A DNA stretch of 64,000 nt, taken from NCBI RefSeq assembly GCF_900105785.1, contig NZ_LT629799.1, positions 3,410,001 through 3,474,000 on the forward strand, written 5' to 3'. The notes beneath the pieces are model-generated. The model ran no database searches and was not told the DNA's origin. It saw only the letters and a program-made list of their open reading frames with translations. Below, one piece after another: positions 1-64,000 of the stretch. Source of the DNA: Microlunatus sagamiharensis. Lineage in GTDB: Bacteria > Actinomycetota > Actinomycetes > Propionibacteriales > Propionibacteriaceae. Numbering within the stretch: position 1 is the first letter of the stretch; each line of letters opens with the position of its first letter. A program made the translations under genes and the position numbers.

Positions 1-160
1 CGAGGTAGATGGCGCCGTAGAGCAGCGGCACGAGCAGCACGAACACCAGCGCCAGCCTGGGCAGGCGGCCCTTGAACCGCAGCAGCTCGAAGCGGCCGAG
101 CAGCGGTAGGCGGGGCACCCGGGTGACGGGCTGCGTGACGGTGTCGGACGGTGTAGCCAT
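1..160 (-). CDS. YhgE/Pip-family membrane protein, N-terminal fragment
   Basis: Only the first 53 residues are in the window; the gene continues beyond base 1. A basic amphipathic stretch (FELLRFKGRLPRLA) is followed by a hydrophobic segment (LVFVLLVPLLYGAIYL), the usual start of YhgE/Pip membrane proteins, which belong to the ABC-2 transporter-like superfamily. The ATG overlaps the TGA of the upstream ATPase gene (ATGA), so the two are probably translationally coupled. Its partner is the degenerate ABC ATPase at 160-840, and both lie downstream of a TetR gene that probably represses the three-gene unit. The substrate cannot be told from this fragment. Confidence 0.75.
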   Translation of the reverse strand, partial: MATPSDTVTQPVTRVPRLPLLGRFELLRFKGRLPRLALVFVLLVPLLYGAIYL

Positions 161-840
161 CAGGAGACCTTCTGGGGCGGAGCGAGGCGGACGAGCAGGG
201 CGTCGGGGTGGGCCGAGCGTGGTTCGGTCGTCGTGGCGAGGACGGCGGGACCGGTGGCGGCGAGCCGGACGAGCCCGTCGAGCAGGCGCCGCTGGTCGGT
301 GAGGTCGAGGTCGGCGTCGAGGTCGTCGAGCACGACGAGCTCGGCCGGGCGCACGAGGGCGAGCGCGACGCAGAGGCCGGCCACCTCGTACGCGGGCAGC
401 TGCTCGACGAGCGCGCCGCGGTCGAGCCGGACGTCGAGGAGCTCCTCGGCGGCGGCGAAGGCCCGGTCGGCGGCGGCCGGACGGACGCCGTCCAGAAGAG
501 CACGTTCGGCGACGGACTGCGCCACGCTGAGCCGCGCCTCCGGCACCACGAACGTCGACGCCCGGGCCACCGCGCTCGCGCGGCGCAGGTTCTTCAGGTC
601 GCGGCCGGACCGGACGGGGCGGCCCTGGCGGCGCAGGCTCCCGGTGGTGCCGCGCATCCGTCCGCACAGCGCGAGCAGCAGGCTCGAGCGCCCGGTGCCG
701 GAGGTGCCGACGAGCAGCGTCGCCCGGGCGGGGAGGACGGCCAGGGAGACGTCGGTGAACACCGGGCCCTCCGGCCCGACCAGGCTCAGACCCTCGGCCT
801 CGACGACGGGCACGGGCGCCTGCTCGGGAGCGGCGCTCAC
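160..840 (-). CDS. Degenerate ABC-type ATP-binding protein, YhgE/Pip partner
   Basis: A 226-residue protein with an ABC ATPase fold. The start is GTG at 840, overlapping the TGA of the tetR gene (GTGA). The P-loop near residues 42-50 reads GTSGTGRSS, so the Walker A lysine is arginine. Walker B (LVVLDDLD) carries Asp where the catalytic Glu is expected, and no LSGGQ signature is recognisable before it (LPAYEVAGLCVALALVRP). Proteins of this sort precede YhgE/Pip membrane proteins in actinomycetes. It is likely a regulatory or weakly active nucleotide-binding subunit rather than a normal transporter motor; that role is inference. Confidence 0.75.
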   Translation of the reverse strand: MSAAPEQAPVPVVEAEGLSLVGPEGPVFTDVSLAVLPARATLLVGTSGTGRSSLLLALCGRMRGTTGSLRRQGRPVRSGRDLKNLRRASAVARASTFVVPEARLSVAQSVAERALLDGVRPAAADRAFAAAEELLDVRLDRGALVEQLPAYEVAGLCVALALVRPAELVVLDDLDADLDLTDQRRLLDGLVRLAATGPAVLATTTEPRSAHPDALLVRLAPPQKVS

Positions 841-1451
841 GCGAGGATCCCGTCGAGGACGTGGGCGAAGAGGGCCTCGGCGAGCGGGCGCGGCATCGCC
901 TCGGGCGCGGCGACCCCCTCGACGGAGAGACCCTGCACGCAGGTCAGCAGGAGGGCCGCGGCGACCTCGAGGTCGAGCCCCTCGCGCAGCGGGACCTGCT
1001 CGGCGGCGGAGCGGAGGGCCTCGACGAGCTGCGCGCGCTGCGCGAGCCGGAGCTCGGCGTACACGGCGGCGAGCTCGGGCTGCTGCGTCGCGACCGTCCG
1101 GAACTCGGCGAGCAGCACCGGCCACCGCTCGCCGCGCAGGACGCTGTCGGCGAGCGCGTGGGCCATCGCCCGCGTACGCGGCTCGCCGGGCGTCGAGGCG
1201 GCCGCGCCCAGCGTCTCGGCCACGGCCCCGACGACGGTCTCGGCGAAGTACTGCTGCACCGCGGCCACGAAGAGCTCGGGCTTGCCGCCGAAGTTGGAGT
1301 AGACCGCGCCCTTGGTGAAGCCCGCCCGGGCGGCGACCTGCGCGACCGAGGTGCCGGCGTACCCGCGCTCGACGAACTCCTCCCCCGCCGCGGCGAGGAT
1401 CTGGTCGCGGACGTCGGCCCGCAGCGGCCGGACACGCGTGCTCGTGGTCAT
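837..1451 (-). CDS. TetR/AcrR-family transcriptional regulator
   Basis: A 204-residue repressor. Residues about 13-60 form the TetR helix-turn-helix (TSVAQVAARAGFTKGAVYSNFGGKPELF), and the rest is an all-helical ligand-binding domain. A GGGAG ribosome site lies 5 bases before the ATG. It is first in a unit with the degenerate ABC ATPase and YhgE/Pip protein, joined by 4-base overlaps. Two inverted repeats lie 12-62 bases upstream of the start, consistent with autoregulation of the whole unit. The inducer is unknown. Confidence 0.9.
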   Translation of the reverse strand: MTTSTRVRPLRADVRDQILAAAGEEFVERGYAGTSVAQVAARAGFTKGAVYSNFGGKPELFVAAVQQYFAETVVGAVAETLGAAASTPGEPRTRAMAHALADSVLRGERWPVLLAEFRTVATQQPELAAVYAELRLAQRAQLVEALRSAAEQVPLREGLDLEVAAALLLTCVQGLSVEGVAAPEAMPRPLAEALFAHVLDGILA

Positions 1452-1462
1452 GGCGACTCCCT

Positions 1463-1513
1463 TCGATACCTAGGGTATCGAGCAGGAGCCGGTTTCAGTA
1501 CCCCGGGTATCGA
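1463..1513. promoter_or_regulatory. Probable TetR operator pair
   Basis: TCGATACC-TAG-GGTATCGA (1463-1481) is a perfect 8-bp-arm inverted repeat. A second, weaker copy at about 1495-1513 (TCAGTACC-CCG-GGTATCGA) keeps the right half-site intact. Both sit just upstream of the leftward tetR start, where an autoregulatory operator is expected. Confidence 0.7.
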
Positions 1514-1563
1514 GTGATCTCGGGCACGTCGTTCCCGGCTCCCAGGGAGCCCCCTCCCCCGAA

Positions 1564-1628
1564 CCGCCGAGCGGTAGGTTGCGGCGCGCTTTCGGGGTGA
1601 GAAGGCGCGGCAACCTACCGCTCGGCGG
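1564..1628. repeat. 65-bp palindromic repeat, copy 1
   Basis: Perfect 19-bp arms, CCGCCGAGCGGTAGGTTGC at 1564-1582 and its reverse complement at 1610-1628, enclose a 27-base centre. The same 65-bp element recurs at 36522-36586 and 58693-58757. This copy lies just past the 3' end of the leftward flavin-binding protein gene (stop at 1656), so it may also act as a transcription terminator. Confidence 0.85.
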
Positions 1629-1655
1629 AGGAAGGGCTGGGTCAGCCGAGCAGCG

Positions 1656-2138
1656 TCAGAGGTCGAGCTTCTTGACCTCGGCGCCGTCGAACGGCTCGCC
1701 GGTCGCCTTGGACTTCACGAAGCTGAAGATCGTCGCGACGCGGCCACCGGGGGTGTCCCAGTACTCCGCGGAGTCGCTCTCGACGTGCAGCAGCGCGACG
1801 TCCTCGCTCTCGGGGCCCTGGGGGAGCCAGGCCTCGACGCCGGCGTTCCAGAGCTGCTTCTTCTTGGCCACGTCGTCGACCAGGCGGGCGACGCCGCTGA
1901 TCGACACCCACGTGTCGGCCGAGCTGAGCGCGACGCCGACGTGCGGGTTCGCCGCGACGTTGCGCACGATGTTGGAGTCGCGCTCGGTGAAGAAGTAGAG
2001 CGAACCGTCGGCCTCGACCTCCTGCTGGGCCATCGGGCGGGCGGCGAAGGCGCCGTCCTCCTCGACGGTCGTGAGCATGGCGATCTTGATGTCCTTGGTC
2101 AGCTCGACCAGCTTGGCGATCTCGTCCTGGGTGGCCAT
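1656..2138 (-). CDS. Pyridoxamine 5'-phosphate oxidase-like general stress protein
   Basis: A 160-residue single-domain protein with the split-barrel flavin-binding fold of the general stress protein 26 group (COG3871). Recognisable stretches are the start (IAMLTTVEEDGAFAARPM), the central TERDSNIVRNVAANPHVGVALSS and the C-terminal GGRVATIFSFVKS. The ATG at 2138 is chosen because a GAGAGGAC ribosome site precedes it and because family members start with this short helix. Family members bind FMN or F420 and reduce small molecules; the substrate here is unknown. It is transcribed alone and ends at the 65-bp palindrome. Confidence 0.85.
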   Translation of the reverse strand: MATQDEIAKLVELTKDIKIAMLTTVEEDGAFAARPMAQQEVEADGSLYFFTERDSNIVRNVAANPHVGVALSSADTWVSISGVARLVDDVAKKKQLWNAGVEAWLPQGPESEDVALLHVESDSAEYWDTPGGRVATIFSFVKSKATGEPFDGAEVKKLDL

Positions 2139-2280
2139 GGCGGCGTCCTCTCGGTGCGGGGCAGGGATGGGTGCTGGGGGTCGCACGTCGGGGGCCGCGC
2201 TCTCCCCACGAACGCTACCCATCGGGGGTGGGCGCCCCGGCGGGCCGTCCGCCGGAGGGCTCACGGCCTACCCTCGCGGC

Positions 2281-3294
2281 ATGCGACTCCTCGTCCTGGG
2301 CGGCGGCGGTTTCCTCGGCTTCCACGTGGTCACGGCGGCCCTGGCCGCGGGGCACGACGTGACGGTCTTCAGCCGGTCGGGCCGGGCGCCGGTCGACGGG
2401 GTGGACGTGGTGACCGGTGACCGGCAGGGCGGTGAGGACGGGCTGGCCGGGCTGCGCGGGCGCGAGTGGGACGGCGTCTTCGACACCTTCAACGACACCG
2501 ACGACGGCGCGCCGGCCATCGCGGCGACGACCGCCCTGCTCGCCGGCTCGGTCGGCACCTACGGCTACGTGTCCGGGATGAGCGTCTACGCGCCCACCGG
2601 GCCCGACGTGCCCGACGAGACCGCGCCCGTACGCACGGCGGGGCTGGAGACCGACCGGCTGCAGGAACGTTCGCTGGCCAAGCTCGCGGGCGAGGCGGCC
2701 GTGCGGGAGCGGTTCGGGGAGCGCGCGTTCTTCCCGCGCGTCGGGATCATGGTCGGCCCGCGCTCGACGCGTTACACCTACTGGCTTGTGCGGATCGCCG
2801 GCGCGCTCGACGGCACCCTGGGCCGTACGGTCCTGCTGCCCGGCGACCTCGACCGCGCGGTGCAGTACTCCGACGCCCGCAGCATCGCGGCCTGGTCGGT
2901 CCGCATGCTCGCCGAGGGCCGCGGCGGCACGTACAACGCCGTCGGCCCGGGCCGTCCGGACACCCTGCGCGAGGTGCTCGACGCGTGCGCGGTCGCGGCG
3001 GGTGCCGGTTCGCTGGCGGACCTCGACACGGTCGTCGCGCCCGAGGACCTCATGCGGCGCAAGCTCCTCGGCGTCGACGAGGAGGAGCGCCCGCTCTGGT
3101 TCCCCGAGGACCAGATCCCCCAGCTGGCCATCGACTCGTCGAAGGCGCTGGCGGCCGGGCTGGAGTTCTCCTCGCCGCTGGCCCTGGCCGCCGGCACGCT
3201 GGCCTGGGCGCGGGAGGCCGACGAGGCGGCGCTGACCGACGGGACCTTCGCCCGCCTCGAGCCGGACCTGGTCGACCTCGTAGGCCGGTCCTGA
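2281..3294 (+). CDS. NAD-dependent epimerase/dehydratase family protein
   Basis: A 337-residue extended short-chain dehydrogenase. The start at 2281 places the nucleotide-binding motif GGGGFLG at residues 7-13, directly after the first beta strand. The segment YVSGMSVYAPTG followed by a conserved-looking lysine region (SLAKLAGEAAVRERFG) resembles the NAD(P)-binding and catalytic parts of nucleotide-sugar epimerases, although the classical YxxxK is not clear. It is divergent from the flavin protein gene. The substrate cannot be assigned. Confidence 0.8.
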   Translation: MRLLVLGGGGFLGFHVVTAALAAGHDVTVFSRSGRAPVDGVDVVTGDRQGGEDGLAGLRGREWDGVFDTFNDTDDGAPAIAATTALLAGSVGTYGYVSGMSVYAPTGPDVPDETAPVRTAGLETDRLQERSLAKLAGEAAVRERFGERAFFPRVGIMVGPRSTRYTYWLVRIAGALDGTLGRTVLLPGDLDRAVQYSDARSIAAWSVRMLAEGRGGTYNAVGPGRPDTLREVLDACAVAAGAGSLADLDTVVAPEDLMRRKLLGVDEEERPLWFPEDQIPQLAIDSSKALAAGLEFSSPLALAAGTLAWAREADEAALTDGTFARLEPDLVDLVGRS

Positions 3295-3310
3295 GCGCCG
3301 GCAGGCGGGC

Positions 3311-3559
3311 TCAGCCCTCGCGGACGATGAACAGGCGGTAGATGCGGGCGTCCAGCGACGTCGGGGACGGCGGCGTGACGTCGGTGGCCACGCGGGCGTC
3401 GTAGTAGTCGACGCAGGACGAGACGATCCGGTAGCCCTGCCGGTTCAGGTAGTCGAAGACCGCCGGCCAGCCGACCAGCGGGTCCTGGTCGGGCACCTTG
3501 GCCGTCCAGACGTTGCGGTCCAGGTCGAACCCGACGATCAGCATCCCGTTGTGCAGCAC
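3311..3559 (-). CDS. Small hypothetical protein
   Basis: An 82-residue protein starting at GTG 3559; an in-frame ATG at 3544 would give 77 residues, and neither has a strong ribosome site. The mix of aromatic and hydrophobic residues (LIVGFDLDRNVWTAKVPDQD, RIVSSCVDYYDARVATDV) looks like a folded alpha/beta protein, not a chance frame. It lies 25 bases downstream of the glcF stop on the same strand, so it may be last in the glcD-glcF unit. I do not recognise the family. Confidence 0.6.
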   Translation of the reverse strand: MLHNGMLIVGFDLDRNVWTAKVPDQDPLVGWPAVFDYLNRQGYRIVSSCVDYYDARVATDVTPPSPTSLDARIYRLFIVREG

Positions 3560-3584
3560 CCGCCCATCTTCACCCGGGCCGGTC

Positions 3585-4820
3585 TCAGGCCAGGCCGGCC
3601 CCTGCTGCTCCGGGGTCGTCGGGCGCCGGGCGGTCGTTCAGGTGCGCCGCGAGCGGTGCGGGTTCGTCCTCGGGACCCGTCGTGCGCCGGCGCCAGGACC
3701 GGCGCCGCGGGGCCGGGCCGCCCCGGGCCATCACGAGCAGCTCGGCGAGCGACAGCACCCGCGTACGAGAGCGGCGGCGTCGCAGGCCGGTCACGAGCTG
3801 GCGCTGGCAGCCCGGGTTGACCGTGACGAGGTAGTCGAGGTCCAGCGCCTCGATCGCGTCGAGCTTGGGCGCGAGCACGCGGCGGCTGTCGCGCGGGCGG
3901 AGCAGCGAGTACGACCCGGCCGAGCCGCAGCACGAGGCGGCGCCGGGCACCTCGACGTAGTCGGCCACCGCGGCGACGAGCGCGCGGGGCTCCTCCCAGA
4001 CCCCGAGCCCGTTGCGCAGGTGGCAGGAGTCCTGCAACCCGACGCGGGCCCGCCGCCCGTCGACGAGGACCTCGCCGTCAGGCCCGTCCTGCGGGTGGGC
4101 GGCGACGTACGCCGACAGCTCCTGCACGCGGTCGCCGAGCACGTGGGCGAGGTGCCCGGCGCAGCCGCCGGCAGTCGTGACGATCGTGCCCGGCAGCCGC
4201 TCGCCAAGGGCCTCGGCGAGCGCGACGCCGGTGGCGCTGTCGCCGTTGTGGGCGTGCAGCGCGCCGCAGCAGCCCTGGTCGGACGGGCAGGCGAGCTCGG
4301 GCCGCAGCTCCAGCGCCGCCCGGCTCACCCGCGGGAAGAGGCCGCGCTCGAAGCAGCCGAGCATCAGGCTCGCCGGCTCCTCGTCCGTCCGCTCGTCCGG
4401 CTCGGGAGCACGGCCGTGCGGCACCAGCCGCCCGGCCGTCTCGATGAGCCGCGGGTGCTCGACGGCCTCCATCAGCGCGGCGACGACCGGCGGCTTGTGC
4501 ACCCCGCGCCACTGGTGGTCGCGCCAGTGCTCGAGCAGCTGGCCGTACTGGACGCCGGCCGGGCAGACCGGCTCGCAGGCGCGGCAGCCGAGGCAGAAGG
4601 ACGCCTCGTGCTGCAGCGTCGCGTCGTCGGGGTCGAGCTCGCCGGTCTCGAGCATCCGCATGAGCCCGATCCGGCCGCGTGGGGAGGACTTCTCCTCCTT
4701 GGTGATCGCGTACGTCGGGCAGGCCGGCAGGCAGAAGCCGCACGAGATGCAGCGGTCGAGCAGCTCGGCGGGGAAGATGCCGCGGCCCTCCGGCTCGGCC
4801 GACCCGCCCTCGTCGCTCAC
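3585..4820 (-). CDS. glcF: Glycolate/lactate oxidase iron-sulfur subunit
   Basis: A 411-residue protein. Two [4Fe-4S] motifs lie near the N-terminus: CISCGFCLPACP (about residue 25) and CLGCRACEPVCP (about 75). Two cysteine-rich CCG modules follow (CCGALH and CCGSAGSY), the layout of GlcF/LutA-type electron-transfer subunits. GTG at 4820 overlaps the glcD stop (GTGA). It should pass electrons from the flavin in GlcD to a quinone at the membrane during oxidation of glycolate or D-lactate. A basic C-terminal tail (APRRRSWRRRTTGPEDEP) extends past the last CCG motif. Confidence 0.9.
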   Translation of the reverse strand: MSDEGGSAEPEGRGIFPAELLDRCISCGFCLPACPTYAITKEEKSSPRGRIGLMRMLETGELDPDDATLQHEASFCLGCRACEPVCPAGVQYGQLLEHWRDHQWRGVHKPPVVAALMEAVEHPRLIETAGRLVPHGRAPEPDERTDEEPASLMLGCFERGLFPRVSRAALELRPELACPSDQGCCGALHAHNGDSATGVALAEALGERLPGTIVTTAGGCAGHLAHVLGDRVQELSAYVAAHPQDGPDGEVLVDGRRARVGLQDSCHLRNGLGVWEEPRALVAAVADYVEVPGAASCCGSAGSYSLLRPRDSRRVLAPKLDAIEALDLDYLVTVNPGCQRQLVTGLRRRRSRTRVLSLAELLVMARGGPAPRRRSWRRRTTGPEDEPAPLAAHLNDRPAPDDPGAAGAGLA

Positions 4821-6238
4821 GAGCCGAGCTTGCCGGGGTTGAGGATCCCGGCCGGGTCGAAGGCGGTCTTGATGCGCCGCAGCAGGGCGAGCTGGTCGTC
4901 GCCGAGCCGGGCGCGGAGGTAGGGCAGCTTGGCGGCGCCGACGCCGTGCTCGCCGGTGATGGTCCCGTCGAGCTCGATCGCCGCGGCGAAGATCTCGGCG
5001 AAGGCCGCGTGCGTCCGCTCCACGGCGGCCTCGTCGTGGACGTCGAGCACGGCCGTCGGGTGCAGGTTCCCGTCGCCGGCGTGCCCGAAGGTCCCGATGG
5101 TCAGGTCGTGGCGCCGGGCCACGTCGGTGATCCGGTCGACCATCTCCGGCAGCCGTGGCCGCGGAACCGTCACGTCCTCGAGGACGAGCAGCGAGTCGAC
5201 GCGCGAGAGGGCGGGGAGCGTGCAGCGGCGCGCACTGAGCAGCGCTTCGGACTCGGCGACCTCGCGGGCCAGCGTCACGTCGAGCGCGCAGTGCTCGGTG
5301 CACAGGTCACCCATCCGTCCGAGGTCCCGCGCGACGGCGTCGGCCTCCCCGTCGTCGCCGAAGAGCAGCAGCGCGCCCGCGTCGGTCCTCAGGCCGAGGT
5401 GCGCGAAGTCCTCGACCGCGGCGATGCAGGTCGCGTCGAGGAACTCCAGCGTCGCGGGCACGATGCCGGCCCGGAGGATCGCGGTGACCGCCCGGCTGGC
5501 GGCGGCGAGGTCGTCGAAGTACGCGACCCCGGTGCTGGCGGTCGCCGGCATCGGCAGCAGGGCGAGGGTCACCTCGGTGATGACGCCGAGCGTGCCCTCC
5601 GAGCCGGTGAGCAGCCGCGTGAGGTCGTAGCCGGCCACGTCCTTCCACAGCCGCCCGCCGGTCCGGATCACCTCGCCGGTGGGCAGCACGACCTCCAGCC
5701 CGAGCACGTAGTTGCGCGTGACGCCGTACTTGAGGCCCCGCAGCCCGCCGGCGCAGGTGGCGACGTTGCCGCCGACGGTCGAGACGGTCCGGCTGCCGGG
5801 GTCCGGCGCGAAGAGCAGGCCCTGATCCCCCGCCGCGGCCGCGACCTCGGCGGTGCTGGCGCCGGCCTGGGCGACCACGAGCAGCTCGTCTCGGCTCACC
5901 TCGAGCACCCGGTCGAGCCGGGTCAGGACGAGGACGACGCCGCCGCGCAGCGGGACCGTGCCCGCGGAGAGGTTCGAGCCGGCGCCCCGGGGCACGACGG
6001 GCACGCCCGCGGCCGACGCGACCCGCAGCACCGCGGCGACCTCGGCGGTGCTCCCGGGGAAGACGACGACGTCCGGCCGCCCGGAGAAGAGCGGCGTCGC
6101 GTCGTGGCCGAACGGCGCCACGTCGCCCGCGGTCCAGCGCACGTGGTCACGCCCGACGACGTCGGCGAGGTCGGCGACCAGGCCGCGCGCCGGTCCGCCG
6201 GGCCGGACGGCGTCGAGCAGCTGCCTGGCCTTCGGCAC
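4817..6238 (-). CDS. glcD: FAD-linked glycolate/D-lactate dehydrogenase subunit
   Basis: A 473-residue flavoprotein of the vanillyl-alcohol oxidase/PCMH fold. The FAD-binding core (PRGAGSNLSAGTVP near residues 85-98, PGSRTVSTVGGNVATCAGGL near 150) and the C-terminal cap motif (GTFGHAGDGNLHP, ITGEHGVGAAK) match GlcD. GTG at 6238 is chosen because GGGAGG precedes it by about 6 bases; longer frames upstream lack one. It is co-transcribed with glcF through a 4-base overlap. The pair oxidises a 2-hydroxyacid such as glycolate or D-lactate; the sequence alone does not separate these. Confidence 0.9.
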   Translation of the reverse strand: MPKARQLLDAVRPGGPARGLVADLADVVGRDHVRWTAGDVAPFGHDATPLFSGRPDVVVFPGSTAEVAAVLRVASAAGVPVVPRGAGSNLSAGTVPLRGGVVLVLTRLDRVLEVSRDELLVVAQAGASTAEVAAAAGDQGLLFAPDPGSRTVSTVGGNVATCAGGLRGLKYGVTRNYVLGLEVVLPTGEVIRTGGRLWKDVAGYDLTRLLTGSEGTLGVITEVTLALLPMPATASTGVAYFDDLAAASRAVTAILRAGIVPATLEFLDATCIAAVEDFAHLGLRTDAGALLLFGDDGEADAVARDLGRMGDLCTEHCALDVTLAREVAESEALLSARRCTLPALSRVDSLLVLEDVTVPRPRLPEMVDRITDVARRHDLTIGTFGHAGDGNLHPTAVLDVHDEAAVERTHAAFAEIFAAAIELDGTITGEHGVGAAKLPYLRARLGDDQLALLRRIKTAFDPAGILNPGKLGS

Positions 6239-6372
6239 GCGACACCTCCCGCTCGGACCCGACCGCGCCGACGAGGTCACCGGCGACGACGACAGCGTAC
6301 GAACCCCGGCCCGGGCGTCCGCACGCCGACGCGGCAGAGTGTCCGGCGTCCGCACCCTGTGAAGGAGCACCC

Positions 6373-6699
6373 GTGATCTTCATCGTCGTCAAGTGGCCCG
6401 TCCGTCCCGAGTACGCCGACGACTGGCGCTCGGTCGTGGACGACTTCACCGAGGGCACGCGCGGTGAACCCGGCAACGTCTTCTTCGACTGGTCGCGCAG
6501 CGCCGACGACCCCAACGAGTGGGTGCTCGTCGAGGGGTTCCGCGACGGCGACGCCGGCGGCGAGCACGTGAGGAGCGACCACTTCAAGGCCGCGGTCGAC
6601 AAGCTCCCGGACTACGTGAGCGCGACGCCCAAGATCATCAGCGAGGACATCGCCGCGACCGGCTGGAACGAGATGGCCGAGATCCAGCCGCGCCGCTGA
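6373..6699 (+). CDS. Antibiotic biosynthesis monooxygenase (ABM) domain protein
   Basis: A 108-residue protein with the dimeric alpha/beta barrel of ABM/YgiN quinol monooxygenases: strand IFIVVKWPV, then GNVFFDWSRSADDPNEWVLVEGF, then the HVRSDHFKAAVDKLPDYV helix and strand. The start is GTG 6373 with a GAAGGAG ribosome site at 6361-6367. Relatives oxidise quinols or detoxify electrophiles without cofactor. It is divergent from glcD, so the 134-base gap between them carries promoters for both directions. Confidence 0.8.
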   Translation: MIFIVVKWPVRPEYADDWRSVVDDFTEGTRGEPGNVFFDWSRSADDPNEWVLVEGFRDGDAGGEHVRSDHFKAAVDKLPDYVSATPKIISEDIAATGWNEMAEIQPRR

Positions 6700-6755
6700 C
6701 GGGGCGGACGGCCCGCCGCCTGGCGGCGCCCGGCCCGGACGGGCAGAGTGGCGCC

Positions 6756-7232
6756 GTGCAGGCGCGGCCGCGGGTCCTCTTCGTCGGCGACGACGCGAGC
6801 TCGCCCGAGATCGCGGCAAGCCTGCTGCGGAGCCTGGTCGGCGAGCAGGTCGAGATCCGCACCGCCGCCGCGCAGCGCCCGGAGCGGGGCGGGCGCGGCG
6901 ACGACATCCTCGTGCAGATGGGCCTCAACCCGGCGAGCGAGGAGCGCCTGAGCGCGCACGCGCTCACCGAGGCCGACCACGTCGTCGTCCTGGGCCGCCA
7001 CCTGGACGTGGCGCGGGTGGCCGGGCGGACGTACGAGGTGTGGGACGTCGAGAACGACGACCTGGCCTCCCGCGTACGCCGACTCGCGGTCGCCCTGCTC
7101 GGCGGGGCCGACGACGTACTGCCCCGCTGGTCGCGTGGCCGGGACCTCCTGCAGCGAGCCGGGCGCCTGCTGCGTGCGGTCGCCGCCCGGCTGCGTCGGC
7201 CACGTCGTCGCGAGGGACGCCCGGGAGCCTGA
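6756..7232 (+). CDS. ArsC/low-molecular-weight phosphatase-like protein, catalytic cysteine absent
   Basis: A 158-residue protein matching the LMW-phosphatase/arsenate reductase fold: first strand and P-loop region RVLFVGDDASSPEIAASLLRSL, then LNPASEERLSAHALTEADHVVVLG and GRTYEVWDVEND. In active enzymes the loop reads VLFVC(x5)R(S/T); here Cys is Gly, and the loop Arg and Asn are gone. The second redox cysteine segment of ArsC is also missing. It is therefore expected to be catalytically dead, perhaps a binding or regulatory protein. The C-terminus is very arginine-rich. The start is GTG 6756. Confidence 0.7.
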   Translation: MQARPRVLFVGDDASSPEIAASLLRSLVGEQVEIRTAAAQRPERGGRGDDILVQMGLNPASEERLSAHALTEADHVVVLGRHLDVARVAGRTYEVWDVENDDLASRVRRLAVALLGGADDVLPRWSRGRDLLQRAGRLLRAVAARLRRPRRREGRPGA

Positions 7233-7252
7233 CCGGCGCCGGCCGGACGGGC

Positions 7253-7456
7253 TCAGCGCCGCCGGTCGCGCTCGGGCTGCCTGCGCTCCTTGCGGCGGCC
7301 GAGGTCCTCGACGTGCCCGAGGCCGCGGGTCAGGCGCGTCTCCCCGGTCTTCTTCTCGATGCGGCGACGGATCGTGCGGACCAGCACGGTGGCGAGCGGC
7401 ACGGCGACGGCGACGACCAGCCACTGGCGCAGCCGGGACGTGAAGAACACCCACAT
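7253..7456 (-). CDS. Small basic membrane protein
   Basis: A 67-residue protein. ATG 7456 is preceded by AGGAG at a good distance. A short N-terminal stretch (MWVFFTSRLRQ) leads into one hydrophobic segment (WLVVAVAVPLATVLV, about residues 12-26), followed by a highly basic cytoplasmic tail (RRRIEKKTGETRLTRGLGHVEDLGRRKERR). Small proteins of this layout are seen in actinomycetes but have no assigned function. It converges on the ArsC-like gene with 20 bases between stops. Confidence 0.65.
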   Translation of the reverse strand: MWVFFTSRLRQWLVVAVAVPLATVLVRTIRRRIEKKTGETRLTRGLGHVEDLGRRKERRQPERDRRR

Positions 7457-7534
7457 GGTCGGGCTCCTGGGCATGGGGACGGCGACCTGGTCGGCGGCGT
7501 CGAGGAGACCCGGACCTTACCGTTCCCCAGCACG

Positions 7535-7550
7535 GGCGGGGATCCCCGCC
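7535..7550. terminator. Palindrome downstream of tRNA-Gly
   Basis: GGCGGGGATCCCCGCC is a perfect 16-base palindrome about 95 bases past the leftward tRNA. It has no T-run, so it is only a possible factor-assisted terminator or pause site. Confidence 0.35.
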
Positions 7551-7643
7551 ACCGGGTGGTGCTCACTCAGTAGACGCATGCAACGGACGCAGGTCGGACG
7601 AGGGTCGCTCGACGGGCACGGGAATGCGCTCGCGTCGAGGTGG

Positions 7644-7717
7644 TGGAGCGGACGACGGGAATCGAACCCGCATATTCAGCTTGGGAAGCTGATGTTCTGC
7701 CATTGAACTACGTCCGC
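7644..7717 (-). tRNA. tRNA-Gly (anticodon CCC)
   Basis: The complement folds as a standard cloverleaf. The acceptor stem pairs GCGGACG with CGTCCGC, the T-arm contains GGTTCGATTCC, and the anticodon stem TCAGC/GCTGA encloses the loop TTCCCAA, giving anticodon CCC for GGG codons. The discriminator base is U, as expected for tRNA-Gly, and the 3' CCA is encoded (7644-7646). Confidence 0.95.
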
Positions 7718-7765
7718 AGGCCGCCCCCGGCCGAGCGGGGTGCCCGTCTGAGGCGGCAGCGCAGG

Positions 7766-7771
7766 AGTCTA
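7766..7771 (-). promoter_or_regulatory. Possible -10 element for tRNA-Gly
   Basis: TAGACT on the complement, 49 bases upstream of the tRNA 5' end, fits the actinobacterial TAnnnT -10 pattern. I see no convincing -35 hexamer. Confidence 0.4.
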
Positions 7772-7883
7772 CCGGAACCTGGCCGCGGTCTCGTCCGACC
7801 GCCGCCGGGGTGGTCCCCGAGGCGACCCTGAAGCCGCTCCTCGACCCTCGCCAACGCACCGGGAGCAGTCCTAGCGTGAGCCC

Positions 7884-8663
7884 GTGAGCACCTGGACCCC
7901 GATGACCGGCCCGACCACCGCGGCGGGCCGTGCGCAGGACCACCCTCCGACCCACGCAGCGTCGGACGCGCCCCTCCCCGAACCCACCGGTGTCGGACCT
8001 GCGGCGAGCGGTTCGCTGCGGGCCTCCGACGCCGACCGGGACCAGGTCGCCGCCCTGCTCTCGGCCGCGTACGCCGAGGGCCGGCTCACCCACGAGGAGC
8101 ACGACGAGCGCCTCGAGCGGGTCGTGGTCGCACGGACGTTCGACGACCTGATCCCCCTCACCGCCGACCTCGTGCCGCTCGACGCACCGTCGGCCAGCGT
8201 CGCCTCGACGCCGTCGACCTTCGTCGTGGGGACCGGGAGCAACACCGAGGTCGACCGCATGATCGCCGTCTTCGGCGGCGTGGAGCGCAAGGGCCGCTGG
8301 CGCGTGCGGGCCCGCAGCCAGGTCACGGCGGTCTTCGGCGGCGTCGACCTCGACCTGCGCGAGGCCGACTTCGACGCCCCCGTCGTCGAGCTCAACGTGC
8401 AGGCCTGCTTCGGCGGGATCGACCTCAAGGTCCCGGCCGGCATCACCGTCCGCAGCGAGACCGTGAACATCCTCGGCGGGACCGAGGTCAAGAACCTCGG
8501 GGAGCCCGTCGAGGGCGCGCCCACCCTGGTGATCAAGGGCATCGTGCTCTTCGGCGGCGTCGAGGTGAAGGGTCCGCGCCCGAAGCGCTGGGGGCGCGGC
8601 GTGACGCGGGCGGACGGGGTGGCCAAGCACCGCGGCTGGGGTGGCGGCTGCGGCGGCCGCTGA
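7884..8663 (+). CDS. DUF1707 and LiaF-like domain protein
   Basis: A 259-residue protein. After a disordered Pro/Ala-rich start, residues about 45-95 form the DUF1707 motif (LRASDADRDQVAALLSAAYAEGRLTHEEHDERLERVVVARTFDDL). The C-terminal half is a repeating beta structure (VFGGVERKG, VFGGVDLDLREA, CFGGIDLKVPAG, LFGGVEVKG) like the LiaF/DUF2154 cell-wall-stress domain. No transmembrane helix is evident. GTG 7884 is chosen as the first good start; a GTG 10 bases upstream is in another frame. A role in envelope-stress sensing is inference from the family. Confidence 0.8.
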   Translation: MSTWTPMTGPTTAAGRAQDHPPTHAASDAPLPEPTGVGPAASGSLRASDADRDQVAALLSAAYAEGRLTHEEHDERLERVVVARTFDDLIPLTADLVPLDAPSASVASTPSTFVVGTGSNTEVDRMIAVFGGVERKGRWRVRARSQVTAVFGGVDLDLREADFDAPVVELNVQACFGGIDLKVPAGITVRSETVNILGGTEVKNLGEPVEGAPTLVIKGIVLFGGVEVKGPRPKRWGRGVTRADGVAKHRGWGGGCGGR

Positions 8664-8718
8664 GCCCCCGCCGGTGACGGCACCTCCGCCGACCCCCGAT
8701 GCGTACGCTGAGGGGACC

Positions 8719-9210
8719 ATGGACGACCTGTTCGCCCCTCCTGCGTACGCCTGGCAGCGGCTCTCGCCGCGCTACGTCTCGCTGCGCCGGCTCACCACCC
8801 TGATCTTCGCCCCGGTGCTGCTGAGCATCCCGGCGCTGATCGCCGGGCTCGCGCTCGACCTGTGGTGGCTGGCGGCCATCTTCTGGGGCCTCGCCGCGGT
8901 GATCGTCGTGGTCCGCTGGGTCCTGATCGGGCGCACCTACCGCGCCTGGGGCTACGTCGAGCGCGACGACGACCTCTACATCACCAGCGGGGTGCTGTTC
9001 CGCTCGCTGGTCGCCGTCCCGTACGGGCGCATGCAGCTCGTCGAGGTCGCCTCGGGCCCGCTCGAGCGGTCCTTCCGGCTGGCCACGGTCACGCTCAAGA
9101 CGGCCAGCGCCGAGACCGACGCGAGCATCCCGGGGCTGGACCCCGAGGAGGCCGCGCGGCTGCGGGACCGCCTGACCGAGCTGGGCGAGGCCCAGGCCTC
9201 CGGGCTGTGA
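8719..9210 (+). CDS. YdbS-like bacterial PH domain membrane protein
   Basis: A 163-residue protein with two hydrophobic segments (about residues 29-50 and 52-72) followed by a bacterial PH domain (DUF304/bPH2): YVERDDDLYITSGVLFRSLVAVPYGRMQLVEVASGPLERSFRLATVTLKTAS. GAGGGG lies 4 bases before the ATG. The TGA overlaps the GTG of the next gene. YdbS/YdbT pairs are widespread in Firmicutes and actinobacteria and act at the membrane, with mechanism unknown. Confidence 0.85.
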   Translation: MDDLFAPPAYAWQRLSPRYVSLRRLTTLIFAPVLLSIPALIAGLALDLWWLAAIFWGLAAVIVVVRWVLIGRTYRAWGYVERDDDLYITSGVLFRSLVAVPYGRMQLVEVASGPLERSFRLATVTLKTASAETDASIPGLDPEEAARLRDRLTELGEAQASGL

Positions 9211-11627
9211 GCCAGCCGCCCGTCCCCACCACCGCGGTGCCCGGAGGGGACGACCGAGCACCCGAGGACGCCGCCCCGGTGGTGCCCGACGCCCCGGTGG
9301 TCAAGCAGACGGAGCGGCCGCACCCCTTGACCCCGTTCATCCGCGGGTGGCTCGTGCTGGTCGCCGTCGTGGTGGGCTTCGGGCCGCGGTTGGTGGACCC
9401 CGACGAGCGCGAGGGGCTCGCGTCGCTGGGCCTGGTCTGGATCCTCGTCGGCGTCCTGGTGATCTGCCTCCTGGCCGCGGCCGCCGGCTTCGTCTCCTGG
9501 CGCTTCACCCGCTTCGTCATCGACGACGAGGAGCTGCGCATCGAGACCGGTGTGCTGTTCAAGACCTCGCGCAAGGTCGCCTTCGAGCGGATCCAGTCGG
9601 TCGACATCATCCAGCCGTTCGCCGCCCGCCTCTTCGGGCTCGGCGAGCTGCGCATCGAGGCCGGGGCCGGCGACAGCGGGCTGCGGCTGCGCTACCTGTC
9701 GCGGACCAAGGCCGCGCGGCTGCGCGACTACCTGCTCGCCCGGGCGCACGGCTCCACGGCCCGCCTGGCCGACTCCGACGACACCCTCGCCCCCGACGTG
9801 CTCTTCGACGCGGGCGTGGCCGACCGCACGCTGGTGACGGTGACGCCGCAGGCGCTGGTCGGCAGCTTCCTCACCTCGACCGAGTTCCTGGTCCCGCTGC
9901 TCGTCACGGTCGGCTTCGCCGTCGTGGCGGCGACCACCGGCATCGGCGTCGTGGCCCTCGGCGGCATCGTCCCGATGGTCCTCGGCGTCTTCTCGCTGGT
10001 CAGCCGGCGGGTGATCGCCATGTTCCACTTCACGCTGGCCGAGTCCTCGCGCGGCCTGCGGGTCACCCGCGGCCTGACGAACCTCACCAGCCAGTCCGTG
10101 CCGGTCGACCGGATCCAGGGCGTACGGCTCTGCCAGCCGGTGCTCTGGAAGCCCTTCGGCTGGTGGCGCGTCGACGTCGACATCGTCGGCTACGGCAGCC
10201 GCGACAGCGAGAACAACGGCGGGGAGGCGACCAGCGTCCTGCTCCCGGTCGCGACCCCGGCGCAGGTCCGGGTCGCGATGAGCCGCGTGCTGCCCGGCTT
10301 CGCCGTCGAGCAGATCGCCACGCACGGCGTCCCGCGGCGGGCCCGGTGGTTCCGCTGGTTCGACTGGTGGACCCTGCGCTACGGCTGGGACGAGCGCGCG
10401 ATCGTCACCGAGCACGGCTGGCTCGTCCACGAGCGCCACGTGGTGCCCCACGCCAAGACCCAGTCCGTCCGCATCGAGCAGGGACCCCTGCAGCGCCGGC
10501 TCCGGCTGGCCGACGTCCACGTCGACACCCCCAAGGGCCCGGTGCACTCCGTCGCCCGCCAGCTCGACGAGGCGACCGCACGCAAGCTCGCCTGGACCCA
10601 GCTCGACCGTGCGCGCGCCGCGCGAGCCGCGGCCCGGGTCACGGCCGACCCCGCGGCCGAGGTCCGGCCCGAGTCCGAGGACGAGCGACGGAGCGCCGAC
10701 GCCGTGCTCGCCGAGCTCGGCACCGGGCGCGACCGGCTGCTCGGCGAGGGCGGCGAGAGCCAGGTCTTCGCCCTCGACGACGACCGGGTGCTGCGGCTCT
10801 ACCGCGGCGTCCACGGCGAGGACCAGCCGCTCTCCCCGGTCGTCGACCAGCTCCGCGGGCTCTACGGCTTCTGGGAGCGCACCCGGGCGCCGGGCGACCG
10901 CGCGCTGCAGCTGCCGCTCGTCCTCGACGCGGGCACCTCCCACGGGCGGACCTGGACGATCGACCGCCGCTTCGGCGGAGGTTCGCTGGCGGCCTGGCTG
11001 CCCACGGCCGACCTGGCCGGGCGCCGGGCGGCGCTGTCGAGCCTGCTCGACGCGGCCGAGGCCATGGCCGGGCTGCCGCTGCCGGTCGCCGGCTTCGCCC
11101 GGCTGGTCGGCGAGGGTGCCCCGCAGACCTACCCGTCGCTGGTCGAGCTGCTCCAGTCGATGCTCGCCGGGCCGACCACCCGCAGCCACGCGCACCTGAC
11201 CCGCGACGTCCCCGACGTCGCAGGGGTGTGGGACCGCATGGTCCGCGACCTCGCGCGGCGGACCGTCACCCCGACGCTCGTGCACGGCGACTTCTGCGCG
11301 CCGAACGTCTACGTCTCCCCGCCCTCGCCGGGGTCGCCGGGCGAGGCACCGCGGGTCACGGGCGTGGGCGACTTCAGCCCGCACACGCTCCAGGCCGACC
11401 CGCTGATGGACCTCACCGGGGCCGTCGCCTTCCTCGAGCTCGAGACGTACGAGGGCGCCGTCGCCGACAGCGAGTGGCTGCTCGGCCAGGCCGTGCAGCG
11501 GTACGGCCCGGAGGTCGCGCGCTGGATCGGGGTCTACCGGCGCTACTTCGCCTTCTACTTCTCCGACACCGCCGACGTCGAGCCCCGCACGTACGCGTGG
11601 TGCCTCCGCCAGCTCGACGGGGCCTGA
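9207..11627 (+). CDS. YdbT-like triple PH domain membrane protein fused to an APH-like kinase
   Basis: An 806-residue protein starting at GTG 9207 in GTGA overlap with ydbS. Residues about 40-480 are YdbT: paired membrane segments (about 46-62, 76-96 and a later pair about 220-265) and three DUF304/bPH2 units (RIETGVLFKTSRKVAFERIQSVD; RGLTNLTSQSVPVDRIQGVRL; HERHVVPHAKTQSVRIEQ). A charged, Ala/Arg/Glu-rich linker follows. Residues about 508-806 resemble aminoglycoside phosphotransferase/choline kinase enzymes: LGEGGESQVFAL nucleotide loop, HGDFCAPN catalytic loop (about 693-700) and a GDFS metal-binding equivalent (about 721). YdbT is normally near 490 residues, so the kinase half is an added domain. 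One uninterrupted frame covers both halves. Confidence 0.8.
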   Translation: MSQPPVPTTAVPGGDDRAPEDAAPVVPDAPVVKQTERPHPLTPFIRGWLVLVAVVVGFGPRLVDPDEREGLASLGLVWILVGVLVICLLAAAAGFVSWRFTRFVIDDEELRIETGVLFKTSRKVAFERIQSVDIIQPFAARLFGLGELRIEAGAGDSGLRLRYLSRTKAARLRDYLLARAHGSTARLADSDDTLAPDVLFDAGVADRTLVTVTPQALVGSFLTSTEFLVPLLVTVGFAVVAATTGIGVVALGGIVPMVLGVFSLVSRRVIAMFHFTLAESSRGLRVTRGLTNLTSQSVPVDRIQGVRLCQPVLWKPFGWWRVDVDIVGYGSRDSENNGGEATSVLLPVATPAQVRVAMSRVLPGFAVEQIATHGVPRRARWFRWFDWWTLRYGWDERAIVTEHGWLVHERHVVPHAKTQSVRIEQGPLQRRLRLADVHVDTPKGPVHSVARQLDEATARKLAWTQLDRARAARAAARVTADPAAEVRPESEDERRSADAVLAELGTGRDRLLGEGGESQVFALDDDRVLRLYRGVHGEDQPLSPVVDQLRGLYGFWERTRAPGDRALQLPLVLDAGTSHGRTWTIDRRFGGGSLAAWLPTADLAGRRAALSSLLDAAEAMAGLPLPVAGFARLVGEGAPQTYPSLVELLQSMLAGPTTRSHAHLTRDVPDVAGVWDRMVRDLARRTVTPTLVHGDFCAPNVYVSPPSPGSPGEAPRVTGVGDFSPHTLQADPLMDLTGAVAFLELETYEGAVADSEWLLGQAVQRYGPEVARWIGVYRRYFAFYFSDTADVEPRTYAWCLRQLDGA

Positions 11628-11673
11628 GGGAGACGGTCCCTTTCCGGGCGCCCTCTGCCGGCCCCTCCCCCGG

Positions 11674-11736
11674 GTGACCACTGGTCACTTGTCGTCGTCC
11701 GTACGGCCGTCGACCGACCACAGCTGACCACTGGTC
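11674..11736. other. Two copies of a TGACCACTGGTC palindrome
   Basis: GTGACCACTGGTCAC (11674-11688) is a perfect inverted repeat with a one-base centre. TGACCACTGGTC recurs at 11725-11736, 51 bases on. They lie between two convergent 3' ends, so a terminator or binding-site role is open. The rest of the 158-base gap shows nothing else. Confidence 0.5.
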
Positions 11737-11785
11737 CGCACCCCGCGGCAGGCACCCGGCGGCAGGACCTCAGCGGAGAGAGTGT

Positions 11786-12361
11786 TCAGCGGCAGAAGGC
11801 CGCCCGTACGGCGTCGGCCAGCGCGGTCCGCCGGCGGGCGTGCTCGGCCTCGGGGTCGTCGGCGGTGGCGGTGAAGGTCAGCGAGGACTGGGCCCAGGAG
11901 CTGGCCATGCCGACGACAAGGCTGTAGACGTCCAGCGGGTTGATCGTGTCGACGACCACCCCCTGCGCCTGGGCCATCTCGATGCGGGCCACCACCTGCA
12001 CGTCGACGCCGCCGGCCCGGGCGTAGAGGTCGCCGGTCGGCGTGCGCTCCAGCCGGGCCCAGGTCGCGAGCCGGACCAGCACGGGGTCCTGCACGTAGTA
12101 GTCGTAGACGCCCGCCGCGTACTCCGGCAGTCGCTCGGGGTCGAACCAGCCGTTGGTCACGTGGGTCTGCACGTAGCGGTCGAAGACCAGGTCGAACAGG
12201 GTCTCCTTGTTGCCGAAGTAGTGGTAGAGCTGCGCCTTGTTCGTCCGGGCCGCCGCGGCGATGCGGTCCACCCGTCCGCCGGCGAGGCCGTGCTCGGCGA
12301 ACTCCGCCGTCGCGGCTGCCATGATCCGGGCCCGGGTGGCGTCGGCGTCGCGGGGCGGCAT
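11786..12361 (-). CDS. TetR-family regulator, divergent from SDR
   Basis: A 191-residue repressor. The N-terminal helix-turn-helix is at residues about 10-55 (GRVDRIAAAARTNKAQLYHYFGNKETLF), and the C-terminal domain resembles the TetR_C set that follows it. It is divergent from the SDR at 12454; two similar inverted repeats lie between the two starts, so it probably represses itself and the SDR. The effector is unknown but likely a substrate or product of the dehydrogenase. Confidence 0.9.
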   Translation of the reverse strand: MPPRDADATRARIMAAATAEFAEHGLAGGRVDRIAAAARTNKAQLYHYFGNKETLFDLVFDRYVQTHVTNGWFDPERLPEYAAGVYDYYVQDPVLVRLATWARLERTPTGDLYARAGGVDVQVVARIEMAQAQGVVVDTINPLDVYSLVVGMASSWAQSSLTFTATADDPEAEHARRRTALADAVRAAFCR

Positions 12362-12378
12362 GGTCCGAGGTTACTTCC

Positions 12379-12437
12379 AACCAGTCAGTTGATTCACCTC
12401 CTCGGCCGGTCTACGCTCCTAACCATCTAGTTGGTTA
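12379..12437. promoter_or_regulatory. TetR operator pair in the divergent promoter
   Basis: TAACCA-TCTAGT-TGGTTA (12420-12437) is an inverted repeat, and AACCAGTCAGTTGATT (12379-12394) is a related copy following AACCAnnnAGTTGrTT. One site lies close to each start codon, fitting control of both genes by the TetR protein. Confidence 0.7.
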
Positions 12438-12453
12438 GCAGAAGAGGATCGAC

Positions 12454-13422
12454 ATGACGATGGACAGCATCAGGGGTCTCACGAAGACCTCCACCGCCGA
12501 CGACGTGCTCGCCTGCATCGACCTGACCGGCCGGCGCGCCGTCGTCACCGGGGCCGCGAGCGGCATCGGCGTGGAGACCGCCCGCTCGCTCGCCCGGGCC
12601 GGCGCCGAGGTGACGATCGCGGTCCGGAACACGGCCAGGGGCCGCGAGGTGGCGGCCGACGTGGAGGCGACGACGGGCCACGCGGTGCACGTCGCCGAGC
12701 TCCACCTCGACGACCTGGCCTCGGTGCACGCCTTCGTCGGGGCCTGGTCGGGGCCGCTGCACGTCCTGGTGAACAACGCCGGGATCATGGACACCCCGCT
12801 CGCGTACACGGCAGCCGGCTGGGAATCGCAGCTCGCGACGAACCATCTCGGCCACTTCGCCCTCGCCACCGGCCTGCACGACGCCCTGGTCGCCGCCGGG
12901 ACGGCCCGGGTCGTGTCGGTCGCCTCGAGCGGACACGCCAGCTCGCCGTTCCACTTCGAGGACCCGTTCTTCCTGCGCCGGGACTACACGCCCAACCTCG
13001 GCTACGGGCAGTCGAAGACCGCCAACGTGCTCTTCGCGGTCGAGGCCCAGCGCCGCTGGGGCGGGGAGGGCATCACCACCAACGCGCTGATGCCCGGCGG
13101 CATCTGGACCGGGCTGCAGAAGCACTGGGACCCCGAGGTCCTCGCCGACCTCAAGCGCACGGCCGGTGACGTGGTGAAGACGACCGAGCAGGGTGCCTCC
13201 ACCTCGGTGCTGCTGGCCACCGCCCCGGAGCTGGAGGGCTACGGCGGGCGCTACTTCGAGGACAACCGCGAGGCCCGCGTGGTCGAGGAGATCTACGACG
13301 TCGTCTACGGCGTCCTTCCGCACGCGCTCGACCCGGAGGCCGCGGCCCGGCTCTGGGACGTCTCGACCGCGCTGGTCGACGCCGAGCTCGTCCGGCTGGG
13401 CCTGGGGCCGACCACGGCCTGA
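12454..13422 (+). CDS. Short-chain dehydrogenase/reductase
   Basis: A 322-residue SDR. It has the cofactor motif TGAASGIG (about residues 32-39), NNAG (about 107-110), the catalytic Ser region VSVASSGH and catalytic YGQSK (YxxxK). The insert [15 protein letters not shown] between Ser and Tyr is typical of the retinol-dehydrogenase/WWOX-like SDR group. AGAGGA precedes the ATG by 6 bases. It is likely the target of the divergent TetR. The substrate is unknown. Confidence 0.9.
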
Positions 13423-13465
13423 GGTCCCCTCGGCGTACGGGGAGGTCCTCGCTAGGGTGCGGAGC

Positions 13466-14287
13466 ATGAGCGAGCAGCAGGCGAGCACCTCCCCGGTCCT
13501 GGGCATCGACATCGGCGGCAGCGGCATCAAGGGCGCGCCCGTCGACCTGGCGACGGGCGAGTTCGCGGACAAGCGGCTGCGGATCGACACCCCGGCCGAG
13601 TCCACCCCGGAGAAGGTCGCCGACGTCGTCGCGCAGATCGTCGACCACTTCTCCGGCCAGATCGCCCCGGACGGGCCGATCGGCGTGACGATCCCCGCGG
13701 TCGTGACCCACGGGATCACCCGCTCGGCCGCGAACATCGACAAGTCCTGGATCGACTGCGAGGCGGAGAAGGTCTTCGAGGACCGCCTCGGCCGCGACAT
13801 CGTGCTCGTCAACGACGCGGACGCGGCCGGCGTCGCCGAGGTCAAGTACGGCGCGGCCGCCAACCACCCGGGCCTGGTGCTGCTCACCACCCTCGGCACG
13901 GGCATCGGGACCGCGATCCTCTACCGCGGCATTCTCGTGCCCAACTCCGAGCTCGGCCACCTGGAGATCGACGGCCACGACGCCGAGAAGCGCGCCGCCT
14001 CCAGCGTCAAGGACAAGGAGGGGCTCACGTACGAGAAGTGGGCCAAGCGCCTCCAGCGCTACTACGAGCGCGTCGAGGCGCTGCTCTGGCCCGACCTGAT
14101 CGTCGTGGGCGGTGGTGTCAGCAAGGACTCCGACAAGTTCCTGCCGCTGATCAAGATCAACGCCGAGATGGTCCCGGCCAAGCTGCGCAACACCGCCGGC
14201 ATCGTCGGCGCCGCCTGGCTCGCCGCCAACAAGGAGACCCAGCCGGGCCTCGTCCGCCACCCCACGACCGAGCAGCGGGTCGAGTAG
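13466..14287 (+). CDS. ppgK: Polyphosphate glucokinase
   Basis: A 273-residue ROK-family kinase that phosphorylates glucose with polyphosphate or ATP. The N-terminal phosphate motif is [12 protein letters not shown]. The glucose-binding and catalytic region includes [38 protein letters not shown] and [11 protein letters not shown]. The C-terminal part ([36 protein letters not shown]) is characteristic of actinobacterial PpgK. Length matches the family. GGAGC precedes the ATG. It feeds glucose 6-phosphate to pgi, which lies 13 kb away. Confidence 0.95.
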
Positions 14288-14372
14288 GCCTCGCCCGCTT
14301 CGCGGACCTCCCCGTCTGCGCGCCACTCCTTCGCGTTCGGAGGCCTGACCAGCGACTGTGCCGGGGGTGGGC

Positions 14373-14885
14373 TCAGACCTCGCCGGTGACCCCGCCGCCG
14401 AGCTCGGCGACGATGTCGAGGTGCCCCAGGTGGCGGGCGTACTCCTGCATGACGTGCAGCACGACGCGCTCGAGCGTCGCTGGCTCGGCGCCGCCCCAGC
14501 GCGGGCTCGGGCGGCCGACCTCGCCGAGGTCGTAGCGCCGCAGGACGGCGTCGGTCACCGCGGCCTGCTGGCGCCAGGCCGCGAGGACCTCGGCCACGCC
14601 CAGGTCGGTGGGGACGAACCAGCGGCCGTCCACCTCGTCGCCGTCCGGGTCCACCACGTCCTGGCCCTCGAAGCCCCACACGAACCAGCGCCGCTCCATG
14701 AACGTGAGGTGCCGCACCAGCTCGAGCGGCGTCCAGCCCGAGGGCACCCGGCTGCGGCGGGCCTCCTCCTCGCTCATCGCCTCGACCCGTCGGCCGACGC
14801 CGTCGCGGAAGTAGGCGAGGTAGCGCAGGAACACCTCGGTGCGCGAGCCGGCGGGCTCGGTGGCGGAGGGGAAGGGGACGCTCAC
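14373..14885 (-). CDS. DinB/DUF664-family protein
   Basis: A 170-residue helical-bundle protein. The core motif is SGWTPLELVRHLTFMERRWFVWGFEG and a C-terminal LERVVLHVMQEYARHLGHLDIVAEL. The three His positions of DinB-like metal-binding proteins are visible (HLTFMER, HVMQEYARHLGHLD). Relatives include mycothiol-dependent isomerases and thiol transferases; the reaction here is unassigned. The start GTG 14885 has only a weak GGCAGG site, so it could be slightly different. Confidence 0.8.
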   Translation of the reverse strand: MSVPFPSATEPAGSRTEVFLRYLAYFRDGVGRRVEAMSEEEARRSRVPSGWTPLELVRHLTFMERRWFVWGFEGQDVVDPDGDEVDGRWFVPTDLGVAEVLAAWRQQAAVTDAVLRRYDLGEVGRPSPRWGGAEPATLERVVLHVMQEYARHLGHLDIVAELGGGVTGEV

Positions 14886-14952
14886 GGGCGCGAGCCTGCC
14901 ACCACCCGCGCCCTGGCTCCGTGGGGGGACGACCCCCGCTGAGGACCACTCG

Positions 14953-15726
14953 CTAGCGCTCGCGGTCCTCGACGTCCAGGAACCAGCCGCCCCGGCCGTC
15001 CGGCACGAGCGCGCACGGCCGGTGCTCGGCGACGACCGCCGCGACGTGCTGCGGGGTGCGCGCGAGGCGGTCGGCCTCGCAGAGCCAGCGGGCGACGAGC
15101 CCACGGGTGTGCTTGGCCGCGTGCGACACGACCGTCCGACGACCGGCGACCTCGGTGAAGACCCGCACCGCGACGTACGCGCCGGCGGCGGGCCCGGTCG
15201 GGCGCCAGACGGAGGCGTACGAGGACGAGCGCCCGTCGACCACGACCCCGTCGCCGGCCAGCCCGGTCATGACCGGGGCGAGGACCGAGCGCCACCGCGC
15301 CGCGACCGTGCCGACGCCGGGGAGCGTGGCCGTCATCGGCAGCCGGTACGGCGCGATCGGGTCGGTGGGCGCGACCGGTCCCCACAGCGCGCTCTGCACG
15401 CGGATGGTCCGGTTGGCCCGGCGCAGCGCCCCGGTGCCGAGCGAGGCGTGGTCGAGGGCGGCGTACAGGACGCCGGTGTAGACCTCGATCGCCCGGCGGG
15501 CGGGCGTGGTGCGCAGGGCGACGTTCCGGGCGACCTCGTCGGCGAGCCCGGGGCTCAGCCCGAGACGTCCGGCGGCACCGGGCTCCGCGCTCACCGCCGC
15601 GAGGGCGTCGAGCAGCTCCTCGCGCACCGGCGTGAGCTCGGGGAACGGCAGCGCGGCCAGGTCGACCGGGCGGCCGCGCCGGGCCGGCGCTGCCTTGCCC
15701 TCGGAGGGCGGCAGGAGGATCAGCAC
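14953..15726 (-). CDS. yaaA: Peroxide stress protein YaaA
   Basis: A 257-residue DUF328 protein. The N-terminal LILLPPSEGKA motif is diagnostic, and later motifs include YTGVLYAALD, IRVQSALWGPVAPTDPIAPYRLPM and SHAAKHTRGLVARWL. Family members bind DNA and reduce oxidative damage, in E. coli by lowering free iron. The GTG start at 15726 is 6 bases from the argS stop, so it is probably co-transcribed with argS. Confidence 0.9.
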   Translation of the reverse strand: MLILLPPSEGKAAPARRGRPVDLAALPFPELTPVREELLDALAAVSAEPGAAGRLGLSPGLADEVARNVALRTTPARRAIEVYTGVLYAALDHASLGTGALRRANRTIRVQSALWGPVAPTDPIAPYRLPMTATLPGVGTVAARWRSVLAPVMTGLAGDGVVVDGRSSSYASVWRPTGPAAGAYVAVRVFTEVAGRRTVVSHAAKHTRGLVARWLCEADRLARTPQHVAAVVAEHRPCALVPDGRGGWFLDVEDRER

Positions 15727-15732
15727 GCCGCC

Positions 15733-17373
15733 CTACATCCGGTCGAGGGCCTCGATGCCGAGCAGGTCGAGCCCGGCGGCGAGGACGCTCTTCGCCGCAC
15801 GGCACAGCGTGAGGCGGGAGTCGCGGACGGCACCCTCGGAGCGCAGCACCGGGCAGCGCTCGTAGAAGACCGACAGCGTGCCGGCGAGGTCGTAGAGGTA
15901 GGTGCAGAGCCGGTGCGGCTGCAGCGTCGCGGCCACGTCGGCCACGACCTCGCCGTAGCCGGACAGCGCGAGCGCCAGCGCCTGCTCCTCGGGGGCGTCG
16001 AGGACGCTGACCTCGGCCTGCGCGGGCAGCACGCCCTCGGCCGCCGCCCGGGCGAGCACCTGGCTCATGCGCGCGTGGGCGTACTGCAGGTAGGGCCCGG
16101 TGTTGCCGGTCGTCTGCACCATGCGGTCGACGTCGAAGACGTAGTCCTTGTTGAGCCCGTTCGACAGGTCGGCGTACTTGATCGCCGCGAGCGCGATCGG
16201 CGGCGCCGCGATCTCCTCGGCCATGTCGAGCAGGGTCGAGAGGTGCATGGCCTTGCCGTCGCGCGTCTTGTACGGCTTGCCGTCCGAGCCGAGCACCATG
16301 CCGTAGCCGACGTGCTGCGCCTCGACGCCGTCGGGCAGCCAGCCGGCCATCCGGCTGACGGCGAAGACCTGCGCGAAGTGGTCGCCCTGGCGCACGTCGA
16401 CGACGTAGACCAGCCGGTCGGCGTGCAGGTCGCGGACGCGGTGCCGCAGGGCGGCGAGGTCGGTCGCGTCGTAGCCGAAGCCGCCGTCGCGCTTGCGGAT
16501 GATCATGGGCGCGTTGAAGCCGGGCACGAAGACGCAGAGCGCGCCCTGGTCCATGATCGCGACCCCGCTGGCCTTGAGCTCGGCGGCGACCGAGGCCAGC
16601 TCGGCGTTGTAGATCGACTCGCCGGCCAGGTGGGAGTCGTCGATGCGCAGCCCGAGCCGGGCGTACATGACGTTGTGCCCGGCGAGCGAGACGTCGACGA
16701 GCTCGCGCCAGATGCGCAGCGTCTCCTCGTCGCCGGACTGCAGCGCGACCACCCGCAGCCGCGAGCGGTCGGCGAAGTCGGGGTCGGCCTTGAAGTGCGA
16801 CGCCGCGCGCTTGTAGAGGGCCTCGACCTCGTCGAGCGTCAGCGTGGAGGCGTCGACCCGCTCGACGAGGATCTGCTCGACCAGCTGGCCGAACTGCGTG
16901 CCCCAGTCGCCGAGGTGGTTCTGGGGCAGCACCTCGTGACCGACGGCGGTCAGCACGCGGTTGAAGCAGTCGCCGATGATCGAGGTCCGCAGGTGCCCGA
17001 CGTGCATCTGCTTGGCCACGTTGGGCGACGGGTAGTCGATCACGACGCGCTGCGGCTGCGCGGTCTGCTCGACCCCGAGCCGGGGGTCGGCGAGCTGGTC
17101 GCCGACGTACGCGGCGAGGACCTCCGAGCGGAGGCGGAAGTTCAGGAAGCCGGGCCCGGCGATCTCGACCGGCTCGCAGAGGTCGTCGACCTCGAGGCGC
17201 TCGAGCACCTCGGCCGCCACCTGGCGCGGCGGCTTGCCCTCGGTCTTGGCCAGGCGCAGCGCGACGTTCGACTGGAAGTGACCGAACTCGGGTCGCGTCG
17301 CCGCCCTCAGCTCCGGGTCGACACCGGCGGCGGCCCGGACACGGGCACCCAGCTGCGAGGGGAGGGAAGACAC
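15733..17373 (-). CDS. argS: Arginyl-tRNA synthetase
   Basis: A 546-residue class I aminoacyl-tRNA synthetase. After the N-terminal additional domain (EFGHFQSNVALRLAK, about residues 29-43), the HIGH-type motif appears as HVGHLRTS, with GDWGTQFGQ, the YVVDVRQGDHF region, a KMSKS-like loop (GKPYKTRDGKAMHL) and the anticodon-binding helices ending in the DLLGIEALDRM terminus typical of ArgRS. GTG 17373 is taken as start; an in-frame GTG at 17391 would add six residues. Confidence 0.95.
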   Translation of the reverse strand: MSSLPSQLGARVRAAAGVDPELRAATRPEFGHFQSNVALRLAKTEGKPPRQVAAEVLERLEVDDLCEPVEIAGPGFLNFRLRSEVLAAYVGDQLADPRLGVEQTAQPQRVVIDYPSPNVAKQMHVGHLRTSIIGDCFNRVLTAVGHEVLPQNHLGDWGTQFGQLVEQILVERVDASTLTLDEVEALYKRAASHFKADPDFADRSRLRVVALQSGDEETLRIWRELVDVSLAGHNVMYARLGLRIDDSHLAGESIYNAELASVAAELKASGVAIMDQGALCVFVPGFNAPMIIRKRDGGFGYDATDLAALRHRVRDLHADRLVYVVDVRQGDHFAQVFAVSRMAGWLPDGVEAQHVGYGMVLGSDGKPYKTRDGKAMHLSTLLDMAEEIAAPPIALAAIKYADLSNGLNKDYVFDVDRMVQTTGNTGPYLQYAHARMSQVLARAAAEGVLPAQAEVSVLDAPEEQALALALSGYGEVVADVAATLQPHRLCTYLYDLAGTLSVFYERCPVLRSEGAVRDSRLTLCRAAKSVLAAGLDLLGIEALDRM

Positions 17374-17464
17374 GATCGGCAATTCTTCCACCCCGGGCGC
17401 ACGGCTCCGACCACGTTCCTGCTCCGGCCTCCTGCCGGGAGAGCCCACCCGGCAGCATGGTCCC

Positions 17465-19369
17465 GTGCCGCAGCCGCTCGAGCCCTTCCTGCACGACCTC
17501 GTCGGCCAGGTCGCCGCGCCCACCCAGGCCTGGTCGCGCCGCGACGGACAGGTCGTGCCGAGCGCCGACGGGGCGGCCGACGTCGCCGGGCTGGTCCACG
17601 CCGACGTCGTGCTGCTGAGCGGCATCGAGGCGAGCGTCGACGGCGACCCCGGCGTCCCGGTCGCGCGCCGCTCGCGGCCCGACGGGCGCGAGGTCTTCAC
17701 GTCCCTGCTGCGCCGGCTCGACGCCGAGCACGCCGACACGGGCGACCCGCGCGTCCGGCTCGACCGCACGCGCGGCGTCGTCCCGGGGCGCATGGAGGAG
17801 GAGCTCGTCGTCGCCTCGACGCTCGACGTCGACCTGCGCGTCCGGGTCGAGGTGGCCCTGCAGCCGTCGGGGACGCCGATGGGGGCGGTGCGGCAGAGCC
17901 GTCCGGTCGTCCCGGTCGAGGTCGGGTGGACCGACGGCGCGGTCACCTGGAGCGCCGACGGCATCGAGGTCACCGTGGCCGCGCCCGACGCCGAGGTCGT
18001 CCGGGACGGGTCGCGCGTCCTCCTGCGCTGGGACGTGGACCTGCCCGCCCGCAGCGCGGCGACGGTGGGCTGGTCGGCCGCGCTCGCCGAGCCCGAGCCG
18101 TTCGTCGTCGCCGCGCCGCCGCAGGCGTACGAGGAGGTGGCCCTCACCGGTGCCGACCTGGACCCCCGGCTCGCCCCGTGGCTGGCCCGCTCCGTCGCCG
18201 ACCTCGCGAGCCTCCGCCTGGCCCTGCCGGGCGAGCCCGGCGACGTCTTCTACGCGGCGGGGGCGCCCTGGTACTTCACGCTCTTCGGCCGCGACAGCCT
18301 CTGGGCCGCCCGACTCACCCTGCCGCTCGGGCTCGACATCGCCCGCGGGACGCTGCGGGCCCTGGCCCGCCTGCAGGGCCGCGACGAGGACCCGCGGACG
18401 GGCGAGCAGCCCGGCAAGATCCCCCACGAGCTGCGCCGCGACGACCTCCAGCTCGGCGGCTTCACGCTGCCGCCGCTCTACTACGGCACCGTCGACGCGA
18501 CCCCGCTGTGGATCTGCCTCCTCCACGACGCGTGGCGCGCCGGCCTGCCCGACGACGACGTCGCCGGGCTGCTGCCCGGCCTCGAGGCCGCGCTCGGCTG
18601 GTTGACCGCGCAGACCGGTGCGCCCGGCGCGGACGGGTTCCTGCGCTACGTCAGCGCCGGCAGCCAGGGCCTGGCCAACCAGGGCTGGAAGGACAGCGAC
18701 GACGCCGTCCGCTTCTCCGACGGGGCCTGGGCCGCGGGTGCCATCGCGCTGTGCGAGGTGCAGGGGTACGCGTACGAGGCGGCGATCTCCGGCGCGGCGC
18801 TGCTCGAGGCGTTCGACCGGCCCGGTGGTGAGGCGCTGCGGACGTGGGCCGCGGATCTGTCGGAACGGTTCCGGGCGCGGTTCTGGTGCGACCCGACCGG
18901 TGAGGGTGACGAGGCCTACCCCGCCCTCGCCCTCGACGGGCAGGGCCGCCGCGTCGACGCGCTGACCAGCAACATCGGCCACCTGGTCGGCACCGGCCTG
19001 CTGAACCTCGACGAGGAGTGGCGCGTCGCCCGCCACGTGACGTCGCCCGCGCTCGACTCCGGGCTCGGGCTGCGGACCATGGCCGCGACCGACGTCCCGT
19101 ACGCGCCGCTGAGCTACCACTGCGGGTCGGTCTGGCCGCACGACACGGCGATCGTGGTCGACGGGCTCGTCCGCGCCGGGCTCGGCGAGGCCGCCGAACC
19201 CCTCGTGCAGGGCCTGCTCGCCGCCGCCGAGGCCTTCGACCAGCGCCTGCCCGAGCTCTGGAGCGGCGAGGGCGCGCCGGTCCCCTACCCCGCGGCCTGC
19301 CGACCGCAGGCCTGGAGCGCCGCCGCGGCGGTCGTCGTCGCCCGGCGGGCCGGGGTGTTCGGGGGCTGA
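17465..19369 (+). CDS. Glycogen-debranching-type amylo-alpha-1,6-glucosidase family protein
   Basis: A 634-residue protein. The first about 210 residues form the N-terminal beta domain seen in these proteins (GDE_N_bis-like). From about 260 a catalytic (alpha/alpha)6 barrel follows: YAAGAPWYFTLFGRDSLWAARL, GKIPHELRRDDL, YYGTVDATPLWICLLHDAW, NQGWKDSDDA, LTSNIGHLVGTGLL and YHCGSVWPHDTAIV. These are hallmark motifs of bacterial glycogen debranching enzyme-like glycosidases. It likely trims branched or trehalose-derived oligosaccharides in the cytoplasm; no signal peptide is seen. It is divergent from argS with 91 bases between starts. Confidence 0.85.
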   Translation: MPQPLEPFLHDLVGQVAAPTQAWSRRDGQVVPSADGAADVAGLVHADVVLLSGIEASVDGDPGVPVARRSRPDGREVFTSLLRRLDAEHADTGDPRVRLDRTRGVVPGRMEEELVVASTLDVDLRVRVEVALQPSGTPMGAVRQSRPVVPVEVGWTDGAVTWSADGIEVTVAAPDAEVVRDGSRVLLRWDVDLPARSAATVGWSAALAEPEPFVVAAPPQAYEEVALTGADLDPRLAPWLARSVADLASLRLALPGEPGDVFYAAGAPWYFTLFGRDSLWAARLTLPLGLDIARGTLRALARLQGRDEDPRTGEQPGKIPHELRRDDLQLGGFTLPPLYYGTVDATPLWICLLHDAWRAGLPDDDVAGLLPGLEAALGWLTAQTGAPGADGFLRYVSAGSQGLANQGWKDSDDAVRFSDGAWAAGAIALCEVQGYAYEAAISGAALLEAFDRPGGEALRTWAADLSERFRARFWCDPTGEGDEAYPALALDGQGRRVDALTSNIGHLVGTGLLNLDEEWRVARHVTSPALDSGLGLRTMAATDVPYAPLSYHCGSVWPHDTAIVVDGLVRAGLGEAAEPLVQGLLAAAEAFDQRLPELWSGEGAPVPYPAACRPQAWSAAAAVVVARRAGVFGG

Positions 19370-19437
19370 CCCTCACGGGCTTGGCCGGCCGCAGGAGGCG
19401 TGCGATCCTGGAGGTGAGGCCCGGTCACCGCGGCCTC

Positions 19438-19479
19438 CCGGACGAGGGGTGCTGTACCCGGCAGACGACAAGACGGCCC
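19438..19479 (+). ncRNA. Guanidine-III (ykkC-III) riboswitch
   Basis: The segment contains CCGGACGAGG, GTACCCGG and ACAAGACGGC in the order and spacing of the guanidine-III aptamer known from Thermobifida fusca. CCGG (19438-19441) can pair with CCGG of GTACCCGG, while GCTGT pairs with ACGGC, giving the expected H-type pseudoknot. The GGAGG ribosome site of the SMR gene begins 3 bases downstream, so translational control by guanidinium is likely. Confidence 0.9.
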
Positions 19480-19492
19480 GTGGAGGCTCGTC

Positions 19493-19822
19493 ATGTCCCC
19501 GTCCACCCTCGCGTGGGTCGTCCTCGTCGTGTCCGGCGTGCTCGAGGCCGTCTGGGCGACCGCGCTCGGCAAGTCGGAGGGGTTCCACCGTCTCGGGCCG
19601 AGCATCGTCTTCGTCGTCGGCCTGCTCGCCAGCATGAGCGGCCTCGCCTTCGCGATGCGCGACCTGCCCGTCGGCACCGCGTACGCGGTCTGGGTCGGCA
19701 TCGGCGCGGTGCTGACCGTCCTCTACGCGGTCGCCACTGGCACCGAGCCCGTGTCGATCGCCAAGATCGTCTTCCTGCTCATGATCGTCGGCGGTGTGGT
19801 GGGCCTGAAGCTGGCGCACTGA
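19493..19822 (+). CDS. gdx: Guanidinium exporter, small multidrug resistance family
   Basis: A 109-residue four-helix SMR protein. The first helix carries the key membrane glutamate in GVLEAVWATALGKSEGF (E18), the Gdx/SugE pattern. Further helices are IVFVVGLLASMSGLAFAM, GTAYAVWVGIGAVLTVLYAV and IAKIVFLLMIVGGVVGLKL. GTAYAVWVGIG is the SMR signature. Family members exchange guanidinium for protons as antiparallel homodimers. The upstream guanidine-III riboswitch supports that substrate. GGAGG precedes the ATG by 6 bases. Confidence 0.92.
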   Translation: MSPSTLAWVVLVVSGVLEAVWATALGKSEGFHRLGPSIVFVVGLLASMSGLAFAMRDLPVGTAYAVWVGIGAVLTVLYAVATGTEPVSIAKIVFLLMIVGGVVGLKLAH

Positions 19823-19872
19823 GCAGGGCCGCCCCCCGCTCGGACCCCATGCAGGCCCTCGCACCGTTCGTC

Positions 19873-19906
19873 GCTCCTCGCACCGGGCAAACCCGGTGCG
19901 AGGAGC
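19873..19906. terminator. Strong 15-bp hairpin between convergent genes
   Basis: GCTCCTCGCACCGGG and its exact reverse complement (19873-19887 and 19892-19906) flank the tetraloop CAAA. It sits 50 bases after gdx and before the end of the leftward nei gene, so it is a likely bidirectional terminator, although there is no U-tract. Confidence 0.65.
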
Positions 19907-19999
19907 GGGAAGAGGTGCGAGGGACGGCAAGGGGTCCGAGGGGTACGGCGCGGAGTGGGCTCGCGCGAACCGTGTCAGAGCGGAGCGAGGGCAGAAGAC

Positions 20000-20788
20000 T
20001 CAGCTCCGCAACGGCTGGCAGTGCGGGCACCAGTAGCTGCGCCGCTCGACGCCGGCCGGGCCGAACTCCTCGGTCTCGATGCGCGTCCCGCAGCGCCGGC
20101 AGTCCTGCCCGGGTCGCTCGAAGACCCAGTGCGAGCCGAGGCGGCGGTCGCCGGTCGTGGACTGGTCGTGGTGGTTCTTGTTGGCCTCGAGCAGCATCTT
20201 GGCCCGGGCGACGACGCGAGCCAGGTCGGGCACGGCCCGGACCGGCGTGCGCGGGTGCAGCCCCTGGAGGAAGAGCGTCTCGGCGCGGTAGAGCGTGCCG
20301 ATGCCGGCGAGGTTGCGCTGGTCGAGCAGGGCCTCGCCGATCGTCCGGTCGGGGTCGGCCCGGATGCGGCGCAGGGCCTCGTCGGCGTCCCAGTCGGCAC
20401 CGAGCAGGTCGGGCCCGATGTGGCCGACGACGGTGTCCTCCGCCTCGGTGCGCACCATCTCGGTCACGGGCAGGCGGTAGCCGACGGCCGCCGCCTCGCT
20501 GTTGACCATGAGCACCCGGATCTGCCAGGCCGGCCCGCCGGTCCACCTCCGCCCGGTCGGGTAGACCCGCCAGCCGCCGTCCATCCGCAGGTGGGTGTGC
20601 AGCGTCCAGCCGTTGGCGAACCGCGTCAGCTGGTGCTTGCCGCGGGAGGCCACCTCGTTGACCACCACTCCGGTGAAGTCGGTGGTGGCCAGCTGCGGCA
20701 CCCGTAGCTCGCAGCGGGTGAGCGCGCGACCGGCCAGCGCGGCGTTCAGCTGGCGGCAGGCCAGCCAGACCGTGTCTCCCTCGGGCAT
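20000..20788 (-). CDS. nei: Endonuclease VIII-like DNA glycosylase (Fpg/Nei family)
   Basis: A 262-residue base-excision repair enzyme. The mature N-terminus is PEGDTV, with the catalytic proline and Glu. Lys in SRGKHQL corresponds to the conserved DNA-contact lysine. The helix-two-turn-helix segment is IGEALLDQRNLAGIGTLYRAETLF, and the C-terminal zinc finger is CRRCGTRI followed by CPHC. PEGDTV rather than PELPEV indicates the Nei branch, which removes oxidised pyrimidines and cuts at abasic sites. Confidence 0.92.
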   Translation of the reverse strand: MPEGDTVWLACRQLNAALAGRALTRCELRVPQLATTDFTGVVVNEVASRGKHQLTRFANGWTLHTHLRMDGGWRVYPTGRRWTGGPAWQIRVLMVNSEAAAVGYRLPVTEMVRTEAEDTVVGHIGPDLLGADWDADEALRRIRADPDRTIGEALLDQRNLAGIGTLYRAETLFLQGLHPRTPVRAVPDLARVVARAKMLLEANKNHHDQSTTGDRRLGSHWVFERPGQDCRRCGTRIETEEFGPAGVERRSYWCPHCQPLRS

Positions 20789-20827
20789 CCCGCCAGTCTC
20801 CCGCCCGACGCCAACTCCCTCGGGGCG

Positions 20828-21289
20828 TCAGCCCGACGACGGTTCGGCCCGCTCGCGCCGCTCCCGCCGGGCGCGGGCCCGGGCGTGCGCGGCGGACAGC
20901 AGCGCCCGCAGCGCGTCGCCGGAACCGTCACCCGGGTCGACCACGCAGAGCCAGCCCTGCGCCGCGTACGTCGGGTGGGGCATCACGACGTCGGTCACGG
21001 TGGACGGGAGCTCCGCCGCTGCACCCGACCACCGGGCGAACTCCTCCTCGCTGGCGCCGACGTCGACCCGGAACGCCCCGGGCCGGTCGAGGCCCGAGGC
21101 CGGCTCCCCCGGGTAGTCCTTGGTCACCACGGTGGCGAAGGGCTGCCCGGGCGGCACGACCCCGTCCGGCGCCTCGTAGAAGAACAGGTCGCCCCAGGCC
21201 ACCTCCGGCGTCCCGTCGCCGGGTCCGGGCGCGAGGGTGAGGACGCCGCCGAGCCCCTCGACGTACGCACGGACGTCGTCGGGCGTCAC
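20828..21289 (-). CDS. DUF6194-like protein
   Basis: A 153-residue cytoplasmic protein. Features are an N-terminal helix (MTPDDVRAYVEGLGGV), a central WGDLFFYEAPDG and PFATVVTKDYPG, then RPGAFRVDVGASEEEF and VVMPHPTYAAQGWLCVVDPG. This pattern fits the DUF6194 family of unknown function. The GTG start overlaps the stop of the upstream alkA-like gene (GTGA), so they form an operon. Confidence 0.7.
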   Translation of the reverse strand: MTPDDVRAYVEGLGGVLTLAPGPGDGTPEVAWGDLFFYEAPDGVVPPGQPFATVVTKDYPGEPASGLDRPGAFRVDVGASEEEFARWSGAAAELPSTVTDVVMPHPTYAAQGWLCVVDPGDGSGDALRALLSAAHARARARRERRERAEPSSG

Positions 21290-22194
21290 CGGGGCACCCG
21301 CCCCGACAGCGCGCGGAGCATGACCGCGACCCAGGTCCGGTACGGCCGCCAGCCCTCGCCGACGGCCTCCATCTCGGCCGGGGTCGGCGCGTGGTCGAAC
21401 CCGTACAGCTCCTGCACGAGGTCCCGGGCGTGCGACTCCCCCGTCACCATCACGTCGGCGTGCCCGCAGGCCCGCACGACGACGAGCGAGCTGTAGAAGG
21501 GCCCGATCCCGGGAAGCCGCTGGAGGCGCGCCTGCGCCTCGTCGGGCGGGAGCGCCCGCAGCACCTCGACGTCGAGCTCGCCGCGCTGCGCCGCCTCGGC
21601 CACGGCGTGGAGCCGCGGCACCCGGTCGGTGGGCAGCCCGGGCAGCGACTCGAGCCGGAGCAGCGCGCTGGGCGTCGGGATGACCTCGACCGCCTCCCCG
21701 GCGAGCTCGACGGCCGACCCGAGCTCCTGGGCCAGCCGGCGGCGGAGCCCGATCGCCTGGGCCCGCGGTCGCCGGGCGCTGACGACCGACCAGACGGCCG
21801 CCTCGTACGGCGAGTAGAAGAGGGCGGGGCGGAAGCCCGGCGCAGCCGCGTGGACGGGCGCGAGGACCGGGTCGGCCCGGCAGAGCGCGTCGAACGCCGC
21901 ACCGTCGTGGTCCACCGACACGACGCGGGCGACCTGGCGAGCCGCCGCCTCCACCTCGGCGGGGCCCAGCGGCCGGTCGTCCGCCGGCCGCACGACGAGG
22001 TCGAGGCGGCCTCCGGCCTGCCGGACCTCGACGCCGACCTGGCGCTCGAGGTCGGTGTCGAGGCAGAAGCCGAGCCGCATCACCCCGTCGAAGGACGCCT
22101 CGTCGCGGTGCCCGAACCCCATGGTCGCGACCTCGGCCAGGTCGTAGGGCCCGTTGAGCCGCACCGAGGTGCTGCTTGCCACCGACGTGCTCAT
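21286..22194 (-). CDS. AlkA-like DNA-3-methyladenine glycosylase
   Basis: A 302-residue HhH-GPD protein. The N-terminal about 115 residues match the AlkA-type beta domain, followed by FYSPYEAAVWSVVSARRPRAQAIGLRRRLAQELG and the helix-hairpin-helix LPGIGPFYSSLVVVRACGHAD. In E. coli AlkA the catalytic Asp lies just after this hairpin; here the sequence is VMVTGES, so Glu or another acid must serve if it is active. It is coupled to the DUF6194 gene. ATG 22194 is chosen; the ribosome site is weak. Confidence 0.8.
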   Translation of the reverse strand: MSTSVASSTSVRLNGPYDLAEVATMGFGHRDEASFDGVMRLGFCLDTDLERQVGVEVRQAGGRLDLVVRPADDRPLGPAEVEAAARQVARVVSVDHDGAAFDALCRADPVLAPVHAAAPGFRPALFYSPYEAAVWSVVSARRPRAQAIGLRRRLAQELGSAVELAGEAVEVIPTPSALLRLESLPGLPTDRVPRLHAVAEAAQRGELDVEVLRALPPDEAQARLQRLPGIGPFYSSLVVVRACGHADVMVTGESHARDLVQELYGFDHAPTPAEMEAVGEGWRPYRTWVAVMLRALSGRVPR

Positions 22195-22319
22195 GCCCGG
22201 ATCATGCCGACCGCCACCGACAGTTCCTGCGGCGGTCGCCGAGGACCGGTGCTCAGCGGGCGCGGCATCGCGGAGCACAGCTGAGCCGAGCCGAGCCGCA
22301 CCGCCCCTACCCTGGACGG

Positions 22320-23009
22320 ATGGCCGAGCCGACGACCACGACGCAGGCACGCTGGCTCCGGCGCGGGATGGCCGCCGCCCTCGGCCTCGGCCTGCTGGCG
22401 GGCGCGGCGGTGCTGGGGTCCGTGGCCTGGGTCCGGGCCACCGCGGCCGGGCACACGTACGGCGACGACGACCTGGGTGCGGTCCCGCCGGCGCCCGTCG
22501 CCCTCGTGCTCGGCGCGCAGGTCTACCCGAGCGGGCGGCCCTCGCCGTTCCTCGCCGGCCGTCTCGACCGCGCCAAGGAGCTCTACGACGCCGGCCTCGT
22601 CCGCGTGATCCTCGTGTCGGGCGACAACATGGCCCGCGAGTACAACGAGCCCGACGCGATGCGCTCCTACCTCCTCGCGGCGGGCGTCCCCGCCGACAAG
22701 GTCGTCGCCGACTACGCCGGCTTCGACACCTACGACTCCTGCGCCCGGGCGCAGCGGATCTTCGGCGTCGACCGGCTCCTCGTGGTCACGCAGGGCTACC
22801 ACCTGCCGCGGGCCGTGGCCACCTGCCGGGCCCTGGGCCTCGACGCGGACGGCGTCGCGGACACGAGCGTCAGCGGTTCGGAGGCCTGGCGTCGGGGTGC
22901 ACTGCGCGACCAGCTCGCGACGGTCAAGACCGTCTTCGACGTCGTCAGCCGTCGCGACCCCGTCCTCGGGGCGCGCGAGACCTCGGTCGACCGCGCGCTG
23001 CAGGACTGA
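22320..23009 (+). CDS. SanA/YdcF-like DUF218 protein
   Basis: A 229-residue protein with one N-terminal membrane anchor (about residues 17-40: AAALGLGLLAGAAVLGSVAWV) and an extracytoplasmic DUF218 domain. Motifs are VALVLGAQVYPSGRPSPFLAGRLDRAKELYDAG, VILVSGDN, AGFDTYDSCARAQRIFGVDRLLVVTQGYHLPRAVATCRALGL. This matches the SanA group, linked to envelope barrier function and vancomycin sensitivity in enterobacteria. It is divergent from alkA with a 125-base gap. Confidence 0.88.
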   Translation: MAEPTTTTQARWLRRGMAAALGLGLLAGAAVLGSVAWVRATAAGHTYGDDDLGAVPPAPVALVLGAQVYPSGRPSPFLAGRLDRAKELYDAGLVRVILVSGDNMAREYNEPDAMRSYLLAAGVPADKVVADYAGFDTYDSCARAQRIFGVDRLLVVTQGYHLPRAVATCRALGLDADGVADTSVSGSEAWRRGALRDQLATVKTVFDVVSRRDPVLGARETSVDRALQD

Positions 23010-23104
23010 CGCCCCGTCCACCACCTGTCGTTCGCCCTGGCCGAACGACCCTTCCGCATGCGCTGGAAGCGGTGTAATCATGTAAGCAGAGCGAAGGAGC
23101 AATC

Positions 23105-23680
23105 ATGTGGAACGGGTTCGACGGGCACGGCGAGGACGAGGGCGGGCGGCACCGCGGACGGGGCGCACGGCCGGGTGGCTGGCAGAACGGTGACCTGCCG
23201 CCGGCCGACGACGTGGGGTCGTGGTTCGAGGGGCGGCTGCCGGACGGGTGGTTCCGGGAGGTCGAGGTCCTGGCCGACCGCGAGGAGATCACCGTCGTCG
23301 GCACCCTGGCCGACGAGACGACCGGCGACGCCGCGACGCAGGGACGCATCAGCCGCTTCCGCGAGGAGACCCGCGAGACCCGCATGACCATCGCCGACGA
23401 GGCGCAGGCCCGCTACGGGCGCAAGGTCTCGTGGGGCGTACGGCTCGGGGAGACCTCGGTGCTCTTCACCAACGTCTCGGTGCCGGTGATGACCCGCCTG
23501 CGCCAGCCGGAGCGGCGCGTCCTCGACACCCTCGTCGACGCGGGCGTCGCCCGGTCGCGCTCCGAGGCCCTGTCCTGGGCGGTCAAGCTCGTCGGCGAGC
23601 ACACCGAGAGCTGGCTCGCCGACCTGCGCACCGCCATGCAGGAGGTCGACAAGCTGCGCTCGCAGGGCCCCGGCCTCTAG
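23105..23680 (+). CDS. Conserved hypothetical protein with RHH-like C-terminus
   Basis: A 191-residue protein I cannot name. The first 35 residues are Gly/Arg/His-rich and disordered. A compact part follows (WFEGRLPDGWFREVEVLADREEITVVGTLADE), then a charged helix (RISRFREETRETRMTIADEAQARYGRKVSWGVRLG). The C-terminal RRVLDTLVDAGVARSRSEALSWAVKLVGEHTESWLADL resembles ribbon-helix-helix or antitoxin-like segments. A GAAGGAG site precedes ATG. The direct repeat TGTAA-TCA-TGTAA (about 23075-23087) lies just upstream and may be part of its promoter. Confidence 0.7.
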   Translation: MWNGFDGHGEDEGGRHRGRGARPGGWQNGDLPPADDVGSWFEGRLPDGWFREVEVLADREEITVVGTLADETTGDAATQGRISRFREETRETRMTIADEAQARYGRKVSWGVRLGETSVLFTNVSVPVMTRLRQPERRVLDTLVDAGVARSRSEALSWAVKLVGEHTESWLADLRTAMQEVDKLRSQGPGL

Positions 23681-23755
23681 GAAGCACCCACCGCGGGGTC
23701 CGAGAAGGTCGCGCGCGACGGAACAGGACGCCGGACCGCGGGGTTGTCGCAGAGG

Positions 23756-24805
23756 ATGACTACCACCGTGACCGCCCTGTCCGTCCCCGAGGCCGGCGCC
23801 TCGTTCGAGACCGTCGAGCTCGAGCGCCGCGACCTCCGATCCGACGACGTCCGCATCGACATCGCGTACGCCGGCATCTGCCACTCCGACATCCACACCG
23901 TGCGCGGCGAGTGGGGTGAGCGCCCCTTCCCGATCACGCCGGGCCACGAGATCATCGGCACGGTCGCGGAGGTCGGCTCCGCGGTCTCCCGCGTCAAGAT
24001 CGGCGACACCGTCGGCGTCGGCTGCTTCGTCGACTCCTGCGGGGAGTGCGCTGCGTGCAAGGACGGCGAGGAGCAGTTCTGCGAGCGCGGCGTCGTGCAG
24101 ACGTACGCGACCCCGGACTACCACGGCGAGGTCACCCAGGGCGGCTACAGCCAGGGCGTCGTCGTCCGCGACCACTTCGTCCTGACGATCCCTGACGGCG
24201 TGGACCTCGCCGCCACCACCCCGCTGCTCTGCGCGGGCATCACCACCTACTCCCCGCTCAAGGCGCACGGCGTCGGCCCGGGCTCCAAGGTCGCCGTCGT
24301 CGGCATGGGCGGCCTCGGCCACGTGGCCGTCAAGATCGCCAAGGCGCTCGGCGCCGAGGTCACCGTGCTGAGCCGCACGACCTCCAAGGAGGAGGACGGC
24401 CGCAGCTTCGGGGCCGACGACTACCGCGCGACCAAGGACGGCAATGCCTTCGAGGAGCTCGCGAGCTCGTTCGACTTCATCCTCAACACGGTCGGCGCCG
24501 ACCTCGACGTCGACGCCTACCTCGGCCTCCTCGGCCGCGGCGGGACCCTGGTGAACGTGGGTGCCCCGAGCGCTCCGCAGAAGTTCGGGATCTTCTCCCT
24601 GCTCACCAACCGCCGCAACTACGCGGGCTCGATGGTGGGCGGCATCCCCGAGACCCAGGAGATGCTCGACTTCTGCGCCGAGCACGGCATCACCGCGACG
24701 ATCGAGCTGATCGACGCCGGCGACGTGGACGCCTACTACGACAAGGTCGTGGACGGCGACGTGCGCTACCGCGCGGTCATCGACGCGAAGACCCTGCGCG
24801 CCTGA
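23756..24805 (+). CDS. Zinc-dependent NAD(P) alcohol dehydrogenase (cinnamyl alcohol dehydrogenase type)
   Basis: A 349-residue MDR enzyme. Catalytic zinc ligands are in AGICHSD and TPGHEIIG. The structural zinc lobe is CGECAACKDGEEQFC. The Rossmann motif GMGGLGHVAVKIAKALGA near residue 180 and DYHGEVTQGGYSQ match the YahK/CAD group, which reduce aldehydes with NADPH. ATG 23756 is conventional, but AGAGG touches it; GTG 23768 or TTG 23744 could be the real start. A large hairpin follows the stop. Confidence 0.9.
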   Translation: MTTTVTALSVPEAGASFETVELERRDLRSDDVRIDIAYAGICHSDIHTVRGEWGERPFPITPGHEIIGTVAEVGSAVSRVKIGDTVGVGCFVDSCGECAACKDGEEQFCERGVVQTYATPDYHGEVTQGGYSQGVVVRDHFVLTIPDGVDLAATTPLLCAGITTYSPLKAHGVGPGSKVAVVGMGGLGHVAVKIAKALGAEVTVLSRTTSKEEDGRSFGADDYRATKDGNAFEELASSFDFILNTVGADLDVDAYLGLLGRGGTLVNVGAPSAPQKFGIFSLLTNRRNYAGSMVGGIPETQEMLDFCAEHGITATIELIDAGDVDAYYDKVVDGDVRYRAVIDAKTLRA

Positions 24806-24816
24806 GAGACCGGCTC

Positions 24817-24854
24817 GCGACGACCCTCCCACCTCGTGGTGGGAGGGTCGTCGC
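24817..24854 (+). terminator. 17-bp hairpin ending at the phzF start codon
   Basis: GCGACGACCCTCCCACC (24817-24833), loop TCGT, and the exact complement (24838-24854) form a perfect stem after the dehydrogenase gene. The right arm holds the only ribosome site (GGGAGG) for phzF, whose ATG is base 24855. It may terminate upstream transcription and hide the phzF site on read-through RNA. Confidence 0.75.
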
Positions 24855-25688
24855 ATGTCACGACGCTTCACGCAGGTCGACGTCTTCACCCACGAGCTCG
24901 GCTACGGCAACCCGGTGGCCGTGGTGCACGACGCCGAGGGTCTCGACGACGCCGCGCTGCAGCGGTTCGCGGCGTGGACGAACCTCTCCGAGACGACCTT
25001 CCTGCTCCCGCCGACCCAGCGGGGCGCCGACTACCGCGTCCGGATCTTCACCCCGGCGCGCGAGCTGCCCTTCGCCGGGCACCCGACCCTCGGCTCCGCC
25101 CGCGCCTGGCTCGAGGCCGGCGGGCTGCCCGCCGAGGACGGCGTGGTCGTCCAGGAGTGCGGGGCCGGGCTGGTCCGCGTACGCCGTGACGGCGCCCGGC
25201 TGGCGTTCGCGGCACCGCCGCTGCTCCGCGGAGGGCCCGTCGACCCGGGCGACCTGCACGAGATCGTCGCCGCGCTCGGCGTCGACCCCGCCGCCGTCGT
25301 CGACGCCCAGTGGGGCGACAACGGGCCCGGCTGGGTGATGGTCCTCCTCGACCGCGCCGAGACCGTGCTCGCCCTCGCCCCCGACGCCCGCGGGATGCGG
25401 CGGTTCCCCGACATCGGCGTCGCCGGGCCGCACCCCGACGGCGGCGAGGTCGCGTACGAGGTGCGCGCCTTCTTCCTGCCCGGCCCCACCGAGGACCCGG
25501 TCACCGGGAGCCTCAACGCCGCCCTCGGCGGCTGGCTGACCGGCAGCGGACGCGCACCGTCGCGCTACGTCGCGGCGCAGGGCACGGCGATGGGCCGGCG
25601 GGGACGGGTCCACGTCGAGGCCGACGGGACGGACCTCTGGGTCGGCGGGCACACGGTGGTCGGGGTTCAGGGGACGGTCGAGCTCTGA
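24855..25688 (+). CDS. PhzF-family isomerase-like protein
   Basis: A 277-residue protein with the duplicated diaminopimelate-epimerase-like fold. The N-terminal motif is FTQVDVFTHELGYGNPVAVV, the catalytic Glu region is NLSETTFLLPP, followed by RIFTPARELPFAGHPTLGSA, and the C-terminal half has EDPVTGSLNAALGGWL. This is the standard PhzF set. No phenazine genes are nearby, so it is likely a general PhzF homologue of unknown substrate. Its ribosome site lies inside the preceding hairpin. Confidence 0.9.
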   Translation: MSRRFTQVDVFTHELGYGNPVAVVHDAEGLDDAALQRFAAWTNLSETTFLLPPTQRGADYRVRIFTPARELPFAGHPTLGSARAWLEAGGLPAEDGVVVQECGAGLVRVRRDGARLAFAAPPLLRGGPVDPGDLHEIVAALGVDPAAVVDAQWGDNGPGWVMVLLDRAETVLALAPDARGMRRFPDIGVAGPHPDGGEVAYEVRAFFLPGPTEDPVTGSLNAALGGWLTGSGRAPSRYVAAQGTAMGRRGRVHVEADGTDLWVGGHTVVGVQGTVEL

Positions 25689-25691
25689 GGG

Positions 25692-25794
25692 CGCTCCCTG
25701 AGCTTGTCGAAGGGCCCGGAACGGGTCGGCGTCCCGCCTCAGCCCGATGAAGGACGCCGACCTCTCCGAGGCCCTTCGACAGGCTCAGGGAGCG
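25692..25794. repeat. Inverted pair of CTGAGCTTGTCGAAGGG repeats
   Basis: CGCTCCCTGAGCTTGTCGAA begins at 25692, and its near-complement ends at 25794 (CCCTTCGACAGGCTCAGGGA within). Inside, GGTCGGCGTCC pairs with GGACGCCGACC, so the whole unit can fold as one long hairpin, a REP doublet. The same repeat occurs near 49.4 and 49.9 kb. The remainder of the 252-base gap carries the iron box. Confidence 0.8.
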
Positions 25795-25900
25795 TGTCCA
25801 CGTCCCGCGCCAGGCTCGGCAAAGCGTCGCCGAGGCCCTTCGGCGAGCACGGCTTGGATGCTCCGGTCGCCGTGGACAGGCCCCCACCACCAGGGGAAGG

Positions 25901-25919
25901 CGAGGTTAGGCTCACCTAA
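25901..25919 (+). promoter_or_regulatory. DtxR/IdeR iron box
   Basis: CGAGGTTAGGCTCACCTAA matches the 19-base consensus TTAGGTTAGGCTAACCTAA at 16 positions, with the symmetric core GGTTAGG-CTCA-CCTAACC. It lies 21 bases before the start of a siderophore-binding protein, a typical target repressed by iron-loaded DtxR/IdeR. Confidence 0.88.
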
Positions 25920-25940
25920 CCCAACGAGAGAGGCCTCCCG

Positions 25941-26942
25941 ATGCCCCGCCGTACCCGCCGGGCCCTGCCCGGCGTCGCCCTCGCCGTCGCCCTCCTGCTC
26001 AGCGCCTGCGGGGGAGGTTCCTCCGAGACGCCGGCCGCCTCCGAGGCACCCGCCTCGAGCGCCGCGGCCCTCACGATCACGCACAAGTTCGGCACCACGA
26101 CCGTGCCCGCGAACCCCACCCGAGTCCTCACCGTCGGCTTCAACGAGCAGGACTTCGCGATCGCCCTCGGTGTCGAGCCGGTCGGGGTGCGCGAGTTCCT
26201 GGGCTACGACGCCCCGCAGCGGCCCTGGCTGCCCGAGGACCTGCGCGGCAAGGCGCTCCCGACCGTGGGCTCCCAGGAGATCGCCTTCGAGCAGGTCGCC
26301 GCCCTGGCACCCGACCTGATCCTCGGCATCAACTCGTACATGGACCAGGCGACCTACGACAAGCTCAGCGCCCTGGCGCCGACGATCGCGCAGAGCGACG
26401 CGTACGCCGACGGCGGCACGCCCTGGGACGAGCAGACCCGCCAGACCGGCGCCGCCCTCGGCAAGGCAGCCGAGGCCGAGCGGCTCGTCACCGACGTCAA
26501 GGACCGCTTCGCGGCCGTCCGCTCGGCCAACCCGTCCTTCGCCGGCAAGAGCGCGTCCTTCCTGCTCGGCGGCGACCAGGCCGGCGTCTACTCCCTCAGC
26601 CAGTCCGACTACCGCACCGGCTGGCTCACCGAGCTCGGCTTCACCGTGCCCGAGAAGGACGCCACCGTCAGCCTCGAGCGGCTCGACGCCGTCGACGCCG
26701 ACGTGGTCATGGCCGAGGGTCTCCCCGACAGCGTGACCGGCAGCAAGCTCTGGGGCGCGGTGGACGCGGTGAGCGAGAACCGCTTCGTCGACTTCGGTCA
26801 GTTCGACCAGGACTTCGCCGCCGCGCTGGGCTTCAACTCCCCGCTCAGCCTGCCGTTCGTCCTGACCGAGGCCGAGCCGCGGCTCGCGGCGGCGACCGAC
26901 GGCGACGCTGCCACGGCGCCGCAGCCCTTCCCCGCTTCCTGA
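25941..26942 (+). CDS. Iron-siderophore ABC transporter substrate-binding lipoprotein
   Basis: A 333-residue lipoprotein. The signal peptide ends in the lipobox LLSAC with the modified Cys at residue 23, followed by a Ser/Ala/Pro linker. The mature part is a FecB/FepB-type binding protein (TITHKFGTTTVPANPTRVLTVGFNEQDFAIALGVEPVGV, LAPDLILGIN). GAGAGAGG precedes the ATG, and a DtxR/IdeR box lies directly upstream, so expression should rise under iron limitation. No permease or ATPase is adjacent, so it works with a transporter encoded elsewhere. Confidence 0.92.
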   Translation: MPRRTRRALPGVALAVALLLSACGGGSSETPAASEAPASSAAALTITHKFGTTTVPANPTRVLTVGFNEQDFAIALGVEPVGVREFLGYDAPQRPWLPEDLRGKALPTVGSQEIAFEQVAALAPDLILGINSYMDQATYDKLSALAPTIAQSDAYADGGTPWDEQTRQTGAALGKAAEAERLVTDVKDRFAAVRSANPSFAGKSASFLLGGDQAGVYSLSQSDYRTGWLTELGFTVPEKDATVSLERLDAVDADVVMAEGLPDSVTGSKLWGAVDAVSENRFVDFGQFDQDFAAALGFNSPLSLPFVLTEAEPRLAAATDGDAATAPQPFPAS

Positions 26943-26963
26943 ACCCGGACCGCCGGACGGGGT

Positions 26964-27455
26964 TCAGCCCTGGTCGACGGCCCCACGGAAGCGACGGTGC
27001 AGACCGTGGACCTGCTCCGCCAGCTCCTCGTCGGGGCCGTCGACCGGGACGCCGGGAGCGACGTCGGTGATCGAGAGCGCCGCCACGGGCGAGGCCCCGC
27101 CGCCGAGCTCGGCGACCCACGTGGCGGTCTGCTGCCCCGACGAGGCGTACACGATCCGGCCGAGCCCCACCCAGGCGTGCGCCGCGGAGCACATCGGGCA
27201 GTGCTCGCCCGAGGTGTAGACCGTGGCGCCCGCCCGTGCCGCCGCGTCGAGGTGGTCTCCGGCCCACTGCGCCAGCGTCAGCTCGGGGTGGTGGATGGCG
27301 TTGCGGGTGACGGCCTCGTTGCGGTGGGCCTGCAGCACCGTGCCGTCGGCGGCGACGAGCACGGACCCGAACGGTTCGTCACCGGCGTCGACCGCCTGCC
27401 GGGCCAGGTCGACCGCGTGCCGCAGGTGCACCCGGTCCTGCTCGTCGATCGCCAC
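26964..27455 (-). CDS. Nucleoside/cytidine-type deaminase
   Basis: A 163-residue zinc-dependent deaminase. The catalytic HxE is HHPELTLAQ (Pro replacing the usual Ala between His and Glu), and the zinc cysteines are in GEHCPMCSAAHAWVG. The N-terminal helix and EPFGSVLVAADGTVL strand match the guanine deaminase/tRNA-adenosine deaminase group. The length fits a free-base or nucleoside deaminase rather than TadA. GTG 27455 is preceded by GAGGGAGG. Confidence 0.85.
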   Translation of the reverse strand: MAIDEQDRVHLRHAVDLARQAVDAGDEPFGSVLVAADGTVLQAHRNEAVTRNAIHHPELTLAQWAGDHLDAAARAGATVYTSGEHCPMCSAAHAWVGLGRIVYASSGQQTATWVAELGGGASPVAALSITDVAPGVPVDGPDEELAEQVHGLHRRFRGAVDQG

Positions 27456-27497
27456 GACCCTCCCTCGAACCGGCGCCGCCCCAGACCCGGGCCCGCC

Positions 27498-29174
<1,677 letters not shown>

Positions 29175-29377
29175 GTCGTCCCCTCGCCTCCGGGCCCCTG
29201 GTGGCGGCCCCTGCGGCAGCCTAGTGAGGGCCGGGCCCGCCCTGGGGAGCACCCTGTCCGGACAGGCTGTCTGCTCCGTTCGCCGGACGCGGTGCGGCTC
29301 CGTCGCCTACGCTCGTCCCACCCGGGGACCCACACCTGGCCGCGCGCGCCGCGGCCTCGAGCCGATGGAGCGACGCC

Positions 29378-30400
29378 GTGGTCTCCACCCCCGCCGCCGA
29401 CCGCACGACCCTTCCCGAGCAGGGCGCGACCGCCCGCCGCACGACCGCGACGGCCCTCCTGGCCGGGATGCTCGCCCTGGTCCTCGGGCTGAGCGTGCTG
29501 GCCGGCGCCCCGCCGGAGCCCGCCTCCGCCGCCTCCCCGCCGCCGGCGGCCGCGGTGACGCCGGCCGGGATCGAGGACCTCGCGGCGTACGTGCCCGCCA
29601 ACTCCTGCTCCGTGGTCACGCGTCCGGGCACCAAGAAGCTCGGCACGCTGCTGGTGAAGACCTATCCCGGCACGTCCTTCGGCGGGGCGCGCAGCTGCGG
29701 CGCGAGCCCGGACAGCGAGCACCACGACGGGCGCGCCGTCGACTGGATGAACAGCGTCCGCAACGCCACGCAGAAGAAGCAGGCGCAAGCCGTCATCGAC
29801 TGGCTCTTCGCGGCCGACGCGCAGGGCCGCCCGTACGCGAACGCCCGCCGCCTCGGCGTCATGTACGTCATCTGGGACAACAAGATCTGGGGCGCCTACC
29901 GACCGTCGGACGGCTGGCGGGAGTACAACGGCTGCAAGGCCAAGAGCAAGCAGAAGAAGTCGCTCGACGCCGCCTGCCACCGCAACCACATGCACATCTC
30001 GCTGAGCTGGGCCGGCGCGACGGGGCGCACCTCCTACTGGACCGGCGAGGTGGCCGCCCCCGACTACGGCCGCTGCCGCCCGGCCGACATGAGCTGGGCG
30101 TACGCCTACGACAAGCCCAACCCGACACCCTGCCCGCGCGGCGCCAAGGTCAAGGCACCCGCGAAGGCCTCGGCGACCCTGAAGACCCTGGTGACCTACT
30201 CGGGACGCAGCATCAAGACCGGCGACAAGTTCGCCGCGGTCAAGGCCGTGCAGAAGTCGGTCGGGGCCAGGCAGACCGGCACCTGGTCGAGCGCGTCGGT
30301 GACCAAGCTCAAGGCCTTCCAGCGCAAGCACGACCTCGACGACACCGGCAAGCTGAACTACGCCACCTGGCGCGCGCTGATCGAGTCGCAGCAGCCCTGA
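29378..30400 (+). CDS. Secreted protein with D,D-peptidase-like fold and C-terminal peptidoglycan-binding domain
   Basis: A 340-residue exported protein. The signal peptide spans about residues 20-51 (TALLAGMLALVLGLSVLAG, cleavage after ASA). The middle domain has EHHDGRAVDWMNSV and HRNHMHISLSW, the metal-binding His/Asp/His layout of the ARB_07466-like, D-Ala-D-Ala-carboxypeptidase-related domain. The C-terminal 65 residues (FAAVKAVQKSVGARQTGTWSSASVTKLKAFQRKHDLDDTGKLNYATWRAL) form a peptidoglycan-binding-1 domain. It is probably a wall-associated hydrolase or binding protein. A paralogue of the middle domain lies at 33990-34949. The start is GTG 29378 with GGAG 8 bases upstream. Confidence 0.82.
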   Translation: MVSTPAADRTTLPEQGATARRTTATALLAGMLALVLGLSVLAGAPPEPASAASPPPAAAVTPAGIEDLAAYVPANSCSVVTRPGTKKLGTLLVKTYPGTSFGGARSCGASPDSEHHDGRAVDWMNSVRNATQKKQAQAVIDWLFAADAQGRPYANARRLGVMYVIWDNKIWGAYRPSDGWREYNGCKAKSKQKKSLDAACHRNHMHISLSWAGATGRTSYWTGEVAAPDYGRCRPADMSWAYAYDKPNPTPCPRGAKVKAPAKASATLKTLVTYSGRSIKTGDKFAAVKAVQKSVGARQTGTWSSASVTKLKAFQRKHDLDDTGKLNYATWRALIESQQP

Positions 30401-30438
30401 CCGCCGACGCGTTCAGCCCGACGCCCTACGGTTTCCCC

Positions 30439-31956
30439 ATGGACCCTCGGCTCGCCCGGGCCCGCCCGGAGGCGGAACGGCCGTACGCGCCCGGGGAGTC
30501 GGAGTTCCGGACCGACCTCGAGCGCATCCGCTTCGCGCAGTCCTTCTCCCGGCTCGCCGAGGTCACGCAGGTCGTGACGGCCGGCGCCCTGAACGGCGTC
30601 GTGCACAACCGGCTGACCCACACCATCAAGGTCACCGCGGTCGCCCGGGCGATCGCCGTCCGCCTGCTGCGCGGCGAGGACCGTGAGCTGCTGCGCGACC
30701 TCGGCGGCCTCGACCACGTCGTCGTCCAGGCGGCCGCGAACGCCCACGACCTCGGCCACCCGCCCTTCGGGCACCTCGGCGAGCGGGCGCTCGACCGGCT
30801 GGCCCGCGAACGGTTCGGGCTGAGCGACGGCTTCGAGGGCAACGCGCAGACGTTCCGGATCCTCACCGAGCTCGAGGTGCACGGCCCCGGCGACGAGGGC
30901 CTGAACCTCACCGCCGCCGTCCGTGCCGCCGTCCTCAAGTACCCGTGGGCGCGCAACCACTGGCCCGCGCCGCACCCGACGGGCTGGCCGGTGCCGCCAC
31001 GCGGCGCGGGCCACGGCCGCGGCGGCACCGGTGCGGCGAAGTTCTCCACCTACGTGGTCGACCTGCCCGAGATGCTCGACGCGCTCGCCGCCTTCCCCGA
31101 CCTCCCGCCGGGGCGCCAGACGCTCGAGTGCTCGGTCATGGACCTGGCCGACGACATCGCGTACTCCCTCCACGACGTCGAGGACTTCCACCGCTCCGGG
31201 GTGCTGCAGTTCTCCCCCGTGTCGAGCGAGTTCCGCTCCTGGGAGGCCGACGTCGCGACGATGGCCGGGCTCGACGAGCGGCGTCTGGCGGAGATGGGGC
31301 GCACGCCGGGGGCCGGGCTCGAGCGGCTTCGACGCCGCCTGCGCAGCCGTGACGCGTGGATGTTCGACGAGGCGACGTTCGCGTCGGCGGTGGCCACGGT
31401 CGGCGACGAGTTCGTCGACGGGGTGCTCGCGGTGCCGTACGACGGGTCGATGCAGAGCGACCGGGCGGTCTCCGGCTTCACCTCGCGCTGGATCGACCAC
31501 CTGGTCACCTCGGTGACGCCGGACCCGGAGCCGTCCGTCCGCTCGGGCTACGTGCGCATGTCCTCGCAGGCGTGGCACGAGGTGCAGGTGCTCAAGTTCG
31601 TGAACTCCTACTTCATCCTCGAGCGGCCCGACCTGGCGATGCTGCAGCGGGGCCAGGAGAAGACGATCGAGCAGCTCGTCACCGGCTTCGACGAGTGGCT
31701 GTCGGACCCGACGGACGCCTTCCGCGCCCCGCGGCGCCTGGTCGACCTGGTCAACGCCGCGGCGTACGGCTACGAGCGCGTCGTGAAGGAGCACCCCGAC
31801 CACCTCGACGCCCGGACCACCGACGCCGACCTGGCCCGGATGGCCCGCGGGCGGGGCATCGCCGACTTCGTCAGCGGCCTCACCGACGCGCAGGCCGTCG
31901 CGTTCGCGGCGAGGCTCGCCGGTGGCAGCGGCGTGCTCTGGACGAGCGCGCTGTAG
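30439..31956 (+). CDS. dgt: Deoxyguanosinetriphosphate triphosphohydrolase
   Basis: A 505-residue HD-domain enzyme that hydrolyses dGTP to deoxyguanosine and triphosphate. The metal ligands are in VVHNRLTHTIKV and ANAHDLGHPPFGHLGE (HD pair), with FEGNAQTFRILT and MDLADDIAYSLHDVEDF completing the site. Length matches type-1 dGTPases of actinobacteria. ATG 30439 follows the secreted protein gene after 38 bases, so they may share a transcript. Confidence 0.93.
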   Translation: MDPRLARARPEAERPYAPGESEFRTDLERIRFAQSFSRLAEVTQVVTAGALNGVVHNRLTHTIKVTAVARAIAVRLLRGEDRELLRDLGGLDHVVVQAAANAHDLGHPPFGHLGERALDRLARERFGLSDGFEGNAQTFRILTELEVHGPGDEGLNLTAAVRAAVLKYPWARNHWPAPHPTGWPVPPRGAGHGRGGTGAAKFSTYVVDLPEMLDALAAFPDLPPGRQTLECSVMDLADDIAYSLHDVEDFHRSGVLQFSPVSSEFRSWEADVATMAGLDERRLAEMGRTPGAGLERLRRRLRSRDAWMFDEATFASAVATVGDEFVDGVLAVPYDGSMQSDRAVSGFTSRWIDHLVTSVTPDPEPSVRSGYVRMSSQAWHEVQVLKFVNSYFILERPDLAMLQRGQEKTIEQLVTGFDEWLSDPTDAFRAPRRLVDLVNAAAYGYERVVKEHPDHLDARTTDADLARMARGRGIADFVSGLTDAQAVAFAARLAGGSGVLWTSAL

Positions 31957-32019
31957 CTCTGTCCTCGCTCCGCTCGGATCGGCGATCGTCGCGTTCGACT
32001 GGTGCCTGAACGCCAGGAA

Positions 32020-32047
32020 GGGCCCTCCTCCGGGTGGAGGAGAGCCC
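32020..32047. terminator. Hairpin between dgt and a small leftward gene
   Basis: GGGC-c-CTCCTCC, loop GGGT, GGAGGAG-a-GCCC forms an 11-bp stem between convergent genes. It is a likely terminator for dgt and possibly for the small gene. Confidence 0.6.
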
Positions 32048-32073
32048 CTGGGGGTCGGGCGTCGAGCCTGGGC

Positions 32074-32211
32074 TCAGCGACCGGCGTTGGCGAGGAACAC
32101 GAGCTCGGAGCGCATGTCCGAGCCGGACGCCGAGCGGAGGGCGCGGTTGAGCTCGCGCTCCTGGCGGGTGGTCTCGCGGTGGCGGCGGATGGCCTGGGTG
32201 AAGCGGGTCAT
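32074..32211 (-). CDS. Small 45-residue helical basic protein
   Basis: ATG 32211 encodes 45 residues: MTRFTQAIRRHRETTRQERE, then a short helix ending in DMRSELVFLANAGR. The composition is strongly helical and basic, and similar very short proteins appear in other actinomycetes, but no function is known to me. AGGAAGGA lies 7-14 bases before the start. It is isolated, with a long non-coding stretch upstream that begins with a cluster of TTCGA palindromes. Confidence 0.65.
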   Translation of the reverse strand: MTRFTQAIRRHRETTRQERELNRALRSASGSDMRSELVFLANAGR

Positions 32212-32233
32212 GTCCTGCGTCCTTCCTGTGAAC

Positions 32234-32290
32234 TTCGATGCGGTGGTGTTCGAACCGGAGGTGTTAGCTGTGAAAGCCTTCGATATCGAA
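32234..32290. promoter_or_regulatory. Cluster of TTCGA palindromes upstream of the small gene
   Basis: TTCGATATCGAA (32279-32290) is a perfect 12-base palindrome, GTTCGAAC (32248-32255) a perfect 8-base one, and TTCGAT recurs at 32234. They lie 23-79 bases upstream of the leftward start, in a locally AT-richer patch, as expected for an operator region. The cognate regulator is unknown. Confidence 0.5.
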
Positions 32291-32401
32291 CTGTACCGGA
32301 TCAACGCCTTCGGCGCGCAGTTATTCCATGTCGAAGTGATGGGCGTCTCGTGAACACACGGGGGCGGCCGATGGCCCGGGCGAGCAGGAGCGGAACGGGA
32401 A

Positions 32402-33149
32402 GTGCCGCCACGACCACTGATGGTCGTGACGGCACCGATACCCCGTCGTGCCGCCCCCGCTGCAGCACCTGAGCCGGAACGAGCGGGCGTCCCCCGACGA
32501 GACGCGCTGTTCGGGCAGGGACAAGTCTGCCGCACCACAATCGTGTGAGGGTGCATTTCTCTCAGGTTCCGTTCAGGCGTGTCGCCTCCCGAACCACGGC
32601 GAGGGCCCATGCGGCGACCCCCCGGTGCCGTCATGGACCCTCGCTCCGCAGGCCGTTCCCCAACGGCCTGCGGTCCCCGTGCGGCTCCCGGCCTCTCGGC
32701 CGGTCACCCTCGGCGCGCATCCCCGTGCGTCCGCCGAGCCCCCTGTGCGCCGGCGGCCGTCCCCTGCCGCTGCCGACGCTTCCCCGTGGCGGTCGATCCC
32801 CACCGACCGCCGCCGGACTCCCCCCTGTCCGGAACCTCGTCCCCCGGCCGGCCCCTCCCCCGACGGGAGTGCCGACCGCGGGTGTGGTGCTGGGCGCCTC
32901 CCCCTGGGGCAGCCCGTCGCCCGCCTCCTCCCCCGACGGGGAGGCGGCACGTCTTCTACGGCGTCGGCCCGCCCTGGTGGTCGGCGGACGCTGCGCGTGG
33001 TGGTCGTCGGCCGCCGGCGGCGGATCCCCGGTCGGTGCCGTGGGGCCGGCGTGCGCCGCGTACGGACGGGCTCGGCTCGGACATCGGGGGCCTCCTGCTG
33101 CTGTCGATCGTCGATGAGCCGGCCCCCGCCTGCTCCGCAGCCCCTGCGG
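32402..33149. ncRNA. Array of stem-loops with CCCC apical loops, candidate structured RNA
   Basis: This is the core of a 1175-base gap (32212-33386) without a credible gene. Successive hairpins have unrelated stems but repeated loops. Examples: CGTC/GACG with loop CCCC (32488-32499); an 18-bp interrupted stem with loop CCCC (32599-32644); 12-bp CCGCAGGCCGTT/AACGGCCTGCGG with CCCC (32646-32673); 32709-32738 (loop TCCCCG); 32751-32772 (CGTCCCCT); 8-bp GGCGGTCG stem (32788-32811, ATCCCCAC); CCGGAC/GTCCGG (32813-32832, TCCCCCCT); 32892-32915 (CCCCT); 33135-33149 (GCCCC). Others at 32430-32453, 32850-32873 and 32921-32947. Strand is not proven. Bases 33150-33386 show no gene, only GGCTCA-type short repeats. 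Confidence 0.6.
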
Positions 33150-33386
33150 GCTGGTGAGGAAGAGACTGCCGTGGTCACCTCGTCGCCGGCTCAGGCCGGG
33201 AGCGGGCGTTCGCTCAGGAGCGGCAAAAGATTGAAGCGTGAAGGATCGAGGCTCAAGAACGGCTCAGGAGAGCGTTGATCGCCTGCGCGGGACGCCGCCG
33301 ACGTGGTGCGACCGAGGCCTGATGGGCCGGCGAGGTCGGCCCGGCGGGCTGCGCCGCAATGGGGTCGGGCGAAAGAGGGAGGAGCG

Positions 33387-33845
33387 TCAGGCGGCTTGGC
33401 CGAAGCCCCGGTCGGTGACCGTGACCCCCGCCCGCTCGAGCTCGGCCTCGACGCGGAACCGCTCGATGTCGCGCTCCATGCCCGACGTGTCCTCGGCCAG
33501 CTCGTGCTCGATCTCGAGCATGGAGCAGGCCTGGATGAGGATCTGGTCGTACGCGAGCCGGTTGCCGAGCTGCTGCGCGGCGGAGCGGTGCTCGTCGGCG
33601 CGCAGGACCTCGCGGAGGCGCCGCAGGTCGGCGGCGAGCCGCTCGAGGGGGACGCCGTGCATGCGGCGCAGGGCGCGGAGGGTCCGGCGCCGCTCGGCGG
33701 CCATGATCTGGCGCTGCCGGAAGTGCGAGATGCTCTCGTCCCAGCGTCCGGCGAGCAGGTCCCACAGCAGGACGCACCCGATCGGGACGAGCACCATGAT
33801 GGCGACGGCCAGGGCGCCGAGCACCACCTGGTACGTGTCCGTCAT
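33387..33845 (-). CDS. Membrane-anchored coiled-coil protein
   Basis: A 152-residue protein. One N-terminal transmembrane helix (about residues 6-27: VVLGALAVAIMVLVPIGCVLLW) is followed by about 120 residues of charged helix (ISHFRQRQIMAAERRRTLRALRRMHGVPLERLAADLRRLREVLRADEHR...) likely to form a coiled coil in the cytoplasm. AGGG lies 7 bases before ATG 33845. I do not recognise a named family. It is the nearest gene to the hairpin array, whose far edge is 238 bases from its stop. Confidence 0.7.
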   Translation of the reverse strand: MTDTYQVVLGALAVAIMVLVPIGCVLLWDLLAGRWDESISHFRQRQIMAAERRRTLRALRRMHGVPLERLAADLRRLREVLRADEHRSAAQQLGNRLAYDQILIQACSMLEIEHELAEDTSGMERDIERFRVEAELERAGVTVTDRGFGQAA

Positions 33846-33989
33846 GGGCAAACCCTAAGTCCGGCGGGAGGGCGCGACAAGCGAGCCCGGGCAAGGGCCG
33901 ACGGTCTCCCGTTGGCGCCTCAGATGATTCGGAGCGACGAGCCCGGACGGATGCCCCCGACGTCTCCCGACCGGGTCCCGGAGCGCCGA

Positions 33990-34949
33990 TCAGGCGGCGC
34001 GGTGGCCGTAGACCGAGACGTGCACGTGGTCGTAGTGGTTGGCCGTGGCCGACCCGCGGTCCGACATCGAGCGCCAGCCCTCGCTGCCGCGCTGGACGGT
34101 CCAGATCTTCTGCGAGTAGATGACCTCGCTGACCCCGAGCTCACGCGCGTGGGCCCTGACCCAGCGGGCGAGCTCCCAGCCGGCCTTGGAGTCGGAGATC
34201 ATGCAGTCGACCGCCTGGCCCGAGCCGTGGAACCCGCCGCCCCCGCGTCGCCCGCCGAAGGAGCTGACCTGGGGGAAGTTCGCGCAGACCGAGCGGTGCA
34301 CCAGGACGGCGTCCGGGGTCAGGCCGCTCTCCATCGCCGAGCCCTTGCCGCAGGCCGCGTCGGTGACCCCGCCCGATAACGCCTCGGGCTTCGGCTTCGG
34401 CTTCGTCGTGGACAGGTAGTCGGCGGTGACCCAGCGGCCCTCGCCCTTGAACACGACGAGGCGGTAGCCGTCGCGGAGGGTCTTCGTGACCGACAGCTTC
34501 GTCGCCGGGGCCACGACGGTGACGACCTTCGAGCGCTTGCTCGGGTCCGTCCGGATGTTCAGGTCGTCGGTCGCCCACATCGAGCCGGAGGCCTTGGCGT
34601 CCGCGGCCAGGTCGTCCGCGCTGGGCGCCTTCGGCTTGGCCTTGACCGGCTTCGCGCTCGCCCCGGCGGCCTTGCTCGGCGTCGCGGTGGGGGTGGGCGT
34701 CGGGGTGGCGACCGGCGTCGGGCTCGGGGTGCGGACGACGTCGCGGCTCACGGGCTGCTCGCGGAGCGCGGCGACGTCGGGGACGCTGCTCGCCGGGGCG
34801 GGGACGGCCGTCTGCGCGTCCGAGCCGGGGAGCGCGAAGGCGACGACACCGCTGGTGCCGAGACCGACCAGGGCGAGCGGGACAGCAACGCGGGCCACCC
34901 GGACGGTGGCCGACGGACGCATGGCCCGGCGTGGTCGGGGTCGTGGCAC
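33990..34949 (-). CDS. Secreted SH3 and ARB_07466-like domain protein
   Basis: A 319-residue exported protein. GTG 34949 is chosen because GGAGGAAT precedes it by about 7 bases; ATG 34922 is the next option. A twin-Arg-free basic start and hydrophobic segment (VARVAVPLALVGLGTSGVVAFAL) form the signal. A Pro/Thr/Lys-rich linker (about residues 65-110) leads to a bacterial SH3 domain (MWATDDLNIRTDPSKRSKVVTVVAPATKL to RWVTADYLS) and a C-terminal domain with GSGQAVDCMISDSKAGWELARW and ANHYDHVHVSVYG, homologous to the middle domain of the 29378 protein. Likely binds or modifies the wall. Confidence 0.85.
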   Translation of the reverse strand: MPRPRPRRAMRPSATVRVARVAVPLALVGLGTSGVVAFALPGSDAQTAVPAPASSVPDVAALREQPVSRDVVRTPSPTPVATPTPTPTATPSKAAGASAKPVKAKPKAPSADDLAADAKASGSMWATDDLNIRTDPSKRSKVVTVVAPATKLSVTKTLRDGYRLVVFKGEGRWVTADYLSTTKPKPKPEALSGGVTDAACGKGSAMESGLTPDAVLVHRSVCANFPQVSSFGGRRGGGGFHGSGQAVDCMISDSKAGWELARWVRAHARELGVSEVIYSQKIWTVQRGSEGWRSMSDRGSATANHYDHVHVSVYGHRAA

Positions 34950-34998
34950 GAGGTGATTCCTCCGGGTGTCGTAACCGAATCGTGACCTGAAGCGACGG

Positions 34999-35029
34999 AG
35001 TCTAGGCACCACGACGCCCCCTTGCCCAA
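34999..35029 (-). promoter_or_regulatory. Possible promoter of the SH3 protein gene
   Basis: On the complement, TTGGGC (35024-35029) and TAGACT (34999-35004) are spaced 19 bases apart and lie about 50 bases upstream of the GTG. The -10 matches TAnnnT; the spacing is longer than ideal. Confidence 0.4.
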
Positions 35030-35118
35030 TCCGTGACCGGGCCGACCCCGCCACCGCACCACCCCGGCTTCGGCGGCACGGCCTAGCGTGGTGCCTCATC
35101 GAGGACAGGAGAGGGACC

Positions 35119-36489
35119 GTGACGCGGTACGACGCAGTGGTGATCGGGGCCGGCCAGGCGGGGCCGAGCGTGGCCTTCGCGTACGCCGCGCAGGGGCGCC
35201 GGGTGGCAGTGGTGGAGATGGCGAAGCCGGGCGGGACGTGCCTGAACCACGGCTGCCGGCCGACCAAGGCGCTCCGCGCCAGCGCCGTCGTCGCGCACTC
35301 CGCACGCCGCGCGGCCGACTTCGGGGTCCACGTCGGGGAGGTCCGCGTCGACTTCGGCCAGGCGATCGGCCGGGTCCACACGCTCATCGACGGCATGCGC
35401 TCCGGGCTGCAGGAGTCCTTCGACTCGACCGAGAACCTCGACTACGTCCACGGCCGGGCCCGGCTGGTGGGTGACCCTGACGGCCGCGAGCACACGGTGC
35501 TGGTGACGCTCGACGACGGCTCGGAGACCGAGCTCACGACGGGCGAGGTCTACCTGAACGTCGGCAACCGCGCCGCGATCCCCCCGATCGACGGGCTCGA
35601 GGAGGTCCCCTACCTCACCGAGGTCGAGCTGCTGGCCCTGAGCGAGCTGCCCAGCCACCTCGTCATCGTCGGCGGCGGCTACATCGGGCTCGAGTTCGGC
35701 CAGATGTTCCGGCGCTTCGGCTCGGAGGTCACGATCGTCGCCGGCGGCGGCATCGCCTCCCGCGAGGACGCCGACGTGCAGCAGATCCTGACCGACCTCT
35801 TCACCGACGAGGGGATCCGCATCGTCGCCGGCCGTCCGAGCCGGGTCAGCGGCAGCACCGAGGGCGTCTCGCTCGAGGTGCCCGACGTCGGCACGGTCAC
35901 GGGCAGCCACCTGCTGCTCGCCACCGGACGCCGCTCGAACAGCGACCAGCTGGGCCCGGACTCGGGCCTCGAGACCGACGACCACGGCTTCGTGCTGACC
36001 GACGACCGCTACGCGACGAACCTGCCCGGCGTGTGGGCCCTCGGCGACGTGAACGGGCGCGGGGCGTTCACCCACACCTCGTACCAGGACGGCGACATCT
36101 ACCTGCACCCGCCGCGTACGGTCGCGGGCCGCGTGACCACGTACGCGATGTTCACCGACCCGCCGCTCGGCCGCGTCGGCATGGGGCTGCAGGAGGCCCG
36201 CGACTCCGGACGCCGCGTCCTCAAGGGCGAGGTGCCGATGTCGTCGGTGAGCCGCGCCAAGCTCGAGAGCGAGACCACCGGCGTGATGCGGGTGCTCGTC
36301 GACGCCGACACCGAGGAGATCCTCGGCGCGACCATCCTGGGTCTGCAGGCCGACGACGTCGTCCAGGTGGTCGGCGTGGCGATGCAGGCCGGCGTCCGCT
36401 ACCCGGTCCTGCGCGACGCCCTGCCGATCCACCCGACGGTGTCGGAGTTCTTCCCGACGATCCTCGGGGCCCTCGAGCCCCTCGACTGA
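35119..36489 (+). CDS. Flavin disulfide reductase, mercuric/mycothione reductase-like
   Basis: A 456-residue class I pyridine nucleotide-disulfide oxidoreductase. FAD motif VVIGAGQAGPSVAFAY at the N-terminus, redox-active GGTCLNHGCRPTK (Cys pair separated by four residues), NAD(P) motif IVGGGYIGLEFGQ, GDVNGRG for FAD binding, and a C-terminal dimer helix with IHPTVSEFFPT. The organism's probable low-molecular-weight thiol is mycothiol, but the exact substrate cannot be read from sequence. An ACAGGAGAGG site precedes GTG 35119. Confidence 0.88.
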   Translation: MTRYDAVVIGAGQAGPSVAFAYAAQGRRVAVVEMAKPGGTCLNHGCRPTKALRASAVVAHSARRAADFGVHVGEVRVDFGQAIGRVHTLIDGMRSGLQESFDSTENLDYVHGRARLVGDPDGREHTVLVTLDDGSETELTTGEVYLNVGNRAAIPPIDGLEEVPYLTEVELLALSELPSHLVIVGGGYIGLEFGQMFRRFGSEVTIVAGGGIASREDADVQQILTDLFTDEGIRIVAGRPSRVSGSTEGVSLEVPDVGTVTGSHLLLATGRRSNSDQLGPDSGLETDDHGFVLTDDRYATNLPGVWALGDVNGRGAFTHTSYQDGDIYLHPPRTVAGRVTTYAMFTDPPLGRVGMGLQEARDSGRRVLKGEVPMSSVSRAKLESETTGVMRVLVDADTEEILGATILGLQADDVVQVVGVAMQAGVRYPVLRDALPIHPTVSEFFPTILGALEPLD

Positions 36490-36521
36490 GGCCTCGTCCC
36501 CCGAGCAGCCACCGCACAGAC

Positions 36522-36586
36522 CCGCCGAGCGGTAGGTTGCCGCGCCTTTCTCGGCTGATCCGGCGCGGCAACCTACCGCTCGGCGG
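36522..36586. repeat. 65-bp palindromic repeat, copy 2 (best preserved)
   Basis: The arms are 25 bp and perfect: CCGCCGAGCGGTAGGTTGCC plus GCGCC at 36522-36546 against 36562-36586, with a 15-base loop. It lies between two convergent genes. Same length as the copies at 1564 and 58693; the loops differ in sequence. Confidence 0.9.
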
Positions 36587-36606
36587 GGACGAGGGGAGGC
36601 GACGCG

Positions 36607-37209
36607 TCAGGAGGACGTCGGGCCCGCGGCCGGGGCGCGGGGGCTGCGCTTGTACGCCGACACGTGGCGGTCGCCGGCGACCCAGAAGCGCCAGGGGACG
36701 TCCGCGGCCCGCGAGACGCCGACCCGGGGCCCGCTGGCGACCTCGGGCGCCGGCCCCTGGCGCGGCTCGAGCCGCACCGGGCCGCCGGCGAAGAGGTCGG
36801 CGCCGCGGTGCTCGGGGGCCAGCCCGAGCGCCTGGGTGAGCCGTCCGGGTCCCCGCGCGAGGTCGCGGTCGGGGCAGCCGTGGCGGCGCTCGCGCGCGAG
36901 CCCGACGCCGTCGACGACGCGCCCGGCGCGCATCAGGCACCCCGAGGCGGTCCCGTCCGGGCCGCAGACGACGTTCGCCGCCCAGTGCATGCCGTAGGAG
37001 AAGTACAGGTAGAGGTGGCCCGGCGGACCGAACATCACGTCGTTGCGCGGCGTCGGCCCGCGGAAGGCGTGCGAGGCGGGGTCCGCGAGGCCCGCGTACG
37101 CCTCCACCTCGACCAGCTCGACGGCCACCTCGCCGTGGCGCAGGACCGCGCCGAGCAGGAGCGGGGCGACCTCCTCGACGGGTCCGGCGAGCACGTCGGG
37201 CGTCAGCAC
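36607..37209 (-). CDS. 3-methyladenine DNA glycosylase, MPG type
   Basis: A 200-residue AAG/MPG-fold DNA repair glycosylase. The motifs VELVEVEAYAGLADPASHAFRGPTPRNDVMFGPPGHLYLYFSYGMHWAANVV include the catalytic Glu, the base-pocket Tyr/His and the FGPPG/YFSYGMH family signature. ARGPGRLTQALGL follows. It removes alkylated purines. GTG 37209 has GAGGG upstream. With the AlkA-like and Nei genes it makes a third base-excision enzyme in the window. Confidence 0.92.
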   Translation of the reverse strand: MLTPDVLAGPVEEVAPLLLGAVLRHGEVAVELVEVEAYAGLADPASHAFRGPTPRNDVMFGPPGHLYLYFSYGMHWAANVVCGPDGTASGCLMRAGRVVDGVGLARERRHGCPDRDLARGPGRLTQALGLAPEHRGADLFAGGPVRLEPRQGPAPEVASGPRVGVSRAADVPWRFWVAGDRHVSAYKRSPRAPAAGPTSS

Positions 37210-37280
37210 CCCTCGAGCCTAAGGAGGACCGCCGGCGGGTGCGGCGGGCGCGGGCGGCCTGCCCTGGGCAGGATGGCGGC

Positions 37281-37955
37281 GTGGACGCCGCCCGGATCCT
37301 GCTCGTCGAGGACAGCGAGGCCATCCGCGTCCCGGTGCAGACGGCGCTGCGGGCGCAGGGCTTCGCGGTCGAGTCGAGCCCGGACGGCGGCGACCTCGAG
37401 TCCCGGCTCGCCACCTTCGCCCCCGACCTCGTCGTGCTCGACGTGATGCTGCCGGGGCGCGACGGCTTCACGCTGCTGCCGGTCGTCCGCCGCGCGAGCC
37501 GGGCCGCCGTCGTCATGCTCACCGCCCGCGACACGCTGGCCGACCGGGTCGCCGGGCTCGCCGCGGGGGCGGACGACTACGTGGTCAAGCCGTTCGCCAT
37601 GGCCGAGCTCGTGGCCCGGGTCCACGCCGTCCTGCGCCGGTCGCGGCCGGGCGGGGCGGTGACGGCGGTCGCCGACCTGACCCTGGACGAGGACGTGTCC
37701 GTGGTCCGCCGGGGCGAGCGGACCGTCGACCTGACCGGCACCGAGCGGCGGCTGCTCGGCTACCTCGCCTCCCACCGCGAGCGGGTGGTGAGCAAGACCC
37801 AGATCCTGACCGCGGTCTGGGGCTACGAGGGCTTCGACGAGAACGTCGTCGAGGTGCACGTGTCGTCGCTGCGCCGCAAGCTCGAGGCCGGCGGCGAGCC
37901 GCGGCTGGTCCACACGGTGCGGGGCCGCGGCTACCGGCTCGGGGTGGAGCCGTGA
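37281..37955 (+). CDS. OmpR/PhoB-type response regulator
   Basis: A 224-residue two-component regulator. The receiver domain has ILLVEDSE, the phospho-acceptor Asp in LVVLDVMLPGRDG (about residue 51), the TAR switch and GADDYVVKPF. The C-terminal winged helix is ERTVDLTGTERRLLGYLASHRERVVSKTQILTAVWGYEG through VHTVRGRGYRLG. GTG 37281 is used; its TGA overlaps the GTG of the kinase gene. Function of the system is unknown. Confidence 0.95.
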   Translation: MDAARILLVEDSEAIRVPVQTALRAQGFAVESSPDGGDLESRLATFAPDLVVLDVMLPGRDGFTLLPVVRRASRAAVVMLTARDTLADRVAGLAAGADDYVVKPFAMAELVARVHAVLRRSRPGGAVTAVADLTLDEDVSVVRRGERTVDLTGTERRLLGYLASHRERVVSKTQILTAVWGYEGFDENVVEVHVSSLRRKLEAGGEPRLVHTVRGRGYRLGVEP

Positions 37956-39334
37956 GCGACGCGGGACCGCAGCCCGCGACCGCCGCGCCTCCGCCACGGC
38001 GCCCGCTCTCCACGGTGTCGATCCGCGTCCGCGTGATCGCCGCGGTCATGGCGGTGCTGGCCCTGGTCCTCGCGGCCTCGTCCGTGGCCGTCAACGCCAC
38101 GTTCGTGTCGCAGTCCGAGCGCAGCCTCGACACGCTGCTCAGCGGCCGTGCCCAGCTGGCCCGCCAGCTCGCCCGCAACGGGGCCCGGCCCCAGCAGGTC
38201 GTCAACCGCGTCGGCGTCGACGGCGTCCTCGCCTCGCTCGAGCTGCGCGACGGGACCGTGCTCGGCTCCCCCGTGCCCACCGGCGACAGCGTCCGGACGG
38301 TCACGACGACCCTGTCGGGCTCCGGCCGCGTCAACGGCGCGCGGCTCACCCTCGCCGTGAACAGCTCGCTGGTCTCGGGCTCGCGCGACGCGCTGCGGCG
38401 CACCCTGCTCCTCAGCGGGCTCGCCGCCCTCGGCCTGAGCGCGCTGCTCGTCGCGCTCGCCGTACGCCTCGCCCTGCGTCCGCTCGACTCGATGGCCGGC
38501 CTCGCCCAGCAGGTGGCCGGCGGCGCCCGGGGCTCGCGGCTCGCCCCCACGCGCACCGGCACGGAGATCGGCCGGACGGCCCACGCCTTCGACGCGATGC
38601 TCGACGAGCTCGAGGGCGCCGAGACCCGCGCGCGCCGGGCCGAGGAGCAGACGCGCGCCTTCCTCGCCGACGCGGCGCACGAGCTCCGGACCCCGCTCAC
38701 CGGCATCCAGGCGGCGGCCGAGACGCTGCTGCACCACCGAGACGCGATGGACCCCGACGAGCAGGAGCGGGTGGAGGCGCTGCTGGTCGGCGAGGCCCGT
38801 CGGGCGGGGCGCCTCGTCGGCGACCTGCTCGCCGTCGCCCGGCTCGAGGCCGGCGCACCCACCGCGCAGGCCCCGGTCGCGCTCGGCGCGCTGGTGGAGG
38901 CGGAGGTGGACCGCGCGAGCCTGCTGCGCGAGGGCACCACGCTGACCTCCGCGGGCGCCACCACGGGCGACCCTGCCGTGGTGACCGGTGACGAGGAGGC
39001 CCTGCGGGGCGTGCTGCGGAACCTGCTCGAGAACGCCTGCCGGGCCGCCGGGAGCACCGGGCACGTGCACGTCGAGCTGCGCCGCGAGGACGGGCGGGTG
39101 GCCGTCGACGTCGTCGACGACGGCCCCGGGGTGCCGCCGGCGGACCGCGAGCGCATCTTCGACCGGCTGGTCCGCCTCGACGCCGCCCGCAGCGTCGACT
39201 CGGGCGGCTCGGGCCTCGGCCTGGCCATCGCCCGGGGCACCGCGCGCGCCCATGGCGGCGACCTGGTCTGCCTGCCCGTCGACCCGCCGGCGCGCGGCGC
39301 TCACTTCCGGTTGACGCTGCCCCTCGCCCGCTGA
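37952..39334 (+). CDS. Sensor histidine kinase
   Basis: A 460-residue membrane kinase. Two transmembrane helices (about residues 27-49 and 150-172) enclose an about 100-residue extracytoplasmic sensor. A HAMP domain follows (LRPLDSMAGLAQQVAGG). The dimerisation helix carries the phospho-His in DAAHELRTPLTGI, and the ATPase domain has NLLENACRAAG, VVDDGPGVPP, FDRL and GGSGLGLAIARG. The gene is translationally coupled to the regulator by GTGA and its 3' end overlaps the convergent sulfotransferase gene by 34 bases. Confidence 0.94.
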   Translation: MSDAGPQPATAAPPPRRPLSTVSIRVRVIAAVMAVLALVLAASSVAVNATFVSQSERSLDTLLSGRAQLARQLARNGARPQQVVNRVGVDGVLASLELRDGTVLGSPVPTGDSVRTVTTTLSGSGRVNGARLTLAVNSSLVSGSRDALRRTLLLSGLAALGLSALLVALAVRLALRPLDSMAGLAQQVAGGARGSRLAPTRTGTEIGRTAHAFDAMLDELEGAETRARRAEEQTRAFLADAAHELRTPLTGIQAAAETLLHHRDAMDPDEQERVEALLVGEARRAGRLVGDLLAVARLEAGAPTAQAPVALGALVEAEVDRASLLREGTTLTSAGATTGDPAVVTGDEEALRGVLRNLLENACRAAGSTGHVHVELRREDGRVAVDVVDDGPGVPPADRERIFDRLVRLDAARSVDSGGSGLGLAIARGTARAHGGDLVCLPVDPPARGAHFRLTLPLAR

Positions 39335-40545
39335 CGCCGGCCCGCAGGTCGCAGCCGCTGCAGCCGCCGCCGGAGCCGGCGCGCGAGCTCGCGGACCACG
39401 GCCGCCGTCGGCTGCTCCTCGAGCGTCGGGCGCCGTACGGGTGGTGCGGCCGGGCGCGGCTCCGGCGCGGCCCCGGAGAAGTCCCGCCCCCTCCCGAGCC
39501 CGGTCGACAGCATCGCCAGCAGCGCCTCGGCGGCGGCGTCGACCGGCACCGCCTTCGGCGCCCGGACCTTGTCGACCGAGCGCACCGGGCTGGCGAGGTG
39601 CGTGAGGTCGCCGACGACCCGGACGCCGGCGGCCCGGACCCGGTCGGCCTGCTGCTCGGCGAGGGCGGCCGCCCGCTGCACCGCCCAGGTCGGCGGCACG
39701 ATGCGCTGGTCGCCAGAGGCCCCGCGCGCGAGCATCGCCTCCACGGCCCCGTCGCGGACGAACCGCTCGTAGTCGCGCCAGCCGACGTCCCCGCGGTCGC
39801 GCACCACCCGGTTGACCCGGCGCAGCAGCTCGGCCTCGGCCGCCGTCAGCGAGCGGTTGGCGTCGTGGCCCGCGAGCTCGTCCGCCGTCAGCACGTCCGT
39901 CGGCAGACCCAGCAGGCGCTCGAACGCCCGAGGCACCAGGGAGCGGTCCGCGGGGTCGAGGACCACGACGACGACGCGGTCCCGGCCGAGCACACGCACC
40001 CACGTGTCGACGACGTCCCCGACCGCGAGCCGCCGGGCGAAGCTCGGCGTCGTCGTCGGGTTCGGCTCGTCGCCGATCGTGCGCCTCAGCCAGGTCTCGA
40101 AGGAGATCCAGACCCCGGACTTGAGGTACTGCTGCCAGGCCGACGCCAGCTGGGCGGGCAGGGACCGCAGCGTCAGCACGACCGTCGCCTCGCGGTCGAG
40201 CTCGGCGACCAGCGACCGCAGGGTCTCCTCCGGCTCGTCGCTGAGGTTCTCGTTGCTCAGCCACACCCGCTGCCCCTCCGCGGAGCGCACCTCGTCGCGC
40301 AGCTCCCGCCACCGCGCGACCTTCGGCGTGGACGGCCCGGGCCCGTCCCAGCCGACGGGTCGCGCGGAGTAGGCGAACAGCGCCTTGCGGTGGTTGCTCC
40401 CCGTCCCGGGGTAGCGCACCCCGTGCCCGGCGAGCAGGTCGCGGCGGGCGGCGCTGACCCGCTGCAGGGCGGTGGTGCCCGTCTTGGGCATCCCCGCGTG
40501 CACCAGCAGGGATCCCGGCGGCACCGGGTCGAGGTCGTCGCTCAT
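39301..40545 (-). CDS. PAPS-dependent sulfotransferase-like protein
   Basis: A 414-residue protein. The N-terminal nucleotide motif HAGMPKTGTTALQR (about residues 16-29) matches the 5'-phosphosulfate loop of sulfotransferases, and RVWLSNENLSDEPEETL and VVLTLRSLPAQLASAWQQYLK match the 3'-phosphate-binding strand and RxxxxQ region. The C-terminus is long, Pro/Arg-rich and may be unstructured. GAGGAGGG precedes the ATG. The acceptor is unknown, plausibly a cell-surface glycan given the neighbouring wall genes. Confidence 0.8.
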   Translation of the reverse strand: MSDDLDPVPPGSLLVHAGMPKTGTTALQRVSAARRDLLAGHGVRYPGTGSNHRKALFAYSARPVGWDGPGPSTPKVARWRELRDEVRSAEGQRVWLSNENLSDEPEETLRSLVAELDREATVVLTLRSLPAQLASAWQQYLKSGVWISFETWLRRTIGDEPNPTTTPSFARRLAVGDVVDTWVRVLGRDRVVVVVLDPADRSLVPRAFERLLGLPTDVLTADELAGHDANRSLTAAEAELLRRVNRVVRDRGDVGWRDYERFVRDGAVEAMLARGASGDQRIVPPTWAVQRAAALAEQQADRVRAAGVRVVGDLTHLASPVRSVDKVRAPKAVPVDAAAEALLAMLSTGLGRGRDFSGAAPEPRPAAPPVRRPTLEEQPTAAVVRELARRLRRRLQRLRPAGRRQRARGSVNRK

Positions 40546-40656
40546 CGGGCGGCCCTCCTCGAGGGGGTCGTCGTCCGCGCGGCGTGGTCGCCCGCGCGCT
40601 CGGCCCCGGTCCGGAGCCCCCTCCCGTACGGCGGACGGCACCGGCAGACTGGGAGG

Positions 40657-40887
40657 ATGAGCGACCCTACGACGCCCGACGGCGAGACCCGGACCGACCC
40701 CCAGACGCCCGCGGGTGCCGCTGACGACGGTGGCGCGGCCCTCGAGCGCGCGGAGGAGGCGATCGACGACGCCCGCGACGCAGGCGCGAGCGTCGCCGCC
40801 AACGACGACATCACCGCGCGCGACGCGGACAAGGCCGGGGAGTACAGCGAGACCCCGGACGGCCAGAGCGGCGCGCCGCTGACCTGA
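40657..40887 (+). CDS. Small acidic hypothetical protein
   Basis: A 76-residue, strongly acidic, low-complexity protein (Asp, Glu, Ala, Thr-rich). It has a GGGAGG ribosome site directly before the ATG, and a strong terminator hairpin follows the stop, which supports a real gene. No family recognised. It is divergent from the sulfotransferase. Confidence 0.6.
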   Translation: MSDPTTPDGETRTDPQTPAGAADDGGAALERAEEAIDDARDAGASVAANDDITARDADKAGEYSETPDGQSGAPLT

Positions 40888-40907
40888 GGTCCGCCGCCCC
40901 ACGACGA

Positions 40908-40944
40908 CGAAGGCCCTGACCCGCTCGGCGGGTCAGGGCCTTCG
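40908..40944. terminator. Bidirectional terminator hairpin
   Basis: CGAAGGCCCTGACCCGC and its exact complement (40908-40924 and 40928-40944) flank TCG, a 17-bp perfect stem between convergent genes. Confidence 0.8.
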
Positions 40945-40972
40945 TGCTCAAACGTCAGGCAGGTGCGGCGGG

Positions 40973-42400
40973 TCAGCCGCAGGACTCGGTGTCCTTCGAC
41001 AGCTCGTACCAGCCGTTCATGTACTGGCTGTAGACCCGGCGCATCGACTCGAGGTACTGCGCGGAGGCCGCGCGCGTGTCGAGGGTGATCACGTGCTCCT
41101 CGCTGTAGCGCAGCCCGGCGACCGACATGTTCTGCGTGCCGACCAGGACACGGCCCAGGTTGCTGTGCTTCGGGCCGATCAGGATCTCCTTGGTGTGCAT
41201 GGCGACCGACGTGCACGTCACGGGGATCTTGGCCTTCTTGAGGGTCTTGACCACCTTGGGCGAGATCGTCGTGCTGCCACCCTGCTTGGTGAGCAGCATC
41301 GAGATGTCGCAGCCGCGCGAGCGCAGCCGGCTGAGCGCGTTCACCATCTGCTCGGCCTTGGCGTCGGTCAGCTTGAACATCGCGATGCGGATGTTGTTGT
41401 CCACGGCGCAGTCGACGTCGTCGAACTGCTGCACGTAGAAGTCACGGGCGTCCTGCGTCGCCGGGGTGAACGAGACCGTGGTGCCGCGGCCGGGGTCGGT
41501 GTAGTGCCGGTAGATCGGGTCGACCCAGATGCCGCGCTGCTTGGTGAGCGTCATCGACTTCGGGAAGCCCGAGGCGCTCGGGCAGTTCTTCGTCGCGCAG
41601 TACTGCATCGCGTCGAAGCGGGTGTCGAACATGTCGAAGAGCTTGTGGTCGTCGTACAGGAGCGTCATCTCCTGGTGGTAGTTCCGCAGCTGCGAGCGGG
41701 CGAAGTTGCCCGACATCGAGAGGATGACCGGGTGCGGGCCGTCCGCGGAGTTGGACCACGTGGTGTCGGAGATCGTCAGGAACTTCTCGTGGTTGATCGC
41801 GTACGGCCAGACCTTGTCCTTGTTGACGTTGAAGCAGCCGTTGTCGCAGTAGTAGACGGACGCGATGTCCTGCAGGCGCTGGGCGATCTTGTCCTTCTCG
41901 CCCTTCGGGTTGATCGAGCCGCCGTCGAGGACGAGCCCGACCGTCACGTTGCGGTTCTTCTTGACCCACTCGAGGGCGTTGAAGATCAGCTCGGGGTCGG
42001 TCTCGGGGCGGGTGCCCAGCGCGGTGCCGGTGCCGGGCGCCTGCATCGTCCCGAGGGCGCGGATGAAGAACATCCCGATCTTGATCTCGGAGTCCTTCTT
42101 GGCCCCGCAGATGATCTGCGACAGCTTCTTGGAGTAGTCCCAGGGCGTGTTGTCCTGCGGGTCCCAGAAGCCCCGCTTCTCCATGTCGTCGATGTTGTAC
42201 CAGGCCTCGTACGGCGCCGGCGTCGCGATGGTGGGGCACGAGTCGCCGCTGGGCAGCGCGATGTCCCCGGACTTGTCACGGGTGAGGGTGAGGGCGCTGG
42301 CGGGGCCGACGAGGAGGCCCACGGTCACCGCGAGGGCGCTCACCAGGGCCACGAGGCGGGCGCGCGCCCTGCCTCGGGGGCCGACCGACCTCGACGTCAT
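40973..42400 (-). CDS. Secreted phospholipase D-like protein
   Basis: A 475-residue exported protein. The signal peptide is about residues 12-36 (ARARLVALVSALAVTVGLLVGPASA). Two PLD half-sites are visible: NHEKFLTISD followed by LSMSGNF, and MHTKEILIG followed by VGTQNMS. The first keeps His, Lys and Asp; the second keeps His and Lys but the expected Asp position reads Gly-Pro. Conserved Cys pairs suggest disulfides. ATG 42400 is used; GTG 42409 upstream is possible. A phosphodiesterase acting on phospholipid or teichoic acid outside the cell is the likely role. Confidence 0.82.
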   Translation of the reverse strand: MTSRSVGPRGRARARLVALVSALAVTVGLLVGPASALTLTRDKSGDIALPSGDSCPTIATPAPYEAWYNIDDMEKRGFWDPQDNTPWDYSKKLSQIICGAKKDSEIKIGMFFIRALGTMQAPGTGTALGTRPETDPELIFNALEWVKKNRNVTVGLVLDGGSINPKGEKDKIAQRLQDIASVYYCDNGCFNVNKDKVWPYAINHEKFLTISDTTWSNSADGPHPVILSMSGNFARSQLRNYHQEMTLLYDDHKLFDMFDTRFDAMQYCATKNCPSASGFPKSMTLTKQRGIWVDPIYRHYTDPGRGTTVSFTPATQDARDFYVQQFDDVDCAVDNNIRIAMFKLTDAKAEQMVNALSRLRSRGCDISMLLTKQGGSTTISPKVVKTLKKAKIPVTCTSVAMHTKEILIGPKHSNLGRVLVGTQNMSVAGLRYSEEHVITLDTRAASAQYLESMRRVYSQYMNGWYELSKDTESCG

Positions 42401-42542
42401 GAACGACACCCTGCAACCCTTCGACAGCCCGACACAGGTCCCCCGCGGAGCACCGGGCACGGGCGACGGCGAGCCGGCGCCGACCGGCGATGACCCACGG
42501 TCGCACCGTGCGTGGGAGCACGGCCGACGACGCTCCGAACCA

Positions 42543-42548
42543 TACAAT
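42543..42548 (+). promoter_or_regulatory. Possible -10 element for the CopC-domain gene
   Basis: TACAAT stands out in a locally AT-richer patch about 90 bases upstream of the GTG at 42639. No clear -35 hexamer is seen at the right distance. The gap 42401-42638 carries this and no other evident element. Confidence 0.4.
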
Positions 42549-42638
42549 GAAATCCGCCCGGTGCCGGTCGTTCACGGCCACCTGCAGGGAGCCCCGTCGG
42601 GGCCGCAGCGACCGGGTCAACCCCTCTGGAGGAGCGCT

Positions 42639-43454
42639 GTGGGACATCCCCGGGTCGAGGTCGTCGACCGGTCGCGGTCCCCCCTGCGCCCGTTCGGCCT
42701 GCCCCTCGCCGTTCTGGCGGTGCTGCTGCTCGGCGCCGTGCTGGCGGCCCGCCCGGCGCCCGCCCACGCGGTCGAGCCGGTCGCCGCGGAGCCGTACGCC
42801 CGCCAGGAGCTCTCCGACCCGCCCGGCGCGGTGACCCTCGCCTTCGGGCGCCAGGTCGACCCGAGCGCGGCCAAGGTCATCGTCTCCGGGCCGGACGGCA
42901 GGAACGTCACGAGCGGGCCGCTGATCGTCGAGGGCACGAACGTCACGAGCCGGCTGCGCGACGGCCTGCCCCGCGGGACGTACACGGTGCACTACCGCAT
43001 CGACGGCTCCGGCGGGGAGCCCGAGGGCGGGGCCTACCAGTTCAGCTACGGCAGCGGCCGCTTCACCGACCTGCCCGACCGGTCGTGGTCCGGCGACGAC
43101 GAGGAGCCCGCGGTGCTGCGCGGCACCGACCCGAACGGTTCCGAGGCGCCGGAGGCCCCGACGACGACCCGCGCCACCCCCGGCATCGAGGTCACGTCCG
43201 AGGGCGCGACGACCGACCCCGAGCCGCCCGCGACCGAGCCCGCGTCGACCGTCGAGGCCCCGCCCGGCGAGACGACCGAGGCGGGCAGCGGCCCGGCCAC
43301 CGCGGCCACCGCGGACTCGGCCACCCCGCAGGGCGACGAGGGCGGCAGCAGCGGCACCCCGTGGATCGTCGGCGGGGTCCTGCTCCTGGTCGCCCTCGCC
43401 GGGGCCGGCCTCGGGGTGTGGCGCAGCCGCAAGGGGTCCGGCGACCACGCCTGA
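42639..43454 (+). CDS. CopC-domain membrane-anchored surface protein
   Basis: A 271-residue protein. A signal peptide (FGLPLAVLAVLLLGAVLAARPAPAHA, about residues 17-42) precedes a CopC-like beta domain (SDPPGAVTLAFGRQVDPSAAKVIVSGPDGRNV to LPRGTYTVHYRI). A long Thr/Pro/Glu-rich spacer follows, then a C-terminal membrane helix (WIVGGVLLLVALAGAGLGVW) and RSRKG tail. The mature CopC start lacks the copper-binding His of true CopC (it begins AVEPVAAEPY). It is more likely a surface protein with a CopC fold than a copper chaperone. TGGAGGAG precedes the GTG. Confidence 0.82.
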   Translation: MGHPRVEVVDRSRSPLRPFGLPLAVLAVLLLGAVLAARPAPAHAVEPVAAEPYARQELSDPPGAVTLAFGRQVDPSAAKVIVSGPDGRNVTSGPLIVEGTNVTSRLRDGLPRGTYTVHYRIDGSGGEPEGGAYQFSYGSGRFTDLPDRSWSGDDEEPAVLRGTDPNGSEAPEAPTTTRATPGIEVTSEGATTDPEPPATEPASTVEAPPGETTEAGSGPATAATADSATPQGDEGGSSGTPWIVGGVLLLVALAGAGLGVWRSRKGSGDHA

Positions 43455-43538
43455 CCCCCGGCCCACCGCGGCTCGCACGCCCTGACCTCCGGCCGATCCG
43501 CGACGGGCCGGGACGGCCCGCGACGGGATCGCGCGGGC

Positions 43539-45263
43539 TCAGCCGGCGTCGACGCCGCGCTCGTCGTCGCCCCAGCCCTCGGCGTCCAGGCGGTGGAAGA
43601 GCTCCGACCACCGGGCCACGAAGGTCTCCTCGCTGAACTCCGTGCGCAGCTGGGCGGCGTCCTCGCTCAGCCGGCGCCGCAGGGGCTCGTCGGTGAGGAT
43701 CTCCACCACCCGCCGCGCCATCTGCTGCTGCATGGCCGAGCCGACCAGGAAGCCGTTGACGCCGTCGGCGACGATGTCGGACGGGCCGTACTTGACGTCG
43801 TAGCTGACGACCGGGCAGCCGTGGCTCAGGCTCTCGAGCAGCACCAGGCCGAAGCCCTCGAAGCGGCTCGTCAGCAGCGAGCAGGACGCCCGCTCGTAGA
43901 CCTCGGCCGGGTTCTTGGTGTAGCCGGCGAGCCGCACGTTGCCGCGCAGCCCCAGCTCGTCGATCAGCGCCTGGAGCGCCGCCTCCTCCGGGCCCTGCCC
44001 GTAGATCTCCAGGCGCGCGTCCGGCAGGGCCTTGACCACGTGGGCGAAGGCCGCGATCGCGTGCGGGACCCGCTTCTGCGGGTCGAGGCGCGCCAGCATC
44101 ACGACCAGGCGGGGGTCGCGCTGCTCGAAGGGCACCTGGGGCACGGGGGCGACCGGGTGCGGGATGACGGCGAAGTGGTCCTGCTCGCCGTAGACGGCCT
44201 CCGCGTCGGCGCGCTGGGCGTTGGTCAGGAACACCACCGCCCCGTGGGCGTCGTGGCGGTCCAGCATCGGCTTGTACGAGGGCCGGACCGCGGTCAGGTC
44301 GTCGAAGGGCGGCGCGATGTGCGGGTTGTGGAGGACGTAGACGTGCTTCACGTTCGGCCGCACGTAGGTGAGGGTCTCCCCGTCGGAGCGCCGCGACTCC
44401 ACGGAGAGGAAGGCGTGGTCGTCGCCGATCAGCCGGTCGAGGTAGGACTGGATGAGCGCGACGTTGCTTCCGAGGACCTCGTACGGAGCCCCCCGCTCGT
44501 CGAGCATGGTGATGCGCTCCACGATGCCGAACGGCGACGCCGGGTCGACCTTCAGCCACTTGTTCATGTACGGCGTGCCGTCGGCCCGGTAGTAGATCTC
44601 CTGGCGCGGCTTGTTGAGGTGCAGGTCCATGTAGGTCGTGCGCCGGACGACGCCGTTGTCGTCGAACTCGTCGCGCCGGGTGCGCCCGCGGTTCTCGTTG
44701 AACCAGTCCCGCACGATCAGGCGGCCCTCGTGGTCGAAGCGCTTGTAGAGCCGGTAGACGCCGTTCTCGAAGTAGCGGTAGACCTCCTGGTCGGGGTCGC
44801 GGACGAGGTCCATGCCCGGCTCGGCGACCTCGTGGCGGACCGGCTCGGCGACGGCCGTCGACTGCTGGTCGAAGTAGTCGTGCAGGTTCACGATCTCGAC
44901 ACCGTCGACCAGCAGGCCGCGCCGGCGCAGGTCGGCCGCGATGTCGCCGACCTCGGAGGAGTAGTTGAGCGTGACGATGATCGAGTCGACCCCGCCCAGC
45001 TCCTTGAGCAGCCGGCACTTGCGCAGGATCGAGGCGGTCCGGCCGCCGAAGTTGCGCGGGATCGCCCCGGTCACGAAGACGTACTTGGCCGGCGGCAGCG
45101 GGCGCAGGTCGGGCAGCGGGTCGAAGCGCGGCGGCACGTCCGGCGCCTTCGCCGGGACGGCCTTCACGGCGGCGGGCGCCGGCCTCGGGGTCGACGCGGT
45201 GGACGCCGCGTCCCAGACGCGGCGCGCACGCCGGATGGTCTCTCTCGCCCGCGACCTCAGCAC
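43539..45263 (-). CDS. TagE-like glycosyltransferase (GT4) with DUF1975 domain
   Basis: A protein of about 574 residues. The N-terminal half contains the beta-repeat typical of poly(glycerol-phosphate) alpha-glucosyltransferases (EVYRYFENGVYRLYKRFDHEG, EIYYRADGTPYMNKW). The C-terminal half is a GT-B GT4 domain (VVMLARLDPQKRVPHAIAAFA, LAGYTKNPAEVYERASCSLLTSRFEGFGLVLLESLSHGCPVVSYDVKYGPSDIV). The GSRFEGFG and ExxxxG region are the donor-binding site. The start is uncertain: GTG 45263 is used, others lie upstream. It probably glycosylates teichoic acid made by the divergent genes. Confidence 0.85.
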   Translation of the reverse strand: MLRSRARETIRRARRVWDAASTASTPRPAPAAVKAVPAKAPDVPPRFDPLPDLRPLPPAKYVFVTGAIPRNFGGRTASILRKCRLLKELGGVDSIIVTLNYSSEVGDIAADLRRRGLLVDGVEIVNLHDYFDQQSTAVAEPVRHEVAEPGMDLVRDPDQEVYRYFENGVYRLYKRFDHEGRLIVRDWFNENRGRTRRDEFDDNGVVRRTTYMDLHLNKPRQEIYYRADGTPYMNKWLKVDPASPFGIVERITMLDERGAPYEVLGSNVALIQSYLDRLIGDDHAFLSVESRRSDGETLTYVRPNVKHVYVLHNPHIAPPFDDLTAVRPSYKPMLDRHDAHGAVVFLTNAQRADAEAVYGEQDHFAVIPHPVAPVPQVPFEQRDPRLVVMLARLDPQKRVPHAIAAFAHVVKALPDARLEIYGQGPEEAALQALIDELGLRGNVRLAGYTKNPAEVYERASCSLLTSRFEGFGLVLLESLSHGCPVVSYDVKYGPSDIVADGVNGFLVGSAMQQQMARRVVEILTDEPLRRRLSEDAAQLRTEFSEETFVARWSELFHRLDAEGWGDDERGVDAG

Positions 45264-45341
45264 CGCCGCAGCGTAGCGGGACCGGACCGCCACGAGCCCG
45301 ACCAGCGGCGCGGGCAGCCGCGATCCGAGCGGGCCGACCAC

Positions 45342-45347
45342 TAGACT
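45342..45347 (+). promoter_or_regulatory. Possible -10 element of the tagD-like gene
   Basis: TAGACT lies 82 bases upstream of the ATG at 45430, fitting TAnnnT. The leftward glycosyltransferase gene starts nearby, so this gap should hold promoters for both directions. Confidence 0.35.
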
Positions 45348-45429
45348 CCCAGCCGTCCGGGCACGCTCTCCCCCTCCTCCCGACGCCCTGACCACCGACG
45401 GAGAGCCGCGGCCCGGCGGGAGGAGCTCG

Positions 45430-46770
45430 ATGTCCACGCGCGTCATCACCTACGGGACCTACGACCTCTTCCACGAGGGGCACGTGCGGCTCCTGGAGCG
45501 GGCGAAGGCCCTCGGCGACTACCTGATCGTGGCGGTCACCACCGACAACTACGACAGCACCCGCGGCAAGCTGAACGTGCGCCAGTCCCTGATGGAGCGC
45601 ATCCACAACGTGCAGCAGAGCGGCCTCGCCGACCAGGTGATCATCGAGGAGTACGAAGGCCAGAAGATCAACGACATCCAGCGCTACGGGGTCGACATCT
45701 TCGCCATCGGCTCGGACTGGCTGGGCAAGTTCGACTACCTGAACGACTACTGCAAGGTCGTCTACCTCGACCGCACCAAGGGCGTCTCGTCGACCCAGCT
45801 GCGCGACGAGGGCGGCATCCTGCGGATCGGCGTGCTCGGGTCGGGCCGCATCGCGAACCGGATGGTCGACGAGGTGCGCTTCGTCTCCGGCGTCAGCGTG
45901 GAGGGCGTGTGGAGCCGCCAGCAGAGCAGCGCTCAGGCCTTCGCCGACGCCCACGAGCTGCGCTTCGCGGCCGCCTCGATCGAGGACCTGCTCGCAGAGG
46001 TCGACGCCGTCTACCTCGCCACGCCGCACGGCACGCACGTCGAGCTGGCCCGCCAGGCGATGGCCGCCGGCAAGCACGTGCTCTGCGAGAAGCCGCTCGC
46101 GCTCACCCGGGCCGACGCCGAGGAGCTGTACGCGCTCGCCGAGCAGCACCAGGTGGTGCTGCTGGAGGCCATCAAGACCGCCTTCTCCCCCGGTTTCCAG
46201 CGCATGGTGGCCGTGGCGCGCAGCGGCTCGATCGGCCAGGTCCGCTCCGTCGACGCGACCTTCACCAAGCTGGTGAGCTCGGGCCGCGAGCTGGCGGCGC
46301 CCGACGGCGGCGCGATCTCGGAGCTGGCCAGCTACCCCCTGCTCGCGCTGGTCAAGCTGCTCGGCACCGGCTACACGCGCGTGGTCAGCTCCTCGCTGCA
46401 GCCCGAGGGCGCCGAGGTCGACACGTTCTCGCGCATCGACCTCACCTACCCGCACGCGATCGCCTCGGCCCGCGTCGGCATCGGCGTGAAGGCCGAGGGC
46501 GACCTGGTCGTCGCGGGGACGCGCGGCTACATCTACGTCCCCGCCCCGTGGTGGAAGACCGAGTACTTCGAGGCGCGCTTCGAGGACCCGGGCGACGACA
46601 AGAAGTACTACTTCAAGTTCGACGGCGACGGGCTGCGCTACGAGGTCGCCGAGTTCGCCTCGCTGATCCGCAACGAGACGCCGGAGTCCTTCAAGCTGCG
46701 CTCCTCGGAGTCGATCGCCATCGCCGCGATCATCGAGGCCGCCCGGACCGACGCCACGCTGCTGCGATGA
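45430..46770 (+). CDS. Glycerol-3-phosphate cytidylyltransferase fused to a Gfo/Idh/MocA oxidoreductase
   Basis: A 446-residue two-domain protein. Residues 1-133 are a TagD-type cytidylyltransferase: GTYDLFHEGHVRLLERA (HxGH), then RTKGVSSTQLR near 120-130. Residues about 135-446 are a Gfo/Idh/MocA dehydrogenase: IGVLGSGRIANRMVD, VYLATPHGTHVELARQAMAAGKHVLCEKPLAL (EKP motif) and a C-terminal beta-sheet domain. A single uninterrupted frame joins them with almost no linker. The stop overlaps the ATG of the glycerophosphotransferase gene. It likely makes a CDP-polyol for teichoic acid; the dehydrogenase may produce the polyol phosphate. Confidence 0.88.
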   Translation: MSTRVITYGTYDLFHEGHVRLLERAKALGDYLIVAVTTDNYDSTRGKLNVRQSLMERIHNVQQSGLADQVIIEEYEGQKINDIQRYGVDIFAIGSDWLGKFDYLNDYCKVVYLDRTKGVSSTQLRDEGGILRIGVLGSGRIANRMVDEVRFVSGVSVEGVWSRQQSSAQAFADAHELRFAAASIEDLLAEVDAVYLATPHGTHVELARQAMAAGKHVLCEKPLALTRADAEELYALAEQHQVVLLEAIKTAFSPGFQRMVAVARSGSIGQVRSVDATFTKLVSSGRELAAPDGGAISELASYPLLALVKLLGTGYTRVVSSSLQPEGAEVDTFSRIDLTYPHAIASARVGIGVKAEGDLVVAGTRGYIYVPAPWWKTEYFEARFEDPGDDKKYYFKFDGDGLRYEVAEFASLIRNETPESFKLRSSESIAIAAIIEAARTDATLLR

Positions 46771-49343
46771 GCCCCGTACGCCTCGACCCGGCCACGGTGC
46801 GGCGCCTCGCCCGCGAGCGGGTCCGCGCGGCGCTGGTGGAGCTGGCGCACTCCGAGGACCCGCGGGTCGCCGCCGGCTACCGCCGGGCCCGGCAGGCCGC
46901 ACGCACCCTCGGCTCGCAGGTGACCGGCCGCCAGCTCGGCTGGGTGGCGCACCTGCGCGCCGTCGCGTGGACGGGGCCGACCACGCTGGAGCTGCGCGGC
47001 TGGGCGTACGAGCGCGGGTACGGCCACCCTGACGCCCCGCCCGCGACGACCGTGTGGCTCGAGCGCGGCGGGCGCCGCATCGAGGCCGAGGTCGTCATGC
47101 GCCACGACGCGGAGGTCAACGCGGCGGCGCCGCAGGCCAGCGAGCACGACTACGCCAACACCGCCTTCACCGCGACGTTCGACGTGTCGGCCCTCCTCGA
47201 CGACGCCGCGGGCGACGACGACGGCGGTCGCGAGCCGTGGGTGGTCCACGTCCGCGTGGTGGGGGCCGGCCGCGACCGGACCGGGACCTTCCTCACGCGC
47301 TACCGCTTCGGCGCCGCACGGCACCTCCTCGCCTCGACGTCCGGGACCCCGGGGAGCACCGTCCAGCTCGTCCCGCGCTGGGCCGGGCAGCGGGGCCTGG
47401 TGGTCCGCCGGCAGCGCCCGGCCGTGCTCGCCCGCTCGGTCGAGATCGACGGGCACGACGTCTCGCTGCTGGTCTCGACCGACGGCCGCGCGCTCGCCGG
47501 CGCGGTCGTCCGCAGCGCCGGCCAGGAGTCGGACCTGACCTGCGCGGCCGAGGGCCACGACGAGGCCGGGCGGCCAATGTTCCGGATCACGGGAGCCGTG
47601 CCCCGCACCATGCCGGTCACCGACGAGGGCGAGTCCTTCTCCGTCGAGCGCGCGCTCCGGGTCAGCACCGCCGACGGCGAGACCCTGCGGGTCGCCACCG
47701 CCCTCGACGGCACGGCCCCCGAGCCCGTCCCGGGCTCCACGCTCCTGGCCTCCGCCGACGCCGACGGCGGGCTCGTGCTCCTCGACGGCCCCGGTCGGGT
47801 GCTGGTCGACGACGTCACCGTCGTCGCCCACCCGCCCTCGCTCGAGCTGCGGGGGCGCCATGTGCTCGGCGAGCGCGCCGCGGCCGACGAGACGCTGACC
47901 ATGGTCCTGGCCGGCGCCCGGCAGGTGCTGCCGGTCGAGGCCACCTTCGTCACCGGCCCGGACGGCACCGGCACCTGGACCGCGCACGCCCCGCTGCTCG
48001 CCTCCGTCTGGGGCCGCCGGCCGCTGCCGCCGCGCATCGGCAGCTACGTCCTGCGCGCCCGGACCTCGGGCGGCACCGTCGTGCCCGTGTCCGGAGTCCC
48101 CGAGGTCGTGCGTCGTACGCCCGAGCTGCACCACCTCCCGGGCTTCCGCCTGCGGCTGCTGTCCGGCGGCGGGCGCTCCGTGCGCCTCGCGGTGTCGGCG
48201 CCGCGCCGCGACGACGAAGCCGGCTCGTTCCACCAGCGCCGCCTCGAGCGGCTCTACAAGGGCCGCCGGTGGAGCCCGCGCAACGCGGTCTACTTCGAGA
48301 GCTTCTACGGCCGGGGCGCGACCTGCAACCCGTACGCGATCGACCGCGAGATCGCCGCGCGCTACCCCCAGCTCACCCGCTTCTGGGGCGTGGTCGACGC
48401 GTCGACCCCGGTCCCCGACGGGGCGATCACGGTCGTGCGCGGCACGAGCGAGTGGTGGCACGCGCGGGCGACCTCGCGCTACGTCGTGGCCAACGACTGG
48501 CTGCGGCGCACCTTCTCCCCCCAGCCCTTCCAGGTGGTCCTGCAGACCTGGCACGGCTCGATGCTCAAGCGGATCGGGCTCGACCGCTCGGGCCAGCCCC
48601 AGTCCAAGATCGACACGATCCGCCTCGAGCAGTCCAAGTGGGACGTCCTGCTCTCGCAGAACCACCACAGCAGCGTGATCCTCTCCTCGGCGTACGACTG
48701 GCACCGCACGCTCTTCGAGGAGGGCTACCCACGCAACGACCCGCTCACCCCGGGCAGCCCGTACGCCGGCGACGGCGCCGCGATCCGCGAGCAGCTGGGC
48801 ATCCGGCCCGACCAGACAGCCGTCCTGTACGCCCCCACCTGGCGCGAGAACATGACCTCGATGGTCACCTTCCTCGACCTGGAACGGCTCAGCACCGAGC
48901 TGGGCGAGGGCTACGTGATCCTGCTGCGCGGCCATTCGCGCACGGTCAAGTTCGGCGCGAGTCTCAGCGAGGTCCCCGGCGTCATCGACGTGACGACCTA
49001 CCCCGAGGTCACCGACCTCTTCCTCGCCGCGGACGCGATGATCACCGACTACTCCTCGGTGATGTTCGACTACTCCGTCACCCGCCGGCCGATGATCTTC
49101 TTCGTCCCGGACATGGACGACTACCGCGACTCGCTGCGCGGGGTCTACTTCGACCTGTCCGAGGTGGCTCCCGGCCCCGTCCTGTCGACGCAGGACGAGG
49201 TCACGCGGGCGGTCCGTGAGCTCGACCGGGCCGGCGAGCGTTACGCCGACCTCTACGACGCCTGGGTCGAGCGGTTCAACCACCTCGACGACGGCCACTC
49301 CGCCGAGCGCGTGGTCCGCCGCCTCCTCGCGATCCGCAAGTAG
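46767..49343 (+). CDS. CDP-glycerol glycerophosphotransferase (TagB/TagF-like) with large N-terminal extension
   Basis: An 858-residue protein. The C-terminal about 390 residues are the polymerase/primase domain: ESFYGRGATCNPYAIDREI, QTWHGSMLKRIG, LLSQNHHSSVILSSAYDW, ILLRGHS, VIDVTTYPEVTDLFLAADAMITDYSSVMFDY (CDP-glycerol binding and catalysis). The first about 460 residues are beta-rich repeats with no clear family, perhaps membrane or acceptor-binding. ATGA overlap couples it to the cytidylyltransferase fusion, so the two genes supply and polymerise CDP-glycerol units on the inner side of the membrane. Confidence 0.88.
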   Translation: MSPVRLDPATVRRLARERVRAALVELAHSEDPRVAAGYRRARQAARTLGSQVTGRQLGWVAHLRAVAWTGPTTLELRGWAYERGYGHPDAPPATTVWLERGGRRIEAEVVMRHDAEVNAAAPQASEHDYANTAFTATFDVSALLDDAAGDDDGGREPWVVHVRVVGAGRDRTGTFLTRYRFGAARHLLASTSGTPGSTVQLVPRWAGQRGLVVRRQRPAVLARSVEIDGHDVSLLVSTDGRALAGAVVRSAGQESDLTCAAEGHDEAGRPMFRITGAVPRTMPVTDEGESFSVERALRVSTADGETLRVATALDGTAPEPVPGSTLLASADADGGLVLLDGPGRVLVDDVTVVAHPPSLELRGRHVLGERAAADETLTMVLAGARQVLPVEATFVTGPDGTGTWTAHAPLLASVWGRRPLPPRIGSYVLRARTSGGTVVPVSGVPEVVRRTPELHHLPGFRLRLLSGGGRSVRLAVSAPRRDDEAGSFHQRRLERLYKGRRWSPRNAVYFESFYGRGATCNPYAIDREIAARYPQLTRFWGVVDASTPVPDGAITVVRGTSEWWHARATSRYVVANDWLRRTFSPQPFQVVLQTWHGSMLKRIGLDRSGQPQSKIDTIRLEQSKWDVLLSQNHHSSVILSSAYDWHRTLFEEGYPRNDPLTPGSPYAGDGAAIREQLGIRPDQTAVLYAPTWRENMTSMVTFLDLERLSTELGEGYVILLRGHSRTVKFGASLSEVPGVIDVTTYPEVTDLFLAADAMITDYSSVMFDYSVTRRPMIFFVPDMDDYRDSLRGVYFDLSEVAPGPVLSTQDEVTRAVRELDRAGERYADLYDAWVERFNHLDDGHSAERVVRRLLAIRK

Positions 49344-49375
49344 CTTCCCCGAATCTGCCGAAGGGCCGGCGGACG

Positions 49376-49440
49376 CCCCTGAGCCTTCGAAAGGGCCCCG
49401 GCGGACGCTCCCTGAGCTTGTCGAAGGGCCCCGAAGGGGT
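49376..49440. repeat. Two CTGAGCTTGTCGAAGGG repeats, left side of GIY-YIG element
   Basis: A degenerate copy (49376-49399, CCTGAGCCTTCGAAAGGG) is followed by a full 38-base copy at 49403-49440 beginning GGACGCTCCCTGAGCTTGTC. The latter is the inverted partner of 49854-49891 (37 of 38 bases), so together they bracket a GIY-YIG gene. Confidence 0.85.
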
Positions 49441-49537
49441 CGACGTCCGTCCACAGGTCTCGTCGAACAGGAGGAGCTGTCCACAGGCTCCACACCTCGA
49501 CCGGCACGACCCGGATGCGGAGCACGACACTCCCGAC

Positions 49538-49844
49538 GTGCCCTGGGTCTACCTCCTCCGCTGCGCGGACGGCTCCTACTACGTCGGCAGCGCCCGCAGC
49601 CTCGAGCAGCGTCTCACCGAGCACGCCGCGGGGAGCGTGAAGGGGTTCACGGCCAAGGCACCGGCCGGTCGAGCTCGTCTGGGCGCTCGAGGCCGAGCGC
49701 ATGGACGACGCGGCCGAGCTCGAGCGGCAGATCAAGGGGTGGCGGCGGGCCGAACGCCTCGCGCTGGTCGAGGGCCGGCTCGCCGACCTGCCCGGGCTGT
49801 CACGTCCCGGCTCGCACGCGGGGCCGCACACATGCGCAAGTTGA
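49538..49844 (+). pseudogene. GIY-YIG endonuclease-domain gene with a frameshift
   Basis: From GTG 49538 the frame gives VPWVYLLRCADGSYYVGSARSLEQRLTEHAAGSVKGFTAKAP: the GIY and YIG-type strands and helix of a YhbQ-like single-domain GIY-YIG protein. After about 49661-49668 the family sequence continues one base out of register (VELVWALEAERMDDAAELERQIKGWRRAERLALVEGRLADLPGLS, stop at 49844). A single extra base near CCGGCCGG explains it. It may be a real pseudogene or a sequencing slip in a GC run. It is bracketed by 38-base inverted repeats. Confidence 0.75.
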
Positions 49845-49853
49845 ACGACGCCA

Positions 49854-49891
49854 ACCCCTGCGGGGCCCTTCGACAAGCTCAGGGAGCGTCC
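49854..49891. repeat. CTGAGCTTGTCGAAGGG repeat, right side of GIY-YIG element
   Basis: Inverted partner of 49403-49440 with one mismatch in 38 bases. It ends 45 bases before the stop of the leftward nuclease gene. Confidence 0.85.
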
Positions 49892-49936
49892 CCAGGGGAG
49901 CCCTCGTGGGTTCCGGGCGCTTCGGCGGGGCCGCCC

Positions 49937-51316
49937 TCAGGGGAGGACGACCGTCGCCCGCTGGAGGTTGTGGTCGGAGGCCTGCTTGCCGACGTAGTCG
50001 TGGGCGGCGTTCAGGTGGGCGACGTTCTCCCACTCGAGCACGCGCACCTTCTTCGACGTGAAGATGTAGTCGATGTAGGTGCCGTTGGGCCGCCGGCCGA
50101 AGTAGTCGGGGCTGGGCTCGCGCTGGAAGTCGTTGTAGCTGCTCAACGGGGTGTTGATCCGCCGCTCGACCGTGGCGCCCGGGGTGTCGGTGGTGGAGCC
50201 GGAGGCGTTGCCGAGCGGGTCGACGTAGCCGTAGCCGTTCACGACGACCTTCGCGACCGGGTTCTCGCGCTGGCCGGAGGGGTTGAGCGTGTTCTTGTGG
50301 GCGTTCATGTCGCCGGTGATGAAGGTCGGGAGGTGGTCGGGGTTGCGCTTGGCGACCTCCTTGACCAGCGCCGTCGCCTCGTCGACGTGGAGCTTCCAGT
50401 CCTTGTTCGGCTCGAGGTGCGCGGTGGCGAAGAAGAACTTCTTGCCCGTGCTGGCCTGGCGGAAGATCGCCCAGGCCATGTAGCGGTCGTCCTCGGGGCT
50501 CGGCAGCAGCTTGGAGCCCTGGGACACCAGCGTGACGCGGCTGGAGTCGAAGAGGATGCGGGTGCCCTTCGACGCGCCCTGGTCCTTGGCGGAGCACCGG
50601 GTCGGCGTCTTGGCGTTCACGCAGTTGTTCCGGTTGGTGTTGGTCAGCTTCCAGGAGCCGCCGAGCCGGTTGCGCAGGTCCTCGAACTGGCTCAGGTCCT
50701 GACCCTTGCCGCCCTTGGCGGCGGGGAGCCAGGCCTGGCTGGCCTCCTGGACGCCGAGGACGTCCAGCCGCTGCGACTTCACGTCGCTCACGACGTCGCC
50801 ACGCCGGTCCCACCAGGACCGCTCGTTGGGGTTGTCGCCCTGGCAGTTGAAGCACTTGACGTTGAAGGTGCCGAGCCGCAGCTGGTCCGACCCGCCGGCC
50901 GGAGCCGCCGGCGCGGCGCTCGTCGAGGTCTTGACGGCCGCCGAGTAGGGGCTGAGGTTGACGCCCTTCGTCGTGATCACCCGGACCTTGACGTAGTAGG
51001 TCGTGCCCGCCGTCAGCCCCGTGATCGTGCCCGAGGTGCCGCTGAAGCGCTTGTACGACGCCCCCGACATGCTCGAGGACCGGGAGTACTGCACCCGGTA
51101 CTTCGGTGCGCCGCTGACGGACTTCCAGCTGACCTTCAGCGTGGTCGGGCCGGTCGCGGAGGCCGCGAGGCCCGTCGGGGACTTGGTCGCGGCGTCGGCG
51201 GGGACGACCGACGCGCCGACCGTCCCGAGGCCGAGCAGCACCGCGACCACGAGCGGGGTGGCTCGACGCCCGCACCCGGCGAGGGCGCGGACGAGAACGT
51301 TGTGAAGCTGAGACAT
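49937..51316 (-). CDS. Secreted fibronectin-III and endonuclease/exonuclease/phosphatase protein
   Basis: A 459-residue exported protein. Signal peptide to about residue 43 (TPLVVAVLLGLGTVGASVVPADA). One fibronectin type III domain (about 47-127: SPTGLAASATGPTTLKVSWKSVSGAPKYRVQYS, TITGLTAGTTYYVKVRV). From about 142 a metal-dependent EEP hydrolase: LGTFNVKCFNC, VLGVQEAS, TAHLEPNKDW, FITGDMNAHKN and C-terminal QASDHNLQRATVVL. GAGGAG precedes ATG 51316. It may be an extracellular nuclease or phosphodiesterase. It is divergent from another FN3 protein. Confidence 0.88.
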   Translation of the reverse strand: MSQLHNVLVRALAGCGRRATPLVVAVLLGLGTVGASVVPADAATKSPTGLAASATGPTTLKVSWKSVSGAPKYRVQYSRSSSMSGASYKRFSGTSGTITGLTAGTTYYVKVRVITTKGVNLSPYSAAVKTSTSAAPAAPAGGSDQLRLGTFNVKCFNCQGDNPNERSWWDRRGDVVSDVKSQRLDVLGVQEASQAWLPAAKGGKGQDLSQFEDLRNRLGGSWKLTNTNRNNCVNAKTPTRCSAKDQGASKGTRILFDSSRVTLVSQGSKLLPSPEDDRYMAWAIFRQASTGKKFFFATAHLEPNKDWKLHVDEATALVKEVAKRNPDHLPTFITGDMNAHKNTLNPSGQRENPVAKVVVNGYGYVDPLGNASGSTTDTPGATVERRINTPLSSYNDFQREPSPDYFGRRPNGTYIDYIFTSKKVRVLEWENVAHLNAAHDYVGKQASDHNLQRATVVLP

Positions 51317-51334
51317 CGTGCTGGGCTCCTCGAA

Positions 51335-51352
51335 TTGACATCCATCCGTCAA
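51335..51352. promoter_or_regulatory. TTGAC inverted repeat in the FN3 divergent promoter
   Basis: TTGAC-N8-GTCAA lies 19-36 bases upstream of the leftward nuclease gene, inside a 257-base gap (51317-51573) clearly lower in GC than its surroundings. GTCAAG recurs at about 51411. A regulator site shared by the divergent secreted genes is possible. Confidence 0.4.
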
Positions 51353-51573
51353 GCCCCCCGGTGCCGGGAACTTTAACCATGCGTTCAGGCCCAAGGCCAA
51401 TTCTTGTCAAGATGCGCCCCGGCTTTCAGCAACTTCTCGGCCGAATTGTTATGCGTCCCGGACCGTCGAAATCTCGCCGTTACCTCAGGCCGCCTCGGCG
51501 AAGCGCCCGGCAGGAGCCGCCGGCGTTGTTAGACTCCGCGCGGACGAATGGTCGAGGATTGAGGTCAAGAACT

Positions 51574-53430
51574 GTGACGAGCGCCGAAGCACGCGCCGGC
51601 AAGACCACCGGTGGGCACGGCGCGAGCGCCGGGTCGCGGGTGCGTACGAGCCTCGGCGCGCTGGTCGCCGTCGCCCTGGTCGGGACGGGGCTCACCACGA
51701 GCGTCGCCGACGCGGACGTGACGAAGCCCAAGGTCACGACCGACAAGGGTTCCGCGACCGCGCTGAAGGTCGACTGGAGCGACGTCGACGACGCCGCCTC
51801 CTACCGCGTGCAGTACTCGACGTCCAAGAGCTTCGGCAGCGGCACGACGACGCTGCCGGCCAAGGGCGACGCAGCCATCACCGACAGCGACACCACGATC
51901 CAGGGCCTGTCGACGGGCAAGCAGTACTACGTGCGCGTCGCGGACGTCTCCGACGCGGGCAAGGTCGGCACCTACAGCGCCGCCACCGCCGCCACCCCGA
52001 CGTACGCCTACGCCGCCCCGGGCGACCTCTTCCGCACCAAGGTCGACCGCGACAGCATGACGGTGTCGTGGAAGGCGATCTCGGGCGCGCCCGGCTACAC
52101 GGTCCGGGTCTACTCCAAGGGCAACCCGACCAAGTACTTCACGACCACCTCGTCCTCGGTCGACCTGACCGGCCTGGAGTCGGGCACGACCTACTTCATC
52201 CGCGCCTACGTCGTGCAGCCCGCGGCCGGCACGGAGCCCGAGAAGCGGCTGAGCGAGGACTCGCTCGAGATCACCCAGGCGACGAGCACCTACAAGCTGG
52301 CCACGCCGGACGGCTTCGCGATGACCACCCAGGGCTCCACGTCGGTGGGGCTGTCCTGGAAGGCGGTCGCTGGTGCGCCGGAGGGCTCGGGCTACAAGGT
52401 GTCCTACGCGCTCGACCGCGACCAGAAGAACAAGCAGAAGACGTCGGGCTTCTTCACCGGGACCTCGGGCAAGCTGTCCGGCCTCAGCGCCGACACCACC
52501 TACTACGGGTTCGTCTACCTCGTCGACGCCGACGGGAAGCGGATCAGCGCGTCGAGCGACTTCATCACGATCAAGTCGATCGTCCCGCGCGGCACGATCA
52601 GCGGCAAGGTCGACGGCGTCACGGGCAGCGACCTGACCGCCGCGGCGTACACGACCGCGGGCAACGTCGCCGAGGCCGTGACGGTCGGCTCCGACAACCG
52701 CTACACCCTCGACGTGCGCCCGGGCACCTACAAGGTGCAGCTGATGTACACCGGCGGCGGCGACTACGCCTCGGTGTGGGCCCGCTCGGGCAACGACGGC
52801 GCGTGGACCTACGGCACGGCCTCCACCATCGAGGTCGCCCTCGGCAAGACCACCACCGCGCCGGACGTGGAGATCCACAAGGGCAACAAGGTCTCGGGCA
52901 CGACGGTCGACACGAGCGGCAGGCCCGTGCCGAACGTCGACCTCACGGCCATCTCGGGAAGCACGGACGAGCGCGAGGTCATCGGCCTCACCCGCAGCGA
53001 CAGCCAGGACGGGACCTTCGCGCTCAAGGGCCTGAACAACGGCACCTACTGGGTCCGTGCCGCCTACTCCGGCGACGGCTTCGCGACCGAGAGCGTGAAG
53101 CTGACCGTCAGCAAGGACCTCGGCGTCAAGGTCGTCCTCGACTCCCTGCCCTTCCGCAAGCGCTACGGCGCCTCGCTCAAGGGCACCACCAAGGTCGGCA
53201 AGACGATGTCGGTCACCGCCACCCCCTGGCTCGCCGGCACCTACCCGACGACCACCGCGACCATGAGCTACCAGTGGAAGCGCAACGGCGCGGCCATCAA
53301 GGGCGCGACCGGGCGCACCTACAAGCTCACCAGCGCCGACCGCGGCAAGAAGATCAGCGTCACCGTCACGGCCAAGCGCTACGGCTACACCACCGGGACG
53401 GTGAACACCTCGAGCAAGAAGATCTCCTGA
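51574..53430 (+). CDS. Secreted multi-domain fibronectin-III surface protein
   Basis: A 618-residue exported protein. The signal region spans about residues 20-47 (SRVRTSLGALVAVALVGTGLTTSVADA). Three FN3-type units follow (about 50-145, 150-245, 247-345, each with a YRVQYS/YTVRVY/YKVSYA strand and a GLSTGKQYYVRV-like strand). Two carboxypeptidase-regulatory/SpaA-like beta modules come next (GTISGKVDGVTGSDL, KVSGTTVDTSGRPVPNVDLTAIS), then a C-terminal Ig-like repeat (TYPTTTATMSYQWKRNGAAIKGATGRTYKLTSAD). No LPXTG or membrane anchor is seen. The start is GTG 51574. Confidence 0.85.
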   Translation: MTSAEARAGKTTGGHGASAGSRVRTSLGALVAVALVGTGLTTSVADADVTKPKVTTDKGSATALKVDWSDVDDAASYRVQYSTSKSFGSGTTTLPAKGDAAITDSDTTIQGLSTGKQYYVRVADVSDAGKVGTYSAATAATPTYAYAAPGDLFRTKVDRDSMTVSWKAISGAPGYTVRVYSKGNPTKYFTTTSSSVDLTGLESGTTYFIRAYVVQPAAGTEPEKRLSEDSLEITQATSTYKLATPDGFAMTTQGSTSVGLSWKAVAGAPEGSGYKVSYALDRDQKNKQKTSGFFTGTSGKLSGLSADTTYYGFVYLVDADGKRISASSDFITIKSIVPRGTISGKVDGVTGSDLTAAAYTTAGNVAEAVTVGSDNRYTLDVRPGTYKVQLMYTGGGDYASVWARSGNDGAWTYGTASTIEVALGKTTTAPDVEIHKGNKVSGTTVDTSGRPVPNVDLTAISGSTDEREVIGLTRSDSQDGTFALKGLNNGTYWVRAAYSGDGFATESVKLTVSKDLGVKVVLDSLPFRKRYGASLKGTTKVGKTMSVTATPWLAGTYPTTTATMSYQWKRNGAAIKGATGRTYKLTSADRGKKISVTVTAKRYGYTTGTVNTSSKKIS

Positions 53431-53431
53431 C

Positions 53432-53495
53432 CCCGGGTCGTCAGACCCGGGCCACGAGCCCAGAGACCCCGTCGGCCGCGAGGCCGGCGGGGTCT
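53432..53495 (+). terminator. Tandem terminator hairpins
   Basis: CCCGGGTC-GTCA-GACCCGGG (53432-53451) is followed by AGACCCCG-t-CGGCC, loop GCGA, GGCCG-g-CGGGGTCT (53464-53495), then TCTC. The second resembles an intrinsic terminator for the surface protein gene; the short gap to the next leftward stop suggests it serves both sides. Confidence 0.75.
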
Positions 53496-53526
53496 TCTCG
53501 CTCCCGGGCGCCGCGGCGGGCGGGGT

Positions 53527-55428
53527 CTACTTCTTGCGGAGCGACACGTTGCCGTGCGCGGTCGCGTACAGCTGGCTCGTGCCGGCGGTGACCGCCGCCT
53601 CGCCGTTCAGCCGGACGCGGCGCACCGACGAGCCCGCGGTCACCTCGACGTAGACGTCCGCGAGGCGCTCGCCGACCGCCGCCGCGAGCGGGTCGAACCG
53701 GCCGCGGAGCGCCAGCCGCACGCCGTCGGGCCGGGCCTCGACGACCTCGGCGTCCAGCTCGCGGCGCCAGGGCCGCCCGGCGTCGCGGCCGACCAGCAGC
53801 CAGCGGGCGGTCGGCGGGGCGGGCGGCTCCGCCGCCGTCCAGGCCTCGGCGTCCCAGGTCACCTCGGCCTCGGCCTCGAGCGCGAACCGACCGGTCTCGG
53901 AGGTCACCGTGAAGCTCGGCACGCGCACGGAGACCAGGCTGAGCCGCTTCGTCCGCGCCTCGACCGCCGTGCGCTGGACCTCGACCCAGCGTCGGTAGAC
54001 CTCCGCGTCGCTGAAGGCGGCGAGCCGCTCCCGGGCGTTCGCGCGCAGCTCCCGGACGCGCTTGGGCGGCAGCCCGAGGAACCGCGTGATCGTGTCGGCG
54101 AGCGCCGCGACGTCGCCGGCGGGCACGAGGAAGCCGGTCTCGCCGTCGACCAGCAGCTCGTCGGGGCCGTAGCGGATGTCGTACGCGATGGGGACGCAGC
54201 CGGCGGCCATGCTCTCCAGCAGCACCAGCGACTGGCCCTCGGTGGTGGAGGTCATCAGCGAGAACGACGCGGCGGCGAAGTGCCGCGCCGCCCCGGGCGT
54301 GTAGCCGTGCAGGACGACGGACCCGGCGCTGCCGGTCTCGGCCACGGCCTGCTCGATCGACGCCTGGCTCCCGGCGTCCTTGCCGTAGACGTCGAGCCCG
54401 AAGTCGGCGGCCCGGCCCCCGGCCCTGCGGACGAGCGACACGGCCTGCACGGCGTGCTCGATCCGCTTCAACGGCTTGAGCGTCGCCACGACGATCCCCC
54501 GCTCGGGGCGGTCGGGCCCGGACCGGAACCGCGGCAGCCTCGAGAGCACGGTGCGCGGCCGGTCCGGCTCGACGTCGGGCTCGACGGGCGGCCCGGCGTT
54601 GGGCACGGAGTGCAGGTTCGGGGCGTCGCCGAACCGCTCGGCCACGTCCTGGCGCTGCTTGCGGGTGAGGAAGACGACGGCGTCGAAGCCGTCCAGGTGC
54701 GGCACGATCCGGCGGTGGGCGACGTAGAGGTCGCCCTTGTAGGGGTTCGTCGAGTCGGCGAGGTGCGACTCGTGGAAGACGTGAATCGTCGTGGCCCGCG
54801 GGTTCAGGTAGCGCGACAGGAAGCGCGCGGTGCTCTTGCTCTCGTTGGTGATGACCGCCGGACCGTCGCCGACGAGGTGGTCGAGCCACAGGGCGTACAC
54901 GTCCCAGGTGCTGCCGGCGAGCACGGTCGGGCGGCCGTCCGCGTCGAAGAACTGCTGGTAGCGCCGCTTGCCCTCGTCCAGCTCGACCGGGAAGTCGCGG
55001 GCGAGCAGGCTGCCGTCGGCGCGGTACATCTCGGAGTGGACGAGCTCGCGGGTCTCGTCGTAGGTGCGCAGGCACCAGCGGGTGCCCTCCTCCTCGACGG
55101 TGGACACGCCGGCGTCGGGCGAGGGTTCGGTGGCCGGCATCGTCCTCAGCCGGTCGACGAGCGTGCCCTCGGCGTCCCAGGCACGCAGGTCGCTGAACAG
55201 CGTCCGCACGGTCACACCCTCCGGCAGCGACCCTCGACCCGTGAGCCGGTCGGTGATCTCGGCGCTGTCCTGCAGGGCGCTGAAGGTGAGCAGGTCGACC
55301 GGCCGGCCGCTGCGCTGCACCTGCTCGCCGACCCGCCGCAGGGTCGCGGTCGTCTGGCCCGCGTACTGCTCGGGGACCCACCACGTGGTCACGAGCTGAC
55401 GGGCGGGCGGGAGCTCCTCGGGTGCCAC
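53527..55428 (-). CDS. TagE-like glycosyltransferase (GT4), second copy
   Basis: A 633-residue protein. An N-terminal DUF1975-type region (LARDFPVELDEGKRRYQQFFDADGRPTVLAGSTWDVYALWLDHLVGDG) precedes a GT4 catalytic domain (IVVATLKPLKRIEHAVQAVSL, LHGYTPGAARHFAAASFSLMTSTTEGQSLVLLESMAAGCVPIAYDIRYGPDEL). About 150 extra C-terminal residues look like a beta-sandwich domain. It is a distant paralogue of the 43539-45263 enzyme. GTG 55428 is the probable start. Teichoic acid glycosylation is the likely role. Confidence 0.85.
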   Translation of the reverse strand: MAPEELPPARQLVTTWWVPEQYAGQTTATLRRVGEQVQRSGRPVDLLTFSALQDSAEITDRLTGRGSLPEGVTVRTLFSDLRAWDAEGTLVDRLRTMPATEPSPDAGVSTVEEEGTRWCLRTYDETRELVHSEMYRADGSLLARDFPVELDEGKRRYQQFFDADGRPTVLAGSTWDVYALWLDHLVGDGPAVITNESKSTARFLSRYLNPRATTIHVFHESHLADSTNPYKGDLYVAHRRIVPHLDGFDAVVFLTRKQRQDVAERFGDAPNLHSVPNAGPPVEPDVEPDRPRTVLSRLPRFRSGPDRPERGIVVATLKPLKRIEHAVQAVSLVRRAGGRAADFGLDVYGKDAGSQASIEQAVAETGSAGSVVLHGYTPGAARHFAAASFSLMTSTTEGQSLVLLESMAAGCVPIAYDIRYGPDELLVDGETGFLVPAGDVAALADTITRFLGLPPKRVRELRANARERLAAFSDAEVYRRWVEVQRTAVEARTKRLSLVSVRVPSFTVTSETGRFALEAEAEVTWDAEAWTAAEPPAPPTARWLLVGRDAGRPWRRELDAEVVEARPDGVRLALRGRFDPLAAAVGERLADVYVEVTAGSSVRRVRLNGEAAVTAGTSQLYATAHGNVSLRKK

Positions 55429-55547
55429 GGCCCCACTCTCCCACCGGTCCCCGGCGAGCCCGCGGACCTCGCGCCGGACCGGGCGGGGTCTCGCCCCCGC
55501 GTCGGCCCCGCCGTGGGAGCGTGACCGCCGGGTACGTTAGCCCGGCT

Positions 55548-56831
55548 ATGGCCTTGCTGCTCGACCTGACCCCGCTGCGTAGCGCCCCCGCCTACCGTCG
55601 CCTCTGGCTCGGGCTCAGCGTGTCCAACCTCGGCACCCAGTTCACCGTCACCGCGGTCGGTCTGCAGGTGTACGCGATCACCGGCTCGACGCTATCGGTC
55701 GGTGTGCTCGGCGTCTGCGCGCTGGTGCCGCTGGTGCTGCTCGGGCTGTACGGCGGCGCGCTGGTCGACCAGTACGACCGTCGGCGCGTGGCGATCATCG
55801 CCTCCGTCGGGCTCTGGGTCGTCTCCGGCCTGCTCGCCCTGCAGGCGTGGCTCCACCTGGACTCGGTCGGGCTGCTCTACGCCCTCGTGGCGCTGCAGTC
55901 GGCCGGCTTCGCGGTCAACAACCCCGCGCGCTCGGCGATCATCCCCCGCCTCGTCGAACCCGACCTGCTGCCCGCCGCGAACGTGCTGCAGACCGTCTCC
56001 TGGAACGTCGCCTTCGTCGTCGGGCCGCTGCTCGGCGCGTTCATGGTCGCGGGCGGGGACTTCGGGCTCGCCTACACGGTCGACGTCGTCCTCTTCACCG
56101 CGGCGCTGTGGGCGCTGCTGAAGCTGCCGGACCTCCCGCCCGCCGAGACCGCGACCGGCGAGCCGGGCCGCCGCGGGCTCGCCTCGGTGCTCGAGGGCCT
56201 GCGCTACCTCGCCACCCGCCCCAACGTCCGGATGACCTTCGTCGTCGACCTCACCGCCATGATCCTGGCCATGCCGCGGGTGCTGCTGCCCGCGGTCGGG
56301 GTCCTGTGGCTGGGCGGCGGCGCCGCGACGACCGGCGGCCTGAGCGCCGCGTTCGCCGTCGGCGCCGTGCTGGCCGGGCTGCTGTCCGGCGGCCTGGTCC
56401 GCGTACGCCACCAGGGCCGGGTGATCGCCAGCTCCATCGTCGTCTTCGGGCTCGCCGTGGCCGGCTTCGGCGCGGTCCTGCTCGGCGTCGGGCGGACGTC
56501 GCCGGGCGGGGTGCTCGTGCCCGCGCTGCTGGCGTCCTTCGTGCTGCTCGCGGTGGCCGGCGGCGCGGACGCGGTCAGCGCGGTGTTCCGGCAGACGATC
56601 CTCCAGGCCGCGACGCCCGACGAGATGCGCGGACGGCTGCAGGGCGTGTTCATCGTGGTCGTGGCCGGCGGGCCGCGCCTGGGCGACCTGGTCCTGGGCA
56701 GCGGGGCCGAACGGTTCGGCGAGGGCCTCGCCGCCCTGGCCGGCGGCCTGCTGTGCGCCGTCGTGCTCGTCGCCGTGGTCGCGGTCCAGCGGCGCTTCTG
56801 GGACTACGACGCGCGCGACCCCCAGCCCTGA
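55548..56831 (+). CDS. MFS transporter, EntS-like
   Basis: A 427-residue major facilitator. Twelve hydrophobic segments are evident. The loop-2 motif GGALVDQYDRRRV and NNPARSAIIPRLV after helix 4 match the MFS_3/EntS group of exporters. The C-terminal half includes FRQTILQAATPDEMRGRLQGVF. TACGTT and GTTAG lie within 15 bases of the ATG and no ribosome site is evident, so the transcript may be leaderless. The substrate is unknown; relatives export siderophores or drugs. Confidence 0.88.
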   Translation: MALLLDLTPLRSAPAYRRLWLGLSVSNLGTQFTVTAVGLQVYAITGSTLSVGVLGVCALVPLVLLGLYGGALVDQYDRRRVAIIASVGLWVVSGLLALQAWLHLDSVGLLYALVALQSAGFAVNNPARSAIIPRLVEPDLLPAANVLQTVSWNVAFVVGPLLGAFMVAGGDFGLAYTVDVVLFTAALWALLKLPDLPPAETATGEPGRRGLASVLEGLRYLATRPNVRMTFVVDLTAMILAMPRVLLPAVGVLWLGGGAATTGGLSAAFAVGAVLAGLLSGGLVRVRHQGRVIASSIVVFGLAVAGFGAVLLGVGRTSPGGVLVPALLASFVLLAVAGGADAVSAVFRQTILQAATPDEMRGRLQGVFIVVVAGGPRLGDLVLGSGAERFGEGLAALAGGLLCAVVLVAVVAVQRRFWDYDARDPQP

Positions 56832-56924
56832 CCCGCGGGCGCGCGCGACCCGGGTCCGGTGGCGCGCGTTGTTAGGGTCGGTGCACAGCGGGCCGGGACG
56901 CGGCGTACGCAGGGAGCGGGGCCA

Positions 56925-58634
56925 GTGAGCGACGTCGGCGGGGTGCTGATCCACCAGCGCCGGCGCGTGGTCGAGATCGTCGACGTCTTCGCCCGGTACG
57001 GCTTCACCCAGCTCGCCTCGGCCTTCGGCGCGACCATCGGCGACCAGCCCACCTCCCTGCTGATGCGGTTGACCGGGCTCCACCTGGCCGACCCCGAGCT
57101 CGTCGCGCTCACCACCGGCGAGCGGCTGCGGGCGGCGCTCGTCGAGCTCGGCACCACCTGGGTCAAGCTCGGCCAGATGCTCAGCCTGCGCGCCGACATC
57201 GTCGGCTCCGACATCGCGGCGGCCCTGCGCGGGCTGCAGAGCGCCGTGCCCGCCGACGCCCCCGGGCTCGCGGCCCGCACCGTCGAGGCCGAGCTCGGCC
57301 AGCCGGTGCACCAGGTGTTCGCGACCTTCGAGACCGACCCGCTCGCCTCGGGCTCCGTCGCCCAGGTTCACGCCGCGACGCTGCACGACGGCACCGAGGT
57401 CGTGGTCAAGGTCCTCCACCACGACGCGGACCGCAAGGTCACCGGCGACCTGGAGCTGATGAGCGCGCTCGCGCGCTCCGTGGAGGCCCTGGACGTCGGC
57501 ATGGCCCGCTACAACCCGGTCGCCGTGGTGGCCGAGTTCGCGGCGCTGATGAGCGCGGCGGTCGACTTCACCCACGAGCTGCACCACCTGCAGCAGATCG
57601 GTGCCAGCCTCGCGACCGAGGTCGACGTCGTCGTCCCCACGGCGTACCCCGAGCTCTCCGGCGCTAAGGTCCTGACGATGTCGCGCGTGCGCGGCGGCGC
57701 GGTCGACACCCGCGAGCACCTCGAGGCGTCCGGCTGGACGGTCGAGCGCTTCGTGCAGCGGACCAGCGACCTGTTCCTGGCGATGATCTTCCGCGACGGC
57801 ATGTTCCACGCCGACCCGCACCCCGGCAACTTCCTGCTGCCCGACGCCGGGCACCTCGCCATCCTCGACTTCGGCGACGTCGGCTACCTGACCGCGCGGC
57901 GCCGGCTCGACTTCCAGGCGCTGCTGCTGGCCATCTCCGAGCGCGACGCCGACGACTTCACCCGCGCGCTGGTCGCGGTGACCCGGGCGTCGGTCGAGGT
58001 CGACGAGGAGGCCCTCCAGTCCGCCGTCGAGGCGTGGATGCAGCGCTGGCTCCGCGCCGGGGTCAGCGAGCAGGACCTGGGGCCGGCGCTGGAGCACCTG
58101 CTCGGGCTGTTCCGGGACAACCACCTCACCTTCCCCTCCGACCTGCTGATGCCGCTCCGCGTGCTGATGCGGCTCCAGGGCCTGGGGCTCGAGCTGGGCA
58201 GCACCGTCCCGCTCGACGACATGCTGCGGCCCTACCTCACGCAGATGATGGCGGACCGCTTCAAGCCGGCCGCGCTGCTCAAGGAGGGGCGCCGGACGCT
58301 GCGCAGCTGGCAGCGCCTGCTCGGCCCGCTGCCCGACGAGCTCGCCGACCTCGCCGTGCGCGTCCGCAAGGACGGCGCGACGCTCGACATCAAGGTGCAC
58401 GACCCCGACGAGGTCGCCGACAACCTCATCGACGGGCTGATCGCCGCCGCCTCGATCATCGGCGCCTCCGAGCTGCTGGCCAAGCGCACGCCGCCGACGA
58501 TCAAGGAGGCGTCCATCCCGGGCGTCGCCGTCTTCGCCCTCGCGGGGCTGACATGGGTCCGCCTGCAGAACCGCCGCGCCTCCCACAAGAAGCTGACCAG
58601 CCGCGTGGCCGGCTTCATCAGCCGGCGCTTCTGA
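56925..58634 (+). CDS. ABC1/UbiB-family atypical protein kinase
   Basis: A 569-residue UbiB-family protein. The KxGQ signature is WVKLGQMLSLRADI (about residue 80), the Ala-rich nucleotide loop LASGSVAQVHAA, the catalytic segment FHADPHPGNFLL (about 295) and metal-binding LDFGDVGYL. Two hydrophobic helices close to the C-terminus (IDGLIAAASIIGASELL, GVAVFALAGLTWV) anchor it. Such proteins support isoprenoid quinone synthesis or lipid handling through ATPase activity. GGAGCGGG precedes GTG 56925. Confidence 0.92.
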   Translation: MSDVGGVLIHQRRRVVEIVDVFARYGFTQLASAFGATIGDQPTSLLMRLTGLHLADPELVALTTGERLRAALVELGTTWVKLGQMLSLRADIVGSDIAAALRGLQSAVPADAPGLAARTVEAELGQPVHQVFATFETDPLASGSVAQVHAATLHDGTEVVVKVLHHDADRKVTGDLELMSALARSVEALDVGMARYNPVAVVAEFAALMSAAVDFTHELHHLQQIGASLATEVDVVVPTAYPELSGAKVLTMSRVRGGAVDTREHLEASGWTVERFVQRTSDLFLAMIFRDGMFHADPHPGNFLLPDAGHLAILDFGDVGYLTARRRLDFQALLLAISERDADDFTRALVAVTRASVEVDEEALQSAVEAWMQRWLRAGVSEQDLGPALEHLLGLFRDNHLTFPSDLLMPLRVLMRLQGLGLELGSTVPLDDMLRPYLTQMMADRFKPAALLKEGRRTLRSWQRLLGPLPDELADLAVRVRKDGATLDIKVHDPDEVADNLIDGLIAAASIIGASELLAKRTPPTIKEASIPGVAVFALAGLTWVRLQNRRASHKKLTSRVAGFISRRF

Positions 58635-58692
58635 CCCTCCGCCCGGCGTCGCCGTCAGCGTCGTCGCCCTGACGACCCGACCAGACCCCGCA

Positions 58693-58757
58693 CCGCCGAG
58701 CGGTAAGTTGCCGCGCCTTCTGGGAGGGAAAAGGCGCGGCAACCTACCTCTCGGCGG
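58693..58757. repeat. 65-bp palindromic repeat, copy 3
   Basis: Same length as the other two copies. The inner TTGCCGCGCC/GGCGCGGCAA pairs perfectly; two mismatches occur in the outer arms. It lies between convergent genes (UbiB kinase and rocD), as the other copies lie at 3' ends. Confidence 0.88.
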
Positions 58758-58786
58758 AGGTGAAGGGGTCCGGCGGAGGGGCAGCC

Positions 58787-60049
58787 TCAGCGCGTACGGG
58801 CGGAGAGCTCGGCCAGGGCGTCGGCGAGGGCGTCGAGCCCGGCGTCGAGCTGCTCCTCGGTGATGACGATCGGCGGGGCGAGCCGGATCGTCGAGCCGTG
58901 GGTGTCCTTGGCCAGCACCCGGCGGCGGGCCAGGGCCTCGCAGACCTCGCGGCCGGTGCCGAGCGCCGGGTCGATGTCGACCCCGGCCCACAGCCCGCGC
59001 ACCCGGACGCCGACGACGCCGTGGCCGAGCAGGCCCTCGAGCCGGACGCGCATGCGCTCGCCCAGGCGGGTGGCGCGCTCCTGCAGCTCGCCCGTGGACA
59101 GCATCTCGACCACCTCGCGCCCGACGGCGCAGGCCAGCGGGTTGCCGCCGAACGTGCTCCCGTGGGTCCCCGGCTCGAGGACCCCGAGCACGTCGGCGTC
59201 GGCGACGACCGCCGACACGGGCACGATGCCGCCGCCCAGGGCCTTGCCCAGCAGGTACACGTCCGCCACGACGCCTTCGTGCTCGCAGGCGAGGGTGCGC
59301 CCCGTGCGCCCGAGGCCGGACTGGATCTCGTCGGCGATGAAGAGGACACGCTGCTCGCGGGTCACCGCGCGCACCCCGGCCAGGTAGCCCGGCGGCGGGA
59401 TCCGCACGCCGGCCTCGCCCTGGATCGGCTCGAGCAGCACCGCGACCGTGTCCGGCGTGATCGCGGCGCGCAGGGCGTCGAGGTCGCCGTACGGGACGGT
59501 GACGAAGCCCGGCGTGAAGGGGCCGTAGTCGTCCCGGGCCTCCGGGTCGTCGGAGAAGCTGACGATCGTCGTCGTCCGGCCGTGGAAGTTGCCCCCGGCG
59601 ACGATGATCTCGGCGCGGCCGGCGGGCACGCCCTTCACCCGGTAGCCCCACTTGCGGGCGACCTTGATGCCCGACTCGACGGCCTCGGCGCCCGTGTTCA
59701 TCGGCAGCACGACCTCTTTGCCGACCAGCGCGGCGAGCGCGGTGGCGAAGGGCGCGAGCTGGTCGTGGTGGAAGGCGCGCGAGGTCAGGGTGACGCGCTC
59801 GAGCTGGGCGCGGGCGGCGGCGAGCAGCCGCGGGTGGCCGTGGCCGAAGTTGGTCGCGGAGTAGGCGGCGAGGAAGTCGAGGTGCTCGTCGCCGTCGACG
59901 TCGGTCAGCACCGCACCCTCGCCGCAGGCGACCACGACCTCGAGCGGGTGGTAGTTGTGCGCGACGTGCTCGGCCTCGGCGTCGAGCAGGGTGGCGACGG
60001 CGCGCGAGCGCCCTCCGACGAGCTCGGGGGTGTCCAGGACGGCGGTCAT
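58787..60049 (-). CDS. rocD: Ornithine aminotransferase
   Basis: A 420-residue class III PLP aminotransferase. Key motifs: HNYHPLEVVVACGEGAVLTDVDGDEHLDFLAAYSATNFGHGHPRL, MNTGAEAVESGIKVARKWGY, GNFHGRTTTIVSFS, the PLP Asp region FIADEIQSGLGRTG and the Schiff-base lysine in LLGKALGGGIVPVSA. These match OAT, which makes glutamate 5-semialdehyde from ornithine. The ATG overlaps the stop of the hydrolase gene (ATGA), so the two act as an arginine-catabolic unit, probably controlled by the adjacent Lrp protein. Confidence 0.94.
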   Translation of the reverse strand: MTAVLDTPELVGGRSRAVATLLDAEAEHVAHNYHPLEVVVACGEGAVLTDVDGDEHLDFLAAYSATNFGHGHPRLLAAARAQLERVTLTSRAFHHDQLAPFATALAALVGKEVVLPMNTGAEAVESGIKVARKWGYRVKGVPAGRAEIIVAGGNFHGRTTTIVSFSDDPEARDDYGPFTPGFVTVPYGDLDALRAAITPDTVAVLLEPIQGEAGVRIPPPGYLAGVRAVTREQRVLFIADEIQSGLGRTGRTLACEHEGVVADVYLLGKALGGGIVPVSAVVADADVLGVLEPGTHGSTFGGNPLACAVGREVVEMLSTGELQERATRLGERMRVRLEGLLGHGVVGVRVRGLWAGVDIDPALGTGREVCEALARRRVLAKDTHGSTIRLAPPIVITEEQLDAGLDALADALAELSARTR

Positions 60050-60975
60050 CGCGGTTCTCCTTCTCCGGCGGCGGGGCCGGCGGTGCGAGGGGCGGGCAGG
60101 GAGCGGATCTCCTGGGTGCAGCACTTGACGCTGCCCCCGCCGAGCAGCAGCTCGGAGGTGTCGAGCTCGACGCAGGCGTAGCCGCGCGCCTCGAGCTCGG
60201 TGCGCAGGTGGACCGCGCCGGTCGGCATGAAGACGTGGCGGCCGTCGCCGACCAGGTTGAGCCCGAAGGCGTACGCGTCCGCGTCGTCGGCGATCACGGC
60301 GTCCGGGAAGCGCTGCGCCAGCACCCGCTGCGAGGCGGCGCTGAAGGCGGGCGGGTGGTAGGCGACCTGGTCGGTGTCCTCGTCGAGGACGGCCAGCGCC
60401 ACGTCCAGGTGGTAGAAGCGCGGGTCGACCAGCTCGAGGCCCACCACCTCGCGGCCGGTGAGGGCGGCCAGCTCCGCGTGCGCGTCGGGCGAGGTCCGAT
60501 AGCCGTGGCCGGCGAGGACGACCGACGACAGCACGGCGAAGTCGCCCTCGGCCTCGTTGACCGCGACCGGCTCGGCGAGGCGGGCCCCGGCCAGCCCGCC
60601 GTAGAGCACCCCGAACCGCTGGTGCCAGGCCCGGTGCGCGTCGGCCTCGGCCGCGCGCTGCGGGGTCGCGAACCGCGCCAGCAGGGTCCGCCCGTCGACG
60701 ACGGTGGCACCGTTCGCCGCGAACACCATGTCCGGCAGCCCGGGCACGGGCTCGAGGCGGTCGACGCGGTGGCCCGCGCGCTCGTACGCCGCGACGACCG
60801 CCGACCACTGGGCGTACGCGCGGTCGCGGTCGACCGGGACCGCGGGGTCCATCCACGGGTTGATGGCGTAGCTGACGTCGAAGTGGGTGGGCGGGCACAT
60901 CAGGAAGTGCCGCGGCCGCACCCGGCGCTGGGAGCGCCCGGTCGTGGCCGCCACGGTCGTCGTCATACCGTCCAT
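60046..60975 (-). CDS. Dimethylarginine/arginine amidinohydrolase-like protein
   Basis: A 309-residue guanidino-group-modifying enzyme of the DDAH/arginine deiminase superfamily. Substrate and catalytic segments are CPPTHFDVSYAINPWMD, PDMVFAANGA, EAEGDFAVL, the catalytic His in PRFYHLDVALAVLD and the nucleophilic Cys in GGGSVKCCTQEI. Coupled to ornithine aminotransferase, it probably yields citrulline or ornithine from arginine or methylarginines. ATG 60975 or 60966 may be the start; neither has a clear ribosome site. Confidence 0.88.
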   Translation of the reverse strand: MDGMTTTVAATTGRSQRRVRPRHFLMCPPTHFDVSYAINPWMDPAVPVDRDRAYAQWSAVVAAYERAGHRVDRLEPVPGLPDMVFAANGATVVDGRTLLARFATPQRAAEADAHRAWHQRFGVLYGGLAGARLAEPVAVNEAEGDFAVLSSVVLAGHGYRTSPDAHAELAALTGREVVGLELVDPRFYHLDVALAVLDEDTDQVAYHPPAFSAASQRVLAQRFPDAVIADDADAYAFGLNLVGDGRHVFMPTGAVHLRTELEARGYACVELDTSELLLGGGSVKCCTQEIRSLPAPRTAGPAAGEGEPR

Positions 60976-60983
60976 GGTATTTC

Positions 60984-61014
60984 TCGATCACCACAACAGG
61001 CGTAGCATGATCGA
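60984..61014. promoter_or_regulatory. Probable Lrp operator
   Basis: TCGATCA (60984-60990) and TGATCGA (61008-61014) are exact inverted halves 17 bases apart, in the 58-base gap between the divergent hydrolase and Lrp genes. This spacing suits an Lrp-type dimer of dimers. Confidence 0.6.
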
Positions 61015-61033
61015 CGAACTTCAGGGGGTTTAG

Positions 61034-61459
61034 TTGCGCATCGACGACATCGACCGCAAGATCCTTGCGGCCCTCGGCGAGAACGGTCGGGAGAGCTACT
61101 CCTCGCTCGGCGCCCGCGTGGGCCTGAGCGTGGCGGCGACCAAGCGCCGGGTCGACCGGCTGCGCGCCGACGGCGCCATCCAGCGCTTCACCGCCGAGAT
61201 CGCGCCCGCCGCGCTGGGCTGGACGATCGAGGCCTTCGTCGAGCTCTACTGCGAGGGGCGCGTCCCGCCGGCCCGGATGGCCGAGATGGTCAGGACCATC
61301 CCCGAGGTCGTCCAGGCCTGGACCGTGACCGGCGAGTCCGACGGGATGCTGATGGTCCGCGCGGAGGACCCCGCGCACTTCGAGCGGGTGCTCGGCACCA
61401 TCCGCGCCGAGCCGGGCGTCAGCCGGACCCGCTCCGCGATCGTCCTCTCCCACCTGTGA
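61034..61459 (+). CDS. Lrp/AsnC-family regulator
   Basis: A 141-residue regulator. The N-terminal helix-turn-helix is IDDIDRKILAALGENGRESYSSLGARVGLSVAATKRRVDRLRADGAI. The C-terminal RAM ligand domain has VELYCEG, VVQAWTVTGESDGMLMVRAED. TTG 61034 with AGGGGG 5 bases upstream is the start. Divergent orientation to the arginine-catabolic pair suggests it is the activator or repressor that senses arginine or ornithine. GTGA overlap couples it to the methyltransferase gene. Confidence 0.9.
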   Translation: MRIDDIDRKILAALGENGRESYSSLGARVGLSVAATKRRVDRLRADGAIQRFTAEIAPAALGWTIEAFVELYCEGRVPPARMAEMVRTIPEVVQAWTVTGESDGMLMVRAEDPAHFERVLGTIRAEPGVSRTRSAIVLSHL

Positions 61460-62325
61460 GCGCCCGCTCGACCGAGCCGCCCCGGCCGGAGGGGCCCGAC
61501 CTCGAGACGCTCGTGCGCCGGCTGCGGGCGGCGGGCTGCGTCTTCGCCGAGGAGGAGGCCGCCCTCGTCCTCGAGCAGGCCGGCGGCTCGGCCGACCCGG
61601 CCGCCGAGGTCGAGCGGATGGCCGCCGAGCGGGAAGGTGGCCTGCCGCTGGAGCAGGTGCTCGGCTGGGCGGCGCTGGCCGGGGTCCGGGTCGCCGTCGA
61701 GCCCGGCGTCTTCGTGCCGCGGCGGCGTACGGAGCTCATGGTCGCCACCGCGGCCGGGCTCGCGTCGGCCCTCCCCGCCGACCGTGAGGTGGTGCTCCTC
61801 GACCTCTGCTGCGGCTCCGGCGCGGTCGCCGCGGCGCTCGTCCACGCGCTCGGGGGCCGGCGTACGCAGGTCGTCGCCGCCGACCTCGACCCGGCGGCCG
61901 TGCACTGCGCCCGCCGGAACCTCCCCGTTGCCACCGTGCTGCGCAGCGACCTCTTCGACGACCTGCCCGCCGACCTGCGGGGCCGCGTCGACGTCCTCAC
62001 CGCCAACGTCCCCTACGTCCCGAGCGCGGCGCTGGCCCTGATGCCGCGCGAGGCCCGCGAGCACGAGCCGCGCCTCGCCCTCGACGGCGGGGACGACGGG
62101 CTGGCCGTGCTCCGCCGCGTCGCGCAGGCCGCGCCCGCCTGGCTCGCGCCGGGCGGGAGCGTGCTCGTGGAGACGAGCGAGGAGCAGCTCGAGGCCGCGC
62201 TGGCGACGTTCCGCGAGGCCGGGCTGGACGCCGCCGCCCGCCGCGACGACGACCTCGGCGCGACCGTCGTGCTCGGCACCCGCCGACCCTCGACGGCCGC
62301 GACCGCTCAGCAGGCCCGACGGTAG
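61456..62325 (+). CDS. PrmC/HemK-like methyltransferase
   Basis: A 289-residue SAM-dependent enzyme of the N5-glutamine methyltransferase group. An N-terminal helical domain (about residues 15-75) precedes FVPRRRTELMVA, the SAM motif LLDLCCGSGAVAAALV, VVAADLDPAAVHCARRN and DVLTANVPYVP. The catalytic NPPY of PrmC appears as NVPY. Relatives annotated as putative protein N5-glutamine methyltransferases are common in actinobacteria, alongside a true PrmC. The GTG start overlaps the Lrp stop. Confidence 0.85.
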   Translation: MSARSTEPPRPEGPDLETLVRRLRAAGCVFAEEEAALVLEQAGGSADPAAEVERMAAEREGGLPLEQVLGWAALAGVRVAVEPGVFVPRRRTELMVATAAGLASALPADREVVLLDLCCGSGAVAAALVHALGGRRTQVVAADLDPAAVHCARRNLPVATVLRSDLFDDLPADLRGRVDVLTANVPYVPSAALALMPREAREHEPRLALDGGDDGLAVLRRVAQAAPAWLAPGGSVLVETSEEQLEAALATFREAGLDAAARRDDDLGATVVLGTRRPSTAATAQQARR

Positions 62326-62334
62326 GCTCGCCGG

Positions 62335-63186
62335 GTGGACCAGCCCGGGAAGACCCCTGCCCCCAGCGGGACGCGTCGCATCCGGCTGGGCGACTTCGCG
62401 CGCGCCAAGCGCGAGGGCCGGCGCTGGGCGATGCTCACCAGCTACGACCAGTACACGGCCTCGATCTTCGACGACGCCGGCGTCTGGGCCCTCCTGGTCG
62501 GCGACTCGGCGGCCAACAACGTCTTCGGCCACGAGACCACGCTCCCGCTGACCGTCGAGGAACTGCTGCCGCTCGCCCGCGCGGTCTCGCGCTCCTCCCG
62601 CCGCGCGTTCGTGGTCTCCGACCTGCCCTTCGGCACCTACGAGGAGGGCCCGGCCCAGGCCCTGCGCACCGCCGTCCGCTTCATGAAGGAGGGCGGCGCC
62701 CACGGGGTCAAGCTCGAGGGCGGCGTCCGCGTGGCCGAGCAGGTCCGGGCGATCACCGACGCCGGCATCCCCGTGATGGGCCACATCGGCTTCACCCCGC
62801 AGAGCGAGCACCAGCTCGGCGGCTACCGCGTGCAGGGTCGCGGCGAGGCCGCCGACCGGCTGCTCGCGGACGCGCACGCCGTCCAGGACGCGGGCGCCTT
62901 CGCCGTCGTCCTCGAGATGGTGCCGGGTGACCTGGCCACCCGGGTGACCGCCGAGCTCTCCATCCCCACCGTCGGCATCGGGGCCGGCCCCGGCTGCGAC
63001 GCCCAGGTGCTCGTGTGGCAGGACGCGATGGGCCTGCGCACGGCCGGCACCGCGCGGTTCGTGAAGCAGTACGCCCAGATGGCCCAGGTCCTCGAGCAGG
63101 CCGCCGCGACCTACGTCGACGAGGTCGCCAGCGGCGCTTTCCCGGCCGCCCAGCACACCTTCGCCGACAGCCCCGTGCAGGCATGA
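62335..63186 (+). CDS. panB: 3-methyl-2-oxobutanoate hydroxymethyltransferase
   Basis: A 283-residue enzyme of pantothenate synthesis that transfers a one-carbon unit to ketoisovalerate. Motifs: [86 protein letters not shown], and [21 protein letters not shown]. Length is typical. The TGA overlaps the panC ATG. Confidence 0.96.
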
Positions 63187-64000
63187 GGGTCGCGCGCAGC
63201 ATCGGGGAGCTGACCGGCCTCCGCGCCGAGGTGCCCGCGGGGCACCGGGTCGGCTTCGTGCCCACCATGGGAGCGCTCCACGCCGGCCACGCCTCGCTGG
63301 TCGAGCAGGCCCGGGCGCTGACCGAGACCGTCGTCGTCAGCATCTTCGTCAACCCGTTGCAGTTCGGTCCGAACGAGGACTACGCCCGCTACCCCCGCCC
63401 GCTGGAGACCGACCTCGAGCGCTGCGCCGACCTGGGCGTCGACCTGGTCTTCGTGCCCTCGGTCAACGACCTCTACCCCTCGGGGCGCCAGGTGAGCGTG
63501 AGCGCCGGGACGATGGGCACTGTGCTCGAGGGCGCCGCCCGTCCCGGCCACTTCGACGGCGTGCTGACCGTCGTGCTCAAGCTGCTCAACCTCGTACGCC
63601 CGCAGGTCGCCCTCTTCGGCCGCAAGGACGCCCAGCAGCTGGCCTGCGTCCAGCGGATGGTCGTCGACCTCAACCTCGACGTGCGCGTCCTCGGCGGCGA
63701 GACCGTGCGCGAGCCGGACGGCCTGGCGCTGTCCAGCCGCAACGTGTTCCTCAGCCCGACCGAGCGGGCGCTGGCGATCGACCTGGCCACGGCCCTCGAG
63801 CGGGCGGCGGCACAGGACACGCTGACCACGGCGCTCGGCGCCGCCCACGCGGTGCTCGACCGCGCGGGCCTCGACCCCGACTTCGACCTCGACTACCTCG
63901 CCGCGGTCAACCCGGAGACGTTCGCCGAGGTGGCCTCCGACGCGGGCGGCGAGGTGCTGCTCGTGGCGGCGGCCGTGGTCGGCGGCACGCGCCTGATCGA
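63183..64000 (+). CDS. panC: Pantothenate synthetase, incomplete at window end
   Basis: Coding continues past base 64000; 272 codons are present. It joins pantoate and beta-alanine with ATP. Visible motifs: [21 protein letters not shown] (HIGH-like), [37 protein letters not shown], and [16 protein letters not shown] (KMSKS-like). ATG 63183 overlaps the panB stop (ATGA), forming a panBC unit. No frame disruption is seen within the window. Confidence 0.95.

What the first reader, a model, noticed from the sequence alone, without database searches (positions are those of the whole stretch)
32402..33149. Array of sequence-unrelated hairpins that share a CCCC apical loop
Over about 720 bases, at least ten consecutive stem-loops present CCCC within the loop (for example 32488-32499, 32599-32644, 32646-32673, 32709-32738, 32751-32772, 32788-32811, 32813-32832, 32892-32915, 33135-33149) while their stems have different sequences. 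A repeated structure with non-repeated stems suggests selection on RNA (or cruciform DNA) shape rather than repeat expansion. No protein-like frame crosses it. If the + strand is transcribed, TCCCC loops are complementary to GGGGA/GGAGG ribosome sites, recalling C-rich sRNA loops (Staphylococcus UCCC motif, actinobacterial 6C RNA), but here multiplied. If the other strand is transcribed, the loops are GGGG. I know of no described family with this layout.
Basis: partly seen in the sequence, partly recalled or inferred. Interest (0 to 1): 0.88.

Follow-up and report, generated by a model that had tools for sequence, protein, structure and literature searches.

The report
Noncoding RNA array of GGGG-capped hairpins
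An actinobacterium of the genus Microlunatus appears to carry a gene for a roughly 800-base noncoding RNA built of many different hairpins that show the same GGGG cap, behind the control region of its matrix-protein-like genes, which suggests a decoy that soaks up an unknown regulator of those genes.

Summary
The region holds 6 GGGG-loop hairpins (stem 5 or more) against 1.0 in shuffles (0 of 500 reach 6) and is the densest spot in 464 kb of its genome. Syntenic copies exist in 2 of 19 other Microlunatus genomes searched; stems changed with compensation while GGGG loops stayed. The locus begins with a covarying 5' leader and RBS that otherwise precede secreted, weakly TasA/camelysin-like genes; the leader's second hairpin also has an invariant GGGG loop. 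Two array hairpins (32599-32673) recur in the 3'UTR of one such gene, and GGGGGA motifs occur in the 3'UTRs of others. So this looks like a minus-strand RNA, about 33170-33270 to 32402, with a matrix gene's control region but no such gene. Best guess: a multivalent decoy for whatever reads GGGG(A)-capped hairpins in matrix mRNAs, like CsrB in logic but not CsrB (no csrA in 20 of 20 congeners). Transcription, ligand and function are unproven.

The parts
33109..33168 (-). 5' leader element with two hairpins, the second capped by GGGG; also found 5' of TasA/camelysin-like secreted-protein genes
   Evidence: Covariance model R1 hit, E 7.1e-8, 59.7 bits; this sequence was in the training alignment. 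Blastn paralogues in the own genome at query 699-857 = window 33078-33236
33169..33270 (-). conserved upstream region, probable promoter (TCCTGAGCCGTTCTTGAG ... TTCAATCTTTTG ... CTCCTGAG boxes); promoter type and start site not determined
   Evidence: Shared with paralogous leaders and with the G017 and G014 syntenic loci; promoter role inferred
33082..33096 (-). relic ribosome site and start codon AGGAGGCCCCCGATG, like the AGGAG-C5-ATG of matrix-type genes
32956..33084 (-). short ORF of 42 aa after the leader; 50 aa in G017 and 74 aa in G014. Those two share an N-terminus (MIV...LR.ARRPRR) that the window lacks, so it is not conserved here, but a short peptide in the relatives is not excluded
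32921..32947 (-). hairpin with loop CCGUCGGGGGA; same apical motif in both relatives and in 3'UTRs of matrix-like genes
32813..32832 (-). hairpin with loop AGGGGGGA
32788..32811 (-). hairpin with 10 bp stem and GGGG loop
32753..32770 (-). hairpin with loop AGGGGACG
32716..32729 (-). hairpin with loop CGGGGA
32646..32673 (-). hairpin with 12 bp stem and GGGG loop; 4 of 12 columns compensated on both sides, one broken in G017
32599..32644 (-). long hairpin with GGGGGG in its inner loop; the outer stem is also in the 3'UTR of the 3979k matrix-like gene, whose inner loop has no GGGG
32487..32505 (-). hairpin with loop containing UCGUCGGGG, inside a block identical in G017
32448..32468 (-). hairpin with loop AGCGGGG
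32402..32435 (-). last hairpin, 15 bp stem, 5 columns compensated on both sides, no GGGG loop; candidate transcript end
   Evidence: terminator role inferred (no U-run)

Best explanation
The locus encodes a minus-strand noncoding RNA that starts in a duplicated promoter/leader of matrix-type (TasA/camelysin-like) genes near 33170-33270, keeps the GGGG-capped leader hairpin and a relic RBS, carries no protein conserved in all three species, and runs through about ten hairpins with unrelated stems, most with GGGG(A) loops, to a last long hairpin at 32402-32435. SHOWN by sequence: conservation, strand, shared leader, shared 3'UTR hairpins, fixed loops with compensated stems. INFERRED: that it is transcribed, and that it works as a multivalent decoy. 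Matrix-type mRNAs of the genus carry a GGGG-capped hairpin in the leader, and some carry up to four GGGGGA motifs in the 3'UTR. A factor that reads these caps, a protein or a C-rich RNA, would regulate them. The array RNA, switched on from the same kind of promoter, would compete for that factor, as CsrB does for CsrA, and so feed back on matrix production.
For: Density and strand bias of GGGG-loop hairpins. Same property in the three syntenic arrays at stem 5 or more: 7, 6 and 6 against 1.1, 0.7 and 1.0 in shuffles, 0 of 200 reaching it in each; no CCCC-loop hairpin on that strand at stem 5 or more in any. Double-sided compensation in 12 of 53 stem columns of five hand-aligned hairpins; in the two-hairpin module 6 of 28 pairs, 94.6% of cells paired (1 of 500 shuffles reaches this), slid controls 34-48%. 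Leader: 14 of 240 cells and 5 of 15 pairs changed on both sides, 0 of 500 shuffles as high, GGGG loop invariant in 16 of 16. Leader precedes secreted matrix-like genes. GGGGGA within 240 nt after the stop in 9 of the 21 matrix-like genes whose stop codon was correctly located, by my reading. Module R2 hits only the three arrays and the 3'UTR of the own 3979k gene in 20 genus genomes; all four are its training sequences.
Against: No RNA-seq, so transcription is inferred. The factor is unknown: csrA 0 of 20 genomes, 6C RNA 0 of 20 with weak controls. Arrays are known from only three species, so covariation rests on 3-4 sequences and few independent events; I could set out only five of about ten hairpins column by column, and the count of further pair types is not above shuffles (265 of 500). 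A neutral test of strand gives 5 G-U, 1 A-C and 6 other single mismatches in interrupted stems, only a modest bias. The window's own leader copy is diverged (59.7 bits, while 13 of 18 copies score 71-88). Twelve of 21 matrix-like genes lack GGGGGA in the first 240 nt after the stop. Per base, the densest matrix 3'UTRs hold as many GGGG runs as the array.
Confidence: 0.4

Rival explanations
1. Direct antisense action: GGGGG loops of the array (and of the 3'UTRs) pair with the run of five or more C between Shine-Dalgarno and start codon of matrix-type mRNAs and block or modulate translation, in trans for the array and in cis for the 3'UTRs, like icaR of Staphylococcus aureus.
For: All 13 leader-bearing starts that I read in G000, G014 and G017 (10 genes, 3 arrays; the start-less G014 701k copy left out) have a run of five or more C between SD and ATG. 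An exact AGGAGCCCCC-N0-5-ATG occurs at 6 places in the 4.4 Mb own genome (control pattern read backwards: 1); 4 precede secreted or surface-type proteins by my reading, 3 of them leader-bearing. The leader hairpin strand GGGGGCU is complementary to AGCCCCC (sequence). G002 lacks the leader but three of its matrix-like genes have runs of six or more C at the RBS and two of these have GGGGGA in the 3'UTR.
Against: G010 and G018 keep GGGG caps in leader and GGGGGA in 3'UTRs but have AGGAGCCCGCC and AGGAGCCACC. The base after the run is A in 13 of 18, 9 of 12 and 10 of 15 runs of the three arrays, where pairing with GCCCCC would favour C. Only about 5 bp of contact.
Confidence: 0.22
2. The array is an ordinary long structured 3' region of a decayed matrix gene: the hairpins only stabilise or terminate the RNA, and the coding part was lost in this clade.
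For: Leader, RBS and 3'UTR hairpin homology to the 3979k gene; short ORF after the RBS, not conserved in the window. Per base the array is not richer in GGGG runs than the densest 3'UTRs (12-18 runs in 680-770 nt against up to 5 in 240 nt).
Against: The array is longer and holds more runs in total than any 3'UTR stretch I read. Stems are compensated in three species although the matrix gene is gone in all three. GGGGA-loop hairpins are not the generic terminator of this genome: 15 intergenic in 464 kb by a rough gene call, 4 of them in this array. Stabilising hairpins would not need the same loop.
Confidence: 0.23
3. Target of ANTAR-domain regulators, a known hairpin-binding class in actinobacteria, with the array as a sponge.
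For: 15 ANTAR-domain matches in the own genome, 13 over the curated cut-off.
Against: Known ANTAR targets are paired stem-loops with hexanucleotide loops having A1 and G4 (PMC8164766, passages). In the three arrays only 1, 1 and 0 hairpins have such a hexaloop and none of these is at a GGGG run.
Confidence: 0.04
4. The GGGG runs assemble into RNA G-quadruplexes or act at the DNA level (cruciforms), the hairpins only presenting them.
For: 12-18 GGGG runs per array, median spacing 21-39 nt.
Against: Long Watson-Crick stems with compensation are unnecessary for a quadruplex; hairpin folding competes with it. Interior T-G mismatches on the presumed RNA strand mildly argue against DNA cruciforms.
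Confidence: 0.06

Closest known systems
CsrB/CsrC/RsmX/Y/Z sponge RNAs
   Same: Many hairpins with a shared G-rich loop motif (GGA there, GGGGA here) and no protein; linked to biofilm (PMC7652899 passages)
   Different: No csrA in 20 of 20 congeners; longer stems; shares leader and 3'UTR elements with its presumed target mRNAs; actinobacterial
icaR mRNA 5'-3' UTR pairing (S. aureus)
   Same: 3'UTR motif and RBS of complementary G and C runs, in a biofilm-related gene (PMC3868564 passages)
   Different: Here G runs are in the 3'UTR loops and C runs at the RBS; many loops; an extra stand-alone RNA; complementarity not kept in G010 and G018
ANTAR-target RNAs of actinobacteria
   Same: Hairpins with conserved loop residues as protein sites (PMC8164766 passages); ANTAR proteins present
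   Different: No A1/G4 hexaloop pairs at the GGGG loops
6C RNA (RF01066)
   Same: Actinobacterial structured RNA with homopolymeric loops (recalled)
   Different: C loops there (recalled), G loops on the strand used here; no RF01066 match in 20 of 20 congeners, with weak controls

Membership tests
CsrB/RsmZ family | multiple GGA motifs in hairpin loops | tested here: met
   GGGGA 13, 9 and 10 times in the three arrays; by my reading of the hairpin list 7, 6 and 8 of them lie at the tip of a hairpin with stem 4 or more
CsrB/RsmZ family | CsrA/RsmA partner in the same genome | tested here: not met
   PF02599: 0 of 20 genus genomes, while 3 of 14 control genomes rang
ANTAR-target RNA | two adjacent stems with hexanucleotide loops A1/G4 | tested here: not met
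   1, 1 and 0 such hairpins in the three arrays, none at a GGGG run
ANTAR-target RNA | ANTAR-domain protein in the genome | tested here: met
   13 of 15 matches over cut-off
6C RNA (RF01066) | match to the covariance model | tested here: not met
   no match at the locus; 0 of 20 genomes, but only 1 of 14 controls rang, none over cut-off
icaR-type 5'-3' UTR pairing | conserved complementarity between loop motif and RBS | tested here: inconclusive
   present in G000, G014 (RBS only), G017 and G002; absent in G010 and G018
any Rfam 15 family | match at gathering score, or E up to 1 | tested here: not met
   window scan at gathering score and scan of nine loci at E up to 1 gave no match at array or leader
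TasA/camelysin proteins (for the genes that share the leader) | match over the curated cut-off | tested here: not met
   PF12389 20.0 bits against 22.5; NF046066 15.1 against 450; one protein tested
transcribed noncoding RNA | transcript with mapped ends | not testable with these tools
   no expression data at hand

The most novel reading that the evidence does not exclude
A CsrB-like regulatory principle evolved independently in CsrA-less actinobacteria: an unknown GGGG(A)-cap-reading factor controls TasA/camelysin-type matrix mRNAs through hairpins in both UTRs, and a stand-alone array RNA, born from a matrix-gene copy that lost its coding part, titrates it.
Probability: 0.3. Interest if true: 0.82.

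Novelty: new variant of a known kind. Interest (0 to 1): 0.62.

Why it matters
Sponge RNAs with many loop motifs are known for CsrA, which this genus seems to lack. If an actinobacterial lineage built the same layout from the control parts of matrix genes, it would point to an unknown loop-reading regulator, and it gives a ready bait (a dozen or so copies of the site on one RNA) to find it. It would also show how a sponge RNA can arise from a target gene that lost its coding part.

Tried and rejected
Plus-strand C-loop RNA (6C-like, UCCC-type): set aside because leader, RBS and 3'UTR homology read on the minus strand, with modest support from mismatches. CsrA sponge in the strict sense: no CsrA. 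ANTAR: loops do not fit. Generic terminator of the genome: GGGGA-loop hairpins are rare elsewhere. Protein-coding: frame not conserved, gaps not in threes. Ms1 RNA was considered; the paper (passages only) lists Microlunatus among genera with Ms1 and ties Ms1 to a HAD-hydrolase flank. The 153-aa and 45-aa neighbours gave no Pfam or NCBIfam hit; I made no Ms1 model search. First leader alignment A5 had wrong coordinates for two array rows and was replaced by A7. The scan of genome contigs with a leader pattern returned only Microlunatus flavus, whose contig length equals G017:C10, and one Rhodothermaceae MAG that I did not examine; the tool may leave out the window's own or near genomes. Paper searches, seen as listings: csrb + gga motif + hairpin loops + actinobacteria, 0 papers; microlunatus + small rna, 2 papers; icar/ucccc/biofilm; 6C; CsrB/RsmZ; TasA/SipW/Actinobacteria/camelysin; srna sponge/actinobacteria/hairpin/gggg. 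I saw no description of this element in those listings, which is not proof of absence.

Odds changed on checking: I had first written that the array is denser in GGGG runs than any matrix 3'UTR; per base that is not so. I therefore moved the decayed-gene rival from 0.20 to 0.23 and the decoy from 0.42 to 0.40.

Full report
WHAT IS THERE. On + the loops are CCCC, on - GGGG. A strict scan finds 6 such hairpins in 748 nt (shuffle mean 1.03, 0 of 500 reach 6) and none of the opposite sense; at stem 5 or more the locus is the top of 17,972 overlapping strand-windows from 464 kb of the same genome, window included. At stem 7 or more another stretch ties with it. Fold z-scores against 20 shuffles are -6.5 (minus) and -4.6 (plus). 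No Rfam family matches array or leader.

RELATIVES. The genome is one 4.4 Mb contig. Among 57 genomes searched (the own one included), one congener, G017, aligns over window 32399-32954 at 70%; its contig length equals that of Microlunatus flavus NZ_FOFA01000008.1, from which I infer the genus. G014 has the same locus, found through its leader and neighbour gene. The neighbour gene occurs in 20 of 20 congeners. In five others in which the 45-aa neighbour was also found (G007, G001, G018, G010, G002), the two neighbours lie only about 165-235 bp apart, so array and leader are absent there. In the remaining 12 congeners the 45-aa neighbour was not found, and the place was not resolved. Model R2 of the module 32599-32684 finds only G000, G017 and G014 in 20 genus genomes and in 147 genomes of the family, there with stricter filters; its four hits are its training sequences, so this tests absence elsewhere and nothing more.

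STRUCTURE IS KEPT, SEQUENCE IS NOT. In five homologous stems set out by hand, of about ten in the array, 12 of 53 columns show changes on both sides that keep the pair, 4 change on one side, one is broken and 36 do not vary; on the minus strand there are 160 Watson-Crick, 11 G-U, 0 A-C and 1 other pair. I chose those arms on the minus strand, so the G-U count leans that way. A neutral search for single mismatches inside inverted repeats gives 5 G-U, 1 A-C, 6 other. The MAFFT alignment of the two-hairpin module (4 sequences) has 94.6% of cells paired against 34-48% when slid, 6 of 28 pairs changed on both sides (8 of 500 shuffles reach this), covariation score 0.262 (2 of 500); the count of further pair types is not above shuffles (265 of 500). 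All three arrays keep the excess of GGGG loops (stem 5 or more: 7, 6, 6; shuffle means 1.1, 0.7, 1.0; 0 of 200 each). At stem 4 or more one G017 shuffle in 200 reaches the observed 7, and one CCCC-loop hairpin appears on the minus strand of G000.

THE LEADER. The right end, 33078-33236, has four other blast-level copies in the own genome. Each lies directly 5' of a gene for a secreted protein. The one tested has weak similarity to camelysin (PF12389, E 6.5e-4, below cut-off) and TasA (NF046066, E 0.012, far below cut-off); 'TasA/camelysin-like' is therefore a lead, not a membership. A signal-peptidase-like gene beside the own 787k and the G014 1060k genes is my reading from sequence and recall. 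RNAalifold on 16 leaders, three of them from arrays, gives two main hairpins and a small third; the GGGG loop is invariant, and its closing pairs change A-U to G-C in 6 rows and G-C to C-G in 3, with one row broken. 5 of 15 pairs and 14 of 240 cells are changed on both sides, 0 of 500 shuffles as high. Model R1 finds 18 copies in 5 of 20 genus genomes, two of them not in training: one before another secreted protein (own 1472k) and one in G014 before a short hairpin stretch without a coding gene of its own. It finds none outside the genus among 293 genomes drawn from the order, searched with stricter filters.

THE 3'UTRs. Two array hairpins (32599-32673) recur, on the sense strand, about 95 nt after the stop codon of the own 3979k matrix-like gene. 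Of the 26 matrix-like matches I examined 25; the stop was located in 22, one of them wrongly. Of the remaining 21, nine have GGGGGA within 240 nt after the stop, in G000, G017, G010, G018 and G002 and not in G014 or G016 (my count). Typical is UCGGGGGA at a hairpin tip, some with CCC before it that may close the loop further.

STRAND. The leader, the RBS and the homologous 3'UTR hairpins all read on the minus strand. This, more than the G-U bias, fixes the strand.

MECHANISM. Matrix-type mRNAs carry one or a few GGGG caps; the array carries 12-18 GGGG runs in 680-770 nt behind the same control region. Per base this is no more than the densest 3'UTRs (5 runs in 240 nt). No protein is conserved in all three (ORFs of 42, 50 and 74 aa); G017 and G014 share an N-terminus, so a short peptide there is not excluded. 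The simplest function is a decoy for whatever reads the caps. CsrA is the textbook reader of GGA loops (PMC7652899, passages) but is absent in 20 of 20 genomes. Direct pairing with the C5 spacer of matrix RBSs is a main rival: AGGAGCCCCC-N0-5-ATG is rare in the genome (6 places, control 1; 4 before secreted or surface-type proteins), but the C run is lost in G010 and G018, which keep the GGGG caps, and the base after the G run is mostly A, not C. A decayed gene with a merely stabilising 3' region is the sober alternative.

VERDICT. Decoy function is an inference of moderate strength. Layout known from CsrB; components and lineage new.

Noticed in passing
window 33109-33168 and L122-L139: The leader itself looks like an undescribed 5' UTR RNA element (two main hairpins, invariant GGGG cap) in 5 of 20 Microlunatus genomes, 5' of secreted matrix-like genes; no Rfam match.
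   Followed up: partly
L134 (G014:C1:701096-701154): A second leader copy without a coding gene of its own, followed by a CCCGUCGGGGGA hairpin and then a Dps-like gene (name from sequence and recall).
   Followed up: no
L153/L139 (own genome 1472259-1472344): Leader copy before a secreted repeat protein that does not look TasA-like, so the leader's regulon is wider.
   Followed up: no
own genome 4250815 (L156): AGGAGCCCCCCATG before another secreted surface-type protein, without an R1 leader hit.
   Followed up: no
window 19413-19482 +: Guanidine-III riboswitch (RF01763, 54.2 bits).
   Followed up: no
window 32077-32211 -: 45-aa protein with no Pfam or NCBIfam match, found near the same neighbour gene in seven other congeners, preceded by a promoter-like stretch conserved in G017 and G014.
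   Followed up: partly
G002 matrix-like genes (L100, L106, L111): 5'UTR hairpin whose loop holds a run of five or six C after CAGGA, resembling the RBS, with GGGGGA in the 3'UTR of two of the three: possible 5'-3' loop contact.
   Followed up: no
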